Of a DNA stretch of 64,000 nucleotides, positions 1-64,000 are shown one piece after another. Position numbers and translations under genes: made by a program. Origin of the DNA: Aureimonas sp. AU20 (lineage in GTDB: Bacteria; Pseudomonadota; Alphaproteobacteria; Rhizobiales; Rhizobiaceae). Under the pieces are notes generated by a model. It made no database searches. It was not told the origin of the DNA and saw only the letters and a program-made list of their open reading frames with translations. How positions within the stretch are numbered: position 1 is the first letter of the stretch; each line of letters opens with the position of its first letter. The stretch lies in the NCBI RefSeq assembly GCF_001442755.1, contig NZ_CP006367.1:2232001-2296000 (forward strand), read 5' to 3'.

Positions 1-2
1 AT

Positions 3-140
3 CACGCATCGGAGCATCCGGACGTCTTCCTGTCCCGCGTCGGGCCCGCCATCGCCTCGACGCCGGCGGACCACGCGGCCTGGCTGCGCGAAGCCGCCGA
101 GGTCCACGACGAAGACGAACCGAAGGGGCCGTCGGTCTGA
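3..140 (+). CDS. C-terminal end of an unrecognised protein (5' partial)
   Basis: This is an open frame entering from the left window edge and ending in TGA at 138-140. That stop overlaps the ATG of the next gene (TGATG), which is typical of translational coupling. The visible 45 residues are polar, start near HASEHPDVFL and end in EPKGPSV; no family is recognisable. Its tight junction with the metallophosphoesterase suggests both belong to one transcription unit. The start and total length lie outside the window. Confidence 0.5.
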   Translation, partial: HASEHPDVFLSRVGPAIASTPADHAAWLREAAEVHDEDEPKGPSV

Positions 141-955
141 TGCGCGTCCACGTCCTCTCCGACCTGCACCTGGAACACCGTGCCGGCGCCGGTTGGGAAC
201 CGCTCGTCGTCGACTGCGACGTCGTCGTGGTCGCGGGCGACGTCGCGTCCCCGCCGGCGGCGTCCCTGCGCTGGCTTTCGGAGCGCTTTCAGGCGCCCGT
301 GATCTTCGTCGCCGGCAACCACGAGTACTACGGCTGCGTGAAGGCCAGAGTGGAAACGCCGGACCCCGTGCCCGGCGTCCATCACCTCGAGGATCGCGCC
401 GTCGTCCTCGGCGGAACCCGCTTCCTCGGCTGCACGCTCTGGACCGACTACGAGCTCTACGGCCCGGCGACGACGAGCTTCGCGATGGAGATCGCGGAGC
501 GCGGGATCAACGACCACCGCATGATCGCGGCGTCGGATCCGGACGAGCACCGCCGCATCCTCCGCTTCATGCCCTAGCATGCGCGCACGCTGTACCTGGC
601 GTCGCGGATCTGGCTGGAGGAGGAGCTGACGAAGCCGTTCGACGGCCCGACGGTGGTGGTGACGCACCATGCGCCGACGCCGCGGTCGATCCATCCGCGC
701 TACGAAGGCGACGTGGCGAACCCCGCGTTCGCGTCCGATCTTACCGACCTTGTAGCCCGCGTCGGCCCGGACCTGTGGATCCACGGGCACGTGCACGACA
801 GCTTCGACTACCGGATCGGGCGGACCCGCGTCCTCGCCAATCCGAAGGGCTACGGCGACGAGAACAAAGCGTTCGATCAGAGCCTGGTGGTGGACGTCCG
901 GTACCATCCGAACTGGCGTGCGCGGATCCAGGACGCGCAGGAGCCGAAGCCGTGA
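140..955 (+). pseudogene. Metallophosphoesterase interrupted by one in-frame amber codon
   Basis: A calcineurin-like phosphoesterase of about 271 codons. The first part (140-577) carries the metal-binding blocks SDLHLEH (near residue 8), VVAGDV and AGNHEYY. The second part (from 578, same frame) carries THHAPTP and the C-terminal GHVHD block. The two parts are separated only by TAG at 575-577, in the context RFMP-stop-HARTLY. A related protein at 28904-29721 has TPQH around this spot, so a GAG-to-TAG change is the simplest explanation. Unless the stop is read through, two truncated products result, each lacking half of the dinuclear metal site. The gene overlaps the upstream frame (TGATG) and the downstream small ORF (GTGA). 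Substrate unknown; a role in nucleotide or phosphodiester turnover is only family inference. Confidence 0.8.
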
Positions 956-1131
956 GCCGCGAGGACCACGTCCGTCGGCGCGCCGCGTCGCTCGGCTACG
1001 ACCGCACGATTCGTGGGACCGGCGTCCTCCCGTCCGACCTCCACGAACTCTATGCGCTCGGAATGATCAGCCGGGAGGACCTCGTCTTCCGGCTGGAGCG
1101 CCTGGGCGCGCCGATCCCCGCCGTCGACTGA
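952..1131 (+). CDS. Small protein coupled to the metallophosphoesterase (59 aa)
   Basis: It starts with GTG at 952, overlapping the TGA of the phosphoesterase by the GTGA arrangement, and ends with TGA at 1129-1131. The protein is charged and helical-looking (VSREDHVRRRAASLGY at the start, REDLVFRLERLGAP near the end), with no signal peptide or membrane segment. No family is recognised. The coupled start is the main reason to believe it is real. A differently composed small ORF is coupled to the second metallophosphoesterase at 29718-29918, so small partners may be a shared theme. Confidence 0.55.
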   Translation: MSREDHVRRRAASLGYDRTIRGTGVLPSDLHELYALGMISREDLVFRLERLGAPIPAVD

Positions 1132-1153
1132 ACCCAACAACACGGAGACGACC

Positions 1154-1546
1154 ATGCGACTGATCCTCGCCACCCTTTCGCTCGCCCTTGTCACGCCGGC
1201 GGCGGCCGCGGACCGATACTCCGGACACTACCAGCGCGAATGCGACGACCTGGTCTGCGAGCTGCGCATGCTGCCGGCCGGGCGCGACGCCTGGCATCTG
1301 CGCTGGACGGCGACGGACCCGACGGACTTTTCGCTGACGCCGGTGTGCGAATTCGAGACGGAAGTGGAGCTCGGGATCGCGACGATCGGCGGGGCGATCG
1401 TGCGCGGCATCGCGGTCGGGAAGGCGGCGGGACGGCCGTTCGGGGTGTTCGATCTCGACCCGGGCCGCGTGTCGGTGTCGGCGGGGTGGGAGGCCTGTGC
1501 CGGCATGGGGCCGAAGGGCGTCTACGAAAGCGTCAGAGACCAATAA
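1154..1546 (+). CDS. Secreted hypothetical protein (130 aa)
   Basis: The ATG at 1154 is preceded by a GGAG-like ribosome site. The N terminus is a clear Sec signal peptide (MRLILATLSLALVTPAAAAD) with a likely cut after AAA near residue 19. The mature part of about 110 residues has four cysteines (two in DDLVCELR and its neighbour RECDD, then VCEFE and EACAG), suggesting two disulfides and a periplasmic or extracellular location. Family unknown. It lies 23 bp after the small coupled ORF and may be the last gene of that unit, since a strong hairpin follows directly. Confidence 0.6.
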   Translation: MRLILATLSLALVTPAAAADRYSGHYQRECDDLVCELRMLPAGRDAWHLRWTATDPTDFSLTPVCEFETEVELGIATIGGAIVRGIAVGKAAGRPFGVFDLDPGRVSVSAGWEACAGMGPKGVYESVRDQ

Positions 1547-1547
1547 G

Positions 1548-1573
1548 GGGCCTCCTCAGAGAGAAGGAGGCCC
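1548..1573 (+). terminator. Hairpin after the secreted protein gene
   Basis: GGGCCTCCT and AGGAGGCCC form a perfect 9-bp stem around an 8-base loop, starting just after the stop codon at 1546. No T-tract follows, so it may be a weak terminator or an mRNA-stabilising 3' hairpin. Confidence 0.5.
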
Positions 1574-1575
1574 GA

Positions 1576-1599
1576 GCGGTGCGCAAAGCGGTGCGCAAA
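1576..1599 (+). repeat. Two tandem copies of a 12-bp unit
   Basis: GCGGTGCGCAAA occurs twice in a row, immediately after the hairpin. It is short and could be chance or replication slippage; no function is assigned. Confidence 0.6.
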
Positions 1600-1636
1600 A
1601 ATGCGCTCATGACCCGTCCGAGGAAGGTCCCGTTAA

Positions 1637-1664
1637 AGCGAACGATATGACGTGATCGTTCGCT
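1637..1664 (-). terminator. Hairpin at the 3' end of the minus-strand phage-like genes
   Basis: AGCGAACGAT and ATCGTTCGCT form a perfect 10-bp stem with an 8-base loop, ten bases beyond the stop of the minus-strand ORF ending at 1674. Read on the minus strand it is followed by a short T-run, so it fits a factor-independent terminator for that unit. Confidence 0.6.
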
Positions 1665-1673
1665 CCGACCCCT

Positions 1674-2108
1674 TCAGCCGAATGGCGGCCGCTGCTGCGG
1701 CTGCGCACCCCCCGCCATCGGACCGCCCGGAGCCGCTGCCGGACCACCTGGCGCGCCCGCGAACGGCACTCCCGGCTTCGGCGGCATCGCCCCGGCCTGA
1801 CCCGTCGAGCCCGGCATCCCCTGACCCATGGACGGGCCGCCCATCTGCTGAAAAGGCATACCCGGAACGCCACCGGCGGGCGGCTGCGGCTGCTGCATAC
1901 CCGGCGCCGGCATGCCTCCGGGCATCGCGCCCGGCATGGCCGGAGCGGGCATGAAGCCGGCGCCGAGCGGCGGGGCCGAGCGCATCGCGGCCGGGCCCGG
2001 GCTGGCGGTCTGAATCGGGGCCATCAAGCCTTCCTTGGCGAGGGCTTCGGCGAGCGGGGAGGCGGTGCCGCTGGCGGGCGCGGGCGGGGCGGACTGGAAC
2101 GGCATCAT
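1674..2108 (-). CDS. Pro/Gly/Met-rich low-complexity protein (144 aa), phage-like
   Basis: Start ATG at 2108 (a second ATG follows directly), with an AGGAG ribosome site just upstream inside the end of the preceding gene. Most of the chain is proline, glycine, alanine, methionine and glutamine in irregular runs such as MPGGMPAPGMQQPQPP, so it is expected to be disordered. No enzymatic motif is visible. It follows the large phage-like gene by 12 bp, suggesting a structural or scaffolding accessory of a prophage remnant. That role is inference from context only. Confidence 0.5.
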   Translation of the reverse strand: MMPFQSAPPAPASGTASPLAEALAKEGLMAPIQTASPGPAAMRSAPPLGAGFMPAPAMPGAMPGGMPAPGMQQPQPPAGGVPGMPFQQMGGPSMGQGMPGSTGQAGAMPPKPGVPFAGAPGGPAAAPGGPMAGGAQPQQRPPFG

Positions 2109-2120
2109 CGTGATCTACTC

Positions 2121-5100
2121 CTAGTTCTGGAAAGGTGCGCGGGAACGGGGCTCGGCGCCGCTCTCGATGTTGGTGGTCGTCGTGCCGGCGCGGGCGAAGG
2201 CCTGCGCCAGCTTCTCCCACTCGACGGGAGACGCGTTCGGGTCGAGGCGCTGCAGCAGGATCTTGGCGCGGTCGGGGTTGAGGACTGCGTCCTCGAGGAT
2301 GTCCTCGACTTTCGACAGCCCGTTCGCCTTCATGATCGACAGCATCTTCGCAGTGCCGGCCGCGAGACCGCCCGCGACGGCGCCCGGCAGCCCGCCGGCG
2401 AGGAAGCCCACGCCGCCGAGACCGAGTCCACCGCCCTTCGATCCGGACGCCTGCAGGACGCGGGACAGCACCGAGCCGACGTCCTGCGCCGTGTTCGACT
2501 GGCTCGGGATCTTCACGGCCGCCAGGGACCGGTTCGACCGCTGGATGTCCGCTGCGATCGCGCCGAACGTGTCGAGCTCCGCGTCCGTAAACCCCGCGGC
2601 CTTCAGCGTGGCACGGTTGCTGCCGACGAACGTCTGGAAGGCGTCGCCCTTCAGGAGCGCCTCGCCCGACGTCGCCGCCTCGGTGTTGGAGACCAGCCGC
2701 TGCTTCATGTGGTCGACCACCGCACGGCGTAGACCCTGCTGCGCGTCCGGATCGCCGGCGACGGCTGCCGAGATTTTCGACATCCTGGAGACGCCGTCGC
2801 GGGCGTTGAAGATCCCGCCGATCGTCTTCGTTACATCGGCCGGGTCGTCGAGCTTCATCAGCGTGCCGAGGACGCGAGGTTGGCGTCGCCGAGGATCTCG
2901 TCGATCGTCCCCATCACGGCGTCCGCCGCGATGATGGACTTCGGCGCGTCCGCGATCGACTGCGCGGCCAGACCGCCGGCCTTCTTGCCGCCTTCGGTCT
3001 CGAACGCCTTCTCGTAGAGCGACGTGGGATTCACGCCCTCCGGCGTCGCCAGGCAACGGAGCTTGCCGTCCTTGGTCTGCTGGAGCGCGACGGGGTTGCC
3101 GTTCTCGTCCTTCCCCCACACGGTCTGCAGGCCGCCGGCGTCGCCGGAGGAGGCCGTCGCCTTCGACGCCGCGATCTGGGCGCGGGCCACGTCGGGTCCG
3201 AGCAGCAGGGTGTCCAGGCGGGCCTGGTAGGAGTCGCGGTTCAGCATCCGCTCCATGTCGGAGTTCGCCAGATCGGCGGACTTCCCGGCGAGGCCAGCCT
3301 CCGCCGAAGCGATCTTCGAGATCTTGTCCGCCTGGACGTTGGCGACCTTCTCGTCCGAGCCGAACCGCTTCTCTGCCAGCCCGAGGTCGCGGGCCTGACG
3401 GGCGATGTACCCCTTGCCGATGCTGGCGAACGGCGAATTTTCCTTCGCCACCAGCTGATACATGAGCGCGTCGTACCGCTCGTCTCCCGTGCCCTGGCCG
3501 AATTTCGGCGTCGACATGGGATCGAACGAGAAGCCGTCGAGATCGATGTCCACGAGGCTCCGCGTCGTGTCGGCCGCGTCGTCCAGGAACGTCGTGCCCT
3601 GATCGAACAGCGCGTCGCTGTCGGAGAAGCGCGACGTCGGATCCGCACGCGGGATCTCTGACCCGGGCGTCTTGGGCGACTTCGCCGAGGACATCAGCCC
3701 GTCCTCGGGGATCTCCATGAGGTTCGCTCCGCCTGCGGTTACCCGGTTGACGGCCTGCCCCATGCCCTTCTCCAGAGCCGCGTCGACGTCGATGCGCGAC
3801 GCCGGCGAGGAGATGGCCGCGAGGATGTCGGTGTCGGTGAGCGACGGCTTCCTCGTGGGGCGCCGACGGAAGGCGTCGACCCGGCCGAGGTAGCCGGAGT
3901 CCATCGGCAGGCCGAGCGTGTTGAAGCCAGGGCCGACGAGACTGCCATCCGCGTAGCCCACCAGGCCGCCGTTCCGGTACGACGCAGCGATAAGGGCGAG
4001 GGGATCGTCCCCTCGCACCACGCCGCCGTCGGCGTAGCCGGTACCGCCGGTGCCCGTCGTCCTCGCATAGATGTTGCGGGCCACGGCGGCGAGGCGCGCA
4101 GCCATGGCTCCAGAGATCGAGACGCCGTTGCTCGACGACAGGACCTGGCCATCCATGCCGACGGTGTACGTCGCCTGCGTCGAACCCGGGAATGCCGTAC
4201 CGCCGTCGCGCACGGTGATGAAGCCGGTACCGTCGCCGCGGACCGTGAACTCGTACTGGCCGCGGTCGACCGGCTGCCCCTGCATATCGACGATGCCGGA
4301 CCCGAACACTGACCAGGAGCCGTCCGCGCGTGGGACGGGGGCCTGGAACTCGACGCTTCCTGACAGCAGTCCGAGCGAGGCTGCGGCCGCGTCAGAGGCG
4401 ACGTTCCACGGCTTGTCGTCGGTGTCGTCCCAAGGATCGCCGTAGCCGAAGCCCGCCGCGAACGTCGCCAAGTCAAGCAGCGTACCGGTGCCTGAGAAGC
4501 CGCCCGAACCGTTCGGCTCCAGTCCGTTGCCGATACCGCCGGACGGGTCGTTCGGATTCGTCCCAGTGCCCGGGTTCGTTCCGGTTTCGGGGTTTGTGCC
4601 CGTGCCTGGATTGGTGCCGGTGCCGGGAGTGTTCGGATCGGTCGTCCCAGGGATGGTCGTGCCGGGCGTGGTGGTGCCGGCGACGGGCTTCCAGGAGCCG
4701 TCCTTGAATTCGTATTCCTTGCCGTCCGTGCCCCACACGTGGCCGTTGCCAGGATTCTTCCATCCATTGACGGTCGGATCCCAGACAGTGCCGGCAGGGA
4801 TGCCGGGCGGCTTCGTCGTGGGTTCGGGTGAACCCGGAGCCTGGCCGCCGATGGTGGTCTGGCCGGTTCCGTTGGTGATCTTGGTGCCGGACTGATTGTA
4901 GACGTTCCCCGTCGACGGGTCCTTCCACGTGCCCTGCGTTCCCGAGGGCGAACCCGAGGGGGGGCGTCCAGACAGCTTTGTCCGGCACCGCCGACGGTTT
5001 CGTCGGCGCGGGATACGGCTGCTCGTGGCCAAGAATGTTGCCGCCCGTCGTCGGGGTGGTCGTGCCCGGCGTGGTCGTGCCACCGGGCGTCGTGGTTCCA

Positions 5101-5205
5101 GGCGTCTTGGTGCCGCCGTTCTCCAGCTCCTCCTTTTCGGCGTCGCACAGCCCTTCCTGTTGCGTGCTCTTCTCTAAAGCCGTCTTGCTCTGCTCGTTCG
5201 ACTTA
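2121..5205 (-). pseudogene. Large Gly/Thr/Pro-rich phage-like structural protein, two frameshifts, 5' end cut by an IS
   Basis: Three consecutive minus-strand frames make one protein of about 1,030 residues. The 5' frame (5205 to about 4960) ends where a run of seven C (minus strand; G-run 4958-4964) has one base too many. The middle frame runs to about 2873, where one base is missing and the reading changes from GDANLAS to LGTLMKLDD. The third frame ends in TAG at 2121. The N-terminal region has PGTTTPG-type and GTNPGT repeats; the middle has YADGGVVRGDD and YADGSLVGPG blocks of a kind I associate with phage virion proteins; the C-terminal third is helical and Ala/Gly-rich. The start codon is missing: the frame runs straight into the IS at 5206. 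This is likely a dead virion gene of a prophage remnant; the exact family is not recognised. Confidence 0.6.
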
Positions 5206-6062
5206 GAGCTAGGGACAAAACCGTCTGATCTGCCGAATGCAAATGATGGCGCAGGCGAGTTTGGTGAAGGCGATGTTGATGTCGGCGCGGCGCTCGTAGC
5301 GCACATCGAGATGGCGGAACTGCGCAAGCCAGGCGAAGGTGCGCTCCACCACCCAGCGATGGCGACCGAGCTTCTGGCTGCTCTCGACGCCGCGCCGGGC
5401 GATGCGTGGCGTGACCGAGCGAGCCCGGCACTCCTGGCGGCAACGCTTGTGATCGTAAGCCTTGTCGGCGTGCAGCTTGTTGGGGCGACGACGCGGTCGG
5501 CGACGACGCGGTCGGCCACGACCGTTGCGAACCGTTGGAACGGCGTCCAAGGTCGGCGCCAGCATCATGCTGTCGTGGCGGTTGGCGCCTGACAGCGTCA
5601 GGCCGAGCGGCGTGCCCTGCCTGTCGGTGACGAGGTGGCGCTTGGTCCCCGGCTTGCCGCGGTCCGTCGGGTTCGGCCCCGTCTCAGAGCCCCCCTTTTG
5701 GCGGGCAGGCTGGAGGCGTCCAGGGCCGCCCGGCTCCAGTCCAGGGCATGGGCCTCGGACAGCCGTTCCAGAAGCACACGATGCAGCCGATCCCAGACCC
5801 CGGCCGCATGCCACGCGCAAAGGCGCCGCCAGCATGTCTTGCCCGAGCCGCCCAACTCGCCCGGAACGTCGCGCCACGGGCAGCCGGTGCGAAGAACGAA
5901 CACGATGCCAGCCAGGGCCGCCCGATCGTCGATGCGCGGACGCCCGCCCTTCGGCTTGGGCGGATCAGGTGGAAGAAGCGGCTCCACAGCCGCCCAGAGG
6001 TCGTCGGAAACAAGATGGGCCATCCCAGACCAACGATCTCAATGCAGTTTCGTCCCCGGCTC
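5206..6062 (-). mobile_element. IS5-family insertion sequence A (857 bp, IS427-like)
   Basis: The ends are imperfect inverted repeats: left GAGCTAGGGACAAAAC, right (complement) GAGCCGGGGACGAAAC. TA is present on both outer sides (5204-5205 and 6063-6064), fitting a TA target duplication. Inside is one two-frame transposase on the minus strand, whose stop lies in the left repeat. Size, repeat type and the split frame fit the IS427 subgroup of IS5. It interrupts the phage-like gene ending at 2121. The element looks complete and possibly active. Confidence 0.85.
5209..6023 (-). CDS. IS5-family transposase of IS A (orfA/orfB joined by a -1 frameshift)
   Basis: The first frame starts at ATG 6023 (MAHLVSDDLWAAVEPLLPP) with the typical N-terminal DUF4096-like region, including GCPWRDVPGELG. 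The second frame carries the DDE core: the ADKAYD block and the RRWVVERTFAW-like HRWVVERTFAWL block close to the C terminus. The first Asp is in LDASS, in the first frame. The frames join in A4G6 (minus strand; 5690-5699 on plus) by re-reading one base, giving LPAKRG-GSETGP. Programmed -1 shifting at such sites is known in this IS group. If it does not shift, the orfA product ends at 5598. Confidence 0.85.
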
Positions 6063-6074
6063 TAAATCTAACTA

Positions 6075-6923
6075 GGTCCTGTTGACAGAGTGGGTTCACG
6101 GATTGGCTAAGGCGTGATTCAAGGCTTCCTTTTGGGAGGCGAGATTGATGCGAGGCGATCTGTCGGACGAGGAATGGGCCATTATAGGCGAGCTTTTGCC
6201 GAGCGAGCGAGGTCGCAAGGCTCGTCCCTCGCATGACAACCGCCGTTTCCTCGACGGCATGCTGTTTGTTCTGCGTGCCGGCTGCCCATGGCGCGACATG
6301 CACGAGCGCTACGGCAAGTGGAACTCGGTCTATGTCCGGTTCCGGCGTTGGGCCGAACAGGGCGTTTGGGATGCGCTCTTGGAGACGCTGGTCGAGCTCG
6401 GGCTGACCGACGACTGGCGGCACATGATCGACTCCACCACAGTTCGCGGCCATTCTCAGGCTGCGGGCGCAAAAGGGGGACCTGTGCGCAGGGCATTGGT
6501 CGAAGCCGCGGCGGCTTTACGTCGAAGATCCATGCCCGCGCTGACGGTCAGGGACGCCCTCTTGGCTTTGTGCTGACCGGCGGCGAGGTGTCCGACTACA
6601 AAACCGTTTCCGCCCTTCTCGCCATGCCAGTCGGCAAGCCGCGTCTCTTGCTGGCCGACAAAGGTTATGATGGTGACGACGTTCGTCAATCACTGCTGCT
6701 CAAGGGCGTCCTGCCGGTGATCCCATCCAAGGCCAACCGCCGGGCGCCCGCAGCTTGCGACTTCAAGCAATACCGGGACCGCAATCGCATCGAGCGCATG
6801 TTCAACCGACTGAAGCAGGCTCACCGCATCGCCACCCGCTACGATAAAACCGCCAGTTCCTTCCTGGCTTTCCTATGCCTCGCCGCCTCTCGCATCTGGC
6901 TGAAGGACTATGTCAACACGTCC
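6075..6923 (+). mobile_element. IS5-family insertion sequence B (849 bp)
   Basis: The ends are related inverted repeats: left GGTCCTGTTGACAGAGT, right (complement) GGACGTGTTGACATAGT. TA flanks both sides (6073-6074 and 6924-6925). It encodes one two-frame transposase on the plus strand, opposite to IS A, and only 12 bp of host DNA (6063-6074) separate the two elements. Its repeats and protein differ clearly from IS A, so this is a second, independent IS5-family insertion. It cuts a minus-strand antitoxin-like gene at 6923. Confidence 0.85.
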
Positions 6924-6926
6924 TAA
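6148..6926 (+). CDS. IS5-family transposase of IS B (orfA/orfB joined by a -1 frameshift)
   Basis: OrfA starts at ATG 6148 (MRGDLSDEEWAIIGELLP), contains GCPWRDMHERYG and the first catalytic Asp in HMIDSTTVRGH, and in frame 0 ends at 6576. OrfB continues after the A4G5 run at 6471-6479, re-reading one base (AAGAK to RGTCAQG). It carries SRGGFTSKIH, LADKGYD (second Asp) and NRIERMFNRLK (Glu), and ends at TAA 6924-6926. The last codon extends into the flanking TA. All DDE residues are present over the two frames, so the enzyme is probably functional through frameshifting. Confidence 0.85.
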
Positions 6927-6994
6927 GAACGAAGGGCGGATGGCAGGTTCATTCTCCCATTTGCGGCAACAGGAACGACGTGGCGGTTATCCAT
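6923..6994 (-). pseudogene. AbrB/SpoVT-type antitoxin, N-terminal stub cut by IS B
   Basis: From ATG at 6994 the frame reads MDNRHVVPVAANGRMNLP and then SALRS, ending in a TAG formed by the IS end. VPVAANGRMNLP is the characteristic start of AbrB-fold (MazE/VapB-like) DNA-binding antitoxins. Only 23 residues survive; the rest of the swapped-hairpin domain and any partner toxin are not found on the far side of the IS elements. It is distinct from the intact AbrB gene at 7928-8176. Confidence 0.6.
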
Positions 6995-7055
6995 AGTTCT
7001 GGACTCCACCCTTATTCTAAAAGGGGGTGTGAGGGATCTGGAGTGGACCCCGTTT

Positions 7056-7512
7056 CACCGGACAGGCGGCGCGTGGGTTTGCGTTCGCGACGGATGAGCC
7101 AGGAATTCGAGCATCGCATGGCAGTCCTGCACCGCTTGGTGGCCTTTGTGGAAATAGCCGCACTGGCCCACGAGGTAGCCGAGCTCGGTCCCCTCGAAGA
7201 GGCCGGTCGGTTCCGAGTCGTGGCTAAGCGCCGGGCGTGCGCTCAGTCGGGCGATAGAGATGAGGCTTGGCCTCGCGTGGGACGAGCTTACGCAACATGC
7301 GGTAGCGACCGGTGCGTTTCAGACGCTCGACCATCGTCGTCTGGTCGTCGAGCTGCGGAGCCGTGGATGCCGTTCTTTTTGGGGGCCGCCACGCGGCACA
7401 CGGTCATTAGCAGGCGGACAATCACACGCGGCAGGGTAGGAGAAGAAGCCGCACCGAACAGATCGATCTGAACAGTCCGGTCGCTGGCCGCTGACGCCTT
7501 GTGTCTCGTCAT
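7056..7512 (-). pseudogene. Decayed DnaQ-like 3'-5' exonuclease
   Basis: Three minus-strand frames hold pieces of one gene. From 7512 the first reads MTRHKASAASDRTVQIDLFG. Between 7361 and 7224 another reads LDDQTTMVERLKRTGRYR and MLRKLVPREA. Between about 7250 and 7056 a third reads ELGYLVGQCGYFHKGHQAVQ then DCHAMLEFL, which resembles exonuclease motif III (H-x4-D) of DEDDh exonucleases. The stretch that should hold motif I (D-x-E) and motif II is absent, so there is an internal deletion as well as frameshifts. Order and spacing fit rhizobial exonucleases that start with a short leader and a YRxLRxL block. This is recognised by eye, so only moderately sure. Confidence 0.45.
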
Positions 7513-7537
7513 TCCATCATCGCTTCGTCACGTCGGC

Positions 7538-7924
7538 TCAACGGACGAGTTCGACTTTTATCCCGGCAGACTTAGCGATGTCCTTCCAGGCGCGGTCCGT
7601 GGTCACGGCTGGGACGCCAAGGCCGCGGGCCAGCGCCAGACAGAACCGATCGCCGAGCGACAGCCCGGCCTCCTTTGACAAGCCGCGCAACCGAGCCGCC
7701 TCTTCCGCGACCTCCTGGCCGACTGGCAGAACGGTGATGTCGAGATCCGACAGATCCCGGATCGCCTCCTCGGCGTCGAGACCGCGATCGACGAGCTTGG
7801 ACAGAACCTCGGTGTAGTTGACGACCGAGATGCTGGCGTCGCCGAGACGGGCTTCGACCATATCGGCGCCCTTCTCGGAAAACAGGAGACAGAGGACGGC
7901 GGACGCATCGAGAACGCAGGGCAT
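7538..7924 (-). CDS. vapC: PIN-domain toxin, VapC-type ribonuclease
   Basis: A 128-residue PIN protein, expected to be a Mg-dependent RNase that cleaves tRNA or rRNA and is held inactive by its antitoxin. The acidic residues are in place: LDASAVLCLLF (Asp6), NYTEVLSKL (Glu), LSLGDRFCLALA (Asp) and TTDRAW (Asp). The start ATG at 7924 lies 3 bp after the stop of the AbrB-type gene, giving the usual antitoxin-first order. Length is normal and the gene appears intact. Confidence 0.85.
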   Translation of the reverse strand: MPCVLDASAVLCLLFSEKGADMVEARLGDASISVVNYTEVLSKLVDRGLDAEEAIRDLSDLDITVLPVGQEVAEEAARLRGLSKEAGLSLGDRFCLALARGLGVPAVTTDRAWKDIAKSAGIKVELVR

Positions 7925-7927
7925 GTT

Positions 7928-8176
7928 CTATTCACCAGCCGCTTCCTGCCGACGATCGGCGATCAGCTCGTCCGCGACCGATCCGCTCTCGGGGGCATAT
8001 TCCCTCAGCTTGTCTTGCAAACGGCGAAGGGCGGATCTTGCGGGACGAATGCGAACTTCCTCGCCATGCAATTCGATGAGTACGGTATCGCCCTTTGCCA
8101 AGCCCATCGACTTGCGAAAGGCGGCCGGGAGAATCACTCGTCCGCCTTCCACAATCTTACCTTTTGCAGCTACCAT
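7928..8176 (-). CDS. vapB: AbrB-family antitoxin (VapB-like)
   Basis: An 82-residue protein starting at ATG 8176 (MVAAKGKIVEGGRVILPA), the classic AbrB/SpoVT fold start, followed by RKSMGLAKGDTV and a charged C-terminal tail that would wrap the toxin. An in-frame TTG at 8200 would add eight residues, but the ATG has a GGGGTGG ribosome site close upstream. It should bind VapC and repress its own promoter, somewhere in 8177-8260; no clear palindrome was seen there. Confidence 0.8.
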   Translation of the reverse strand: MVAAKGKIVEGGRVILPAAFRKSMGLAKGDTVLIELHGEEVRIRPARSALRRLQDKLREYAPESGSVADELIADRRQEAAGE

Positions 8177-8441
8177 CGATGCCACCCCCAATCCATACAA
8201 GACTTCTATTCCTTGAATTTTGATATTTATGCCAGATTGTCCGCATGGTGCACAAGGATGCCCTTAGCGTTAAGATAGGCGGAGCCAAGCGGTGCCCTGA
8301 ATGCCCTATCAGGCTCAAAGCAAGGTGTGCAAAATCGATCGGTTAAGGACAGTCTCGTGCGCTCCTGACCAAATGATAGGTATCGGACCTTTCGGACATG
8401 CTCTATAAGATTGAGACGATTTCGGTCGGTTTCGAGCCCCA

Positions 8442-9062
8442 ATGTCCCGAACTTTTGCCTATGTCCGCGTCTCCACCAACGGCCAGACCACTGAGAACCA
8501 GATCGGCGAAATCCAACAGGCCGGTTTCGACATTCACGCGCGGCGGGTTGTCTCCGAAACGGTCTCCGGTTCTATGGCCGCCGCCCAGCGCGAAGGGTTC
8601 GCTCGGCTTCTCGATCGAATGGAGGAGGGCGACATCCTGGTGGTTACCAAGATGGATCGGCTCGGCCGCAACTCGATGGACGTGCGGACGACGGTCGAGT
8701 TGCTCGCAGGCATGGGCGTGAAGGTCCACTGCCTGGCGCTCGGCGGTGTTGATCTGACAAGCTCGACCGGTCGCATGACCATGAGCGTCATCAACGCGGT
8801 CGCCGAATTCGAGCGCGACCTTTTGATCGAACGCACTCAGGCAGGCCTGATCCGGGCAAAGGAGCAGGGAAAGGTCCTCGGGCGCCCGCGGAGCTTGACC
8901 GTTGCGCAGAAGCAAGTGGTTTGCGAGAAGCTAGGGGAGGGGGCCTCGGTCTCCAAGCTCTCGCGCGACTATGGCGTCAGCCGGCAGACCATTCAAAGGG
9001 CTCGAGACGAAGCCACGGGTCTGAGGGCCAGTCCCGAAATGGATGAGGTGGCGGAGGGATAG
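8442..9062 (+). CDS. Serine recombinase (resolvase/invertase family)
   Basis: A 206-residue small serine recombinase. The catalytic Ser11 sits in YVRVSTNGQT; LVVTKMDRLGRN and the conserved RMTMSVINAVAEFERDL helix follow; the C-terminal helix-turn-helix is SVSKLSRDYGVSRQTIQRAR. This is full length for Tn3 resolvase or Hin-like invertases. The 265-bp gap upstream may hold its own site, but no repeated half-sites were clear. It sits between a toxin-antitoxin pair and a gene stub, fitting a mobile-element remnant. Confidence 0.9.
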   Translation: MSRTFAYVRVSTNGQTTENQIGEIQQAGFDIHARRVVSETVSGSMAAAQREGFARLLDRMEEGDILVVTKMDRLGRNSMDVRTTVELLAGMGVKVHCLALGGVDLTSSTGRMTMSVINAVAEFERDLLIERTQAGLIRAKEQGKVLGRPRSLTVAQKQVVCEKLGEGASVSKLSRDYGVSRQTIQRARDEATGLRASPEMDEVAEG

Positions 9063-9167
9063 GCAAGGTTCTGCGATCAGGTAGGGACGGCGGCTTTGCG
9101 CCCATCTCAGCCGTTCGGATTGATCCCGCGCGATCCTGAAACCTGCCGTTCGTGAACTGAGTTCAGA

Positions 9168-9365
9168 ACGGCGGTCAAGGCCGCCTTCGCCCATGATGGT
9201 CCGGCGCTGGTGGACGTGGTGACGGAAACGCTGGAACTCGCGCTGCCGCCCAAGATCCAGCTCGCGCAGGCCGCAGGCTTCAGCCTCTACTCACTGCGGG
9301 CCATCATGAGCGGGCGGGGCGACGGGGTGGCGGAACTGGCCGACGCCAACCTGTTCCGTCGATAG
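9168..9365 (+). pseudogene. Pyruvate oxidase/dehydrogenase (thiamine-diphosphate enzyme), C-terminal stub
   Basis: About 65 residues in one frame, with [20 protein letters not shown] then [20 protein letters not shown] and [16 protein letters not shown], ending in TAG 9363-9365. This order (PALVDVV, Pro-Pro-x-Ile, AxGFSLYxL, SGRGD) is the C-terminal end of PoxB-like ubiquinone-dependent pyruvate dehydrogenases. An in-frame stop lies just upstream and the roughly 500 preceding residues are missing, so this is a deletion remnant. It starts about 105 bp after the recombinase gene. Confidence 0.7.
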
Positions 9366-9549
9366 ATCAGCCCGTTAACTGCAACCAAGAGTTATGCTTT
9401 CGTCTGGCTACCTTCCTTCCCGGGTCTGCCTATGCTCGGCAGGTGCGAGCGCGCAGGCCTGTGACCTGTCATCGCCCCGTCCCGGTTGATCCGTCGCGAT
9501 CCAGGTTCGGGCGGTGACAGGCTCCTGGCGCGGGAAAGGGGAGAGGGGC

Positions 9550-10956
9550 ATGGCGGATCGGACCTACGTGACGGGGCTATGGCGCAACGTGGAAGCTGCC
9601 ACGGGCACGGCCAACCGCGGCTTCCAGTTCGTCGGCCTCGTGCAGCCCGATCCGTCGGGCCGGGGCTACGAGCTGACGCCGGAAACCGCGCTGGCCGCCT
9701 CGCAGTCGGTGGAATGGATGCGCGACCCTGCGATGGGGTTGGTCCACTCCTACGCGCAGTTCCAATACGATCAGCTGACCGCCGCCGTTCGCGCCAAGGG
9801 GCTGGCGGCGGACGACGAGGCGATCGGCAGCGATGCCGGGGATCGCTTCGTCATGGCGGGCGGCGACGACAAGGTCTATGCGCGGGCCGGCCACGACTGG
9901 ATCGACGGCGGCGCGGGCAACGATCTCCTGTTCGGTCAGGACGGCGACGACACGATCATCGGCGGCGCCGGTTCGGATCGCATCGACGGTGGCGCCGGCA
10001 CGGACCGGATCGTGCTGGACGGGTTGGACGGGGCCGGCTTCCAGCTCTTCCGCAGCGCCAACACGGTCTATGCCATCGATCTCCGGCATGGGTTCGTTGA
10101 TACGATCGTGGAAGCGGAGATCTTCGCGGCGCCGGAGCAGGCCGTCGATCTCGCATCCGTGGCACGGTTCGACCCGCTGACCTACGCCGCGGGCTACAAC
10201 GATCTCGCCCAGGCGCTACGCACCGACGGCGAAGCGGCGACCGCCCACTATATCGCGCATGGCGCGGCCGAGGGGCGCCATCGTCAGGGCTTCGACGCCG
10301 CGCAGTATCTGAAATCCTACGGTGATCTAAAGGCTGTCTTCGGAGACGATCTCGCCGGGGCGACGCGGCATTTCCTGTCGCATGGGGTGGACGAGCACCG
10401 CCTTCCCGAAAACCCGCTCGTCTATATCGCGAGCTTTGCCGACCTCATCGCCGCCTTCCATGGCGGCTCGCGCGAGACCCTGGCGGCCAGCGGGCTCGGC
10501 CATTACCAGACGAGCGGCTTTGCGGAAGGGCGGCGCGACGCCATCACCTTCGAAGCCAAGCAATATCTCGAAAACTACGCCGATCTGCGACAGGCTTTCG
10601 GCGCCGACACCGAGGCGGGCACCGCGCATTACATCAACCGCGGCTCCGCCGAGCACCGCCTCGCCAGCGATCCGCTTCTCTACGTCGCCTCGTCCGAGGA
10701 CCTCACGCGCGCCTTCGGCGGGGCGAGCGCGAGCCATGAAAGCGTCGCGGCGGAGGGGCTCCAACACTACGAGGCGATCGGTTATCGCGAGGGGCGGGCG
10801 ACGCAAGGGTTCGACGTCGACGCCTATCTCAACCGCTACGCCGACCTGCGCGCCGCCTTCGCGGACGGGCAAGGCGGTTACGACGAGGACGCGGCCCTGC
10901 TTCACTACATCCGCAACGGATTTGGGGAAGGTCGAAGCGACGACTGGCTGATCTGA
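9550..10956 (+). CDS. RTX (haemolysin-type) calcium-binding protein with six tail repeats
   Basis: A 468-residue protein from ATG 9550, preceded by a strong GGGGAGAGGGG ribosome region; an in-frame start 12 codons upstream has no such support. Residues about 95-160 hold RTX nonapeptides (GGDDKVYAR, GGAGNDLLFGQ, DGDDTIIGGAGSDRIDGG), which bind Ca2+ and guide type I secretion. From about residue 205 to the end there are six repeats of 40-50 residues of the form Y-x3-Y-x-DL-x2-AFG ... HYI-x2-G-x2-EGR. No catalytic domain is seen and there is no Sec signal, so it is probably an exported matrix or adhesion protein. No ABC/HlyD exporter is nearby. Confidence 0.75.
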   Translation: MADRTYVTGLWRNVEAATGTANRGFQFVGLVQPDPSGRGYELTPETALAASQSVEWMRDPAMGLVHSYAQFQYDQLTAAVRAKGLAADDEAIGSDAGDRFVMAGGDDKVYARAGHDWIDGGAGNDLLFGQDGDDTIIGGAGSDRIDGGAGTDRIVLDGLDGAGFQLFRSANTVYAIDLRHGFVDTIVEAEIFAAPEQAVDLASVARFDPLTYAAGYNDLAQALRTDGEAATAHYIAHGAAEGRHRQGFDAAQYLKSYGDLKAVFGDDLAGATRHFLSHGVDEHRLPENPLVYIASFADLIAAFHGGSRETLAASGLGHYQTSGFAEGRRDAITFEAKQYLENYADLRQAFGADTEAGTAHYINRGSAEHRLASDPLLYVASSEDLTRAFGGASASHESVAAEGLQHYEAIGYREGRATQGFDVDAYLNRYADLRAAFADGQGGYDEDAALLHYIRNGFGEGRSDDWLI

Positions 10957-11084
10957 GCCGAGCGGGGACAGCGCACGACCGCGCCTTTCACACGCCTGCT
11001 TTGGCAGCAGTGAAGACCACGCCTTAATCCCTGCGCCGCACGGCTATGCCAGTGGCGGGAGCAGGTGTCGCGCGCTCCTTGTCC

Positions 11085-12065
11085 TTAGTTGAGACTCCGC
11101 AGCCAGTGATAGAATGGCGGCTGTCCGGCTTCGCTGGGCAGGGGTTCGCCCTGAGCGAGGCGGAAGCGGCCCGGGGTGGTGCCGTAGACCTCGCAGAACG
11201 AACGGTTGGCATGGCTGGCCGAGGCGAAGCCCGCCTGGAAGGCCAGTTGCGCGATGCTGGAGCCCTGGTTTTCCGGGCTTTGCAGAAGGCTGCGCAGCCG
11301 CGTCACGCGCCGCTCCTGGATATAGCGGGACACCCCGCCGACCGGCTTGAAGGCGGCGTAAAGCTGGGTGCGCGACACGCCGGCAAGCTTGGCCACGAGC
11401 GCGGGCGTCAGGTCGCGCCGGCCTAGATGAGCTTCCACGACGACGCGCACGCGGTCCAGCATGGCCGGCGTGTCGATCGGGGGGTCGGCGGCGTCCCTGT
11501 CGAACCGCAGCGCCAGCGCCAGTGCCGTTTCGAAGATTCGCACGACGGACGCGGGATCGGTGCCCGCCTCGTCCAACCGGCGCGAGACGATCGACATCAT
11601 GATGTCGGCAAGGAGGCCGGACTGCTGCTGCCCGAGCACGGTGCCGTGCAGGGCGGCGACATGGATCGTGGCGCGCTCCATCAGGTGGCGTGGCACCGCG
11701 AAAGTCAGGATGCGGGCGTCCTGGGCCAGCGTTCGCTGCGGCCGCGTCAGGTCGAACAGGACGATCTCGCCCGGGCCCGCTTCCGCTTGGCCGCCGGGAT
11801 GCTCGATCCGCATCCGGCCTGACACCACGAGTTGCAGCGTGAAATGCGAAAAGCCGTCGCGCCGCGCGCCGTCGATCGTGCGCTCATGCAGGACATCGTC
11901 GAGCCGACGGTCGAACACGACCAGCGGATCGAGACGACACACCTCGATGCGCGCGCGAAAACGCGGACCCGCCTGCCGGACATCCGTCCCCCCGGCATAG
12001 AGGTCGTGATGCTGTCCGACCGGGTCGAACACATCCGCGCTGGCACTGTCGAAAACGTATCGCAT
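11085..12065 (-). CDS. AraC-family transcriptional regulator
   Basis: A 326-residue protein from ATG 12065. The N-terminal 190 residues are a cupin-like sensing domain of the AraC_binding_2 kind (LQLVVSGRMRIEHPGG, LFDLTRPQRT). The C terminus has the two helix-turn-helix motifs: LVAKLAGVSRTQLYAAF and SIAQLAFQAGFASASHANRS, followed by the signature FCEVYGTTPGRFR. It is convergent with the RTX gene and separated from the cellulose operon by a 739-bp gap. Ligand and targets are unknown. Confidence 0.85.
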   Translation of the reverse strand: MRYVFDSASADVFDPVGQHHDLYAGGTDVRQAGPRFRARIEVCRLDPLVVFDRRLDDVLHERTIDGARRDGFSHFTLQLVVSGRMRIEHPGGQAEAGPGEIVLFDLTRPQRTLAQDARILTFAVPRHLMERATIHVAALHGTVLGQQQSGLLADIMMSIVSRRLDEAGTDPASVVRIFETALALALRFDRDAADPPIDTPAMLDRVRVVVEAHLGRRDLTPALVAKLAGVSRTQLYAAFKPVGGVSRYIQERRVTRLRSLLQSPENQGSSIAQLAFQAGFASASHANRSFCEVYGTTPGRFRLAQGEPLPSEAGQPPFYHWLRSLN

Positions 12066-12804
12066 GGGCAACCGATCGCTGACACGCGATCCTATCGCTC
12101 AATCCCGAAAAAGGGGAAGGCGGAGTCGATCGGCTAGACTGTCGAAGTTGCAAAAGGGCGACGATTTTCACTTCTGGAGCAACTGCGATATTTTGTATTT
12201 AAACTTCAGATCATGGAAGATAACTGCGAGGATCACGTAAGTTGTGCAAGTCTTCTCGCTGTCACGTCGATTGTCATCAGCATTTCTTATAACATCCGCA
12301 GCTCGAAATGGACGTATAACCTTCAGTTCTGATTTTATCGTTAGCCGGGAAAATTTCTTGGTCCCCCACACTCTCGCCCGTCCACGCTGCCCATTGACGC
12401 TAGAGCTCGGTGAGGGAGGCCGCCGGCTCAGCTACCACTGTGCTGCCCTATAGAGGCGAACACGATTTGCCAGTCGATACCTCTCAGCGCGTTGACGCCG
12501 CCGGAGATCCCCTCCGATCAGAAGCGCCTGTTATCCCTAACGCAGGGATAACAGGCACAAGTACTTACTATTAACGAGCGCTTAAATTCAATGCGAAATT
12601 GAGAATCAATATTTCGAAGTCTGCGTCAAATACTGCATGGTTCCAACATATCAAGCAGTTCTGTACGTTCAGGCAATTATCCGGGACGCCCAGGCTATAC
12701 GAAATAAGCCTAGTTAACCCAGGGTCACATTGGAACGCTTATGACTTCAGGACGTGCTGCACGGATCGAACCCGGTGCCAGCCCAACCCCTCGGAGATCA
12801 TTGA
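12066..12804. other. 739-bp intergenic region upstream of the cellulose operon
   Basis: No convincing ORF was found on either strand. Base composition between about 12160 and 12360 and again at 12550-12730 is clearly more A/T-rich than the surrounding genes, as expected for promoter DNA. It contains the perfect hairpin at 12526-12556. It should hold the bcsA promoter and leader as well as the AraC promoter. No specific operator or riboswitch could be identified. Confidence 0.6.
12526..12556. repeat. Perfect 13-bp inverted repeat in the bcsA upstream region
   Basis: GCCTGTTATCCCT and AGGGATAACAGGC pair perfectly around the 5-base loop AACGC. There is no T-run on the plus side. It lies about 250 bp before bcsA and could be an operator, an mRNA leader hairpin or an attenuator. 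The arm AGGGATAACAGG also occurs in bacterial 23S rRNA and in the I-SceI site, but the rest of those contexts is absent. Confidence 0.85.
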
Positions 12805-15048
12805 ATGCGTACCATGGCAACTGGCGCATTGTGGCTGTTCACCGCCGTCTTGAGCCTTTTTCTGATCGCCCAACCCGTGGGCGTGGATACGCAGCTCGCC
12901 TTGGCGGCCTGCGCGATTTCCGTCTCGCTGGCGATCTACCTCCTGCGCCTGCAAGGCGTCTGGCGCACGGTGTTCCTCGCCATCGCGACGGTGGTCGTCC
13001 TGCGCTACGCCTACTGGCGCACCACGACGACGCTTCCCTCGCCCGACGACCTCCTCAACTTCATCCCCGCCATCATCCTCTACCTCGCCGAGATGTATTA
13101 TATCGTGCTGCTCGGCACGAACCTCTTCGTCGTGGCCGATCCGATGAAGCGTCCGCCGGCGCCCCAAGTTCCCGACGACGCCCTGCCGCGCGTCGATATT
13201 TTCGTGCCGTCCTACAACGAGAGCGCTGAAATCCTGGCGCTCACCCTGTCCAGCGCCAAGGCGTTGGACTATCCCGCACACAAGCTGCAGGTCTATCTCC
13301 TCGACGACGGTGGCACGCAGGAAAAGCGCACGGCGCGCGATCCCGCAAAGGCGGCCGAGGCGCAGGCCCGGCATGTCGAGCTTCAGGCCCTCTGCGCCGG
13401 GCTCGGCGTCACCTACGTCACCCGCTCGCGCAACGTCCATGCCAAGGCGGGCAATCTGAACGCGGGCCTCGCCGCCTCGGACGGCGATCTCATCGTGGTC
13501 TTCGACGCCGACCACGCCCCGGCGCGCGAGTTTCTGCGGCAGACCGTCGGCTACATGGTGGCCGATCCCAAGGTCTTCCTGGTCCAGACGCCGCATTTCT
13601 TCTCCAATCCCGACCCGATCGAGAAGAACCTCAAGACCTTCGATCGCATGCCCTCGGAGAACGAGATGTTCTACGGCACGATCCAGAAGGGCCTCGACAA
13701 GTGGAACGCGGCTTTCTTCTGCGGCTCGGCGGCGGTGCTGCGCCGCGCGGCACTGGTGGAGGTCGGTGGCTTCTCCGGTATCACCATCACCGAGGATTGC
13801 GAAACCGCGCTCGACCTGCACTCGCGCGGCTGGAAGAGCATCTATGTCGACCGGTCCATGGTAACGGGCCTGCAGCCGGAAACCCTGTCCAGCTTCATCG
13901 GTCAGCGCTCGCGCTGGTGCCGGGGCATGCTGCAGATCCTGTTCCTGAAGAACGCCGCGCTCATTCCCGGCCTCTCGCTCGCCCAGCGCATCTGCTACCT
14001 CTCGTCGGCCCTGGTCTGGTTCTTCCCGATCATGCGCGTCGTCTTCATGGTCGCACCGCTGCTCTTCATCTTCTTCGACCTGAAGATCTACGACGTGTCG
14101 ACGCAGGAATTCGTCGCCTATGCGCTGACCTATCTCGCGGTCTCCTCCCTGATCCGCAACTATCTCTACGGTCAGGTGCGCTGGCCCTGGATGTCGGAAC
14201 TCTACGAATACGTCCAGTCGGTCTATCTCTTCCGCGCCGTCCTCAGCGTCATCGTCAATCCGCGCCGCCCGACCTTCAACGTCACCTCAAAGGGCGACAC
14301 TCTGGCCGAGGATCGCCTGTCCGAGATCGCCTGGCCCTATTTCGCCATCTTCGCCGTGCTGCTCGGCGCCACCGGTTACAGCCTCTATCGCTACCAGACC
14401 GAGCCGGAGATCGGCGGCATCCTCTTCGTCGTCACGATTTGGAACGTCATCAACCTCCTGCTTGCCGCCGCCGCGCTCGGCGTGGTGACGGAGCGGCGCG
14501 AACGGCGCGGCGCCCCGCGCATCCTGACCAACCGCGTGGCCGAACTGCAGGTCGAGGGACGCTCCCTTCCGGTACGCGTCACCGACATCTCGACCGGCGG
14601 CGTGCGCGTCGAGATCGAAGGCTCGCTCGACACGCTCGCCCCCGGCAGCAAGGCCTCGCTCCGGGTCACGCGCCTCGACGGAACGCTGGCCGGGCTGCTG
14701 CCGGTCGCGATCCGCGCGGTGGAAGGCCAGGGCCATGCCTCGACCGTGGTCGGTCTCGGCTATCGCGCGGCCTATAGCGACTATCCGCTGATCGCCGAGT
14801 TGATGCTCGCCGACATGAGCCCGGTGCGCGACCAGCGCTCGGCCCGCCAGCGCCGCCGCGCCCTGGTCCTCGCCAATGCCAATCTTCTGGTCTGGGCGCT
14901 CGCCTACCCCCTGCGGGCGTTCCGCCACCTCCTGTTCGACAAGCCCTCGGCCGCGCCGGTGGCGGTGGCCGCTCAGGATGTGCTGGCCGTCCCGCCGGTG
15001 CCCGCCCTTTCGTCCGTGTCCGTCGACGCGCAGCCCGCGCAGTCCTGA
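12805..15048 (+). CDS. bcsA: Cellulose synthase catalytic subunit (UDP-forming), BcsA
   Basis: A 747-residue inner-membrane GT2 enzyme that polymerises UDP-glucose into beta-1,4-glucan and passes it through its own channel. Two groups of membrane helices lie at the N terminus; the catalytic domain has DDGG (about residue 166), DAD (234), TED (328) and QRSRW (367-371); more helices follow. A PilZ domain starts near 562 with RRERR and DISTGGVRVEI, the c-di-GMP-binding signature. All key residues are present. The ATG at 12805 fits the usual start. It is first in an operon with bcsB (18 bp downstream), bcsZ and a TPR gene; activity is expected to depend on c-di-GMP. Confidence 0.97.
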   Translation: MRTMATGALWLFTAVLSLFLIAQPVGVDTQLALAACAISVSLAIYLLRLQGVWRTVFLAIATVVVLRYAYWRTTTTLPSPDDLLNFIPAIILYLAEMYYIVLLGTNLFVVADPMKRPPAPQVPDDALPRVDIFVPSYNESAEILALTLSSAKALDYPAHKLQVYLLDDGGTQEKRTARDPAKAAEAQARHVELQALCAGLGVTYVTRSRNVHAKAGNLNAGLAASDGDLIVVFDADHAPAREFLRQTVGYMVADPKVFLVQTPHFFSNPDPIEKNLKTFDRMPSENEMFYGTIQKGLDKWNAAFFCGSAAVLRRAALVEVGGFSGITITEDCETALDLHSRGWKSIYVDRSMVTGLQPETLSSFIGQRSRWCRGMLQILFLKNAALIPGLSLAQRICYLSSALVWFFPIMRVVFMVAPLLFIFFDLKIYDVSTQEFVAYALTYLAVSSLIRNYLYGQVRWPWMSELYEYVQSVYLFRAVLSVIVNPRRPTFNVTSKGDTLAEDRLSEIAWPYFAIFAVLLGATGYSLYRYQTEPEIGGILFVVTIWNVINLLLAAAALGVVTERRERRGAPRILTNRVAELQVEGRSLPVRVTDISTGGVRVEIEGSLDTLAPGSKASLRVTRLDGTLAGLLPVAIRAVEGQGHASTVVGLGYRAAYSDYPLIAELMLADMSPVRDQRSARQRRRALVLANANLLVWALAYPLRAFRHLLFDKPSAAPVAVAAQDVLAVPPVPALSSVSVDAQPAQS

Positions 15049-15066
15049 TCCTAGGGAACCCTGCTC

Positions 15067-17421
15067 ATGACGCATCGCCCGACACCCCGCTGGAAAGCCC
15101 TTCTCGGCGCCTCCGCCCTCGCTCTTCTCGCCCCCACCGCAGCCCCGGCGCTGGCCGGGGCCGCCCAACCCTTCGACCTATCAGTGGCCCCATCGGGCGC
15201 CGACACCGCGCGGCCGGAGGGTGCGCCGGGTCTGGTGCGCCTGCCGGCCGGCGCCTCGGAACTCGCCTTCAACCAGGAGAATCCGCACCGGACCTATCCC
15301 GTCTTCGTCACCGGCGAGGAAAGCACCAAGCCGGCGGAGCTGACGGTGGGCTATTCCAGCACCGTCACCATCGCGCCGGAAAGCTCCTCAATCACCGTTC
15401 TGGTGAACGACGAGGTCGTGGCCGAGCGTCCGCTGACGGTGGGCAGCGACCAGCGCTTCAGCGTGGCGGTTCCCGCCGGCCTGCTTCAGGCCGGGTTCAA
15501 CGCCGTCCAGATCATGGTGCGCCAGTTCCACCGCGTCGATTGCAGCGCGGCGGGCACCTACGAACTCTGGACACGGCTCGACCCGGCGACCACGGGCCTG
15601 CGCTTCGCCCAGACCGCCTCGCGACCGTCCGATCTCGGCGAGTTGCCGGCGCTCGCCCGCAGTCTCGACGGCGAGGTCGCGCTCAACGTCCTCTCGCAGC
15701 CCGGCGCGACCACCGAGGCGACGGGGCGCGCCCTTTCGGCGGTCCAGTCCCTGGCGCTACTCGGCCGCTTCGCCAATCCGCGCGTGCATCTCGGGGGCAC
15801 CCCTGCGGGCGGGATCGACGTCATGGTCGGCACGTTCGAGGAACTGGCCTTCCTGTCGCCGACCAAGCTTGCGCCCAACACGCCCTGGTCCGGCGTTTTC
15901 TTTCTTCCCACCGCCCCCTCCACCGGCCGTCCGGCCCTGGTGGTGACGGGCGCGGGGCAGGGCGATGTCGACTCGGCGCTCGCGGCGCTCGCCAAGGGCG
16001 CACGGGAGGCTCGACCCAACGGGTCGGTGCCCGGTCTCACGGCCCTCGCCAACAGCCGAGGCAGGCCGATCGACGCCGGCCAGTCGGCGAGCTTCGCAGA
16101 GTTCGGCGGCGACACGCGGCCCTTTCCGGGGCATGTCTACCGCGACGAGGTGGCGCTGACGCTGCCGGCCGATTTCTACCCCGCCAATTACGACACGGCG
16201 ACGGTGGTGCTGAACGCTGTCTATGCGGCGGGTCTCTCCTCCGAGGCCATGCTCTTCGTGCGGGCCAACGATCAGATCGTCGCGACGCTCCATCTTTCCT
16301 CGCCGCGCGCCGGCCAGATCAAGGACCAGCGTCTGCGCCTGCCGCTGGAGGTGCTGAAACCCGGCGCCAACCGAATCTCTTTCGAGGCTCTGGTTCCCCG
16401 CGCCGGCGACGCGACCTGCGAGGGCACGGCCAGCAACGAGGCGCCGCGCTTCGCGCTTCTGGGCACGACGCGGATCGACATTCCCTCGCTCGCGCGCATC
16501 GGCCATTATCCCAACCTGTCCGCCACGCTGGCCGGCCTGTCCGATAAAGGCGAGGCGCAGCAGCCCTTGTCGGTCTACGCGCCGGGCGGCGACGCCGTGG
16601 CGCTGGAGGCGGCGGCGACCATGCTCGCCCGCATGGCCGGCGCCTCCGGCACGGTGCGCAAGGTGCAGGTCGTGCGCGCCATGCCGCATGAGGAAAGCGG
16701 CGATCTCCTGGCCGTCGGCACCTATTCCGCGCTGCCGCCTGAACTGATCTCGGCGGTGGAGCGGCGCGGCGCGAGCGCGGACGCAGGCTCGGCCGGGCTC
16801 TTCGCCAGCCTCGCCTCGATCCTGCCGGCGGAGGCCGCCGGCGGCGGATCCGAGCCCTCGCCAATGGACATCCTGAAGAGCATGGACAAGGCCCCGCCCG
16901 GAGCGGACGGGTTCCTGTCCGCCTTCTCGCAACCGGGCGACCTGCTCGGGCGCGCGGGCGAGATCGTGCAGCCCTTGGTCGCGCCGATCGCCAGCGCGGC
17001 GCAGAAATGGTCGGCGGCGGCCTCGCCGCAGGCCCTGCCGCTGCCGGGCGACGCGTTCGTGCTGGCCCAGGTCGCGGCGCCCATCGCCCCCGGCGCTGCC
17101 TGGACGGTGCTCGCCGCGCCGACGCGCGAGGCGCTGGCGGAGGGCTCGCGCCGGCTCGGCGAGCCCGGCGTCTGGCGCATGGTCGCGGGCGCGCGCACGG
17201 AAATTCCGAGCGCGGCGGACGGCGCGCTGCGCATCGCGCAGGGGCCGGACGAGCGCCTGTTCGAGACGCAGGGCTGGACGGTCGGCAACGCCCGTCTGGT
17301 GCTGGCCGGCTGGTTCTCGCGCCACAGCGAGCGTTATGCGGGCTCGGTCATGGGGGCCTCGCTCCTACTGGCGCTTTCGACCTTTCTCCTGCTGCGCCGC
17401 GTCGGGGAGAAGAGCAAGTGA
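15067..17421 (+). CDS. bcsB: Cellulose synthase regulatory/periplasmic subunit BcsB
   Basis: A 784-residue periplasmic partner of BcsA. It begins with a signal peptide (KALLGASALALLAPTAAPAL), has two carbohydrate-binding plus flavodoxin-like modules (for example VDCSAAGTYELWTRLDP and the later ATCEG-containing copy), and ends in a single membrane helix (VMGASLLLALSTFLLL) followed by RRVGEKSK, the tail anchor that docks to BcsA. It guides the glucan across the periplasm. The stop overlaps the GTG of bcsZ by GTGA, so the two are translationally coupled. Length is normal for rhizobial BcsB. Confidence 0.95.
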   Translation: MTHRPTPRWKALLGASALALLAPTAAPALAGAAQPFDLSVAPSGADTARPEGAPGLVRLPAGASELAFNQENPHRTYPVFVTGEESTKPAELTVGYSSTVTIAPESSSITVLVNDEVVAERPLTVGSDQRFSVAVPAGLLQAGFNAVQIMVRQFHRVDCSAAGTYELWTRLDPATTGLRFAQTASRPSDLGELPALARSLDGEVALNVLSQPGATTEATGRALSAVQSLALLGRFANPRVHLGGTPAGGIDVMVGTFEELAFLSPTKLAPNTPWSGVFFLPTAPSTGRPALVVTGAGQGDVDSALAALAKGAREARPNGSVPGLTALANSRGRPIDAGQSASFAEFGGDTRPFPGHVYRDEVALTLPADFYPANYDTATVVLNAVYAAGLSSEAMLFVRANDQIVATLHLSSPRAGQIKDQRLRLPLEVLKPGANRISFEALVPRAGDATCEGTASNEAPRFALLGTTRIDIPSLARIGHYPNLSATLAGLSDKGEAQQPLSVYAPGGDAVALEAAATMLARMAGASGTVRKVQVVRAMPHEESGDLLAVGTYSALPPELISAVERRGASADAGSAGLFASLASILPAEAAGGGSEPSPMDILKSMDKAPPGADGFLSAFSQPGDLLGRAGEIVQPLVAPIASAAQKWSAAASPQALPLPGDAFVLAQVAAPIAPGAAWTVLAAPTREALAEGSRRLGEPGVWRMVAGARTEIPSAADGALRIAQGPDERLFETQGWTVGNARLVLAGWFSRHSERYAGSVMGASLLLALSTFLLLRRVGEKSK

Positions 17422-18512
17422 GACGCCGGATGAGCGCACTCCTGCTCGCCGCCATGGCGGGCATGGCCACCTTGACCGGCGCGGCCTCGCCCGCTCTCGC
17501 CGCCGCGCCGCAAGCGGCGCTGACGGTCGAGCCGCAGGACTATCTGATCGGCGCCTGGGAGTTGTATCGCAGCCGCTTCGTCTCGCCCGAAGGGCGGGTG
17601 GTGGACGATGACAACGGCTCGATCAGCCACAGCGAAGGCCAGGGCTACGGCATGCTGCTGGCGGTCGCGGCCGGCGACCGGGCGAATTTCGACAAGCTCT
17701 GGTCCTGGACCCAGCAGGAATTGTTCATCCGCGAGGACGGGCTCGCCGCCTGGCGGTGGGACCCCGCCGCCTCGCCCCACATCACCGACCGGAACAATGC
17801 CAGCGACGGCGACATGCTGGTCGCCTGGGCCTTGCTGCGGGCGGCCGAGCGCTGGAACGTGCCGGAGTTCCGCAAGCGGGCCCGCACGATCAGCGATGCG
17901 CTGGCGGCCCATTCGGTCTCCGACGTGCGCGGGCGCAAGATGCTCATGCCGGCGGCGGAGGGTTTCGCCAAGGGTGAGCAGCCGGACGGGCCGGTGGTCA
18001 ACGCCTCCTACTGGATATTTCCCGCGATCGCGGAGCTCGCCACGATCTCGCCGGCGCTGGCCAAGGCCAAGCTAGGCGAAAGCGGAACCTGGCTCCTGCG
18101 CAAGGCCCGCTTCGGCCCGGCAAAGCTCCCCAGCGACTGGGTCTCGCTCGGGGCCTCCGACCCCGCGCCCGCCCGGTCCTTCCCCGCGAGCTTCGGCTAC
18201 AACGCGGTGCGCGTGCCTCTCTATCTTGCCTGGAGCCAGGACGCCGATCCCGCGCTTCTCAAGTCCTATGCCGACAGCTGGTCCGCCCAAGCGCCGGGCG
18301 CGCTCGGCACGGTGGACCTCCCGACGGGCGCGACGCTCGAACCGATGACGGCGCCGGGCTACGGCGCCATCGCCGATCTCGTGGCCTGCGCCAGCGGCGA
18401 GAGGCCGGCGCGCGCCGAGACCCGCAACTTCGTGCCGACCACCTACTATCCCAGCACGCTTCACCTCCTGAGCCTCTTGGCCTTTGCAGAAAGGTATCCC
18501 CGATGCCTGTGA
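17418..18512 (+). CDS. bcsZ: Cellulose-operon endoglucanase (glycoside hydrolase family 8), BcsZ
   Basis: A 364-residue secreted endo-beta-1,4-glucanase. The start is GTG 17418 overlapping the bcsB stop; this includes VRRRM as the positive n-region of the signal peptide, cut after ALA near residue 30. An ATG at 17430 would also give a signal peptide. GH8 signatures are visible: SEGQGYGMLLAV with the acid-catalyst Glu, NNASDGDMLVAWAL with the base-side Asp, and NASYWIFPAI. It trims or edits nascent cellulose in the periplasm. The final bases overlap the start of the next gene by 10 bp. Confidence 0.95.
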   Translation: MRRRMSALLLAAMAGMATLTGAASPALAAAPQAALTVEPQDYLIGAWELYRSRFVSPEGRVVDDDNGSISHSEGQGYGMLLAVAAGDRANFDKLWSWTQQELFIREDGLAAWRWDPAASPHITDRNNASDGDMLVAWALLRAAERWNVPEFRKRARTISDALAAHSVSDVRGRKMLMPAAEGFAKGEQPDGPVVNASYWIFPAIAELATISPALAKAKLGESGTWLLRKARFGPAKLPSDWVSLGASDPAPARSFPASFGYNAVRVPLYLAWSQDADPALLKSYADSWSAQAPGALGTVDLPTGATLEPMTAPGYGAIADLVACASGERPARAETRNFVPTTYYPSTLHLLSLLAFAERYPRCL

Positions 18513-20416
18513 AATCGCTTCTCCTGGGCTCCGCCGGCCTGCTCGTCGTCTTCCTGACGCCAGCCCATGCTCAGATATCGGTGCCCGATTTCGGCGGTGC
18601 CTCGCCCATGGCGCGGGCAGCGCCGGGCGGCGCCATGCCGGTTCTGGCGAGCGGCGCGCCCGCCGCGCCGAACTTCACAGCCGCACCCGCGCCGACCGCG
18701 ATCCCCAGCGCCACCACGCCGGCCCGCCCTGGCGCCAATCCGTTCGAGGCGGCCCCGGTGGCCGCGCCCGTGCCGCAGCCAGCCGCCGGCGGGGCCTCGC
18801 CCTTCACCCTTCAGGCGCCGGACGCGACGGCCAAGGACGTCGGCGCCGCGCCGAGCGGCCCGGACGAGAGCGGCCTTCGCTACTACGCCTCGCAGCGCGA
18901 CATGGCGCGGGTCGGCACTGAAATCCGCCGTTTGAAGTCGCTCTACCCCAATTGGCAGCCGCCGGCCGATCTCTTCGCCACCGGCGTCAAGATCAACGAG
19001 CAACCGATCTGGGACCTGTTCGGGGCCGGCGACTATGCCGGGGCCGACGCCCTGATGCGCAAGCTGCGGGCCGAGAATGCCGGCTGGGAGCCCTCCGCCG
19101 ATCTCACCGAGAAGCTGGGCGACGCGCAGGCACGCGCGGCGATAACTGCAGCTGCCGATAGCGGACAATGGCAGGTGGTGGTGGATCAGGCGCGCCAGCG
19201 CCCCGGGCTTCTCACCTGCGCCCATATCGACATTCTCTGGACGCTGGGTGAGGCCCTGACGCGCAGCGGCGACCCCGCCCATTCCTACGAGGCCTATTCG
19301 TACATTCTCGGCAATTGCGACGGCGAGGCCGAGCGCCTCGCCACCGTTCAGAAGGCGAGCGCCGTTCTGCCGCCGCAGGGGGCCGAAGCGCTGGCCGCGC
19401 TGGGCCGGCGCATGCCCGACGGGCGGGGCGAGTTCGACACGCTGCGCTTCGACAATCTGCGCGGGCAGATGGGCCGCGTCGCCTCGCGCGAAAGCGCCTC
19501 GCTTCCCGACCCCGCCAATCTGAAGGCCTTCGCCGACTATATCGGCAAGAGCCGCTCGGCGAGCGACGCGGCGCTGTTCGGCTGGTACTTCTTCGGCCAG
19601 GGCCAGTGGAAGGACGCCAACGGCTGGTTCAAGGCCGCCGCGCAGCTCGACACCGACCCCAAGCATGTCGAGGGTCAGATCCTCTCGCTGCGCAACGACG
19701 GCGCGCTCGATGCGGCGACGAGCCTTGCCTACGACAATCGCGACCGCTCGCCCGAGATCGCCAAAATCTTCGTGGAGATGGTGTCGGAGCGCCTGACATC
19801 GGACAAGCTGACGCCGCCGGACGCCGACATGCTGGCGCGCTTTTCCGCCGTGGTGGAGGCGAGCCGTTCCGCGCTCGGCGCGCAGTCGCTCGGCTGGTAC
19901 AAGCTGGGCCAGGCCGACACGGACGGCGCGCGCAGCTGGTTCCGCAAGTCGATCGACTGGGAGGCGACCAGCGAGGGCGTCATGGGCCTCGCGGTGGTCG
20001 CCGCGCGCACCAAGGACAAGGCGGCGCTGGACGCGGTGCAGACCGCCTATGCCGAGCGCTTCCCCGAAATCCGCGAGCTGAAGGCGATGGAGACGGCAAC
20101 GGCCCCGCGCGAGAAGGTCAAGGTTCGTCAGGTCGGCAAGCGGAGCGGGGGCGGGCGGGACAAGCTGCTCGCCCAGGCGCAGAGCCAGTTCGACGCGGGC
20201 GACTACACTTCGGCGCTGGCGACGCTCGACCAGCACGAGAAGACGCACGGGCACAATCGCGGCGCCGAGATCCTCAAGGGTTGGACCAATCTGAAGATGA
20301 GCCGCTATTCCGAGGCGCGCGCCATCTTCAAGGCCGAGGATAAGCGGGGTTCGAGCCGCGACACCCGCTTCGGCATCGGCGCGACCTTCAACTCGCAGTA
20401 CAATAGCTGGCGCTGA
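18503..20416 (+). CDS. TPR-repeat exported protein of the cellulose operon (BcsK/BcsC-like role)
   Basis: A 637-residue protein with signal peptide (SLLLGSAGLLVVFLTPAHAQ), a Pro/Ala-rich low-complexity linker to about residue 110, then helical repeats of TPR/Sel1 type (RRLKSLYPNWQPPADLF, GWYFFGQGQWKDANGWF, SLGWYKLGQADTDGARSWF, and a last one near YTSALATLDQHEKTHGHN). It lacks the C-terminal beta-barrel of enterobacterial BcsC, so it cannot itself be the outer-membrane pore. Rhizobial bcs operons are known to carry a TPR protein (named BcsK in some schemes); assigning that name here is tentative. It overlaps bcsZ by 10 bp and ends the operon. Confidence 0.75.
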   Translation: MPVKSLLLGSAGLLVVFLTPAHAQISVPDFGGASPMARAAPGGAMPVLASGAPAAPNFTAAPAPTAIPSATTPARPGANPFEAAPVAAPVPQPAAGGASPFTLQAPDATAKDVGAAPSGPDESGLRYYASQRDMARVGTEIRRLKSLYPNWQPPADLFATGVKINEQPIWDLFGAGDYAGADALMRKLRAENAGWEPSADLTEKLGDAQARAAITAAADSGQWQVVVDQARQRPGLLTCAHIDILWTLGEALTRSGDPAHSYEAYSYILGNCDGEAERLATVQKASAVLPPQGAEALAALGRRMPDGRGEFDTLRFDNLRGQMGRVASRESASLPDPANLKAFADYIGKSRSASDAALFGWYFFGQGQWKDANGWFKAAAQLDTDPKHVEGQILSLRNDGALDAATSLAYDNRDRSPEIAKIFVEMVSERLTSDKLTPPDADMLARFSAVVEASRSALGAQSLGWYKLGQADTDGARSWFRKSIDWEATSEGVMGLAVVAARTKDKAALDAVQTAYAERFPEIRELKAMETATAPREKVKVRQVGKRSGGGRDKLLAQAQSQFDAGDYTSALATLDQHEKTHGHNRGAEILKGWTNLKMSRYSEARAIFKAEDKRGSSRDTRFGIGATFNSQYNSWR

Positions 20417-20428
20417 GCAAGACCCCGA

Positions 20429-20469
20429 GACGCCCGGTCTCCCTCCCTTCGGGGACGGGGCCGGGCGTC
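20429..20469. terminator. Long hairpin between convergent genes
   Basis: GACGCCCGG and CCGGGCGTC pair perfectly around an inner CCC/GGG-rich loop. It lies between the end of the cellulose operon (20416) and the 3' end of the minus-strand hydrolase (20478), so it can serve both strands. Confidence 0.65.
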
Positions 20470-20477
20470 GCCCGCCC

Positions 20478-21256
20478 TCAGCCGGCCCGCATCGCAGCCC
20501 CTCGCGTCTCGATGGACGTGCCCATATCAGCGCGCTCCAGGAAGGCGAGGCTGGCTTCCAAAAGCGCGGTCGCGCCTGCCGCCACGAAGCGCGGCTCCAC
20601 ATCCTCCGCCTCGTTGTGGCTGATCCCGCCGCGGCAGGGGCAGAAGATCATCGCCGTCGGCGCGCAGCGCGCGACATGAAGCGCGTCGTGGAAGGCGCCC
20701 GAAATCAGGCGCAACGTGGGAAGACCGGCGCGGCCAGCGCCCGTCTCGATGACCTCCAGCATGGCCTCGGGGAAGGCGAGCGGCGGCATGTGGGCGAGAG
20801 GGCGGAAGGAGGCCGTGCATCGCGCCCGCTCGGCCTCGCGCATAGCGGCCTCCCGCACCCGCTGCTCCAGCGCCGCCAGACGCGCGGCGTCGGGATGGCG
20901 CAGATCCACCGTGAAGGTCACGCTTTCCGGCACGGCGTTGACGGAGCCGGGCGAGGCCTCGATCCGCCCCACCGTGAAGCGCGCTTGCGGATCGCTCGGC
21001 ATGACCTCGCCATGCAGCGTGGCGAGAAGCCGTGTTGCCGCCGCCAGCGGATCGCGCCGGAAGTCGAGCGGCGTCGTGCCGGCATGGGCGGCCTGCCCGG
21101 TGAGCGTGACCTCCAGCCAGACCGTGCCCTGGATACCCGTCACCACGCCGACCGGCACGTCCTCGCGCTCCAGGATCGGCCCTTGCTCGATATGAAGTTC
21201 GAGATAGGCGGCGATCGGGCTGCCGAGCGGCGCGAGCGGAACGAAGGGCCGCGCCG
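20478..21256 (-). pseudogene. M20-family N-carbamoyl amino-acid hydrolase/allantoate amidohydrolase, N-terminal half missing
   Basis: The frame carries the second half of a hydantoinase/carbamoylase-family (AmaB/AllC-like) enzyme: AAYLELHIEQGPILERE, GIQGTVWLEVTLTGQAAHAG, FTVDLRHPDAARL, SGAFHDALHVARCAPTAMIF and GGISHNEAEDVEP. The lid domain and the last metal ligand (SHNE) are there. The first roughly 170-200 residues, with the HxD and D-E-E-G metal ligands, are missing: upstream of about 21256 the sequence no longer matches, and the open frame continuing to 21476 reads unrelated residues. A catalytically dead remnant. Confidence 0.7.
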
Positions 21257-21600
21257 CTAGATGTTTAGTCCCGGCATTTGCTGGGGCGATGATCGTGGCG
21301 GGAACGTTCGCGGGGCTCCTGGCCGACCGCAGGGCGGGGTGAGGGCCGACAGTCGTCCCACAACCATCACTTGGTTGATCGTCCCGACGGGCGCGAACAG
21401 AGCTCTCGATCCCCATGCCATGCTTCCAGCCGCCTACGTCGCGGAGGGGGTCGACACGCTGGAGCGCGCAGACCACCCGTGCGGCGAAGCGCTGCTGGAG
21501 CGGAACGAGACACTGCGCTGGGCTGAGCGCAATGGTTCGTTCGACCAGTTTTTCGCGGCCATAGACCCAATCTTAAGCGGCGCTCTGAGCCGGCTGCGGA
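21257..21600. other. Junction segment of unrelated fragments
   Basis: No intact gene. On the plus strand, about 21268-21344 reads LVPAFAGAMIVAGTFAGLLA then DRRAG-stop, which looks like the last helix of a DMT/EamA-type permease. Another open stretch, 21420-21600 plus, includes AYVAEGVDTLERADHP with no recognised family. The segment sits exactly between the beheaded amidohydrolase and the epoxide hydrolase, so it is probably recombination debris. Confidence 0.4.
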
Positions 21601-22665
21601 TCAGAGCGCCAGGGCGCGCCGCAGATCCGAGACGTAGCGGTCCGGCTGCTCCCAGGCCGCAAAATGACCGCCGTCCGGATGCTCGACATACTCCTGGATG
21701 TTGACGAAGTGCGAGGCGAAGCTGCGCGGCACCACCTTGATGTCGTTCGCAAAGACGCCCAGCACCGTCGGTGTCGGAACGTACGGCACGGGATGCACGA
21801 ACTCGATGTATGGAGCGAAGGAGGTGCCGATGGTGCCGCTGAACCAGTACGCGCTGATCCAGGTCAGCACGTCGTCATTTGGGAACGGCGTTTCAGACCA
21901 ATCGCGCAGCTTCTCTGCCAGCCAGGCGGCAAGCCCGGCCGGCGAGTCCGCAAGGGCGACGGCCAGGGTGTGCGGCTTCGTCGACTGTTCGGCGATGTAA
22001 CCTCCCTCCTTGCGCTGCCAGACCGCCACGCGATCGAGGTAGGCAAGGTCGTCCGCATCGAGCTTCGAGCGGTCCGCGAAGACGGCATGCAGGGGCGAGA
22101 TGTTGGTCAGATGCAGAGCGGCGACGCAGTCGGGCTGCAGCATGGCAAGCTGCTCGGCTATATCGGCGCCCACATCGCCCCCCGACACCACGTAGCGCCG
22201 ATAGCCCAGCGAGCTCATCGCCTCAGCGACATGCGCCGCCATGTGCTTGACCGTCATGCCGGGCTTTGTCAGCGCAGGGGCGAAGGGAAAGCCCGGGAGT
22301 GCCGGCACGACCACGTTCACATCGCGTAGCAGGGGCAGGACACGCTCGAACCGCAGGATGGAGTCCGGCCAGCCGTGGAGAAGCAGCACGGTCGGCGCAT
22401 CTTCGATCGAGGCACGCTGATGCACGACCCTTAAGCCATGATCACCGCAACTCACGGTCTCCCACGGCAGGGAGAGGATGCGTGCTTCGTGGAGCCGCCA
22501 GTCGTAACCGTCGCGCCAGCGATTCAGCAGGGTTGCGAGGTAGTCGGCATCTATCCCACGGGTGGAACCCATACCGCTTGGAAGGCGCGCCCATCGTGTT
22601 GACGAAAGCCGATGGTGCAGGTCGATGATTTCGGAATCCGGGATAGGGAGCAGGGCGAGTGTCAT
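21601..22665 (-). CDS. Epoxide hydrolase (alpha/beta hydrolase with EHN domain)
   Basis: A 354-residue protein starting at ATG 22665 (MTLALLPIPDSEI). The N-terminal EHN module (LHHRLSSTRWARLP) precedes the alpha/beta-hydrolase core: LLLHGWPDS supplies the HGWP oxyanion motif, the nucleophile Asp is in SGGDVGADIAEQL, and the C-terminal His is in PDGGHFAAWEQP. This is the microsomal/juvenile-hormone epoxide hydrolase type, converting epoxides to diols. It is divergent from a TetR gene with two palindromes between, so local repression is likely. The longer frame upstream of 22665 overlaps the operators and is not the start. Confidence 0.85.
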   Translation of the reverse strand: MTLALLPIPDSEIIDLHHRLSSTRWARLPSGMGSTRGIDADYLATLLNRWRDGYDWRLHEARILSLPWETVSCGDHGLRVVHQRASIEDAPTVLLLHGWPDSILRFERVLPLLRDVNVVVPALPGFPFAPALTKPGMTVKHMAAHVAEAMSSLGYRRYVVSGGDVGADIAEQLAMLQPDCVAALHLTNISPLHAVFADRSKLDADDLAYLDRVAVWQRKEGGYIAEQSTKPHTLAVALADSPAGLAAWLAEKLRDWSETPFPNDDVLTWISAYWFSGTIGTSFAPYIEFVHPVPYVPTPTVLGVFANDIKVVPRSFASHFVNIQEYVEHPDGGHFAAWEQPDRYVSDLRRALAL

Positions 22666-22681
22666 GTGTACGATCATACAC
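22666..22681. promoter_or_regulatory. Palindromic operator 1 (GTGTA-N6-TACAC)
   Basis: A perfect inverted repeat, directly in front of the epoxide hydrolase start. The same half-sites recur at 22690-22707, with centres 25 bp apart. It is the probable binding site of the divergent TetR regulator. Confidence 0.65.
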
Positions 22682-22689
22682 AGTAGAAT

Positions 22690-22707
22690 GTGTATGTCCA
22701 TATACAC
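22690..22707. promoter_or_regulatory. Palindromic operator 2 (GTGTAT-N6-ATACAC)
   Basis: A perfect inverted repeat with the same GTGTA/TACAC half-sites as operator 1 but two bases more spacing. It lies 10 bp before the first possible start of the TetR gene. Two sites in a 52-bp divergent gap suggest co-repression of both genes. Confidence 0.65.
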
Positions 22708-22717
22708 TGGTTGATGT

Positions 22718-23308
22718 ATGGTCCTTGGCATGGCTTTTCGACCCGCAAGACCCAAAGACTCCGCGATGACGCGCGAGCGCATTCTCTCGGCGGCGCGCCG
22801 GGAATTCGCACGCGAGGGGTTCGGCGGTGCCAAGGTCCACGCGATCGCGGCGTCGTCGGGGGTGTCTCCCAACTTGATCACACGCTACTTCGGCAGCAAG
22901 AACGGCTTGTTCATTGCCGCCACCGATGTACGCTTGAATCTTGATGCGCGTCTCGAAGGCCCACGCGAAACGTTTGGAGAACGTCTCGCCAAGGCCATCG
23001 TTGATCGGTGGACATCCCAGGAAGGGGAGGATCCGCTTCTCGCCCTCCTGCGCGCGGCCGGTGAACACGCTCAAGCCGGAGCCGTGCTATCGACCTTCCT
23101 TGACGAGCAGTCCCTAGCGCCTTTGACACGCAGGCTCCTCCTCTACGGAATGAGCGAGGAGGAGGCCAATGCGCGTGCCCGATCCATAGACATCTTCGTT
23201 GTCGGGGTGACCACGCGCTATCGAATGCTGCGTGATCAGTTAGACGATGTGGATGCCTTGGAGCGTTGGATTGCCGGATCCATTCAGGCTCTCATTGACG
23301 TTGAGTAG
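22718..23308 (+). CDS. TetR-family repressor (divergent to epoxide hydrolase)
   Basis: A 196-residue TetR protein; ATG 22718 or ATG 22730 (MAFRPARPKDS) may be the start. The N-terminal HTH reads RERILSAARREFAREGFGG, IAASSGVSPNLITRYFGSK and NGLF, the standard TetR pattern. The C-terminal ligand domain (TetR_C-like, SLAPLTRRLLLYGMSEEE) is variable and does not reveal the effector. It probably represses itself and the epoxide hydrolase through the two palindromes; an epoxide or aromatic ligand is only a guess. Confidence 0.85.
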   Translation: MVLGMAFRPARPKDSAMTRERILSAARREFAREGFGGAKVHAIAASSGVSPNLITRYFGSKNGLFIAATDVRLNLDARLEGPRETFGERLAKAIVDRWTSQEGEDPLLALLRAAGEHAQAGAVLSTFLDEQSLAPLTRRLLLYGMSEEEANARARSIDIFVVGVTTRYRMLRDQLDDVDALERWIAGSIQALIDVE

Positions 23309-23480
23309 TGGCATCTTGGTATTTGATTCACTCTGGATGGGTCAGCCCGTCGGCGTACCGTCCCAAGGGCCACTCGACCCCGGCCAAGTTCGCAGATCAA
23401 CTCAGGAAGGCCCAGGAGTTCTTATGAAGCCAGGACCAGCAATGTCGAGACCCACAACACTCATCCAGTCGGAGGCTCTT

Positions 23481-24134
23481 TCAGGAAGAAATGTTCGCGT
23501 AAGGCGTTCCCTGAAGGGCCTCGATCGTTCCGGCGACCCCCCGGTCAACGAGGCGGAGGAAGACGCTTTTCGCCAGTTCAGCGTCACCTGTTGCACTCAG
23601 CTCGGTATGGGCTTGCACGAACGCGATGCTCCATGTCGCGGCGATCAATCCGGCGGCAAGGTGGGCGTCGGCATCGTCGTCGGGACGGCCTGCCTCATCG
23701 GCTAGCAGACCCGCCAACGCGCGGACGAAATCATCGCGCATCTGCCGCGCACGCGCTTTCAACGCCTCGCTTGCCAGCGCCGTTTCGACGAACATCCGGG
23801 TGTCCGTGAAGAGTGGGAAGGCGGCTTGTGGGCGTTCGACCATCCTGTGAGCGAGCCTCCCCAGAGCCTCGATCGGAGAGGTGTCAGGCGAGCGTGATCG
23901 GATGGCTTCGAAAGCCAGACTGCGCGCGTCCTGCTCGCGGTCGAAGAACATGTCCTCCTTGCGCGGGAAATGATTGAACACGGTCATGCGCCCGACATCT
24001 GCCGCCTCCGCGATCTCGTCGACCGTTACCCGGTCGAAGCCTCGCTCCATGAACAGGCGCGTCGCGACGTCGGAGATCGCCTGACGGGTCGCGAGACGCT
24101 TCCGGCTTCGCCGATCCAGCCCGGCGCTACGCAT
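23481..24134 (-). CDS. TetR-family repressor (divergent to FAD monooxygenase)
   Basis: A 217-residue TetR protein from ATG 24134. The HTH region is RQAISDVATRLFMERGFD, VDEIAEAADVGRMTVFNHF and PRKEDMFFD. The C-terminal domain contains GRLAHRMVERPQAAFPLF and an AAGLIAATWSIAFVQAH helix. It is divergent from the monooxygenase at 24197 with a 62-bp A/T-rich gap holding a TATAC-TCG-GTATA palindrome, so it most likely controls that gene and itself. Confidence 0.88.
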   Translation of the reverse strand: MRSAGLDRRSRKRLATRQAISDVATRLFMERGFDRVTVDEIAEAADVGRMTVFNHFPRKEDMFFDREQDARSLAFEAIRSRSPDTSPIEALGRLAHRMVERPQAAFPLFTDTRMFVETALASEALKARARQMRDDFVRALAGLLADEAGRPDDDADAHLAAGLIAATWSIAFVQAHTELSATGDAELAKSVFLRLVDRGVAGTIEALQGTPYANISS

Positions 24135-24150
24135 ATATTGAAAACATAAT

Positions 24151-24163
24151 TATACTCGGTATA
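24151..24163. promoter_or_regulatory. Palindromic operator TATAC-TCG-GTATA
   Basis: A perfect 5-3-5 inverted repeat in the A/T-rich gap between the TetR gene and the FAD monooxygenase. It is short, but position and symmetry fit a TetR dimer site. Confidence 0.5.
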
Positions 24164-24196
24164 TCTATATCTCTCATCCAAATTGGAGGTGTTCTC

Positions 24197-25351
24197 ATGG
24201 CGTCGTCAACCACTAGGCTAGCCTCAGTCGTCTCGGATGACGCTGTGCTGGTCAGCGGTGCGGGTTTCGCTGGCCTTGCCACCGCCTATTGGCTGAGCCA
24301 GCTCGGATACCGTGTCACCGTGCTGGAGGCAGCACCGGGATTGCGGCGTGGGGGAACGCCGGTCGATATCGAGGGGGAGACGATCGACATCCTGACGCGC
24401 ATGGGACTGGCCGACGCGGTACGCGAAAAGGCGCTTCCTCCTCGCCGCTTCGAGTTCAAGGACGCGAACGACATAACCTTGGGCTCGGTCGGTGGCGGTG
24501 AGGAGACCTCGCGCGAGCGCTACGAAATCCACCGCGACGATCTGCTGGACATTCTTTTCAGTGCGGTGGCCGGCAAGATCGAGCTGCTGTTCGACCGGTC
24601 CATCGCTACCCTCGAGGAGGGGCCGGATAGCGCCGCCGTCACCTTCAATGACGGCGACCAGCGCGAGTTTGCGATGGTCTTCGGGTGTGACGGCAACCGA
24701 TCGAACACGCGCAGGCTGTTGTTCGGCGAGAGCGACCAGTTTGTCCACTTCATGGGCGGCTATATCTTCCTGAGGGTGGTTCCAAGCACCGGGCTGCTGC
24801 CCGAGAACGTGTCGCAGGTCTTCAGCGTGCCCGGTCGAATGGCGATGCTCAACGGCTATGACGACCGTACCGACATCGGGTTCTGCTTTCGGACCGAAGG
24901 CGAGATCGCATACGATTATCGCGACAAGGGGCAACAAGCCGGCCTGATCCGTGACCTGTTCGACGGGATAGGCTGGAAGGTGCCGGCCATGCTCGCAAGC
25001 GTTGAAGGGAACGACGATTTCTACTTCGACCGGATCAACCAGATCAGGATGCCGCGCTGGTCGCGCGGCCGCGTCGCGCTGGTAGGCGATTCGGGCTATT
25101 GCGTCTCACCTTTGGCGGGCTTCGGCGGTTCGATGGCGATCATCGGCGCAGGGCGCATGGCGGCCGCGCTGGAGCGGTATCCAGGCGATCATACCGCAGC
25201 CTTCTCCCATTACGAGGAAGAGCTGCGGCCGTTTGTCGAAGAGGTGCAGGAAAGGGCGGCTTTCGACGGTCTGTCGATGATGTGCCCGGCCGACGAGGCC
25301 GAACTCGCCGAGCGCGATCGAAAGATCGCTGCGGGTGACATCGGGTTTTAG
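24197..25351 (+). CDS. FAD-dependent monooxygenase (aromatic/TetX-like class A flavoprotein)
   Basis: A 384-residue enzyme from ATG 24197 with a GGAGGT ribosome site. The Rossmann FAD motif is VLVSGAGFAGLATAYWLSQL, the DG-type motif is MVFGCDGNRSNTRRL, and the second FAD motif is RVALVGDSGYCVSPLAGFGG. It has no covalent-FAD or membrane features. The family hydroxylates phenols, polyketides or tetracyclines with NAD(P)H and O2; the substrate cannot be read from sequence. Divergent TetR control suggests an inducible detoxification step. Confidence 0.85.
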   Translation: MASSTTRLASVVSDDAVLVSGAGFAGLATAYWLSQLGYRVTVLEAAPGLRRGGTPVDIEGETIDILTRMGLADAVREKALPPRRFEFKDANDITLGSVGGGEETSRERYEIHRDDLLDILFSAVAGKIELLFDRSIATLEEGPDSAAVTFNDGDQREFAMVFGCDGNRSNTRRLLFGESDQFVHFMGGYIFLRVVPSTGLLPENVSQVFSVPGRMAMLNGYDDRTDIGFCFRTEGEIAYDYRDKGQQAGLIRDLFDGIGWKVPAMLASVEGNDDFYFDRINQIRMPRWSRGRVALVGDSGYCVSPLAGFGGSMAIIGAGRMAAALERYPGDHTAAFSHYEEELRPFVEEVQERAAFDGLSMMCPADEAELAERDRKIAAGDIGF

Positions 25352-25381
25352 GCTGTTCCGATCGGCGCTTGTGCTTTCGAA

Positions 25382-25648
25382 AGCCTGCCATCCGTCTTGA
25401 CCGGGCGGTGTGTTTCGAAGCTTCGCGGCGATCAAAGCTCCGGTCCCAAAAGCACTGAACACGTTGGTAGAATCGATAGGATCGAAGGAATCCATCACGG
25501 TCGCATTCGCTAGATCGTCTAGCTTCTCCGGAAGGAAGGGATCGCTCGCCGCGACACGCCTTAGGTCTGCCAAATCCCAGAGGTCAATATCCAATCCACA
25601 GGCCTTTGAAGCGAGCTCACGCTCCCTGGCGTTGAGCTCGACAAACAC
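25382..25648 (-). CDS. Unrecognised fragment with coding look (possible broken gene)
   Basis: From a GTG at 25648 the minus strand reads VFVELNARERELASKACG, LDIDLWDLADLRRVAASD, PFLPEKLDDLANA and so on, with good amino-acid texture. The frame then runs into the antisense of the monooxygenase gene, where it makes no sense. Upstream, another minus frame (25755-25660: IGRIGASLVNVRELLSGGRY) seems to be its continuation after a frameshift near 25660. It may therefore be part of an older gene broken at both ends. No family is recognised. It fills the gap between the monooxygenase and the glpK fragment. Confidence 0.3.
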
Positions 25649-25736
25649 GATGAGCAGCCCCGCTCATAACGCCCGCCCGATAGCAGCTCTCGGACGTTAA
25701 CGAGGCTAGCACCAATACGACCGATCAGATCGCTCC

Positions 25737-25979
25737 GCCACCCGTCAGCCGCCACAGCAGGAAAGTGTCGACCGTTCCGAATGCGAGCCTTCCTCCCTCG
25801 GCGCTGGCTCGCGCACCTTCAACGTTGTCCAGGATCCAAGCGATCTTCGTCGCCGAGAAATAGGGGTCGAGCAGCAGGCCGGTCTTCTCCGAGACCATCG
25901 GCTCCAGCCTGTCGTCCTTCAGCGCCCGCCACCGTTCGGCGGTCCGGCGGTCCTGCCAGACGATCGCGGCATGGATCGG
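25737..25979 (-). pseudogene. glpK: Glycerol kinase, internal fragment
   Basis: About 81 residues in one minus frame: [40 protein letters not shown] and [17 protein letters not shown]. This is the unmistakable central part of GlpK, which includes the glycerol-contacting region around FSATK. Both the N-terminal ATP-binding part and the rest of the protein are absent; the reading changes to unrelated sequence at both ends. It marks a site where a core metabolic gene was destroyed by recombination, and its right end abuts the helicase remnant directly. Confidence 0.85.
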
Positions 25980-27067
25980 GACCACATGTAGCCGGTTGTG
26001 TCGATCGCCCTTGCGACCTCGAGTTCGTTGTCCTGCAGGTCGGAGTAGCCGTCGTGCAGGGCGTTCTCGAACCGCTCCACCTCGTCTGGCTTTACGAGGA
26101 CAGAGGGCACGACGTAGAGGTTGGCGTCCTCGAACGATAGTTCCGAGTGATCGAGGTAGGTGTCGACCAAGCGCTCGGCTGCCTCCCGAAGGGCCGTTGC
26201 CGCGACACTGGTGATCTCGATCCGAACCTCGAACTTGGGATCGGCCCAGTCGATCGTCTTGGTGGCCTCTGGATAGATGGACTGCATGTGCCGGCGAACC
26301 AGCCAGCGTGCCACGATGCGGTTCGAATGGTCCTTGCGGATGGTCTCGATCTGGGTCGGGGTACGCTCACCCACGATCTGGACCGCCCGGCTGAGTTCGC
26401 CAGGACCCGTCGTGTTGACGTCGTCGGATGCGTAGTCGTGAATGCCCGCCACGGCGTCGGCGAGCTGGTCCACGGCGGCGTCCGCATCGATATGGATTTC
26501 CGGGACGGTTCGGCGTTCCTTCGGCTCCAGACGCGACCGGGTCCTGTCCCGCTGGTCCGAGTACCCGTCGATCCGGACATCCGGCGTTTCACCGGATATG
26601 CGCCGTCTGACTGTATCCAGGATCGTCTGGAACTCCTGCCGGCTACCCGTCCGGATGTAGAAGTGCGCGGTGTTCAGGATCGGGTTGGCATAGTGCTGTA
26701 CGCCTGGCTGACGCAGTGCACGACCAATGACCTGCTCGACCTGCGTCGCCGATGCCATCGACTTGTCGATGTACGCGAACCCGCAGGTCGGGTCGTCCCA
26801 ACCTTCCTGGAGCGCTTGGTTGAAGATGATGTGCCGGAAGTTGCCGGCCGTGAACGCAGCGAAGTCGTCGTCGCCACCGGAGAACAGCCGAAAGTCCGCG
26901 GGGAGAGGGAAGTCCCGCTGGTCGACCTTGAGGTCGCCATAGACCGCGATCTCGGCAGCGGGAATGCCCTTCTGTTCCGTCAGATATCGCCAGATCAGGA
27001 TCGGTGGCGCCTTCCGTTTTACGAAGGGGGCATGCGGGCTGTCCATGACACCGTCCTCCTGGGCCAT
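25980..27067 (-). pseudogene. Helicase of the type III restriction (Res) superfamily, C-terminal part only
   Basis: The frame shows the RecA-like domain 2 of a Res/DEAD superfamily-2 helicase: IAVYGDLKVDQRDF, NFRHIIFNQALQEGWDDPTC, FAYIDKSMASATQVEQVIGR followed by ALRQPG (motif VI), then a long C-terminal region. The domain with Walker A and DExH boxes is missing, and the 3' end fuses into the glpK fragment after DTTGYMWSR. The ATG at 27067 overlaps head to head with the start of the plus-strand gene at 27066, so at least one of those starts is not real. Probably a non-functional remnant of a restriction or defence helicase. Confidence 0.6.
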
Positions 27068-27734
27068 GCATAGGGTCCGGCAGCGCACCGTAGAGTCCGC
27101 CGCCGGATCGACGCTCAAGAACCGCGCACGTCGCGACCAGATCCGCTCCGCCGTTCTCGAAAGCTTGTCGTCCGGTGGATCGATCGCGGGCGTGGTCAGA
27201 AGCCTAAACTGCTCGCAGAAGGTGGCGGCGGTGATACGGGACGACCTCGTGGCCGAGGGGCTTCTACCGGTCGTTCAGGAAAGGCCACGATCCGCACCGG
27301 TCGAACCGAAGCCCGTCGCCACCGCGCCCGTCGCTTCAACCCCCGTCGTCCCATTCCCGTCGGCCTTCTTCTTCCGCACCGTCCCGACCGTCTCGACGCG
27401 CCGACCCAGACCCGTTCAGCGGAACTTCTGGACCGATGGCGAGGTCAGGCGTCTGCGGGAACTGGCCCTGACGGAGCCGTCCCTCAGGAAGATAGCCGTG
27501 GCCCTCGATCGGCGGGAGAGCACCGTCGCTCACAAACTCGCCGAACTGCGGATCACGCCCGTCTACCGGCTCTCGTTCCTGACACGCGGTGCGATCGACC
27601 GCCTGCATAGGGAAGGCCAGCCTGCTAGACGCATCGCCATCCGGACGGGCATCCCGATCCCGCTGGTCGAGCGTCACCTCGATCGAATGGGCCATCACCT
27701 GCGTTCTACGGAAGTTCCGACGGGACGGTCGTAG
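27066..27734 (+). CDS. Putative DNA-binding protein with repeated helix-turn-helix regions
   Basis: A 222-residue frame from ATG 27066 (MHRVRQRTVESAAGSTLKN). The N-terminal part resembles a winged or simple HTH (RRDQIRSAVLESLSSGGS, IAGVVRSLNCSQKVAAVIRD). A Pro/Val-rich linker follows, then a Myb/GcrA-like block (NFWTDGEVRRLRELALTEPS, LRKIAVALDRRESTVAHKL) and a third HTH-like end (GQPARRIAIRTGIPIPLVER). It overlaps the RDD gene convergently by 40 bp. Function unknown; regulator of the surrounding island is a guess. Confidence 0.55.
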   Translation: MHRVRQRTVESAAGSTLKNRARRDQIRSAVLESLSSGGSIAGVVRSLNCSQKVAAVIRDDLVAEGLLPVVQERPRSAPVEPKPVATAPVASTPVVPFPSAFFFRTVPTVSTRRPRPVQRNFWTDGEVRRLRELALTEPSLRKIAVALDRRESTVAHKLAELRITPVYRLSFLTRGAIDRLHREGQPARRIAIRTGIPIPLVERHLDRMGHHLRSTEVPTGRS

Positions 27735-28435
27735 TAGGCAGGCTGACGGCGCACGATCCAGACGACGTTCCAGACTGAGAGTGCGACGAAGATGCCAAGC
27801 GGAACCAACCCGAAACCGATGAAGGACGCGGACAGGTTGGAAAACAAAACCGGCTGGGAGCCGGACATCACATACAGATAGCCGAGACCAATCGGGATGG
27901 AGAAGAGGAGGTAGCGCTTCCACAGTGACGAGAATGGCGCTCGTCGACCGCTTCCCCTTTCTACGATCGCGATACCGCAGACGCGTCTTCCCGGACTACG
28001 GCCGAAGGTATCGAACAGCAGACGGAACAGGATCAGCAGTTCCTCGGTGGGCCCTTTCTTCACGCCGCCGCCCCACGCCATGCCATCGGCGTCTACGGTC
28101 AGCTTCATATTGACGTTGGTCGTGAAGTTTCCTTCGACTGTTCTTTGCGTCAGCGTGAGCACATGTGCCGCAGGCAAGCCGAAGAGTGTGTAGATGCACG
28201 ACTTGGCGACGTTGGGCACGAAATCTGCTGGCAGTCTCAGTTCGGATGGGATCGGATCCACGTCCTGGCACCATGCGGGTACCGGGTTGGGAATGAATTG
28301 TAAGCGTCCTCCTGTCGCCGCGAACAGCAATACGGCAACACAGGCCAGGATCAGAGAACAGATCGCCCAGTCGATGACGAGGGCGATCGCACGTCGCCAG
28401 AAACCTGCAGGTACGGCTGGTGCCGAATCATCCAT
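27695..28435 (-). CDS. RDD-family membrane protein
   Basis: About 246 residues from ATG 28435 (a GTG lies 4 codons earlier). RDD features: an N-terminal GFWRRAIALVIDWAICSLIL helix with Arg and Asp, a large non-membrane insert, then the second RDD helix region LFDTFGRSPGRRVCGIAIV, and two more helices (FSIPIGLGYLYVM, FGLVPLGIFVALSVWNVVWI). The roughly 100-residue insert between the first and second helices is longer than in standard RDD proteins. Some RDD proteins are ion exchangers; no specific role can be read here. Confidence 0.7.
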   Translation of the reverse strand: MDDSAPAVPAGFWRRAIALVIDWAICSLILACVAVLLFAATGGRLQFIPNPVPAWCQDVDPIPSELRLPADFVPNVAKSCIYTLFGLPAAHVLTLTQRTVEGNFTTNVNMKLTVDADGMAWGGGVKKGPTEELLILFRLLFDTFGRSPGRRVCGIAIVERGSGRRAPFSSLWKRYLLFSIPIGLGYLYVMSGSQPVLFSNLSASFIGFGLVPLGIFVALSVWNVVWIVRRQPAYYDRPVGTSVERR

Positions 28436-28687
28436 TCTTGTCCGCACCTATCGATCCCACTTCGTCAATTTGGACATGGGGAAACCGATGACGCAACGTC
28501 AGACGGGTTGCACGTCGGCAGCCGGGAACCGTCCGTCAGTTCGGGTGTGGTGTAATATGGGGGAAGTTCGCCCTGAGATGTGGGGAAACTTATCACAGGG
28601 TTCGAAGATGGGTGCCCCCTCGTCTGCACTACCCCTCGGTCGGCCGAGGTATAGGTTTCCGCACGGAGCCAACATGGAGAGCATCGA

Positions 28688-28843
28688 ATGGAAGCAAGAT
28701 ACTTGGAACCGCCTGAGGACAACGTGGACGAAGCAGGTTGGTACGTCTGCACGCCGGGAGGCGAGATCCTCGCAGGTCCGTTTGTCAGCGAGAATGCTGC
28801 GCAAAACGAAATTGAGCGTCGTACCCCTCGCGGTCCTAAATGA
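28688..28843 (+). CDS. Small protein of 51 residues
   Basis: ATG 28688 to TGA 28841-28843: begins MEARYLEPPEDNVDEAGWYV and continues with CTPGGEILAGPFVSENAAQN and EIERR. WYV-CTPxGEILAGPF is a compact beta-strand pattern seen in small uncharacterised proteins, and the acidic N terminus plus basic end look coding rather than random. An ATG 13 bases upstream is out of frame. No partner is obvious. It is the only plausible gene in 28436-28903. Confidence 0.4.
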   Translation: MEARYLEPPEDNVDEAGWYVCTPGGEILAGPFVSENAAQNEIERRTPRGPK

Positions 28844-28903
28844 CGCCACGCAAGCGATAGACAGGGTTCGCGGCCGGGAGGGAAACCTCGCCGGCCGTCT
28901 TCG

Positions 28904-29721
28904 TCAGACCTCGACGACGAGCCGCGGATCGAAGGCCGCGTTCTCGTGCTCCTCGACGCCCTGACCGAAAACCATCTTCGTGCGCACGTACCCCCGAGGA
29001 TTGCAGATCACCTGTGTGTCGCCGACGAGGTAGTCGCGCTGGCAGTGGACATGGCCATGGATCCAGAGCGCCGGCCGCCCGTCGTGCATGACGTCTTCGA
29101 GGTGGCTGGCGTACGCGGCGTCCAGCCGCTCCCTGACCTCGCCGTGCCTCAGCGACCGGGCTGACGGCGCGTGATGAGTCACGACGACGGTCGGCCCGTC
29201 GAACGGCGTCGCCAGCGTATCGACGATCGCCTTCCGGTGCCTCGCGTGGATGCCGACGAGGTGCTGAGGCGTGAGCCGGGGCCGCTCCGAGCCGGTGTCC
29301 GACCGGGTGTACCGAAAGTCGTTCATGGCCGCCAAGGCCTCGAGCTGGCCCTTATGCGTGCCGTCACGGCAGATCCCGTAGTCTGTCCAAAGCGTCCCGC
29401 CGACGAAGCGGACGCCACCGATCTCGACCGTGTCGCCGTCGAGGACGTGGATGCCGCCGACCTGCACGCGTTCACGGAACCGGGGGATCTCGCGATCGAC
29501 GCTGCCGCTCAAAAATCGTGGTTGCCGGCCACGACGACGATGGGGATGCCGAGGCGGCGGACCTGGTTCTCGAGCCAGTCCCGCCCCATCGTGCTCAGGC
29601 GACCCGCGATGTCCCCGGCGACGACCAGGACGTCCGCCTGGACGTCGGTCGGGGGCTGCCAGACGCCGATCGCCGAGCGGCTGAAGTCATCGTGCAGGTC
29701 GGACATGATCCAGATCCTCAC
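28904..29721 (-). pseudogene. Second metallophosphoesterase, broken by a frameshift in a T5 run
   Basis: The first 70 codons (GTG 29721 to 29509) read MRIWIMSDLHDD, VLVVAGDIAG and IVVVAGNHDF-stop. The rest is in the -1 frame from TTG 29512: LSGSVDREIPRF, GGTLWTDYG, VVTHHAPSARS and WIHGHVHCQRD. One extra T in the run at 29511-29515 would join them as NHDF-LSGS. It is a homologue of the gene at 140-955 (shared GGT-LWTDY, FDGPTVVVTHHAP and WIHGHVH). Its start overlaps the stop of the preceding 66-aa gene. A real mutation, a sequencing slip or -1 shifting at TTT-TGA are all possible; the first two are likelier. Confidence 0.75.
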
Positions 29722-29918
29722 CTGCGGTCTCCCTGCAAACGCCGGTGGCGATCAACGACGATACCCATAGCGAACATGCCCATCCGGTGCCGCTCGTCGG
29801 CATCGAGGTGCGAGTAGATGTCGACAGCCTGAATGACGACCTCGGACGGCGGAATGCCTTCCGACCGCTCCAGATGCTCCAGGCGGGCGAGGACGGGAGT
29901 GGGGAACACGACGATCAC
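29718..29918 (-). CDS. Small protein coupled between AAA+ ATPase and metallophosphoesterase (66 aa)
   Basis: GTG 29918 overlaps the TGA of the ATPase gene (GTGA), and its own TGA overlaps the GTG of the phosphoesterase in the same way, so three genes are chained. The protein starts VIVVFPTPVLARLEHLERSE and contains IPPSEVVIQAVDIYSHLD, which could be a ribbon-helix-helix-like or short helical adaptor, then RMGMFAMGIVVD. No family is recognised. Double translational coupling strongly suggests a real partner of the other two. Confidence 0.65.
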   Translation of the reverse strand: MIVVFPTPVLARLEHLERSEGIPPSEVVIQAVDIYSHLDADERHRMGMFAMGIVVDRHRRLQGDRR

Positions 29919-31690
29919 AGCGGCCTCCCACGCAGCACCGTTTCGCGAGCGTCCAGCGTGGCCTGAACCGCCGTCTTGAGCCGCCTGAGGGAGCCGCCCT
30001 TCCACATCTTCCGGATCACGCCGAGTTCGTCGTGAGCCAGCGGCGGGGTCCAGGCGAGGTCCATACCGCCGTCGATCGCGATGTCGGCGACGATCCGGCG
30101 AGCCAGATCGCCGAGGTGTTCGGGTCCGGCGTCCGGCATCTCGACGACTCTGAACCGATCCCGCAGGGGCGCGGGCACGCCGTCAAGGCTGTTCGCGGTC
30201 GCCAGGAAGCTGACGTAGGACAAGTCCGCGTTCCTCTCGATGCCGACCTCGAAGTACTGGCTCGCTGTGTGCCGTTCGAGCATCGGCAGAAGCGACGTCA
30301 GCAGCGAACCGTGTCGATCTCCCGTGCCCGTCTTCTCGATCTCGTCGAGCACAAGGATCGGGTTGGCAAGGTTCGCCACCCGGATCGCCTCAAGGGGCGT
30401 GCTGGCTCGTCGAGTGCCCCACTGTGACGGCGTTCCCCCGAAGCTGTTGTCCGACACCGCGGCGCACGGGTACACCGTCGTGTGCAGACCAAGGGCCGTC
30501 CCGATCTCACGAGCTAAACTCGTCTTGCCGGACCCGGGCTTGCCAACGAGCAGCGTCGGACGGAACCGGACAGGCTCGCCCGGACGGACGTCCTGAAGGA
30601 TGCGGTCGACGACGGTCCGGGCGTGGGGCCAGGCGTCGCCGAGCGAATGGGCGATCCCGGCCACGTCCTTAGGCGCACAGGTGAGGTCGAGGTGTCGACC
30701 CGATATCGGCGCGAGGTGCCGGATCAGATCGTTGTCGTCACCACGAGCCTTCTTGTCGCCGTCCGAGGGCTGCAGGTCGGCGAGGACGACAAGGTGCGGA
30801 TACGCAGCCGTCGGGCGGTCAGGCAGCGACGCGATTCGTTCCGCCGTCACGTTCGCGACGTGTGCGCGGATCCTAGCAGTCCGTTCGTCCGGCGGCTCGT
30901 CCGAGGTCTCGTCGACGATCACGTTGAGATGGTTATCCCACAGCAGGCCGGAGCCCGACCTGAAGAATCGGTTCGGGTCTTCCGGTACGACGAACTCCTC
31001 GACGACAGCCTTCGTCTTTTCGAGTTCGCGCTCATGGGCTCGCGTCCTCGCGATCGTCACGAGATCGCGCAGCCATGATTTCTCCGACGACGCATACGAC
31101 TCCTGCATGCTCGGACGCTTGATCGCATCCCGCCAGCCACAGACCGCGTTGACGGCGCTCGACTGCAGATCGATGCGCCTGGCGAGTTCCTGCGCACCAC
31201 GGATCAGGATCCGGATCTCGACACCGGGATACCACGTCCAAACGTGGCTCTTAGCGGTGGCGGTCGCGTGGTACATCAGTCCGATCACGAACGCGGCCCG
31301 CAGATCCGCCGACTTATGGTACCGGCGGTAGAGTTCATTGGCTGCATCGACGTCGCCGTGGATCGCGAGCCAGTACTGTACCCGCTGCAGTTCGTGGCCG
31401 GCCGGCATGTGATCCCGCAGATCGGTCAGGATCGCACGCGTCGGCAGGTCGGTGCACGCGACCAGGAGCCGGAGTTCGCCGTCGTCGGACAGCAGCCGGC
31501 GGCGACGGATGGACTCGGCCCACAGGTTGAAATCCGTGAGGATCGAGCCGTCGGCAGGCGGGCCACCGCGGAGTAGGAAATCAAGGGAAGCATGCTCTTT
31601 GCCCGCCAGGACGGGCTGAAGGCTATCTTCATGGATCTGCTTTTCGGAAATCAGGACGTCGTAAAGCGACGTGTCGGCATGCGAGGGCAC
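29915..31690 (-). CDS. AAA+ ATPase (Lon-like ATPase module without protease domain)
   Basis: A 591-residue protein from GTG 31690 with an AAGGTGG ribosome site. The N-terminal about 330 residues are helical and unrecognised. The AAA+ core follows: Walker A LLVGKPGSGKTSLAREIG (near 382-390), Walker B PILVLDEIEKTGTG (near 443), sensor 1 FLATANSLDGVP, arginine finger region LRDRFRVVEMP and a small lid with IRKMWKGGSLRRLK. This order matches Lon-type ATPase domains, but the Ser-Lys protease domain is missing. It heads a chained unit with the 66-aa gene and a metallophosphoesterase, within an accessory segment beside tRNA-Val. Confidence 0.75.
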   Translation of the reverse strand: MPSHADTSLYDVLISEKQIHEDSLQPVLAGKEHASLDFLLRGGPPADGSILTDFNLWAESIRRRRLLSDDGELRLLVACTDLPTRAILTDLRDHMPAGHELQRVQYWLAIHGDVDAANELYRRYHKSADLRAAFVIGLMYHATATAKSHVWTWYPGVEIRILIRGAQELARRIDLQSSAVNAVCGWRDAIKRPSMQESYASSEKSWLRDLVTIARTRAHERELEKTKAVVEEFVVPEDPNRFFRSGSGLLWDNHLNVIVDETSDEPPDERTARIRAHVANVTAERIASLPDRPTAAYPHLVVLADLQPSDGDKKARGDDNDLIRHLAPISGRHLDLTCAPKDVAGIAHSLGDAWPHARTVVDRILQDVRPGEPVRFRPTLLVGKPGSGKTSLAREIGTALGLHTTVYPCAAVSDNSFGGTPSQWGTRRASTPLEAIRVANLANPILVLDEIEKTGTGDRHGSLLTSLLPMLERHTASQYFEVGIERNADLSYVSFLATANSLDGVPAPLRDRFRVVEMPDAGPEHLGDLARRIVADIAIDGGMDLAWTPPLAHDELGVIRKMWKGGSLRRLKTAVQATLDARETVLRGRPL

Positions 31691-31929
31691 GGGGCCACCT
31701 TGCGGATCAGGACTCGGGGGATCGGCGGGTGGGTGCTGCGACGCTACCCGCGGTCACCAGGATTTCAGACCTGGGTTATTCGGCGGACGTTGCACCCTGC
31801 TTTGGGGTCGAGGAGAAGACTAGCGCGTCTCGATCCCGTCCAGCAGTCCCGATCGGGACCGATCCGCGATCGCGGTTAGCGAGAAGTTTTCCTAAACACA
31901 GCAGACTGCGGGTCGGGTGAAAAAACCGG

Positions 31930-32741
31930 TCATCCGGCGGAACGAGGGCGGTTCGCGGCGCTCTCGACGACGTAGTCGCATAAGGCCAGGGCCGAGTTGA
32001 CGGCTAGCTTGGCGTGCCGACGGGCGGGGGCGTAGGTCTTCGCGTGACGGTTGGAGGCCTTGTTGGAGACCTCGAAGATGCCCGCGACAAGCTTCTGCAG
32101 GCCGTCCAGAATCGGCTTCAAGGGTTGGTCGATCGTCTTGTCGGACGGTGCCAGACCGAGTTCGTTCGATACCAGGGTGTAGAGAGCGCGGATGTCGCCC
32201 TGGTTCTGGTTGAATTCTACGCCGCGGTCCCGCAGGACGATCTTGAGAAGCTGCTCGACCAGCGTGTAGCAGTGGGTGATGGCATCGGCGTACTCACCGG
32301 CCGCAAGATGCTCGTTCGCCTTGGCGATGTGCTCGTGGACGGCTTCTTCGGTGGCGGAGGTCAGGTCCCGAACGTCGATCGTCCGAACGTCCATCTTAGG
32401 CGACGTAAGGCGACCCTTCTCCCGTGCGAAGCCGTCGCGTTCCAACCGTGACATCAGGTCGTCGTAGGCCGTGGCGACCTCGGGGGACGACGGACGTTCC
32501 AGATGGAACAGCACCTCCTCGAAGACGAGCAGGAGGGGTTCGACAGACTTTGCGGACGTGAAGTCGATGGTCGCATAGTAGCCCTCGACCCGTGATCGCC
32601 GCTCCCCGACGAAACCGCCGACGTCTCGGTACGCGATGCCCCCGATCGAGAAGGCGTCGTCGATCGTCCGAAGGTTGAAGAGCCCGACGAAGACCTCGCG
32701 GAACGTGTCGCGGTTCCTTTTCCGATCAGGTCGCGGGGCAT
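31930..32741 (-). CDS. Abi_C-like abortive-infection family protein
   Basis: The C-terminal half matches the Abi_C pattern: GEYADAITHCYTLVEQLLK, a central VEFNQNQGDIRALYTLV, and the signature ASNRHAKTYAPARRHAKLAV with SALALCDYVVES. Proteins of this kind are linked to phage exclusion. The start is uncertain. ATG 32741 (MPRDLIGKG) is in another frame and would need one more A in the A4 run at 32718-32721 to join NRDTFREVFVGLF. A TTG at 32781 is in frame without any shift. The open frame also runs back through the tRNA-Val gene, which is meaningless. Confidence 0.6.
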
Positions 32742-32811
32742 TAGAGTGAGGTTTCCTCCGCGGTTTTCTCCGCGGGTCCAACGGGGTGTGGTCTGGAAGG
32801 CCTGTAAAACA

Positions 32812-32886
32812 TGGTGGGCGCGACAGGGATCGAACCTGTGACCCCCTCGGTGTGAACGAGGTGCTCTCCCGCTGAGCTACGCGCCC
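32812..32886 (-). tRNA. tRNA-Val (anticodon CAC)
   Basis: Read on the minus strand: acceptor GGGCGCG / CGCGCCC, D-arm TAGCTCAGCGGGAGAGC, anticodon stem CCTCG/CGAGG with loop TTCACAC (anticodon CAC, decoding GUG), T-arm with GGTTCGATCC, discriminator A and encoded CCA at 32812-32814. The accessory segment lies on its 3' side, the usual side for tRNA-directed integration; no second copy of the tRNA 3' end was noticed in this window. Confidence 0.97.
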
Positions 32887-32997
32887 GCTCCCTCCGGTCA
32901 ATGCCGGCTAGCGGATGGAGGGTCGTATAGAACCGAATGGCCGGGGCGTCAATCGAAGATGCGTGCCATCGTCAAAAAGAGCGCCAAGATGTTGATA

Positions 32998-33771
32998 TCA
33001 AATCGCTTTGACGTGACGTTCCGGTTTCGCCAGCATCGAATCGATCAGCTCCGGCGTCAGGTCGGCGAAGCGCTCGATGCTGCGCGACGCGCCGGAGCGG
33101 GCCGTGGGGCCAGGGTCGTAGCCGAACAGCACGAGGATCGAGGGCAGACCGGCAGCACGGGCTGCCTGAATGTCAGTGTCGGTGTCACCGACCATGATGG
33201 CGCTGCCGACCTCTCCTCCGGCGCGCTCGACTGTGCCGAGAAGGTGCACGGGGTCGGGCTTGCGGGCGCTGAACGTATCGGCGCCGCAGATCGCGGCGAA
33301 GCGCGCGGCGAGGCCCATCTCGTCCAGCAGGCGACGGGCGAGATGCTCGGTCTTGTTGGTGCAGATCGCAAGCCGCAGTCCGGCTTGCGCCAATCGGTCC
33401 AGCATCGCGAGACCGCCTGGGAACAGGGCCGACTCGACGGCGATATGCGCTTCGTAATGGGCGAGGAAACAGCGCGTCTGCTCCGCAAGCTCCTCCGTCG
33501 AGAGCGGCCGGGCGGCAAGACGATAGGCCTCGCGGAGCATCGCCTGCGCGCCGTGGCCGGCATGCGGGCGAACCACGTCCAGCGGCAAAGGGGGAAGGCC
33601 CACGCGCGACAGGCAGTGATTGAGACTGGCGGCGAGATCGGGTGCGGTATCCACCAGCGTGCCGTCGAGATCGAACACGACGGTCGGATTCGAGTCGCCC
33701 GATTGGTCGGCGGAAATGGCCCGCGCACCGGCGAAGGTCTGAAGCGGGATCGGACGAACTGCGCTCATCAT
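32998..33771 (-). CDS. gph: Phosphoglycolate phosphatase (HAD family)
   Basis: A 257-residue HAD hydrolase from ATG 33771. Motif I is [16 protein letters not shown] (nucleophile Asp), the cap contains [16 protein letters not shown], motif II is [10 protein letters not shown], the Lys is in [11 protein letters not shown] and motif IV is [17 protein letters not shown]. The HAGHG loop and size fit Gph-type enzymes that remove 2-phosphoglycolate. It is divergent from rpiA with 232 bp between, an arrangement familiar in Rhizobiales. The first about 25 residues before FDLDG are longer than usual, so a later start is possible. Confidence 0.85.
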
Positions 33772-34003
33772 CGGACTTTGGCTGGAGAACGGACGAGGTC
33801 AAGCCGATCGGCTCGGGCCTCACCCCTTTGAGACGCCTCGGCCGCCGTTCCATCGGCGGGCTGACGCGTCCCAGCCACAGTTTAACGGTTCGAAAACCAA
33901 CAAACCCTTTATCGCCGCTCTCTTCCAAGCCCCTCCCGTTTGGCGCAGCCGCCGCAATGGCGTAAAGCGGCGGGCAGCAAAAGGGCGCATCGGAGGAGAC
34001 GGC

Positions 34004-34699
34004 ATGGACGCGGCGGCAATGAAGGACGAGGTGGGCCGCGCGGCCGCCGCCCAAGTGGAGCCTGGCATGCGGCTCGGGATCGGCACGGGCTCGACCGCCG
34101 AAGCCTTTATCCGCGCGCTCGCCTCCCGAGTGTCGGACGGGCTGCGCATCGTCGGCGTGCCGACATCGGAGCGCAGTGCCAAACTCTGCGCCGAACTCGG
34201 CATTCCGTTGGCGACGCTGGAAGAGCTGCCCGAACTCGACCTGACGATCGACGGTGCGGACGAGGTCGATCCGCAGCTGCGTCTGGTGAAGGGCGGGGGC
34301 GGGGCCTTGCTGCGCGAGAAGATCGTCGCCGCCGCCTCGGCGCGCATGCTGGTAATCGCCGACGGCACCAAGAAGGTGGCGCATCTCGGCGCCTTTCCGC
34401 TGCCGATCGAGGTCAACGGATTCGGCTTCGTCGCCACCACGCTCGCCATCGAGAAAGCGAGCGGAATGCTCGGTCTTTCCGGGCCGATCCAGCTTCGAAT
34501 GGCGGGCGAGAAACCGTTCATCACCGATGGCGGACATCTCATCATCGACGCATCATTTGGCCTTATTCCCGATCCAGAAGCACTGTCAGCTGATTTGAAC
34601 GCCATTCCGGGCGTGGTCGAGCATGGGCTCTTTCTCGGATTGGCCAGCTCCGTGCTTCTTGCCGGACCGGACGGACTCGAGCGCCTCGGCGCACCGTGA
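34004..34699 (+). CDS. rpiA: Ribose-5-phosphate isomerase A
   Basis: A 231-residue cytosolic enzyme interconverting ribose 5-phosphate and ribulose 5-phosphate in the pentose phosphate pathway. Signatures: [12 protein letters not shown] (phosphate loop), [13 protein letters not shown] (catalytic Asp), [12 protein letters not shown] (Glu and Lys) and IADGTKKV. The ATG 34004 fits the family start. It is complete with no anomaly, followed 94 bp later by a secreted protein gene. Confidence 0.95.
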
Positions 34700-34793
34700 C
34701 GCCTGCGGGCCGCGGAAGCAGGTGGGGGCTTGCGGCTCGAACCGGAGTTTGGCACGGGTGCGCCGACCAAGAATTGATGGAGAAGGAAGTCCG

Positions 34794-35321
34794 ATGGTTT
34801 TCAGCCGAACGCTGCGTGGCGGCCTCTATGCCGCCGTTGCCCTCGTGGGTCTCGCGGGCACGCCCGCTCTGGCGCAGGAGATCAGCCCGTCCCATCTGGC
34901 GGCCGCGCGCGAGGCTGTCGACTCGATCGACACGACCGAGCAGTTCGACCAGATCCTTCTCAACGCCGCGACGCAGATCAAGGCCGAGCTGATCGTCAAC
35001 AACCCGGATCTTCAGTCGAAGATTTCCGAGATGGTGGACGACAGCGCCATCGGCCTGGCGCCGCGCCGCGCCGATCTCGAAAACGAAGTGGCGCGCATCT
35101 ACGCCAAGATGTTCACCGAGCAGGAGCTGCGCGAGATCTCGCAGTTCTACAACTCGGAAGCCGGCCGCAAGCTCATCAAGCAGGGCCCGCAGGCCTCGCG
35201 CGAGATGATGGCCGCTGCCGACGTCTGGACCAACGGCATCGTGCGCGACCTTCGCGAGAGCGCTCAGAAGGGCATGCAGAAACTGGCGCCTGCCGGTGCG
35301 GCGCCCGCCAAGACCCAGTGA
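34794..35321 (+). CDS. DUF2059-family secreted protein
   Basis: A 175-residue protein from ATG 34794 with an AGAAGGAAG ribosome site. Signal peptide: GGLYAAVALVGLAGTPALAQ, cut after ALA. The mature chain is helical with the DUF2059 signature (ARIYAKMFTEQELREISQFY then NSEAGRKLIKQGP). Such proteins are periplasmic and poorly characterised; rhizobial genomes commonly carry one near rpiA and gor. It lies between rpiA and gor and could be co-transcribed with either. Confidence 0.85.
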   Translation: MVFSRTLRGGLYAAVALVGLAGTPALAQEISPSHLAAAREAVDSIDTTEQFDQILLNAATQIKAELIVNNPDLQSKISEMVDDSAIGLAPRRADLENEVARIYAKMFTEQELREISQFYNSEAGRKLIKQGPQASREMMAAADVWTNGIVRDLRESAQKGMQKLAPAGAAPAKTQ

Positions 35322-35392
35322 CGACGACCGATCGTCCGCTATAAGACCTCGAGGGCGGCCTGTCGGCCGCCCTTTTGCTTGACGGGAGAGAC

Positions 35393-36796
35393 GTGTTGGC
35401 TACGTCCGGTTTCGACTACGACCTGTTTGTCATCGGCGGTGGTTCGGGGGGCGTTCGCGCCGCGCGGCGAACGGCAGCCCTCGGTCGAAAGGTCGCGATC
35501 GCGGAAGAGTTTCGCTATGGCGGAACCTGCGTCATCCGGGGCTGCGTCCCCAAGAAGCTCCTCGTCTACGCGTCGCAATATTCCGAATCCTTCGAGGACG
35601 CGGCAAGCTACGGCTGGTCGGTCGGGGAAACGAAGTTCGACTGGCCGAGCCTCATCGCCGCCAAGGATCGCGAGATCGATCGGCTCGAGCAGATCTACCG
35701 CCGCAATCTGGAAAAGGCCGGCGCGGAGATCCTGAAGAGTCGCGCCGTCTTGGAAGGACCGAACGAGATCCGCCTGCTCGCGACCGACAAGGTGGTGACG
35801 GCGGAGCGCATTCTGATCGCCGCCGGCGGCCGTGCCAATCCCTTCGCGGACATGCCGGGCGCCGAACATTGCATCACCTCGAACGAGGCCTTCCATCTCA
35901 AGCGCCTGCCGGAGTCCATCATCATACTGGGCGGCGGCTATATCGCGGTGGAGTTCGCCAATATCTTCCTCGGCCTCGGCTCCGAGGTGACGCTGGTCTA
36001 TCGCGGCAAGGAAATCCTCCAGGGTTTCGACGATGACCTGCGCCACGAGTTGCATCAGGCCATGGTGCGCAAGGGCTGTCGCATTCGCTGCGAAGACACG
36101 CTCGTTCGCGTCGACCAGAAGGCCGATGGACGCTTCCAGGCCCATCTCAAGGGCGGCGAATGCCTGGACGCTGACGAGGTCATGCTCGCGGTGGGGCGCC
36201 AGCCCAACACGATCGATCTTGGATGCGAGAAGGCCGGCGTCGAGCTGGACCACAAGGGCTCGATCAAGGTCGACAGCTATTCCAAGACGACGGCCGAGAA
36301 CATCTGGGCGATCGGCGACGTGACGGGTCGCATCCAGCTGACACCGGTGGCGATCCACGAAGCCATGTGCTTCGTCGACACGGAGTTCTTGGGCAAGCCG
36401 ACCGAGCCGGACTTCGACCTCATTCCCACGGCCGTCTTCTCGCAGCCCGAGATCGGAACGGTCGGCCTGACGGAAGCCCAGGCCGCCAAGGAGCTTGGCG
36501 ATCTCGACATCTACCGGGCGCGCTTCAAGCCGATGCGCCACACGATGACGGGCCGCGAAGAGTTTATGCTGATGAAGCTCGTCGTTGACGCCAAGTCCGG
36601 CGTGGTGGTCGGCGCGCATGTGCTGGGGCCTGATGCCGGCGAGCTCGGCCAGATGCTCGGCATCTGCGTGAAGGCGAAGTTGCGCAAGGACGATTTTGAT
36701 CGCACCATGGCGCTGCACCCGTCTGCGGCCGAGGAACTGGTGACGATGTACGAGCCGAGCTACCGAATTCGGGAGGGAGCCCGCGTGGATGGCTGA
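35393..36796 (+). CDS. gor: Glutathione-disulfide reductase
   Basis: About 467 residues from GTG 35393 (GGGAGA upstream; TTG 35396 and a TTG at 35375 are alternatives). FAD motif FDYDLFVIGGGSGGVRAARR, redox disulfide GGTCVIRGCVPKK, NADP-binding region ILGGGYIAVEFANIFLGLG, FAD site NIWAIGDVTGR and the C-terminal His-Glu pair HPSAAEE are all present. It reduces GSSG to GSH with NADPH in the cytosol. It overlaps the next gene by 8 bp. Confidence 0.95.
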   Translation: MLATSGFDYDLFVIGGGSGGVRAARRTAALGRKVAIAEEFRYGGTCVIRGCVPKKLLVYASQYSESFEDAASYGWSVGETKFDWPSLIAAKDREIDRLEQIYRRNLEKAGAEILKSRAVLEGPNEIRLLATDKVVTAERILIAAGGRANPFADMPGAEHCITSNEAFHLKRLPESIIILGGGYIAVEFANIFLGLGSEVTLVYRGKEILQGFDDDLRHELHQAMVRKGCRIRCEDTLVRVDQKADGRFQAHLKGGECLDADEVMLAVGRQPNTIDLGCEKAGVELDHKGSIKVDSYSKTTAENIWAIGDVTGRIQLTPVAIHEAMCFVDTEFLGKPTEPDFDLIPTAVFSQPEIGTVGLTEAQAAKELGDLDIYRARFKPMRHTMTGREEFMLMKLVVDAKSGVVVGAHVLGPDAGELGQMLGICVKAKLRKDDFDRTMALHPSAAEELVTMYEPSYRIREGARVDG

Positions 36797-37436
36797 CGCG
36801 GAGTTTCCGATCCACCCGGACGATCCCGATCTCGAACGGCTCGCCCGCGAAGGGCGGGTGATCGCCTATTTCGGATACGGCTCGCTGGTGAACAAGCGGA
36901 CGCTGCGCACCAAGTTTCTCGGCATTCGCCGCGCCGAGGTGCGCGGCTGGCGCCGCGCCTGGCTGCCTCGCAAGGGGCAGTCCATGGCGCTCCTCTCGGT
37001 AAGGCCGGAGGACGAGGCGGTGACGCAGGGCGTCGTCGTCTACGATCTGGCCGATCATCTGCCGGCGGTGGACGAGCGCGAAGCGGCCTATCACCGCCGG
37101 GTGGTGATGCCCGGCCATATCGCCGTTCGCGGCCATGCGCTGCCGGATGTGCCTTTGTTCATCTACGAGGGCAAGCCCGAGGAGCCGGACGCCGCCGAGG
37201 CAGGGGCCGCGATCCTGCAATCCTATCTCGACGCCGTTCTCCAGGGCTTCCTGTCTCTTTATGGCGAGGAAGGACTTCAGCGCTTCGTGGAGGAGACGGA
37301 AGGGTTCGAGACCGCCATTCTGACGGATCGCTCCGCCCCGCTCTATCCCCGCCCGGTCATGCTGGCGGAAGGCGAGGCCGCCCTGTTCGATCGGCTCGTG
37401 TCAGCGCGCGGCGCGCGCTTCGTGGCGGTGTCCTGA
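36789..37436 (+). CDS. Gamma-glutamylcyclotransferase family protein
   Basis: A 215-residue protein from ATG 36789, inside the last codons of gor, so coupled to it. IAYFGYGSLVNKRTLR carries the YGSL substrate-binding loop of the GGCT/ChaC fold. The catalytic Glu may be in VDEREAAYHRRVVM, which fits the family's D-x-x-E-x-x-Y pattern. Enzymes of this fold release 5-oxoproline from gamma-glutamyl compounds or glutathione. Pairing with glutathione reductase supports a role in glutathione turnover; the exact substrate is unknown. Confidence 0.75.
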   Translation: MADAEFPIHPDDPDLERLAREGRVIAYFGYGSLVNKRTLRTKFLGIRRAEVRGWRRAWLPRKGQSMALLSVRPEDEAVTQGVVVYDLADHLPAVDEREAAYHRRVVMPGHIAVRGHALPDVPLFIYEGKPEEPDAAEAGAAILQSYLDAVLQGFLSLYGEEGLQRFVEETEGFETAILTDRSAPLYPRPVMLAEGEAALFDRLVSARGARFVAVS

Positions 37437-37595
37437 CGGGCGCGCGATAAACCCTTTGGTGACAAATCCTTCGGTTCGTGTCACACCGCCCCGACCGAGC
37501 GTCGATGGCCCTAGTTCGGCCTGCCGCGAAGCCGTCCCGAGAAACGCGAAACCCAAGGGGAGACGGCCGGACGACGTTCGGGTGAGGAGAGGTTC

Positions 37596-38978
37596 ATGGC
37601 CAAGGATTGGAACCCCGCGAGCTGGCGCAGCAAGGCGATCGAGCAGGCACCGGCCTATCCCGACGCAAACGCTCTTGCCGAGACCGAAAAGCGCCTCGCC
37701 TCCTTTCCCCCGCTTGTGTTTGCAGGTGAGGCGCGGAAGCTGAAGCGGGCGCTCGGCGAGGTGGCCGAAGGGCGCGCTTTTCTGCTGCAGGGCGGCGACT
37801 GCGCCGAAAGCTTCGCCGAACACGGCGCCGACAACATCCGCGACTTCTTCCGTGCCTTCCTTCAGATGGCGGTGGTGCTGACCTTCGGCGCCTCGTCGCC
37901 TGTGGTGAAGGTCGGCCGGATCGCCGGCCAGTTCGCCAAGCCGCGCTCGTCGGGTATGGAAACGAAGAACGGCGTGTCGATGCCGTCCTATCGCGGCGAC
38001 ATCGTCAACGGCATCGAGTTCGACGAAGCCGCGCGCATTCCCAATCCCGAGCGGCAGGAAATGGCCTATCGCCAGTCGGCGGCGACGCTGAATCTCCTGC
38101 GCGCCTTCGCCCAGGGTGGCTACGCCAATCTCGACAATGTCCACCAGTGGATGCTAGGTTTCGTGTCGGGCTCGCCGCAGGCGGAGCGATACGGTCAGAT
38201 CGCCGATCGCATCTCCGAGACCATGGCTTTCATGCGCGCCATCGGCATCGATTCGGAAACCCACCCCTCGCTGCGCGAGACGGATTTCTTCACGAGCCAT
38301 GAGGCGCTTCTGCTCGGCTACGAGCAGGCTTTGACGCGCGTCGATTCCACCAGCGGCGAATGGTACGCGACCTCAGGTCACATGATCTGGATCGGCGATC
38401 GCACGCGTCAGATCGACAATGCCCATGTCGAATACTGCCGTGGCATCCGTAATCCGCTCGGCCTCAAGTGCGGACCTTCGCTGTCGAACGACGATCTCAT
38501 TCGTCTGATCGACATCCTGAACCCGCAGAACGAGGCGGGCCGCCTGACCCTCATCACCCGCTTCGGGCACGACAAGGTCGGCGAGCACCTGCCGCGCCTC
38601 ATCCGTGCGGTGGAGCGGGAAGGGCGCAAGGTCGTCTGGTCCTGCGATCCGATGCATGGCAACACGATCACCGTGAACGACTACAAGACGCGGCCCTTCG
38701 ATCGCATCCTCAGCGAAGTGGAGGCCTTCTTCGCCGTCCACCGTGCCGAGGGCACCCATGCCGGCGGCATCCATGTCGAGATGACGGGCAAGGACGTGAC
38801 CGAGTGCACGGGCGGCGGCTCACGGCCAGTTTTGGCTGAAGACCTGTCGGACCGCTACCACACGCATTGCGACCCGCGCCTCAACGCCGATCAGGCGCTG
38901 GAGCTGTCCTTCCTCGTTGCCGAGCGCATCAAGAAGGAACACGAGGCGCGCCAGCCGAAGGCCGCCGTCAACTTCTGA
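37596..38978 (+). CDS. aroG: Class II 3-deoxy-7-phosphoheptulonate synthase (DAHP synthase)
   Basis: A 460-residue, plant-type enzyme joining phosphoenolpyruvate and erythrose 4-phosphate in the first step of the shikimate pathway. Markers: [12 protein letters not shown] with the metal Cys, [45 protein letters not shown] (metal His), [19 protein letters not shown] and the final [16 protein letters not shown] 37596 has a GAGGAGAGG ribosome site. Monocistronic, ending at a strong terminator. The gene name follows rhizobial use (also called aroF or aroH). Confidence 0.95.
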
Positions 38979-39006
38979 CGCTTCGGCACGTTCAGCAGAC
39001 AGGAAA

Positions 39007-39035
39007 GGCCGGGCTCGCGAGAGCCCGGCCTTTTT
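39007..39035 (+). terminator. Rho-independent terminator after the DAHP synthase gene
   Basis: GGCCGGGCTC and GAGCCCGGCC form a perfect 10-bp stem with a GCGA loop, followed by TTTTT. This is the textbook form, 28 bp after the stop. Confidence 0.92.
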
Positions 39036-39064
39036 CATGGGGGATTGAAACGAAGAGCGAAATC

Positions 39065-39751
39065 TCAGCGGCGCGGCTTGCGGTCCGTCGGGCGCTTGCC
39101 CGAGCCGGACCCGGCATGGGCTTCCGCAGGCTCGCCGCGCTTGGACGAGCCCTGTCCCTTGCGGTCGCGGCCGAGAAGCCGGTCGCGCAGGACGGAGCCG
39201 CCCTGCTGCCAGGCGAAGAACCCAAGAAGCGCCAGGGCGAGAACGGCTAGGAAGATCATCATCCCATGTTCCATCATCTCCAGATGCTGGAACACCGAGG
39301 CGATGGAATAGCCGAAGACATAGCCGATCGTGGTGAAGATGCCGGCCCAGATGGCGGCGCCAAGGAAGTTCAGGATCAGGAAGCGGGGAACGCTGATCGA
39401 GGACAGGCCGAGCGCGATGAGGCCCGGCATTCTCAGGCCGTAGATATAGCGGTTCACGATGACGAAATAGGCCTGAAACCGGTCCACGAGGCGTAGCGCC
39501 TTGGTGAATTTCGGCTTGCGCTTCCAGCGCGAAACCCAGTCGCTGTTCGAGAAGTATCGGGCGAACAGGAACACGGCGAGATCGCCGCAGAACGAGCCGA
39601 TAAAGGCGAGGCTGCTCATTAGCCAAAGCGGGTGGGTTCCGCGATAGGCCAGGAAACCGCCGATGATCGCGAAAACTTCGCCCTCGAAGAACGTGCCCAC
39701 GAAGACGATGCCAAGACCGAAACGGTCGATCAATGCAAGGATTTCGTTCAC
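39065..39751 (-). CDS. DedA-family membrane protein
   Basis: A 228-residue integral membrane protein from ATG 39751. DedA/VTT features: EGEVFAIIGGFLAYRGTHP, AFIGSFCGDLAVFLFARYF with the conserved acidic residue, and RYIYGLRMPGLIALGLS with conserved Arg residues, NFLGAAIWAGIFTTIGYVFG. The C-terminal about 45 residues are a basic hydrophilic tail (GKRPTDRKPRR). The family moves polyprenyl-phosphate or phospholipids between leaflets or supports proton-motive-force homeostasis. Convergent with the DAHP synthase gene. Confidence 0.88.
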   Translation of the reverse strand: MNEILALIDRFGLGIVFVGTFFEGEVFAIIGGFLAYRGTHPLWLMSSLAFIGSFCGDLAVFLFARYFSNSDWVSRWKRKPKFTKALRLVDRFQAYFVIVNRYIYGLRMPGLIALGLSSISVPRFLILNFLGAAIWAGIFTTIGYVFGYSIASVFQHLEMMEHGMMIFLAVLALALLGFFAWQQGGSVLRDRLLGRDRKGQGSSKRGEPAEAHAGSGSGKRPTDRKPRR

Positions 39752-40029
39752 GCAAGCTCCGGTGACTCGGCAATCCCGAAGGGATCATCTGAGAGACCGC
39801 TCATGGCCTCTCCGCCCTATGTCGGGCGCCCCGCCGAATTTGCAAACGCTAAGTGCGCTCTGTCGCGTTCGGTTCCCGATTTGCCGGTGCGGCTGTTGCC
39901 GTCGGGTCCCGGGCGGCGGATAAGGAGCGCGCGAACTGCCTCCTGCAGAGCACCGGGCCCATCTGCCGCCTTCGCGGGCGCTCGCGGAGACCCACTAAGC
40001 TCGCAAACCCCTCAAGGAAGGATCGAGCC

Positions 40030-40347
40030 GTGCCGACCGATCTGCCGCCGCTCACCGACATCGCCAGCGCCTTCGTCTTTGCCGGCGCGCTGTTCGTCCT
40101 GCGTTTCCAGCTGGCGCTGCATCGGCTTCGCCGCGAGAGCGGCATGAGGACGGGGTTCGATCTCGCCGATTTCGCCCGCGTGCGGCGCCCGGGCACGTTC
40201 GGCGAGGCGCACGAGCCGGAGCGCCGCCATGCCGCGCGGCAGCTCTATGTCGGCTTCGCCTTCCTGGTGATCGGGCTCTGTCTCTTCGCCTGGCATCTCG
40301 CCCAGCCGCTTTGGAGCCCGGCGATGCCGGGTGCGGGGCTCGCCTGA
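40030..40347 (+). CDS. Small two-helix membrane protein
   Basis: A 105-residue protein from GTG 40030, with AAGGAAGG eight bases upstream; the frame is open further back but without ribosome site or protein texture. Two membrane helices: [20 protein letters not shown] and [20 protein letters not shown], separated by a charged loop of about 35 residues. No family recognised. It ends 49 bp before gltX and may share its transcript. Confidence 0.6.
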
Positions 40348-40396
40348 GGGCCGTCGCGCATTGCGGGACGGCGGACCATGCGCTATCGCGCGGAGC

Positions 40397-41770
40397 ATGA
40401 GCGTTTCCGTCCGTTTCGCCCCGTCTCCGACGGGCTATCTCCATATCGGCAATCTGCGCCCCGCCCTGTTCAACTGGCTGTTCGCCCAGCGCGAGGACGG
40501 CCGCTTCGTCCTGCGCTACGACGACACCGACGTCGAGCGGTCCAAGCGCGAATATGCCGACGCCATTCTGGAGGACATCGGCTGGATCGGCATTCGCCCC
40601 GATCTCGTCCTTCGTCAGTCCGACCGGATCGCGCTCTACGACGCGGCGGCCGAGCAGCTTCGCGAGAAGGGCGTGCTCTATCCCTGTTTCGAGACGCCGG
40701 ACGATCTGGAGCGGCGGCGCAAGCGCCGCATGGCGCGCGGCATGCCGCCTATTTACGGTCGCGAAGCGCTGAGCCTCACCGCGGAGGAGCGGGCCGCGTT
40801 CGAGGCGGAGGGCCGCCGTCCGCACTGGCGCTTTCTCCTGCCGAACTTTCAGGGCGATCCGCTCGCGCCAGAGCGAACCGAGGTGCATTGGGACGATGTC
40901 GTGCGTGGTCGCCAGACCGTCGATCTCGCCTCGCTGTCCGACCCGGTGCTGGTGCGCGAAGACGGGACCTATCTCTACACGCTGCCCTCGGTGGTGGACG
41001 ATGGCGAGTTAGAGATCAGCCATGTCTTGCGTGGCGACGACCATGTGACCAACACGGGCGTTCAGATCGCTCTGTTCGAAGCGCTCGACTTCGCCGTGCC
41101 GGCCTTCGGGCATTTCAATCTCTTGACGACGATCGACGGCGAGGGCCTGTCGAAGCGCACCGGCGCGCTTTCGCTGCGCACGCTGCGGACGGATGGCTAC
41201 GAGCCGATGTCCGTCGCCTCGCTGGCCGTGCTGACGGGTCTCTCGGGCTCGATCGAGGCGATGTCCGATCTCTCCAGCCTCGGCGGGCGGCTGGATTTCG
41301 GCGGCGTGTCGGCGTCGAGCTCTAAGTTCGATCCGGCAGAACTCGATCGGCTGAATTCCGAGCTGGTTCATGCCATGCCGCACGAGGCGGTAGCGGATCG
41401 GCTTGCCGAGTGGGATGTGCCGGAAGCCGATCGGGCTGCGTTCTGGAACGCGGTTCGCGGCAATCTGACCAAGGTGTCGGATGCGGCCGCCTGGGCAGCG
41501 GTGATCTATCGCGGGCTTGATGCCAAGCCGGCCTTCGCGCCGGAGGACGCCGACGTCCTGCGCGCGGCCTTCGATCTTCTTCCGGCCGAGCCTTATGACC
41601 GGGCGACTTGGAAAAGCTGGACCGACGCGGTGAAGGCGTCGACCGGGCGCAAGGGCAAGGGCCTCTTCATGCCGCTGCGCCTCGCACTGACCGGGCTCGA
41701 CCATGGGCCGGAACTCGCCGAGCTTCTGCCTCTGATCGGCCGCGAGCGGGCCTTGGCGCGCCGCCCCTGA
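40397..41770 (+). CDS. gltX: Glutamate--tRNA ligase (second-type GluRS)
   Basis: A 457-residue class I synthetase from ATG 40397. [20 protein letters not shown] gives the HIGN motif (residues 16-19). The KMSKS-equivalent is [12 protein letters not shown] near residue 250. [15 protein letters not shown] and the C-terminal anticodon-binding end [18 protein letters not shown] are as expected. It charges tRNA-Glu, and in alphaproteobacteria also tRNA-Gln for GatCAB conversion. The LSKR-x-GALSL variant and short length resemble the second GluRS found in this class; whether a first copy exists lies outside the window. Confidence 0.92.
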
Positions 41771-41806
41771 GGGGCGACGCATCGCACCTTTAAATGGCCG
41801 GTCGCG

Positions 41807-44119
41807 TCAGCGACCGGTGTCCGCCTGCTGCACAGCCTGCGCCACGGCGATGGCCGCCATGTTGACGACGCCGCGCGAGGTGACGGACGGCGTCAGGATA
41901 TGCGCCGGACTCGCCGCGCCGAGCAGGATCGGCCCGACATGCAGCGCGTCGGTCATTACCTTCACGACATTCATCGAGATATTGGCCGCATCGAGGGTCG
42001 GGAAGAGCAGAAGGTTCGCCTCTCCCGTCAGCGTCGATTCGGGCATGACGCGCTGGCGCAACGCCTGCGACAGCGCCGCGTCGCCATGCATTTCGCCGTC
42101 GATCTCGAGTTCGGGCGCGCGCTGGCGAACCAGGGCCAAGGCCTCACGCAGCTTCAAGGCGTCGGGAAAATCGCTCGTGCCGAAATTGGAGTGCGAGAGC
42201 AGGGCGGCGCGCGGCGTAATGCCGAAGCGGCGCACCTCGTTCGCGGCAAGGCAGGCGATCTCGGCCAGCTCCTCGGCGTTCGGGCTTTCCTGGACATAGG
42301 TGTCGCCGAAGAAGACCGTGCCATATTGCGAGATGAGAAGGCTGAGGCCCGACAGGCGCTTCACGCCCGGCGCGATGCCGATCACCTGCTTGATGTCGCG
42401 GATATGGCGCGAGAACCTGCCGCCCAAGCCGCAGATCAGAATGTCGGCGTCGCCGCGCGACACCGAAACGGCCGCGATGACGGTCGTGTTGGTGCGAACC
42501 AGGGCGCGGGCGGTGTCGGGGTTGACGCCGCGACGGCCGACCTTCGAGAAGTAGTGATCGACATAGTCGCGATAGCGCGGATCGTCCTCGGGGTTCACCA
42601 CCTCGAAATCCTGATCCTGCCGGATGCGCAGCGCAAAACGCTCCAGGCGGGACTGGATGACGCTGGGTCGGCCGACAAGGATGGGCTGGCAAATCTTCTC
42701 TTCCAGCAGCACCTGCGCGGCGCGCAGGACGCGCTCGTCCTCGCCATCGGCGAAGATGACGCGCTTGCCGGATTTGCGCGCGATCTGGAAGATCGGCTTC
42801 ATCACCAGGCCTGAGCGGAAGACGAAGCGGTTCAGCTTGTCGATATAGGCATCCCAATCCGCGATCGGACGCGATGCGACGCCGGAGTCCTCAGCCGCCT
42901 TGGCCACCGCCGGCGCGATCTTGAGAATCAGTCGGGGGTCGAAGGGCGAGGGGATGAGATAGTCCGGCCCGAAGACCGGCGTTTCCGAGCCATAGGCCTT
43001 GGCGGCGACCTCGGACACTTCCTCGCGCGCCAGAGCGGCGATCGCGTCGACGGTCGCGATCTTCATCTCCTCGTTGATCGTGGTCGCGCCGCAATCCAGC
43101 GCGCCGCGGAAGATGAAGGGAAAGCAGAGGACGTTGTTGACCTGGTTCGGGAAATCGGAGCGACCGGTGCAGATGATGGCGTCCGGACGCACCTCGCGGG
43201 CGAGGTCGGGCATGATCTCCGGCGTCGGATTGGCGAGCGCCATGATCAGCGGGCGATCGGCCATCTTCTTGAGGAGTTCGGGCTTCAACACGCCGGCGGC
43301 GGAAAGGCCGAGGAAGATGTCGGCGCCCTCGATCACGTCGGCCAGCGAGCGGGCCTCGGTCTCCTGCGCATAGACCGCCATCCAGCGGTCCATCCGGCCT
43401 TCGCGGCCCTTGTAGACCACGCCGTCCTTGTCGGTGCAGAAGATGTTCTCGACCTTCGCGCCGAGCGAGACGAGGAGGTTGAGGCAGGCGATGGCGGCCG
43501 CTCCCGCACCCGAGGTGACGATTTTCACGTCCTCGATGCGCTTGTCGCCGAGCAGCAGCGCGTTGCGCACCGCCGCCGAGACGATGATGGCCGTGCCGTG
43601 CTGGTCGTCATGGAAGACCGGGATGCCCATGCGGGCCCGCAGCCGTTCCTCGACCTCGAAACACTCCGGCGCCTTGATGTCTTCGAGGTTGATGCCGCCA
43701 AAGGTCGGCTCCAGCGCGGCCACGACATCGACGATCCGGTCGATCTCCTGCGCGTCGATCTCGATGTCGAAAACGTCAATATCGGCGAACTTCTTGAACA
43801 GGACGGCCTTGCCTTCCATCACCGGCTTGGAGGCGAGGGGGCCGATATTGCCAAGTCCCAGAACCGCCGTTCCGTTGGAGACGACGGCGACGAGATTGGC
43901 CCGGCTGGTGTAGTCGGCGGCGAGATTGGGATCTTCGGCGATGGCAAGGCAGGGAGCGGCGACGCCGGGGGAATAGGCGAGCGCCAAATCGCGCTGGTTG
44001 CCGAGGGGCTTGGTCGCCTGGATCGCGAGCTTACCGGGCTTGGGATGGCGGTGATAGAAGAGCGCCTGTTCGTTGAGGTCCGCGGCGGCGGCCTGCCGCT
44101 TGGTTTCTTCGGCGCTCAT
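41807..44119 (-). CDS. maeB: NADP-dependent malic enzyme with C-terminal phosphotransacetylase-like domain
   Basis: A 770-residue cytosolic enzyme from ATG 44119 (GGAGAG upstream) that oxidatively decarboxylates malate to pyruvate. N-terminal malic domains: [49 protein letters not shown] (metal Asp), [16 protein letters not shown] (NADP site) and [14 protein letters not shown]. From about residue 440 a phosphotransacetylase-like domain ([20 protein letters not shown]) follows, typical of MaeB/TME, which is thought to be regulatory and inactive for acetyl transfer. Start further upstream is not supported. Confidence 0.95.
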
Positions 44120-44404
44120 GCTCTCTCCAATCCTCAGGGGCGTTTCCGGCCGGGGCGAGGACCTGGCGGGCGACGCGATCAAAACCAGGACGCTCGCGGG
44201 TTTCCGGTCGACCCGGGGCCGCCGAAACGGCGCGAGAGGCGGGCCGGCGGGTGGGCTCGACCCAAGCGTTCGTCCTTTGGAATGCCTGTAGGACAAATGC
44301 GGCGCGGAGAGCAATCGCCAAGGCGCACGCCGCGCGGCGTCATACGGCTGCAACAGGGTTAAGGCACATTAAGCCGTATACGGTCGAAGCGACGGACGGC
44401 ACCC

Positions 44405-45238
44405 ATGGAACAGTGGACGAACACGCGGCATGTGCGGACCTTGTTCCTGTCCGACATCCATCTCGGCTCGCGCGCCGCGCAGGCCGATCTCCTGATCGAT
44501 TTCCTGCGCTGCCACGACGCCGAGAAGATCTATCTCGTCGGCGACATCGTGGACGGGTGGCGCCTGAAACGCTCCTGGCACTGGCCCCAGTCGCACAACG
44601 ACGTCGTCCAGAAGCTCCTGCGCAAGGCGCGCAAGGGCACCGAAATTATCTATGTGCCGGGCAATCACGACGATTTCCTGCGCGATTTCGTCGGTTCGCA
44701 TTTCGGCGGCATCGAGGTTCGTCTGAACGACGTCCACGTCACCGCCAACGGCAAGCGCCTCCTAGTGATGCATGGCGACGAGTTCGACGTCGTGGTGCGC
44801 CATGCCAAGCTTATAGCCCATCTCGGTGACTGGGCCTACGACATGGCGATCGCCATCAACGTCGCCTTGAACTGGACCCGCCGTCGCCTCGGCTTCGGAT
44901 ACTGGTCCTTCTCCTCCTGGGCCAAGGGCCGCGTGAAGCGCGCCGTCAACTTCATCGGCGCTTTCGAGGAGGCCCTGTCCGGCGAGGCCAAGCGGCAGGA
45001 TTGCGAAGGCGTGATCTGCGGCCATATCCACCACCCCAAGATCGGCGACATGGGCGACATGCTCTATGTCAACACGGGCGACTGGGTGGAAAGCTGCTCG
45101 GCCATCGTCGAGCGTCACGACGGCACGCTCGAACTCGTCCATTGGACGGCGGTCGAGAAGGTCGATCCCGCGACCGACCCGCGCGTCGGCCTGCGCTTCC
45201 TCAAAGGGCGCGAGCGCCTGCCCGAGGCGGCGGAATAG
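44405..45238 (+). CDS. LpxH-like UDP-2,3-diacylglucosamine diphosphatase family phosphoesterase
   Basis: A 277-residue metallophosphoesterase (COG2908 type) from ATG 44405. Complete metal site: LFLSDIHLGSR, LVGDIVDGW, VPGNHDDF, LVMHGDEFD and CGHIHHPKIG. Homologues cleave UDP-2,3-diacylglucosamine to lipid X in lipid A synthesis, but alphaproteobacteria often use LpxI, so this paralogue may act on another lipid-linked pyrophosphate. It is an intact gene, unlike the two broken metallophosphoesterases in the window, and belongs to a different subfamily. Confidence 0.8.
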   Translation: MEQWTNTRHVRTLFLSDIHLGSRAAQADLLIDFLRCHDAEKIYLVGDIVDGWRLKRSWHWPQSHNDVVQKLLRKARKGTEIIYVPGNHDDFLRDFVGSHFGGIEVRLNDVHVTANGKRLLVMHGDEFDVVVRHAKLIAHLGDWAYDMAIAINVALNWTRRRLGFGYWSFSSWAKGRVKRAVNFIGAFEEALSGEAKRQDCEGVICGHIHHPKIGDMGDMLYVNTGDWVESCSAIVERHDGTLELVHWTAVEKVDPATDPRVGLRFLKGRERLPEAAE

Positions 45239-45311
45239 TCCGCCAGGGCCGTTTGCCCGCGCGGAAGCGGTTTGGTAGGGAGGGGCGGTTCAAGCCCCGA
45301 AAGCGCCCGCC

Positions 45312-46565
45312 ATGCCCTCGCTCCCGCCGGCCTCTCCCGAATCGAGACGGGCCTTCGACCGGCGCATGTCCTTCGTCTTTGCCGGCAATTTCGTGTCGCT
45401 CGGCGTCTTCTACCCGTTCTTTCCGGTCTGGCTCGGCTATCAGGGGCTGGATGGAGACGAGATCGGCCTGATCCTGGCGATCCAGATCGGGCTTCGCGTT
45501 CTCGTCTGCCCGCCCGTGCTGCGCCGGGCCGATCGATCCAGCGACCGCGCCCATCTCCTGATCGCCGCCGGCTTCGCCAGTCTCGCCGCCTCCTGCCTGT
45601 TCTTCGTCGTGGACGGGATGGCGCAAGTCCTGATCGCGACGCTGATCCTGGCGGCCGTCTGGTGCCCCGCGATTCCCTTGAGCGATGCGATCGCGCTGTC
45701 GGGCGTGCGCCGGCTCGGGTCGGACTATGGGCGATCGCGCCTTTGGGGTTCGATCGCCTTTATCGCGGCCAATGTCGCTGGCGGAGCCCTGCTCGGCCGC
45801 ATCGGCCATGGCGGCTTTCCGATCGTCCTGTCGCTCACCTTCCTCACCGCCGCTCTCGTCACGCTTTTCGCGCCGCGAATGGGGCAGCCGCGTCAGGCAT
45901 CGCCGCTGCCGCTTTCGCCGACGCAGGAGCCTTGGCTTCCCGCGCGGTCCCTGGCCGACCGGTTCCGCCGCCTCGCGCCGGCTCCCGATCTGCGCCGCTT
46001 GCTGCCGTTGCTGCTGGCGATCGCGCTGATCCAGGCGAGCCACGCAATGCTCAACGGTTTCGCCTCGTTGCAATGGGCGCGGCTCGGCTACACTCCGGTC
46101 GAGATCGGCGTGTTTTGGGCGATCGGCGTCACGGCGGAGGTGGCCCTGTTCCGGCTGGCGGCCAAGCCGCTGCGTCGCTTCGGCGTGCGCGCCTTCCTGA
46201 TCGCGGCAGCCGTCACGGCGGCGGCGAGATGGTCGCTTCTATCCACCGATCTCGGGCTCATCGGTTTCGCCATTCTGCAGACCACGCACGCGCTGACCTT
46301 CGCCGCGACGCATGTCTCGCTGCAAACGCTGATCGGCTCGTCCGTCGCGGAAAACCGCTTCGGGGCGGCGCAGGGGCTGAGCTTCGCGTTGCAGACGGTG
46401 CTGATGGCCGGCGCGACCTTTGGCGGCGGTCTCCTCTACAAGAGCCTGGAGGCCGGCGCCTTCTACGCGATGACGGCCCTGGCCCTGATGGCGCTCGGCC
46501 TTCTCCTTGTCGCGCCTCAGCCCCATAGCGCGGGCTCCGGGGGCCAGACAAGCGAGCCCTCGTAG
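45312..46565 (+). CDS. Major facilitator superfamily transporter (MFS_1-like)
   Basis: A 417-residue inner-membrane carrier with about 12 helices. It begins MSFVFAGNFVSLGVFYPFFP and contains GSDYGRSRLWGSIAFIAANV, the region conserved in the HcaT/3-phenylpropionate-like MFS_1_like group. The N-terminal loop 2-3 motif is altered (RRADRSSDRAHLL). Substrate unknown. It lies 73 bp after the phosphoesterase gene and overlaps convergently by 49 bp with the epimerase. Confidence 0.85.
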   Translation: MPSLPPASPESRRAFDRRMSFVFAGNFVSLGVFYPFFPVWLGYQGLDGDEIGLILAIQIGLRVLVCPPVLRRADRSSDRAHLLIAAGFASLAASCLFFVVDGMAQVLIATLILAAVWCPAIPLSDAIALSGVRRLGSDYGRSRLWGSIAFIAANVAGGALLGRIGHGGFPIVLSLTFLTAALVTLFAPRMGQPRQASPLPLSPTQEPWLPARSLADRFRRLAPAPDLRRLLPLLLAIALIQASHAMLNGFASLQWARLGYTPVEIGVFWAIGVTAEVALFRLAAKPLRRFGVRAFLIAAAVTAAARWSLLSTDLGLIGFAILQTTHALTFAATHVSLQTLIGSSVAENRFGAAQGLSFALQTVLMAGATFGGGLLYKSLEAGAFYAMTALALMALGLLLVAPQPHSAGSGGQTSEPS

Positions 46566-47503
46566 CGCAGGCCGTTCGGCCGGTCCTCGCGCAGCAGAAG
46601 CGGCCCGTCGAGATCGACCAGCTCTGCGCCCTGGGCCAGCAGCAGCGCCGGCGCCATGCCGAGCGAGGTGCCGACCATGCAGCCCACCATCACCCCGAAC
46701 CCAAGCCGACGCGCCTCGGCTAGGAACACAAGCCCTTCCGTCAGCCCGCCGGTCTTGTCGAGCTTGAGGTTCACGTAGTCATAGCGCCCCACCAGCTCGT
46801 GCAGGTCGGCGCTGCCATGAACGGATTCGTCGGCGCAGATCGGAACGGGATGCGGGGTGTGCGCCAGGATGGCGTCGTGACCCGCCGGGAGGGGCTGTTC
46901 CACGACGAAGGCGCCGACGCCGGCGGCCGCCAGGAGGTTGGCTTTCAGATTGTTCGGCGTCCAACCTTCGTTGGCGTCGATGATGAGCCGCGCTTGCGGA
47001 GCCGCCGCGCGCACCGCTTGCATCCGCGCCGGGTCCTCGTCTCCGCGCCCGACCTTCACCTTGAGCACCGCGCGATGCGCAACGGCGCGCGTGGCGGCGG
47101 CCATTTCCTCGGGCGAGCCGAGCGAGATCGTGTAGGCGGTTTCCACCGGTTGCAGGGCGCCGATGCCGGCGAGATCGGCCGCGCGCGCGCCCTTTCGCTT
47201 GGCTTCCAGGTCCCAACAGGCGCAATCGAGCGCATTGCGCGCCGCGCCCGGCGGCAGCAGCGCCTGGAGGGACGCGCGGTCGAGCCCCGCGTCGATCGCC
47301 CCGCGCACGCTTTCGATCGCGCCCACGACGCTGTCCACGCTTTCGCCATAGCGGGCATAGGGGACGCACTCGCCGCGACCCATCATGGTTCCGTCGGCAA
47401 GGGTGCAGGCCACGACCACCGCCTCGGTCTTGGCACCGCGAGCGATCGTGAATTGCTTGGCCAGCGAAAAAGCGTCCACTGTGACCGAAAGACGACTCGT
47501 CAT
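46517..47503 (-). CDS. L-Ala-D/L-Glu (dipeptide) epimerase, enolase superfamily
   Basis: A 328-residue enzyme from ATG 47503. The catalytic LKVKVGRGDE holds the K-x-K pair; metal ligands are in LIIDANEGW, VVEQPLP and ICADESV, and the second Lys is in YVNLKLDKTGGLTEG. The TAYTISLGSPEEM block matches the muconate-lactonizing/AE-epimerase subgroup. It likely recycles murein peptides or epimerises a related dipeptide; the GCMVGTSLGMAPA stretch supports dipeptide substrates. All key residues are kept. Confidence 0.88.
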   Translation of the reverse strand: MTSRLSVTVDAFSLAKQFTIARGAKTEAVVVACTLADGTMMGRGECVPYARYGESVDSVVGAIESVRGAIDAGLDRASLQALLPPGAARNALDCACWDLEAKRKGARAADLAGIGALQPVETAYTISLGSPEEMAAATRAVAHRAVLKVKVGRGDEDPARMQAVRAAAPQARLIIDANEGWTPNNLKANLLAAAGVGAFVVEQPLPAGHDAILAHTPHPVPICADESVHGSADLHELVGRYDYVNLKLDKTGGLTEGLVFLAEARRLGFGVMVGCMVGTSLGMAPALLLAQGAELVDLDGPLLLREDRPNGLRYEGSLVWPPEPALWG

Positions 47504-47558
47504 TTTAATCCCTTACCCGATCTTAACGTCTCTATTCGGCGTCTGGCGCGAAGGCTAG

Positions 47559-48812
47559 GTGTCAACACGCGAAGTGGAAGAGCCTGGCTGGGCCATTCCC
47601 GCTCCATCACGGACTGAAGCACCCGGCATGCTAGACAAACCAAAGCCTGACGAGCGAAGCGGACCGAGAGGCAACGAATCCTCTCCTCCGTCGATCGAGG
47701 CCGAAAAGGGCAAAGGCGGGATCATCCTCAAACTGGGGGGCGATTGGCTGGCGCGCACGATCGGCACGATCGAGGACAAGATCGAGGAAACGAGCCGCGC
47801 CGACCTCGGCGGCACGGTGACGCTGGACTGTGGCGGCATCGGCCGCATGGACACGTCCGGCGCCTTCCTGATCGAGCGGCTGGCCCGCGAAATGGGCGGC
47901 AAGGGCGGCAAGGTCGAGTTCCAGGGCGCCGAGAAGGACCAGACGCTGTTCGAGGCGGTGCGCAAGTCGCTCGACGTCAAGCGTCAGGCGCCGGCTCCCA
48001 AATCCACCAACCGTCTAACCGATTTCTTCGCCGCCATCGGCGAAAACATGTTCGCCATAGTCCGCGAAGTCGCGATGGGGCTGAACATCGTCGGTGCCGC
48101 GCTTTACGGCGCGGGCCGGCGCATGACCGGCCAGACGCAGATTCGGCCCGCCGCGATCGTCAACCAGATGGACCGCATGGGCGTTCGCGCCGTGCCGATC
48201 ATCACGCTGATGAGCTTCCTGATCGGCGCTGTCATTGCGCAGCAGGGCGCCTTCCAGCTGCGCAATTTCGGCGCCGAGATCTTCGTGGTCGATCTCGTCG
48301 GCATCCTGCAGCTGCGCGAAATCGGCGTTCTTCTGACCGCCATCATGATCGCCGGCCGATCCGGCAGCGCCATCACCGCCGAGATCGGCTCGATGAAGAT
48401 GCGCGAGGAGGTCGACGCTCTGCACGTCATCGGCCTTAACCCGATCGGCGTCCTGATCTTCCCGCGTCTCGTGGCGCTGGTGATCGTCCTGCCGCTTCTC
48501 GCCTTCATCGCCGACATCGCGGGTCTTCTGGGCGCGATCGTCGTCACCTGGATCTATTCCGGCATTCCCCCCGATGCCTTCATCACCCGCCTGCGCGGCG
48601 CCGTCGATGTCGCGACCGTCTTCGCCGGTCTCATCAAGGCACCGTTCATGGCCATCGTCATCGGCGTGGTCGCCTCCATGGAGGGCATGAAGGTCGGCGG
48701 CAGCGCCGAGAGCCTGGGTAAGCACGTCACGGCGTCCGTCGTGAAGTCCATCTTCCTTGTCATCCTGATGGATGCCGTTTTTGCGATTTTCTATGCCGCC
48801 ATCGGATACTGA
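47559..48812 (+). CDS. mlaE: MlaE-type ABC transporter permease with N-terminal STAS domain
   Basis: A 417-residue inner-membrane protein; GTG 47559 has GAAGG five bases upstream, but ATG 47628 is also possible. Residues about 55-135 form a STAS/MlaB-like domain (LDCGGIGRMDTSGAFLIERL). The permease follows with MlaE signatures: RMGVRAVPIITLMSFLIGAV, AGRSGSAITAEIGSMKM and RLVALVIVLPLLAFIADIAG. The fusion replaces a separate MlaB. The complex moves phospholipids between the inner and outer membrane. It overlaps mlaF by 20 bp. Confidence 0.92.
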   Translation: MSTREVEEPGWAIPAPSRTEAPGMLDKPKPDERSGPRGNESSPPSIEAEKGKGGIILKLGGDWLARTIGTIEDKIEETSRADLGGTVTLDCGGIGRMDTSGAFLIERLAREMGGKGGKVEFQGAEKDQTLFEAVRKSLDVKRQAPAPKSTNRLTDFFAAIGENMFAIVREVAMGLNIVGAALYGAGRRMTGQTQIRPAAIVNQMDRMGVRAVPIITLMSFLIGAVIAQQGAFQLRNFGAEIFVVDLVGILQLREIGVLLTAIMIAGRSGSAITAEIGSMKMREEVDALHVIGLNPIGVLIFPRLVALVIVLPLLAFIADIAGLLGAIVVTWIYSGIPPDAFITRLRGAVDVATVFAGLIKAPFMAIVIGVVASMEGMKVGGSAESLGKHVTASVVKSIFLVILMDAVFAIFYAAIGY

Positions 48813-49635
48813 CAAGCGCGCTTCGGCCGACGACAAGGACATCATCATCCGCGCCACGGATGTGACGGTTCGCTTCGGCTCGAAGACCATTCTGGAAGGC
48901 CTGTCGCTCGACGTTCGGCGCGGCGAAATCCTCGGCTTCGTCGGTGCCTCGGGCACCGGCAAGTCGGTGCTGCTGCGCACGATCCTCGGTCTCAACCCCA
49001 AGCAGGGCGGCAAGATCGAGGTGTTCGGCACCGACTACGACAAGGCGAGCGAGGCCGAACGCCTCGCCGTGGAGCAGCGCTGGGGCGTCCTGTTCCAGCA
49101 GGGCGCACTCTTCTCGTCGCTGACGGTCCTGGAGAACATTCAGGTTCCCATGCGCGAGTATCTCGACATCTCGCCCAAGCTCATGGAAGAGCTGGCGCGG
49201 CTGAAGATCGATCTGGTTGGGCTGGCACCGGATGCGGCGGAGAAGTTCCCCTCCGAGCTTTCGGGAGGCATGATCAAGCGCGCCGCGCTCGCCCGCGCCC
49301 TGGCGCTCGATCCCGATATCGTCTTTTTGGACGAGCCCACCTCCGGCCTCGATCCGATCGGCGCCGCCGATTTCGACGAACTCATCATGACGCTGCGCGA
49401 TACGCTGGGGCTCACCGTCTATATGGTGACCCACGATCTCGACAGCCTTTTCATGGCGTGCGATCGAATCGCGGTGCTCGGCAATAAGAAGGTCCTCGTG
49501 GAAGGCCCGCTCGAGACCATGCTCGAGAACGACGATCCCTGGGTGCGCTCCTATTTCCATGGCAAGCGTGCCCGCACCGTCGTGCCGAAGGACGAAAACC
49601 CGCATTATGCGGCAAAGGACAGTGATGGAAACTAG
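48793..49635 (+). CDS. mlaF: MlaF-type ABC transporter ATPase
   Basis: About 280 residues from ATG 48793 inside the end of mlaE. Walker A GFVGASGTGKSVLLRTIL, Q-loop GVLFQQGALFSSLTV, signature ELSGGMIKRAALARAL, Walker B DIVFLDEPTSGLDP and the H-loop VTHDLDSLF are all intact. MIKR in the signature is typical of MlaF. It powers lipid transport through MlaE. The C-terminal tail beyond YFHGKRA is short and charged. Overlaps mlaD by 11 bp. Confidence 0.95.
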   Translation: MPPSDTDKRASADDKDIIIRATDVTVRFGSKTILEGLSLDVRRGEILGFVGASGTGKSVLLRTILGLNPKQGGKIEVFGTDYDKASEAERLAVEQRWGVLFQQGALFSSLTVLENIQVPMREYLDISPKLMEELARLKIDLVGLAPDAAEKFPSELSGGMIKRAALARALALDPDIVFLDEPTSGLDPIGAADFDELIMTLRDTLGLTVYMVTHDLDSLFMACDRIAVLGNKKVLVEGPLETMLENDDPWVRSYFHGKRARTVVPKDENPHYAAKDSDGN

Positions 49636-51298
49636 AGCGAACTATGTCCTCGTCGGCATCTTCACGGTTGTCGTCCTCGCGTTGAGCTTCGGCTTCGTCT
49701 ACTGGTCCGCCAATGTCTCCGACCGGGACCAGCGCACGACGCTGTTGATCCGCATCGAGGGTTCGGTCTCCGGCCTCAGTCAGGGCAGCCAGGTCCTGTT
49801 CAACGGCCTGAATGTCGGTACGGTGCAGAGCTTGCGCATCGACCCGAACAATCCGCGTGTCGTGATCGCGACGACGCAGGTCGACCGCACGACGCCCATC
49901 ACCACCTCCACCACCGCGACGATCGGTTTCCAGGGCCTGACGGGCATCGGCTTCATCGGCCTCACCGGCGGCAACGTCAACGATCGCAACATCCTGGCGT
50001 CTGCCTCCGAGCAGGGGACCACGCCGGTCATCCGCGCCAATCCGTCCGACGTCACCGACATTCTGGCGACCGCGCGCGATATCGCGGACCGGGCCAACAA
50101 CATTCTCGGCGAGTTCGAATCGATCGTGCAGGCCGTCGGCCCGTCCGTTCGCACCACGGCCGAGAACGTCGCGCAGACCTCGACCAATGTTCGAACCTTC
50201 ACGGACAGTCTGGCCGCGAACGCCGACCAGATCGACGACTTCCTCGGCAGCCTGGCGCGCCTGTCCACCAGCGCCAACAATGTCGCCGAGCGCCTGCCGC
50301 CGCTGATCGACCGGGTCGGCAATTTCATCGCCGCCCTCAACGTCGGCGCGGTGAACGACTCGATCCAGAACATCGCCGCCATTACGCAGACGGTGCGCGG
50401 CCAGACCGACAATGTCGTCACCGCTCTTCAGTCGATCGGCGACACGGCCCGCAGCCTGGGCTCGATCGGCGAAGTGATCCGGCAGAACACGCCGAGCGTC
50501 AACGCTTTCCTCGGGCGCCTCGATCCGATCAGCGATTCGGCGAACCGCGTGGCGCAGCGCCTCGACACCACGCTCGAGAACGTCAACCGCATTACGGCGT
50601 CGGTGAACCCCGACCAAGTGCGCTCCGTGGTCGACAACGTCTCGGGTTTCGCGGCCGCGCTGAATGGCCAGTCGAGCCGCATCGGCACGGTGGTCGCCGC
50701 CACCGACACGGTTCTCGCCACGCTGAACAACGCACTGACGGGCCTCAACGGGACGCGGGCGCGGGTGGATGGCCTCCTTGCGGGCGTGCGCGCCAACGAC
50801 ATCTCGCGTGCGGTCAACAACGTCTCCTCGGCCACGACCAATATTGCGAGCGCGGCGGACTCGGTGCGCGCCGTCGCCGACGACATCGGCAATCGTCGCG
50901 AGGATATCAACTCGATCATCACCAACACGCGCGACACGACGTCGAACCTGCGCACGGCTTCGGCCCAGGCGCAGACGCTCATCAGCTCGGTCAACAACCT
51001 CGTCAACAGCCCGGACGGGCAGGGCCTGACGGCTGAAGCGCGCGACACGCTGCGCACCATCCGCCAGACAGCGCAAACCATCCAGGCGGCGGTCGGACCC
51101 ATCTCGTCCAACCTCAACAGCTTTACGGGCCAGGGGCTGCAGGAAGCGCGCAACCTCATCCGCGAAGCGACGCGGGCGGTGACGCGGATCGAGCAGGCGG
51201 TTACCGATCTGTCCGCCAACCCGAGCCGCATCATTTTCGGCGGCGACGGCGCCGGTGGCGGCGAGATCCGCCAGTTCGATGGCCGGGCCCGGCGCTGA
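49625..51298 (+). CDS. mlaD: MlaD/MCE-domain periplasmic lipid-binding protein
   Basis: A 557-residue protein from ATG 49625 (METRANYVLVGIFTVVVLAL). One membrane helix anchors it, then one MCE domain (about 40-120: GLSQGSQVLFNGLNVGTVQS, IGFQGLTGIGFIGLTG). About 430 more residues are predicted to be helical and rich in Asn/Thr/Val heptads such as NNVAERLPPLIDRVGNFIAA, far longer than enterobacterial MlaD and probably forming a tunnel or needle across the periplasm, as is known for long MCE proteins. It ends in GGDGAGGGEIRQFDGRARR. Confidence 0.92.
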   Translation: METRANYVLVGIFTVVVLALSFGFVYWSANVSDRDQRTTLLIRIEGSVSGLSQGSQVLFNGLNVGTVQSLRIDPNNPRVVIATTQVDRTTPITTSTTATIGFQGLTGIGFIGLTGGNVNDRNILASASEQGTTPVIRANPSDVTDILATARDIADRANNILGEFESIVQAVGPSVRTTAENVAQTSTNVRTFTDSLAANADQIDDFLGSLARLSTSANNVAERLPPLIDRVGNFIAALNVGAVNDSIQNIAAITQTVRGQTDNVVTALQSIGDTARSLGSIGEVIRQNTPSVNAFLGRLDPISDSANRVAQRLDTTLENVNRITASVNPDQVRSVVDNVSGFAAALNGQSSRIGTVVAATDTVLATLNNALTGLNGTRARVDGLLAGVRANDISRAVNNVSSATTNIASAADSVRAVADDIGNRREDINSIITNTRDTTSNLRTASAQAQTLISSVNNLVNSPDGQGLTAEARDTLRTIRQTAQTIQAAVGPISSNLNSFTGQGLQEARNLIREATRAVTRIEQAVTDLSANPSRIIFGGDGAGGGEIRQFDGRARR

Positions 51299-51400
51299 CG
51301 CTCCATTCCATAATCGCTCCGCCGGCCGATACGAGTGGTCGGCGGAGCCCTTACCGTTCGAGCGGCACGGCCGCCTCTACCAACTCGCCGAGGATATAGG

Positions 51401-52000
51401 ATGGCAGGCAAGGCCTCTCACAAGTTCGTTTCGGTCTCGCTCCTGGCCGTGCTCCTGTCGGGATGCGCGTCACTGAAGCAGCCGCCCGCGACCTTCGAAC
51501 TTTCGGCTCCGGCGCCCGCCGTCAGCCGCAGCGCGGCGACGCGCGCTCAGATCCTCATCCCCGAGCCGACCGCCTCCAAGTCGCTCGACAGCCAGCAGAT
51601 CGTCATCCGCCCGACGCCGCAGACGATCGAGACGCTCGGCGCCAGTCAGTGGAGCGACCGTCTTCCGCGCCTCGTGCAGCTTCGCCTGCTTCAGGCGTTC
51701 CAGAACACGGGCCGCGTGGGTGCCGTCGGCGTTCCCGGCCAAGGCCTCGCGATCGACTATCAGGTCGTCACCGAGCTGCGCCGCTTCGAGGTGAGCGTGG
51801 AGGGCGGCGGCACGACCGCCGTGGTTGAGATCGCCGTCAAGGCGCTGAACGATCGCACGGGTGTCGTGCGCAGCACGCGCATCTTCCGTGGCACCGCTCC
51901 CGTCACCGCCGCCGGCAACCCGGCCTATGTCGCTGCGCTGGATCAGGCCTTCGGACAGGTCGCCGACGAGATCGTCGCCTGGACTTTGAAGCTGATCTGA
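51401..52000 (+). CDS. ABC-type transport auxiliary lipoprotein (PqiC/LetA-linked family)
   Basis: A 199-residue lipoprotein from ATG 51401. The signal ends in LLAVLLSGCASLKQ with the lipobox LSGC (Cys near residue 22). The body has the family texture (YQVVTELRRFEVSVEGGG, and AYVAALDQAFGQVADEIVAW near the end). Such lipoproteins sit in the outer membrane and complete MCE transport bridges. It lies 102 bp after mlaD and ends 30 bp before a terminator, making it the last gene of the mla operon. Confidence 0.88.
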   Translation: MAGKASHKFVSVSLLAVLLSGCASLKQPPATFELSAPAPAVSRSAATRAQILIPEPTASKSLDSQQIVIRPTPQTIETLGASQWSDRLPRLVQLRLLQAFQNTGRVGAVGVPGQGLAIDYQVVTELRRFEVSVEGGGTTAVVEIAVKALNDRTGVVRSTRIFRGTAPVTAAGNPAYVAALDQAFGQVADEIVAWTLKLI

Positions 52001-52029
52001 AAAAACGGAATTCGACATGAAAGAAAAAG

Positions 52030-52055
52030 CCCGCCTTCATGGCGGGTTTTTTTTG
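52030..52055 (+). terminator. Rho-independent terminator of the mla operon
   Basis: GCCCGCC / GGCGGG(T) hairpin with loop TTCAT, followed by a run of eight or more T. Strong, and directly after the lipoprotein gene. Confidence 0.92.
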
Positions 52056-52383
52056 TACCCGGTTGCCGGGCTGATGCTGATTGCGCTGCTCGCCATTCGG
52101 ACCAAGGCCTCGTTCAGAAGGATGCCGAGCGAGCGTTGGTTCTGGGTGCACCGATGAGTTGTTCGTCGGTCGGATGTTGATCTCCAAGACTCGTCTCAGA
52201 GACCGGGGGTCGTTTAGCGCGCCGAACTCCGTCGTCCGGGAGGCCTCGCTTGCAGTGGGTCGATTGTCTCTCGGATAGGCCGGTCAGTCTCCAAGCAGAC
52301 CGACGTTTGATCCGCATCAGGAGCGAAGCGGTCATCCCGCGTCTTCCGCCGGATCAACGTGGAACACCACCTGTCCAAACGAA
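52056..52383. other. Intergenic DNA without recognisable gene
   Basis: A spacer of about 330 bp between the terminators of two convergent units. Short open frames on both strands (for example 52114-52335 minus) have no ribosome site, conserved motif or coding texture. No tRNA, sRNA hairpin or repeat was evident. Confidence 0.5.
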
Positions 52384-52409
52384 AACGGGCGACCTTTCGG
52401 CCGCCCGTT
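52384..52409 (-). terminator. Rho-independent terminator of the giant gene
   Basis: AACGGGCG and CGCCCGTT form an 8-bp stem (loop of 10, itself able to add GCC/GGT pairing). On the minus strand a TTTTCGTTT tail follows, 25 bp after the stop at 52434. Confidence 0.8.
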
Positions 52410-52433
52410 CTCATGATTGGTTTAACCTTCGAC

Positions 52434-55400
52434 TTACTCGAAGCGGCCTGAGGCGTGGGCCAGCATCGTGTAGACCTTGCCGGTGTCGGAGGTCAGGTAG
52501 CTCTTGCTCTTCGCGTTGTCGGGGTCGTTGCGCGAGGCTTCCTGGAGCAGCATCTCGAAGTCGCCGATATAGCGATCGACCGCCGTCTTAAAGCTCGCGT
52601 CGCGCTGATACTTCCGACGAATCTCGTCGAAGGTCTGCTGGCCCTTCATCGTGTAGAGCCGGCGCGTGAAGACGTTGCGCTCGCCGTTGCGATAGCGGTC
52701 CCAGAGTTCGACCGAGACGTTGTGGTCGATCGCCCGGGCGATATCCACCGACAGAGAGTTCAGCGAGTCGACAACATGAGCCTGCGAACGCTCCGAACGG
52801 ATCGGGGCTTCAGTTGCTACTGGGGTAGGGGCAGCGGCGTCGTCCGACGCGGCGTCCTCTTCCTCTTGTGACGCGCGGCGTAGAAGGTCGGAGACCCAGC
52901 CGCCCTGACGGTCGGCGTCATTGCCACCGGCATCCGCGCGTTCCGGCGCGGCGGAGGGGCGGAGGGGCGAATGGTCCGTGGCGCGGGGCGCGGGAGCTGG
53001 GACAGCGACCCGCGTTTCCACCATGCCGCGCGTGTCGCGGGCGAGATTGCCGTCACTCACGAAACCGCCGGCCATCTGGGCTTCGGTCTCGGTGCGCTGC
53101 GGCGCCTGAACCTGCTGCGTAGTGGCGGCAACCGGGGCGCGGGGCGCACGCGCCTCGCTGGAGCGCGCGGTCAGCGCGGCCGCCGAGCGCCCGGCGCCGG
53201 CATCCAGGGTGCGAACGTCCAGAGAGCGGCCCGATTGCGTGACGATGTCAGTGAGTTCGCGCAGGGCGCGGATCTGGTCCGACACGGCACGGCGCATGGC
53301 ACGCGTGCTTTCCTTCGTCTCCTCGGGAAGCTCGAAGACGCCCTTGCGGATTTCCGAACGCGCGTTCTCGAGTTCGCGGCGGATGTCGGCTGCGGCGCGG
53401 TGCATGTCCGTCGTCGCGCTGCCGAAGCGCTGGGTCGCCTCTTCCACTACGCCCCGGATCGTCTCGCGAACTTGGCCGGCGGCGGCGGCAGAGCGACGCT
53501 CGGTTTCCTCCAGATGACGACCCGCTTCGTCCAGCGACGCGGTGAGTTCGCCGCTGATCGTCTCGACCACCGACTGCGAGCGACGTTCGGCTTCGGCGAA
53601 GAGGCGATCCACCACGCCCTCGAAGGAGAGGAGCATGCGACCGACATCGTCGGAGCGCGTCGCCAGACCGCTGGCCAGCTGCTCCAGACCCTCGCGGCGA
53701 CCTTCCAGCGTTTCCTGCAGGTTGGACTGCGTGGAGTCGAGGAGAACGGCGGCCTCGGTCAGCATGCGCTCATGCTCGCCGAGCTTTTCGCCTAGCGTCG
53801 AGAGACGTTCCAGGGCCTGCGCAGTGGTGTCGTCCATGCGCACCACGTTCCGCTCCAGGCGCTCGGACGAGGCGGCGATCTCGCCGCCGACGCGGTCCGC
53901 CTCGTCGCGGAAGCGGGCGCCCGTTTCGTTGAGGGCCGATTCGGCGCGGCCCATATTCTTGGCTGCATCGTCCAGCAGGCTGCGCAGCGCCGAGTTGCCG
54001 CTTTCCAGACGCTCGGCGATGGCGCCGATGTCGCGGCCGAGAAGCTCGCGGGCATCGGAGATGGAGGAGGTGAGCGAACCGGAGCGATCATCCAGCGCGG
54101 CAAGCAAGCCAGAGGACGAGACGCCGAGATGCTCGACCGTCTCCTCGGCGCGGCGAACGAAGTCAGCCACTATCGCGTCGTTCTCGCTGCGCAGACGCTC
54201 GGCGACCTGACGCGCCGCGTGTTCCAGCGCTTCCACCGCCTGCGATCCCGTCGCGGAAAGGCGATCCACGATCGGACGGGTTTCGGTGTCGATGAGATGA
54301 GCGATCTCGGAGTTGCGGCTGGCCAGCAGTTCGGCCAGCTCGCGGGTGCGGTTGCCCATGGCGTCGCCCACGGCTCCGGCGCGCTCCACCAGATGGTTCT
54401 CGGTCTGGCTGACGCGCTGCGCCAGTTCGTTGCCGAAGAGGCTGGTCGATTCCGCGATCTGCTCGCGAATGCGATCGGCTTCCACGCGGATGGCTGTGGC
54501 GACGCCCGAAAGGCGCTGCGTGATCTCCGAGCCTTCCGCCATGAGGTTTTCGCGGGCGGCCTGCGCGTCTCGTAGGATGGTGCCCGAGAGCTCCGAAGCG
54601 TCGCCGCGCATCGTTCCGGTGACGGAGAGGATCTCGTTGCGGATCAGCTCTGCGGCTTGGGCGATTTCGGCCCGCAGCACCGAAGCCGACTGGGTGAGAT
54701 CCTCGCGAACGCCATCCGTGGTTCCGTCCAGAACCTGCGACAGCTGAACCGACAGGCCAGCGAGTTCAGCCGCAAAGCGGGCCGCGCGTTCGTCCAGCGT
54801 CGAGGACGAGCGGTCCGTCTCGCCGCGAATGAGTGCGGCCGCATCCTGCACGCGGCTCGCGAAGCTCTCGGCATCGCCGGAGAGGCGATTGCGCGCGGCT
54901 TCCGCCTGCTCGCTCATTGAGAGGGCGACGGCATCGAGCTCTTCCGACAGACGCAGGGCCTCGGCGGCCAAGCGCTCGCGGGTTTCGCCGGCGCCGGTCT
55001 GCAGACGGTCGGTCGCCTGGGCGACCTCCTCGACGATGCGGCGAGCCTGCTCGGCTACTTCCTGCTGCAGACGGTCCGTTTCGCCGCGCATGGCACTGGC
55101 CACGGAGCCGACCTGCTCGGCGATCCTGCCCGCGTCTTCCAGGAGAAGGCGGCGCGACGTCTCGCCCGCTTCGTTCAAATGGCCGCTGGCGTTCTGGAAT
55201 TCGGCGACGATGGCGGCGGCCTGTTCGGCCACCTCGCGGCGCACGACGTCCGAGTTCTCGCGGATCTGGATCGCGGCGCTCGCGACTTCCTCGCGAATCT
55301 GGTTGGCGTCGGCGGCGAACTGTTCGCGCGTCTGGTTTCCAACGATGCGCAGCTTGTCGGCCGCCCCTTCGAAGTCGGACGAGAGCGCCACGGCCTGATC

Positions 55401-58400
55401 GGCCACCACGCGACGAGCCGTTTCGGCGTCCTGGCGAAGCCGCTCGGCCATGTCTTCCAGACCACCGGCGAACTCGTTGGCGACGAGGGCCAGACGCTCG
55501 CGGGCGGCTTCGGCTTCGGCCCGCATGGCGAGCGACGCGCCGCCGATCTGCGTGGTGAAGCTGTTGCCTTCCAGAGCCAAGGCCTCACGGACCTCTTCGG
55601 CGTCGGTCCGCATGCGACCCGCCACATCGGCAACCGTGCGGCCCAGCGTTTCAGCTTCGCTGGCGAAGCGCTGACGCGCCTCCTCGCTGAGGTTGCGGAT
55701 GGCCTCGGCGGAGGCGGCGATGCCTTCGGCGACGCGCTCACTCTCGCCCGTCAGCTCGCTGCGAGCCATGGCCGAGACATCCTGCACCGACTGGGAAACG
55801 GCGCGGATCCGATCCTCGAACTTCGCGACCTCCTCGGCGAACTGCCCCCGAGCCTCTTCGGAGGAAGCACGGAAAACGCTGCCGAGCTCGCCGATGACGA
55901 TGGCGATCTTCTGTGTCTCGCTTTCCAGGCCGGAGCGGGCGCGGTCGGCTTCCTCGCCCATCGTGGCCGTCGCGGCGACGATCGAGTCGCGCAGCGTGTC
56001 GGCGATGTGGGCGGCGCGGCCGGTCAGGGTGCGCTCCACATTGGCGAGACCCCGCTCGAGGGTGGAGGTCATCGACTCCGTGCGCTCGTCGACGGCGAGC
56101 GCCAGCGTGACGACGCCGGCTTCCAGGGCCGCGACGATTTCCTCGCGCTTGGCTTCCAGCGAGCGAGTGACATTGCCCGTGCTCTGTTCCAGCACGCGGC
56201 GAACGTCGTCCGCCCGGTCGCCCAGCGTGGCCGCCAGCGAGCTGGCGACGTCTTCGATCGCGGAGGTCAGGTTCTCGCGGCGCTCGTCCATCGCGGCGGC
56301 GAGCTGGCCGTCGGATTCCAGGAGGGCTTCGCGCAACGATGCGATGCGCTGGTCGAGGGTCTGGGCGATGGCCGTGTGGCCCTTGTCCAACTCCTCGCCG
56401 AAGCGGACGGTGCGGTCCTGCAGATCGGTCAGGAGCGAGGACTGAGAAGCGTCGGCCAGCTCGCGCATGGCGATGACGCGCTCGTCCAGCCCGTCGAGCA
56501 GCGCGAGACGCGCGGTCTCGACGCTGTCGCGCAGCTGCGTGCCACGGCCGTCGAGGCCTTCCAGCAGCGAGGACAGGGCATTCTCGACCGCCGTGAGGAT
56601 GGTCCGAGCGCTCTGGTCGGCCTCGGTGGAGAAAGCGCCACTGCGCTGCTCCAGGCTGCCGACCAAGCTGTCGCGCGAGGCGTCGATAACGCCGCGCAAC
56701 TCGTCGACACGCGCCTTCAGGTCGTCCGCGATGCGCTCGACCGTGCCTTCGAAAGCGGCCTCGACGCCGGAAGTCTGGAGTTCGAGCCCGGCGAGGAAGG
56801 CCTGACGGCGATCGTCACCCATGGTGAGAACCGCTTCCAAGCGGCCGATCACGTCCTCACCGACGCGAGCGGTGTAGAGCTCCAAGGCTTCGGAGAGACG
56901 CTCGCCGCTGGCGCGCACGAAGGCCTCGCTCGCCGAAAGGCGGTCGGACAGGCCGGTGGCGATGGCGTTGGACCGTTCGTCAAGATCGTCAAGCAGGCGT
57001 GCCGAACGCTCGGCGATCAGATCCTGCAGAGTTGCGGTGCGCTGGTCGAACGAACCGGCGAGACCACGCGAATGCTCGTCTAGCACCACGTTGATCGCGT
57101 CGCGCTTCTCGGCGAGCAGGGCGTTGATGCGCGTGAGACGATCGTCGAGATCGGTGCCGAGCAGGGCACGGCCTTCCTCGAGCAGGCGACCGACCTTGTC
57201 CGCATGCGTCTCCAGCGACTGGCGGATTTCGATCGCCTTGCCGTCGGCGCTTGCGGCCAAGCGCGTGTCGGCCCCATCCAGGGCGCCTTCGATGCGCGTG
57301 ACGCTGGTGTCCAGCGCCTGGGTGATGGCGTTGCCACGCTCCTCCAGCGTGGCGGCCAGAGACTGCTGCGCGAAGGCGAGAGACGTGTCGATATCGGCGG
57401 CGCGGTCGTTCAGGACCGAGCCGAGCGTACCAATCCGCTGCTCGAACGTGTTGCGAAGTTCGTCCGTCTGCGACTGGAACACCGCATCGACATTGGCGAC
57501 GGCGTCGCTGGCCGTCCGGGCGATGGTCGCTTGGCCCGAGGCGAAGGCGCGCCCGATCTCGCCGGTGCGCTCGCTGAGCACGTTGGCGAACTCGCCCGTG
57601 CGCTCACGCAGAGCTTCGGAGATCCGGTCGGCGGACCGGTCGATCGCCGCAGCGCGATTCTCGATCGACGTGACCAGCGCCGTGCCCTTGCCGGACAGGG
57701 CCTCTTCGAGCTGAGCCAAGCGCTCGTCGAACCGGCCGAGAATGTCGGCGTTGCGGTCCGACAGAAGGGCGGTGGCGCGCTCGATGCGGGCGTCGAAACC
57801 CTCGTCCATCAGGCCGATGAAACGCTGCGCCTCGTTGGACAGGCGCTCGACGCGATGGTCGAGATTCTCGGCGAGCGAACCCACCAGCGCCTGGCCGTCG
57901 GCGCGCATCCGCTCCGAGCGGCTGTCGAGCGTGTCGGCGACGCTTCTGTCGAACTGCGCGCTTTCCATCGTGAGACGCTCGGCGCGCTCCGACAGGACCC
58001 GCAGGACCGTCTCGTTGGATTCGGCCAGCCGCGTGCTGGTTTGACCGTTGATGGTGGAGACGTGCTGGAGAAGTTCGGCGGAGCGCGCTTTTAGCGCGTC
58101 CATCTGCTCGGCCAGAGACCGAGCAATGTCGTCGCCGGTCTGGCGAAGCTGGCCGGTGGTGGCTTCCGCAGTCTGGCTGATGCGCTCGACGATGTTGATG
58201 CTGCTGCCCTGCAGGGCGCCGTCGACCGCGCGGCTGCGCTCGTCGAACATTTCCATCATGGCGCGGCTGCGCTCGTCATAGGCGCGAGCGATCTCGGCGC
58301 TGCGATCGTCCAAGAGCGCGTTGAGGCGGGCGGAGGCCTCCTCTACTTGCGACAGGATACGCGTGGAAACGCCGTCCACATCGCCGACGAGCCGGTCATG

Positions 58401-59573
58401 CGAACCGACGATCGAACTGCGCAGGCGTTCGGCATGCGACAGCATGGCTTCGCGCTCGGAGCCGAGATCGGCCACGAGCGAACGGATCTTCACCTCGTTG
58501 TCGGCATAGGCGCGCTCGAGCGAGGAGACCTCGGCGTTCACAAGGCCTTCCAACTCACTCATGCGGGCCAGCGCGCGTTCGACGCCTTCGCCGAGCACCG
58601 CGACTTCACGCCGAACGGCCTGTCCGACGCTGGTGACGCGCTCGGAGGCAAGGCTCTCCGGCTCGGCCAGACGTAGGGCGACCTCGGCGAGAGAGCGGCT
58701 CATGAGGCGCAGATCCTGCGACCGGCGAACCATGACCGAGAAGCCCATGATGAGCAGCGGCGGAAGAGCGATCGCGGCCGCGAGCGGCGCCAGAAGCGGA
58801 ACGATATTGGCGGTGAGGCCGGGTTCGCTTGTGAGGAAGGAATACGATGCCGAGGCCGAAAGGGCGGCCCAGCCTGCGGCGATGACGCCGCCGATCACGA
58901 GCGGGCGGTTCGACGAGCGGCGGCTGAGAAGCGCGTCCGCCATGACGGCGGCCGAGCGCTGCTCGTCGTTCGCGACATCGCTCTTGAAGTCGCGGGCCGG
59001 GCGAGCGGGCGCTTCCGCCAGGGGTGCGGCGGCGGAGCGACGCGCATCGCCGGTGGGCTGCGCCGGGGTGCGCGAGCGCCGCTCGGAACGAAGGCGCGAG
59101 CTGGCATCCGCCGCAGCCAGAACGGCCGGCGAGGTGGCCTCGGCAACTTCCGGCGAGACCTCAGCCGCTGCCGCAGGGCGCGACGCGGGCGCTTCGCTGC
59201 GAAGACCGGCGTCAGCCTGGCTCAAGGGCGCCTGTGCTACGAAGGGCTCGTCCTCGAAACGGAAATCGTCGAGGTTCGGCATCAGGTCGTCATGGTCGGG
59301 TGTCGTTGCGGCGGCCGCAGCTGGTGTGTCCAAGCCGGCGTCCTGACGCAGGGCGCGCGTCGCCTCTTCCACGCTGCGGTCGAAATCGCTCAAGGCGAAC
59401 TCGATCGAGATGTCCTCGGCCTTGAGGGTCTGCTTCTCGACATGGCCTTCGGCCTTGCCCGACAAGCGATCCGCTTCGCCGTCCGACCGCAGGAAGTCTT
59501 CGTTCTGAAGCGCCGCCTCCAGTTCGTTGACCGCTTCCTCGGAAAGCTGTTCGGCCGTCTTGATCTTCGACAT
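52434..59573 (-). CDS. gpr: Growth pole ring protein (GPR/RgsE-like), 2379 residues
   Basis: An uninterrupted 2379-codon gene from ATG 59573. Residues 1-220 are acidic and Ala/Pro-rich; two membrane helices follow (VIGGVIAAGWAALSASASYS near 228, and PLLAPLAAAIALPPLLIMGF near 260). About 1,800 residues of long coiled-coil/apolipoprotein-like helical repeats come next, with recurring units such as LDERSNAIATGLSDRL, LRERTGEFANVLSERT and TEIRGDTDR-type blocks. A Pro/Ala linker and a conserved C-terminal globular end (VSVELWDRYRNGERNVFTRR, SDTGKVYTMLAHASGRFE) finish it. In Agrobacterium the 2115-residue GPR forms a ring at the growing pole and is needed for polar growth and rod shape; RgsE of Sinorhizobium is its homologue. 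Identification rests on size, topology and repeat type. Confidence 0.85.
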   Translation of the reverse strand: MSKIKTAEQLSEEAVNELEAALQNEDFLRSDGEADRLSGKAEGHVEKQTLKAEDISIEFALSDFDRSVEEATRALRQDAGLDTPAAAAATTPDHDDLMPNLDDFRFEDEPFVAQAPLSQADAGLRSEAPASRPAAAAEVSPEVAEATSPAVLAAADASSRLRSERRSRTPAQPTGDARRSAAAPLAEAPARPARDFKSDVANDEQRSAAVMADALLSRRSSNRPLVIGGVIAAGWAALSASASYSFLTSEPGLTANIVPLLAPLAAAIALPPLLIMGFSVMVRRSQDLRLMSRSLAEVALRLAEPESLASERVTSVGQAVRREVAVLGEGVERALARMSELEGLVNAEVSSLERAYADNEVKIRSLVADLGSEREAMLSHAERLRSSIVGSHDRLVGDVDGVSTRILSQVEEASARLNALLDDRSAEIARAYDERSRAMMEMFDERSRAVDGALQGSSINIVERISQTAEATTGQLRQTGDDIARSLAEQMDALKARSAELLQHVSTINGQTSTRLAESNETVLRVLSERAERLTMESAQFDRSVADTLDSRSERMRADGQALVGSLAENLDHRVERLSNEAQRFIGLMDEGFDARIERATALLSDRNADILGRFDERLAQLEEALSGKGTALVTSIENRAAAIDRSADRISEALRERTGEFANVLSERTGEIGRAFASGQATIARTASDAVANVDAVFQSQTDELRNTFEQRIGTLGSVLNDRAADIDTSLAFAQQSLAATLEERGNAITQALDTSVTRIEGALDGADTRLAASADGKAIEIRQSLETHADKVGRLLEEGRALLGTDLDDRLTRINALLAEKRDAINVVLDEHSRGLAGSFDQRTATLQDLIAERSARLLDDLDERSNAIATGLSDRLSASEAFVRASGERLSEALELYTARVGEDVIGRLEAVLTMGDDRRQAFLAGLELQTSGVEAAFEGTVERIADDLKARVDELRGVIDASRDSLVGSLEQRSGAFSTEADQSARTILTAVENALSSLLEGLDGRGTQLRDSVETARLALLDGLDERVIAMRELADASQSSLLTDLQDRTVRFGEELDKGHTAIAQTLDQRIASLREALLESDGQLAAAMDERRENLTSAIEDVASSLAATLGDRADDVRRVLEQSTGNVTRSLEAKREEIVAALEAGVVTLALAVDERTESMTSTLERGLANVERTLTGRAAHIADTLRDSIVAATATMGEEADRARSGLESETQKIAIVIGELGSVFRASSEEARGQFAEEVAKFEDRIRAVSQSVQDVSAMARSELTGESERVAEGIAASAEAIRNLSEEARQRFASEAETLGRTVADVAGRMRTDAEEVREALALEGNSFTTQIGGASLAMRAEAEAARERLALVANEFAGGLEDMAERLRQDAETARRVVADQAVALSSDFEGAADKLRIVGNQTREQFAADANQIREEVASAAIQIRENSDVVRREVAEQAAAIVAEFQNASGHLNEAGETSRRLLLEDAGRIAEQVGSVASAMRGETDRLQQEVAEQARRIVEEVAQATDRLQTGAGETRERLAAEALRLSEELDAVALSMSEQAEAARNRLSGDAESFASRVQDAAALIRGETDRSSSTLDERAARFAAELAGLSVQLSQVLDGTTDGVREDLTQSASVLRAEIAQAAELIRNEILSVTGTMRGDASELSGTILRDAQAARENLMAEGSEITQRLSGVATAIRVEADRIREQIAESTSLFGNELAQRVSQTENHLVERAGAVGDAMGNRTRELAELLASRNSEIAHLIDTETRPIVDRLSATGSQAVEALEHAARQVAERLRSENDAIVADFVRRAEETVEHLGVSSSGLLAALDDRSGSLTSSISDARELLGRDIGAIAERLESGNSALRSLLDDAAKNMGRAESALNETGARFRDEADRVGGEIAASSERLERNVVRMDDTTAQALERLSTLGEKLGEHERMLTEAAVLLDSTQSNLQETLEGRREGLEQLASGLATRSDDVGRMLLSFEGVVDRLFAEAERRSQSVVETISGELTASLDEAGRHLEETERRSAAAAGQVRETIRGVVEEATQRFGSATTDMHRAAADIRRELENARSEIRKGVFELPEETKESTRAMRRAVSDQIRALRELTDIVTQSGRSLDVRTLDAGAGRSAAALTARSSEARAPRAPVAATTQQVQAPQRTETEAQMAGGFVSDGNLARDTRGMVETRVAVPAPAPRATDHSPLRPSAAPERADAGGNDADRQGGWVSDLLRRASQEEEDAASDDAAAPTPVATEAPIRSERSQAHVVDSLNSLSVDIARAIDHNVSVELWDRYRNGERNVFTRRLYTMKGQQTFDEIRRKYQRDASFKTAVDRYIGDFEMLLQEASRNDPDNAKSKSYLTSDTGKVYTMLAHASGRFE

Positions 59574-59965
59574 CGTGCGCCGCGCCTCGATACTCGTTAC
59601 ATTGGGTTCCTGCGGGCAGGGCGGTCATGTCGGAAACATGTCCTTAGCCTGCCTCAAGAACCACGCCACCCTCCTGCCACCGTTTGGGCGGCCTGAGGGC
59701 ATGGTCCCTGCTCTTAAAGTAAATAGAGGAGCGTCGGAAGGGAACCGGAAAAGCGGGCGAAACCTACAAGTTTAAACATTTGGTTAACGCCCTTTCATAT
59801 CTTGATAAACGGAAGTCGGTTTCGGGCTCGAAATTCGACCGGATCTCTCGTTCACGGATCGACCTTGACCAATCCGCGATAAGCTCACCATTCCAAATCC
59901 GAACGAATTTTAATTTTCCCCCGCTTTCTCAACACTCTCGCCCCGCATTGGACTGCCCTTCGACC
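59574..59965. other. Divergent promoter region between gpr and the Hpt gene
   Basis: 392 bp containing an A/T-richer part (about 59720-59920, with AAATAGAGG and TTTAAACATTTGG stretches) that should hold both promoters. A frame open from 59780 on the plus strand reads into the Hpt protein, but the residues encoded before about 59966 look non-coding. No strong palindrome was seen. Confidence 0.5.
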
Positions 59966-60310
59966 GTGTCTCAGCCTCCTGAAACCTTGCCGGACCTCGA
60001 TCGCGGGCTTCTTCTTCTCCATTGCGGCGGGGATGAAAGTTTGGCGCGGGAGATCCTCGACTTGATGCTGAGCCAGATCGAAATGGTGCGAAGCGTTCTG
60101 CCCGATGCCGATCCGGCCGCGCGCGCCGGCCTCGCCCACGGCCTCAAAGGCGCGGCGCGAAACTGCGGCGCCTCGGCTTTGGCGCAGGCGGCAGGCGAAT
60201 TGGAAAGCGATCCGTCGAGCGAAACGGCGGTAGCCGGCTTTGCCGCCGAACTCACGACCTTGGAGGGGATCCTTCGCGGCGAAGGCGAGCGAGGAAGCGC
60301 CGGCGGTTGA
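59966..60310 (+). CDS. Single-domain Hpt phosphotransfer protein
   Basis: About 114 residues if GTG 59966 is the start; a TTG at 59948 or an earlier codon is possible. The four-helix Hpt core carries the phospho-acceptor His58 in [18 protein letters not shown], with the conserved Lys-Gly after it. [20 protein letters not shown] is the preceding helix. It shuttles phosphate between a hybrid sensor kinase and a response regulator. No kinase or receiver gene is close by, so its partners lie elsewhere; it is not the ChpT type, which is longer. Confidence 0.8.
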
Positions 60311-60341
60311 CCTCTCGCGCGCACGGGTCTACCCGACAGCC

Positions 60342-60662
60342 ATGACCGCGATCGTATTCATTGCCCATGACGGCACCCGCTACGAGATCGATGCTGCCAA
60401 CGGTTCGAGCGCAATGGAGAACGCTGTTCGCAACGACGTTCCTGGCATCGACGCCGATTGCGGCGGTGCCTGCGCCTGCGCCACCTGTCACGTCTATGTC
60501 GAAGAGGCGTTCCTGCCGCTGCTTCCCCAAATGGAAGCGATGGAGGAGGACATGCTGGATTTCGCGATCGACGTGCGCGCCAATTCGCGCCTCTCTTGCC
60601 AAATCCGTGTTCGCCCGGACCTCGATGGGATCACGCTTTGTGTGCCGGAACGACAGCCCTGA
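60342..60662 (+). CDS. Adrenodoxin-type 2Fe-2S ferredoxin
   Basis: A 106-residue protein from ATG 60342. The cluster ligands are Cys40, Cys46, Cys49 and Cys86 ([17 protein letters not shown] ... SCQI), the spacing C-x5-C-x2-C of vertebrate-type ferredoxins; an additional Cys44 is present. The acidic helix [17 protein letters not shown] is the partner-docking surface. In alphaproteobacteria such ferredoxins serve P450s or Fe-S and haem pathways. It lies 31 bp after the Hpt gene, possibly on one transcript. Confidence 0.92.
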
Positions 60663-60689
60663 GGCTTCGTCCCGGCGAATGGATCGACG

Positions 60690-61292
60690 TTACCGAGCGG
60701 CGAGGCGGCTCATGTTCTCGTCCAGCTTTCGCTTGAGCCGTGCGTCGATCCGCTTCGATTCCGCGGCGTCGAACGCCAGCTGATCAGCATCGTGATGCTT
60801 GATCATGGCGCGAATTTCGGCGTTGGCCCGCGACTCCATCAAGCTGCAATTGGCCTCGGCGGGAAGCGAGCGGATCTTATCCTCGATGCGCTTCAGCCAG
60901 GATTTGGCGATATGGGCGTGCTCGGCCTCATGGGTCGCGATGTCGTCGCGAAGGGTCTTCCAGAGAACCCGTGTCTCGCGCGTGCTGTTGGAGGGCGCGG
61001 ACCAGCGAGGGAGCGTCGTGCGAAGATCGAGCTTCACGCGCGCCTGACCGATGCGGCAGCCGCCTGGAACGGCCTTGTAGCTCGTGTCCGACTTGAAGGA
61101 GACTTCGGTGGAGCCGGCATGGCGGTCACCTCCGCCGATGTCGGGACCCTTCATGCCGAGCTGGCGGTTCAGCTCGTCGAAGCTTTTGCCGCTCACCATG
61201 AAATAGGTTGTGTGCTCTCGAATCTCGCCCGAAAGAGCCGGCCCTGCCGACAGGGCGCCGAATACGATGCATAGGACGAGACTACGTTTCAT
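60690..61292 (-). CDS. DUF922 family predicted periplasmic Zn-protease
   Basis: A 200-residue exported protein from ATG 61292 with signal peptide LVLCIVFGALSAGPALSGE. The HExxH metal-binding motif is HEAEH (residues 121-125) within DDIATHEAEHAHIAKSWL, as in DUF922 predicted Zn-dependent proteases. The N-terminal part (TTYFMVSGKSFDELNRQLG) is the conserved family start. Two cysteines (GGCRIG and ANCSLM) may form a disulfide. Substrate unknown. Confidence 0.85.
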   Translation of the reverse strand: MKRSLVLCIVFGALSAGPALSGEIREHTTYFMVSGKSFDELNRQLGMKGPDIGGGDRHAGSTEVSFKSDTSYKAVPGGCRIGQARVKLDLRTTLPRWSAPSNSTRETRVLWKTLRDDIATHEAEHAHIAKSWLKRIEDKIRSLPAEANCSLMESRANAEIRAMIKHHDADQLAFDAAESKRIDARLKRKLDENMSRLAAR

Positions 61293-61415
61293 GCCATGCT
61301 CCCAGCTGCTTGAAACTTGCGCGCCCTACGCTATCCGAACATTGACGCGGCACAAGCCGGTTTCGTTAGGAATTTCTTGCGTGTTGTTGATTTCCACTCA
61401 GTCCCGGTCTTCCTC

Positions 61416-62282
61416 GTGATCGATCCTTCAGCCTTCGCGAGTCGAGTCTGGCTGGTGGCGCATGGGCGCCGAATCGAGCTCGGGCCGCGTTCCGTGCTGA
61501 TGGGCATTCTCAACGTGACACCGGACAGCTTCTCCGACGGCGGTCTTTATCGCGGCGACGTGACGCAGGCGGTGGAGGCGGGGCTGCGGCTGGTGGAGGA
61601 GGGAGCGGAGATCATCGACATTGGCGGGGAGTCGACGAGGCCCGGCGCCGTGCCAGTGACGCAAGAAGAAGAGCGGGCCCGTGTCCTGCCGGTGATCGAG
61701 GCGCTTGCGAAGCGCTCCGACTGCCTGATCTCCATCGACACCTATCGCAGCACCACGGCCCGGGCCGCCGTGGAACGCGGCGCCCATATCGTGAACGATG
61801 TCTGGGGCGCGCAGCGCGACCCTGCAATTGCCGGCGTGGCGGCAGAGACCGGCGCCGGTCTCTGCCTGATGCACACGGGACGCGAGCGGGAGCGGCTGCC
61901 GGACGTGATCGCGGACCAGGTGCAATTCCTAGCTACCTCGCTCGCGATCGCCTCCGAGGCAGGTGTCGCCCCGTCTCAGATTGTTCTCGATCCGGGCTTT
62001 GGATTTGCGAAGGACGGATCTGAAAATCTGGAGCTGATGATGCGGTTGGAGCAGCTTCGCCGGCTTGGCCATCCGCTTATGGTCGGCACATCGCGCAAAC
62101 GCTTCGTCAAGGGGACGCTCGTTCACGAGGCGGGCGATGCGGACGTTGCCACGGCGGCGACCAGCGTCCTGCTTCGCGAGCGCGGTGCGGCCATCTTCCG
62201 GGTCCATAAAATCGGCCCGACGCGCGATGCCCTAGCGCTAACCGACGCCGCGCTGGCGACCGTTCTGGGAGCGCAATCGTGA
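61416..62282 (+). CDS. folP: Dihydropteroate synthase
   Basis: A TIM-barrel enzyme of about 288 residues joining 6-hydroxymethyl-dihydropterin diphosphate to p-aminobenzoate. GTG 61416 is the likely start; the open frame extends to a TTG at 61317 without support. Signatures: LMGILNVTPDSFSDGGLY, DIGGESTRPGA, CLISIDTYRSTTARAA, LDPGFGFAKDG and MVGTSRKRFV. It lacks nothing of the pterin and sulfonamide-binding loops. Its stop overlaps the GTG of folK. Confidence 0.93.
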   Translation: MIDPSAFASRVWLVAHGRRIELGPRSVLMGILNVTPDSFSDGGLYRGDVTQAVEAGLRLVEEGAEIIDIGGESTRPGAVPVTQEEERARVLPVIEALAKRSDCLISIDTYRSTTARAAVERGAHIVNDVWGAQRDPAIAGVAAETGAGLCLMHTGRERERLPDVIADQVQFLATSLAIASEAGVAPSQIVLDPGFGFAKDGSENLELMMRLEQLRRLGHPLMVGTSRKRFVKGTLVHEAGDADVATAATSVLLRERGAAIFRVHKIGPTRDALALTDAALATVLGAQS

Positions 62283-62812
62283 GCCAGGCTTGGATCGGGC
62301 TTGGTGGCAATCTCGGGGACCCGCTACGCCAAATGGCAGAGGCACTTCGGCGTTTGGATGCAGGCCCGGACGTGTCGGTGGAAATCGTCTCGCCGGTTTA
62401 TCGAACCCCGCCTTGGGGCAAGACCGATCAGCCGGATTTCCTGAACTGCTGCGCCGGACTGATCACGTCCTTGGACGCGGACAGCTTGCTGACACTGTGC
62501 CTTGCGACCGAGCGGGCGCTTCATCGCGAGCGGAACGAGCGCTGGGGGCCTCGAACGATCGACATCGATCTTCTCGATCACGATGGCTCCAGAATGCGCA
62601 CGGACAGTCTGGAACTGCCGCATCCGCGTCTGACGCAGCGCGCCTTCGTTCTTGTGCCGCTGGCCGAGATCGCGCCCGATCTGCAAATCGCCGGAAGGCG
62701 CGTGCAGCATTTGCGCGCCTTAGTGGAAACAGGCGGGATCGATCTGTTCCAGCCCGGCGGGGATTGGTGGCGGCAGGATGAGCCGAGCGTCAGTCGATCG
62801 ACGCGCGCTTGA
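62279..62812 (+). CDS. folK: 2-amino-4-hydroxy-6-hydroxymethyldihydropteridine pyrophosphokinase
   Basis: A 177-residue enzyme from GTG 62279 overlapping folP (GTGA). It transfers pyrophosphate from ATP to hydroxymethyl-dihydropterin, giving the folP substrate. Motifs: WIGLGGNLGDPLRQM, YRTPPWGKTDQPDFLNCCAG, RNERWGPRTIDIDLLDHDG and ELPHPRLTQRAFVLVPLAE. The usual folB (dihydroneopterin aldolase) between folP and folK is absent. The end overlaps the next, convergent gene by 23 bp. Confidence 0.95.
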   Translation: MSQAWIGLGGNLGDPLRQMAEALRRLDAGPDVSVEIVSPVYRTPPWGKTDQPDFLNCCAGLITSLDADSLLTLCLATERALHRERNERWGPRTIDIDLLDHDGSRMRTDSLELPHPRLTQRAFVLVPLAEIAPDLQIAGRRVQHLRALVETGGIDLFQPGGDWWRQDEPSVSRSTRA

Positions 62813-63323
62813 CGCTTTCGTCGCGCTTCAACTGCATGCCGATCACCGGCACGAGTTCGTTGGCGACCTGCACCGAGATCGTCACCTGGAGCTTTTCCTT
62901 ATCCTTGCCGTCGAGGCGGGCGACCATCGCGCCCTTGAGCTGCTTGCGGTCGAGCCCGACGACGATTTTGTCGCCCGAAACGTCACCCGACACGATGTCG
63001 AGGCCCTTGCCGGCGGAGCCGTCCAGGAACGAGCCCTTGTAGGATGAGCCGCCCTTGATGAAGGTCGCGGTCATCGGCTGCGAGAACATGCCGACCCGGC
63101 AGGTCCCGTCGAGCGACATGCCGACGTCTTTGGCGGTCTTGGCGCCGCTGAGGTCGCAGACGAACTTCGTGCCTTTGTACTTGCCGGCGACGATCTCGCC
63201 CGGACCGACCCAGCGCCCGAATACACTTTGGAAAAAGGCCTCGTCCTTATCGGCGGCGGATGCCGGGACGGCAACGCCGGACAGAACCAGAAGCGCGAGG
63301 CTGGCAGCGAAGGGGCGAACCAT
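62790..63323 (-). CDS. Exported hypothetical protein (177 aa)
   Basis: From ATG 63323 with signal peptide FAASLALLVLSGVAVPASAA. The mature part (FGRWVGPGEIVAGKYKGTKF, VGMSLDGTCRVGMFSQPMTA, SSYKGSFLDGSAGKGLDIVS) is beta-rich with one Cys pair (VCDLSG and GTCRVG). It resembles rhizobial exported proteins of unknown function with a lipocalin-like feel; no family can be named with confidence. Convergent overlap with folK. Confidence 0.7.
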   Translation of the reverse strand: MVRPFAASLALLVLSGVAVPASAADKDEAFFQSVFGRWVGPGEIVAGKYKGTKFVCDLSGAKTAKDVGMSLDGTCRVGMFSQPMTATFIKGGSSYKGSFLDGSAGKGLDIVSGDVSGDKIVVGLDRKQLKGAMVARLDGKDKEKLQVTISVQVANELVPVIGMQLKRDESVKRASID

Positions 63324-63434
63324 GGTGGACCTTCCGGCACGTGCGGGATGCGGATCGATGGTCCTTTTATCACGCCGGAGGGTTAATCAAATCTTTCTCG
63401 TAACGGCTCCGCGACGGGATGTTGCGGGAAGGTC

Positions 63435-64000
63435 TCACCGCCCGCCGAGTCCAGCGGTCGGGGAAAGATCGCGGAGGAAATCGCCGATCTTCGGCCGCTG
63501 GACGGACAGGAACGGCAGAGGTCGGCACAAGTCCATGGCTGCAAGACCGACCCGCGCGGTCAGGAGGCCGTTGACGACGCCTTCGCCGAGTTTGGCCGAG
63601 AGGCGCGCGGCCAGACCGTGGCCCACCACCTGTTGCACGACGCTGTCGCCCACCGCGATCGAACCGGTCACAGCCAGATGCGCCAGAACGTCGCGCGTCA
63701 GGCGAATGAGCCCGATCGTGCCGGGACGCGCCCCGTAGAGTTCTGACACCATGCGGATCAGGCGCAGCGTTTCGAACAGGACGAAGGCGAGATCGACGAT
63801 GGCGCGCGGGCTCACCGCCGTCACCACGGAGACGCGCTTCGAGGACGCCAGCACCAGCGCCCGCGCCTTGGCGTCGAGAGGAAGCAGCAGCTCGCGTTCG
63901 GCAAGGCCGATCAAGTCCCGCCCGTCGATCACATCGTCGGCCGTGGCGCGCATCCGCTCGCGGCCGCTGGCTGTGTCCGGCCGCTCGGAGAGGATGGAGA
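63435..64000 (-). CDS. YcjF/TIGR01620-type membrane protein, start beyond the window
   Basis: The frame continues past the right edge (SILSERPDTASGRERMRA at the edge), so the start is not seen; the ATG at 63953 is internal. The visible 188 residues show the conserved block RDLIGLAERELLLPLDAKAR, ALVLASSKRVSVVTAVSPRA, IVDLAFVLFETLRLIRMVSE and GVVNGLLTARVGLAAMDLCR, as in TIGR01620/DUF697 proteins. In rhizobia it usually follows a YcjX-like GTPase/ATPase gene, which would lie just to the right. Envelope-stress role is family inference. Confidence 0.8.
   Translation of the reverse strand, partial: SILSERPDTASGRERMRATADDVIDGRDLIGLAERELLLPLDAKARALVLASSKRVSVVTAVSPRAIVDLAFVLFETLRLIRMVSELYGARPGTIGLIRLTRDVLAHLAVTGSIAVGDSVVQQVVGHGLAARLSAKLGEGVVNGLLTARVGLAAMDLCRPLPFLSVQRPKIGDFLRDLSPTAGLGGR

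Follow-up and report, generated by a model that had tools for sequence, protein, structure and literature searches.

A chain of three genes lies on the reverse strand of the window (the whole stretch of 64,000 nt that was analysed), in which a Lon-like AAA+ ATPase gene is followed by a gene of 66 codons and by a metallophosphoesterase (MPE) gene in two pieces (Table 1). The original prediction had the three genes coupled by two GTGA overlaps, and both junctions are present in the ORF calls: the GTG of the 66-aa gene overlaps the ATPase stop at 29918-29915, and the GTG of the MPE N-piece overlaps the stop of the 66-aa gene at 29721-29718. The surroundings are also as described, with an Abi_C-like gene, tRNA-Val and gene fragments around the cassette. 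No description of a cassette of this kind was found in the literature searched (titles and beginnings of abstracts, with subscription journals mostly outside its scope).

Table 1. Positions of the features discussed, counted within the window unless prefixed by L002, the locus of the second cassette.
Feature	Position	Strand	Remarks
Lon-like AAA+ ATPase gene	29915..31690	-	ORF, GTG start, 591 aa
Probable RHH (CopG-like) gene, 66 aa	29718..29918	-	ORF, GTG start; homologue match; structure matches
MPE N-piece, 70 aa	29509..29721	-	ORF, GTG start; frame broken at end
MPE C-piece, 202 aa	28904..29512	-	ORF, frame differs from N-piece
Conserved leader, ~130 nt	31688..31817	-	Upstream of and touching ATPase start; 5 predicted helices
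Promoter-like conserved stretch	31816..31896	-	TTTAGGAAAACTT ... CTGGAC ... GCTAGTCTT
Abi_C/HEPN (AbiJ-like) gene	31930..32742	-	Abi_C E 3.7e-14, AbiJ-like E 1.7e-20; between cassette and tRNA-Val
tRNA-Val (CAC)	32812..32886	-	
Repeat of tRNA-Val 3' part, 51 nt	32811..32861		Attachment-site-like; 96% copy elsewhere
Second cassette, ATPase, 529 aa	L002:622-2211		
Second cassette, RHH-like gene, 70 aa	L002:2208-2420		
Second cassette, intact MPE, 325 aa	L002:2470-3447	+	One frame; its 3' end is window 1..140
Second cassette, second MPE	140..955	+	In-frame stop; ORFs 140-577 and 653-955, same frame

The MPE gene proved to be frameshifted, as had been noted from the sequence, with its N- and C-pieces in different frames. 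With its MPE frame broken in this way, the window's copy of the cassette has probably lost some or all of its activity. Intact copies are found in relatives (L046, L048 and L055 have an open MPE frame) and in a second cassette of the same genome, which extends into the left edge of the window; no match to a solved structure was found by sequence for the MPE of this second cassette. Programmed frameshifting at the break was considered; as the relatives read through in one frame, a plain indel, whether from mutation or from an error of assembly, would be the simpler explanation.

The ATPase was originally described as Lon-like and devoid of a protease, and the family searches agree. It has an AAA match at residues 380-515 (Pfam, E 1.8e-12), Lon is its best curated relative, with a match that is confined to the AAA part and stays far short of the cut-off (NCBIfam, E 2.1e-17), and no Lon protease model was matched in Pfam or NCBIfam at E 0.1. 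With regard to the N-terminal region of 330 residues that had been called unrecognised, no Lon N-terminal model was matched at E 0.1 with the whole 591-aa protein as query. Residues 292-591 correspond to the three-helix bundle and AAA+ module of Lon. The remaining N-terminal part is helical and variable. The C-terminus coincides with the end of the AAA+ module, where the Lon protease domain would start. Alignment indicated that the Walker, sensor and pore motifs are preserved, with a conserved Trp in place of the pore-loop tyrosine of Lon. Compared with LonA (TIGR00763, endopeptidase La), the cassette ATPase shares the three-helix bundle, the AAA+ module and what we take to be Walker A/B, sensor 1, the arginine-finger region and the pore-loop 1 aromatic, whereas the Ser-Lys protease domain is absent and the helical N-terminal region is its own. 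Homologues of high identity, where named, belong to Aureimonas.

The 66-aa protein, first regarded as a small adaptor, is probably a ribbon-helix-helix (RHH, CopG-like) protein, judging from homologue and structure matches. It matched no family in four libraries at E 0.1. One of nine homologues gave a sub-threshold match to RHH_1 (Pfam, E 0.0038), one homologue carries the source name ribbon-helix-helix copG, and there were weak structure matches to Reg576, a plasmid regulator, and RelB, an antitoxin. A short N-terminal stretch and two helices would be common to this protein and to the regulators and antitoxins of the CopG/Arc type; its C-terminal helix (residues 40-61) is extra, and DNA binding is only predicted. 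No shared palindrome was seen in the upstream regions of six loci. Among 31 relatives, the named ones are from Aureimonas or Antarcticirhabdus.

In type II toxin-antitoxin pairs, an RHH gene followed by an enzyme gene with a stop-start overlap is typical, and Lon is the classical protease of antitoxins. The RHH-MPE pair resembles this arrangement, and together with the matches to Reg576 and RelB and the location of the cassette at an element end it could point to an element-maintenance or lysogeny switch, in which the RHH protein would be an antitoxin-like repressor, the MPE a toxin or regulator, and the motor would strip or expose the RHH protein. We consider this unlikely, since the motor has no protease and precedes the RHH-MPE pair, and most of its deeper relatives are without RHH or MPE. 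The MPE of the window is broken while ATPase and RHH remain open, which also speaks against a switch, although such a pair would allow that as well.

The MPE was matched by Metallophos (Pfam; N-piece E 2.7e-9, C-piece E 0.021) and by PHROG 1649 (E 5.6e-9 and 1.4e-33, respectively). The calcineurin-like metal motifs (D-x-H/GD/GNH[DE]/H/GHxH) are present and, in the window, fall into two different frames, with D-x-H, GD and GNHD in the N-piece and THH and GHVH in the C-piece. Metal-site motif blocks and subfamily score are common to the cassette MPE and the phage proteins of PHROG 1649/Metallophos, from which it differs by its coupling to an AAA+ motor and, in the window, by the frame break. On Rhizobium plasmids, an MPE of the same subfamily overlaps an FtsH-like AAA-M41 protein by 4 nt; these pairs are alike in MPE and overlap, but their motor belongs to another AAA+ clade and retains the M41 peptidase.

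Upstream of the motor, a conserved leader is common to five loci (the window, L046, L047, L048 and L049) and is preceded by a promoter-like conserved stretch, for which we infer a promoter role from sequence. The leader consensus has 26 pairs, with standard pairs in 96.9% of cells. Covariation was 0.285 vs. 0.176 (sd 0.033) in shuffled alignments, a value reached by none of 500 shuffles, and 11 cells were changed on both sides vs. 5.1 in shuffles (1/500). Two measures were less favourable: 32 of 500 shuffles had as many pairs changed on both sides as the alignment (six), and 466 had as many further pair types (10). Slid versions of the structure scored 0.02-0.10, although the structure was derived from the same alignment, which favours the observed score. 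The folding energy does not stand out (z 0.19). In the last helix, CCACC pairs with a Shine-Dalgarno-like GGTGG ahead of the start codon; as four of the five pairs of this helix are invariant, gating of motor translation by the leader stays a predicted role. Across 21 genus genomes, a model built from the five sequences hit no places other than these five, all of which precede a cassette motor, and in 43 sources it gave nothing else better than E 0.1; the leader was not found on plasmids. At gathering score, Rfam returned tRNA only and no leader family. Two sub-threshold Rfam matches (E ≥4) look like chance, and a leader pattern match on a viral contig (L213) came without a model match and without a motor.

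A close set of motor loci from the ATPase searches was defined by a family-profile score >425 bits (n=13). Without L047, which is truncated at the end of its contig, this leaves 12 loci (the window, L002, L033, L034, L035, L046, L048, L049, L051, L055, L088 and L089). RHH was present in 10 of these, MPE in 10, and both in 9. A different 77-aa gene takes the place of RHH in L033, and L089 is without RHH; MPE is absent from L049 and L089, and the MPE of L035 is of another subfamily. The co-occurrence originally predicted thus holds within the close set, but only in part beyond it, where an ATPase found mostly alone had been named beforehand as contrary evidence: a same-strand MPE lies within 2 kb in 15 of 40 motor loci (ATPase searches; ≥1.5 kb of downstream sequence), and 8 of 42 loci have RHH as their first partner. 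The full three-part set was seen only in Aureimonas, Antarcticirhabdus and one related phage record.

Within the genus, 13 ATPase places (E 1e-18) were found in 9 of 21 genomes. An MPE is linked in 8 of the 13 (one of these broken, G135:C75); G139 has RHH only, G124 and G138 lack an MPE and have a partner of the zinc-finger type, and two places are cut by contig ends (G127:C11 and G131, the latter with a zinc-finger-type partner). A chromosomal housekeeping operon, joining protein quality control with a phosphatase, would fit the preserved Walker, sensor and pore motifs of the motor. This is very improbable given the patchy occurrence in the genus, the mosaic parts, the tRNA sites and the phage record described below, and a separate Lon-sized match (~800 aa open frame) in the same genome and in most of 121 family genomes. 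A housekeeping operon, which had been named as a context that would speak against the cassette, was seen at none of the ATPase homologue loci.

A small coding-like gene (55-215 aa) begins at -20 to +35 nt after the motor in 27 of 42 loci, and such a gene follows 14 of the 109 genes used as controls (Fisher p 1e-9, with the 42 loci not independent and 11 of them found via MPE). Grouped by sequence, first and second partners comprised RHH (8), zinc-finger type (8), helical (7) and DUF6634-like (5) proteins; these names are ours except DUF6634, which was confirmed for the partner in L162. An order-wide search for the MPE gave a match in 38 of 397 genomes at E 1e-20. The MPE-centred survey covered 40 regions (36 from 63 places, plus four genus loci; three weaker genus places were excluded) and had no matched control. 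A same-strand Lon-like motor lies ≤3.5 kb upstream in 11 of these regions and an FtsH-like AAA protein in 4, and a second, weaker MPE is located beside the motor or AAA gene in 3 of these 15. Four genus MPE loci apart from a Lon-like motor were inspected, of which L174 adjoins an FtsH-like AAA protein. No relative was found when genome contigs were searched with a single ATPase query. From the ATPase profile search of contigs, the best 9 of at least 33 matches were used (L055-L063), the remaining 24 being at E 5e-19 or weaker and over the AAA part.

Identities between three loci are discordant. The window and Leaf324 share 78% in the ATPase, 42% in RHH and 85-86% in MPE; the corresponding values are 51%, 47% and 86-93% for the window and AU4, and 50%, 86% and 85% for Leaf324 and AU4. 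Discordant histories of the three genes are what would be expected from an exchange of cassette parts, to which these identities therefore point. Values of dN/dS were 0.15-0.26 for the ATPase parts and MPE C-piece (window-Leaf324), MPE (window-AU4), RHH and MPE (Leaf324-AU4) and the MPE of the second cassette vs. its phage relative, which points to purifying selection; the ATPases of this last pair gave 0.47. The original claim of a coupled unit is strengthened by the recurrence of the gene order with stop-start overlaps in further genomes, which together with the window-Leaf324 dN/dS places this order above chance. The three-gene cassette is a conserved coupled unit in accessory DNA, and the data favour mobile-element cargo that is under selection and exchanges its parts.

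The synteny of gph-rpiA-gor ends at the 3' end of tRNA-Val in 9/9 relatives over the stretches compared. A 96% copy of the 51-nt repeat of this tRNA lies 36.95 kb leftward, outside the window (G000:C1:2227860-2227910) and before the second cassette. An empty site of the resulting 37-kb segment was not found among relatives. Because pntAB, on the left flank, is not adjacent to tRNA-Val in the stretches compared and the left neighbours depend on the clade, the segment is delimited solely by the repeat, and it may be composite. Of the eight loci that score highest among the 42, seven have a same-strand tRNA (Thr in five, Pro in one, Val in one) 219-1058 nt upstream of the motor frame, and four tRNA-Thr loci have one common chromosomal flank (a shared site). 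Counting tRNAs within 2.5 kb on either side gave 11 of 42 motor loci, and 3 of 11 random 14-kb stretches contain a tRNA. No repeat of the tRNA-Thr 3' end was found beyond the cassette in 2-8 kb of sequence.

At least 10 motor loci are on viral contigs. In the phage record IMG/VR 2671180612_000005 (70,887 bases, of unstated completeness), an integrase lies at one end and HTH-ATPase-RHH-MPE-MPE at the opposite end, with terminase, portal and virion family matches among 39 scanned genes. In a second viral record, Vsr, a cytosine methyltransferase, a NotI-like enzyme and an endolysin are encoded less than 6 kb from the motor, and the MPE is far from the motor, near the other end; in a third, the motor is 2.5 kb from an integrase. 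A moron-like cargo position (in the element, outside the core gene blocks) was found for one relative phage record, and the chromosomal cassette copies have a tRNA/att-like position.

It is conceivable, though rather unlikely, that the cassette serves its carrier phages for host takeover or counter-defence, with the MPE attacking host DNA or nucleotides of defence signalling and the motor disassembling host complexes. Among 50,697 phage records, 152 contain the MPE subfamily. For an MPE of a mycobacteriophage, damage to the host DNA and silencing of defence genes of the host have been reported (PMC12287305), and a role as counter-signalling enzymes of jumbo phages has been predicted for calcineurin-like phosphodiesterases (PMC7824862). 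Against this, the phage collection holds only short Lon-like matches to the motor (8/50,697 records; 23-27% of the query, 29-38% identity, two annotated lon). The cassette is also the last block of IMG/VR 2671180612_000005, far from the integrase, and has its own promoter-like leader at five chromosomal loci, both as for cargo expressed in lysogeny.

With regard to defence, the original prediction reasoned from a defence island, and this argument is not supported: PADLOC matches (E 1e-8) were no commoner in 116 neighbour genes of motor loci than in 116 control genes. The neighbours were ranks 1-118 by distance of 358 genes at 39 loci, without two long genes; small partner genes and the L035 MPE, which is of another subfamily, are among them, and L101 contributed none, as its motor was not called. 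The controls came from 11 chromosomal Aureimonas stretches, so that plasmid and other-genus loci have no matched control. Matches were IetS, MkoB, PDC-S11, PDC-S14, TnsB and subtilase models (one each) among neighbours, and mad3 (four), mad8 (two), mad2, two Csa3 models, TniQ, DruG, TnsB and AriA (one each) among controls. The Abi_C/AbiJ-like gene was matched in 3 of 21 genus genomes, that of the window included.

The statement that no named system has these parts stands, as PADLOC gave only partial matches for the whole set. The best was PDC-S10 on the MPE N-piece (E 3.7e-7), a phage-defence-candidate model for a single gene that leaves motor and RHH outside. Defence pairs of the IetAS type, in which an AAA ATPase is combined with an effector enzyme in two to three genes, are alike in layout. 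Their IetA and the TRIP13 model cross-matched the generic AAA part of the cassette ATPase weakly (E 2.5e-4 or worse), and their subtilase is absent from the Lon-motor cassette. By analogy, we regard defence as the most likely role of the cassette, because prophage hotspots with many anti-phage systems are documented (PMC9122126).

Our main reading, to which we give a probability of about 0.5, is that the cassette is a mobile and modular conflict unit carried by temperate phages and by islands integrated at tRNA genes; a conflict role would fit the mobile location and the swapping of parts. Leader and RHH protein would hold the cassette quiet until the variable N-terminal domain of the motor binds a trigger or target. 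The motor pore, with its Trp, could then pull a protein complex apart, perhaps stripping the RHH protein or a complex of the invader, after which the MPE would be the effector, with DNA, RNA or a nucleotide as its substrate. The most likely outcome would be that competing phages or plasmids are excluded.

A more specific version of this conflict reading is tentative and, in our estimate, has the odds against it. The cassette might represent a polymorphic, prophage-borne immunity class that combines a protease-less Lon motor, an MPE effector and a translation-gating leader RNA with exchangeable small partners, which on the same doubtful footing would be the RHH, zinc-finger-type, DUF6634-like and helical families. 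If true, phage-versus-phage cassettes would have taken over Lon-type threading motors, minus the protease, as cores that can be interchanged. The signature can be searched for (a Lon-AAA ending at the lid, a coupled small gene, an MPE of the PHROG 1649 type and a tRNA-proximal site), and the leader could serve to find the trigger of the cassette.

As a separate observation, one gene fragment near the cassette resembles a piece of a type III restriction enzyme (E 1.9e-7).

One tRNA-Thr(CGT) site is occupied by the cassette in four Aureimonas genomes (loci L033, L046, L048, and L049) and is an integration hotspot. A further sign of an integration site came from two close relatives (L178 vs. L179), since ~10 kb left of the same tRNA-Val is present in one and missing from the other. 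The 37-kb segment bounded by the tRNA-Val 3' part and its 51-nt repeat may be composite, because cellulose-synthase-like genes (judged by eye; window 12805-18512) fall inside it. Close to the window cassette lies a fragment similar to a type III restriction enzyme (25919-27118; PADLOC E 1.9e-7). In the second AU20 cassette, transposase-like ORFs (IS5-type by eye; L043:16491-17245) separate the HTH-like gene from the ATPase.

The cassette-type metallophosphoesterase subfamily also adjoins FtsH-like AAA proteins (loci L103, L104, L154, L155, L173, and L174), and a CBASS cyclase gene was found close to the L104 pair. The 1063-aa protein of phage record G529 has a defence-like architecture.

Features identified in plasmids and in phage or virus records
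Feature	Position	Source	Remark
FtsH-like AAA protein + metallophosphoesterase	L103:4028-6840	Rhizobium plasmid	M41 peptidase confirmed
FtsH-like AAA protein + metallophosphoesterase	L104:3085-5768	Rhizobium plasmid	M41 peptidase confirmed
1063-aa protein	L204:2504-5695	cassette-bearing phage record G529	N-terminal metallophosphoesterase + nSTAND NTPase match
Lon-like motor	L089:2905-7829	virus record	neighbours: Vsr, cytosine methyltransferase, and NotI-like restriction enzyme genes
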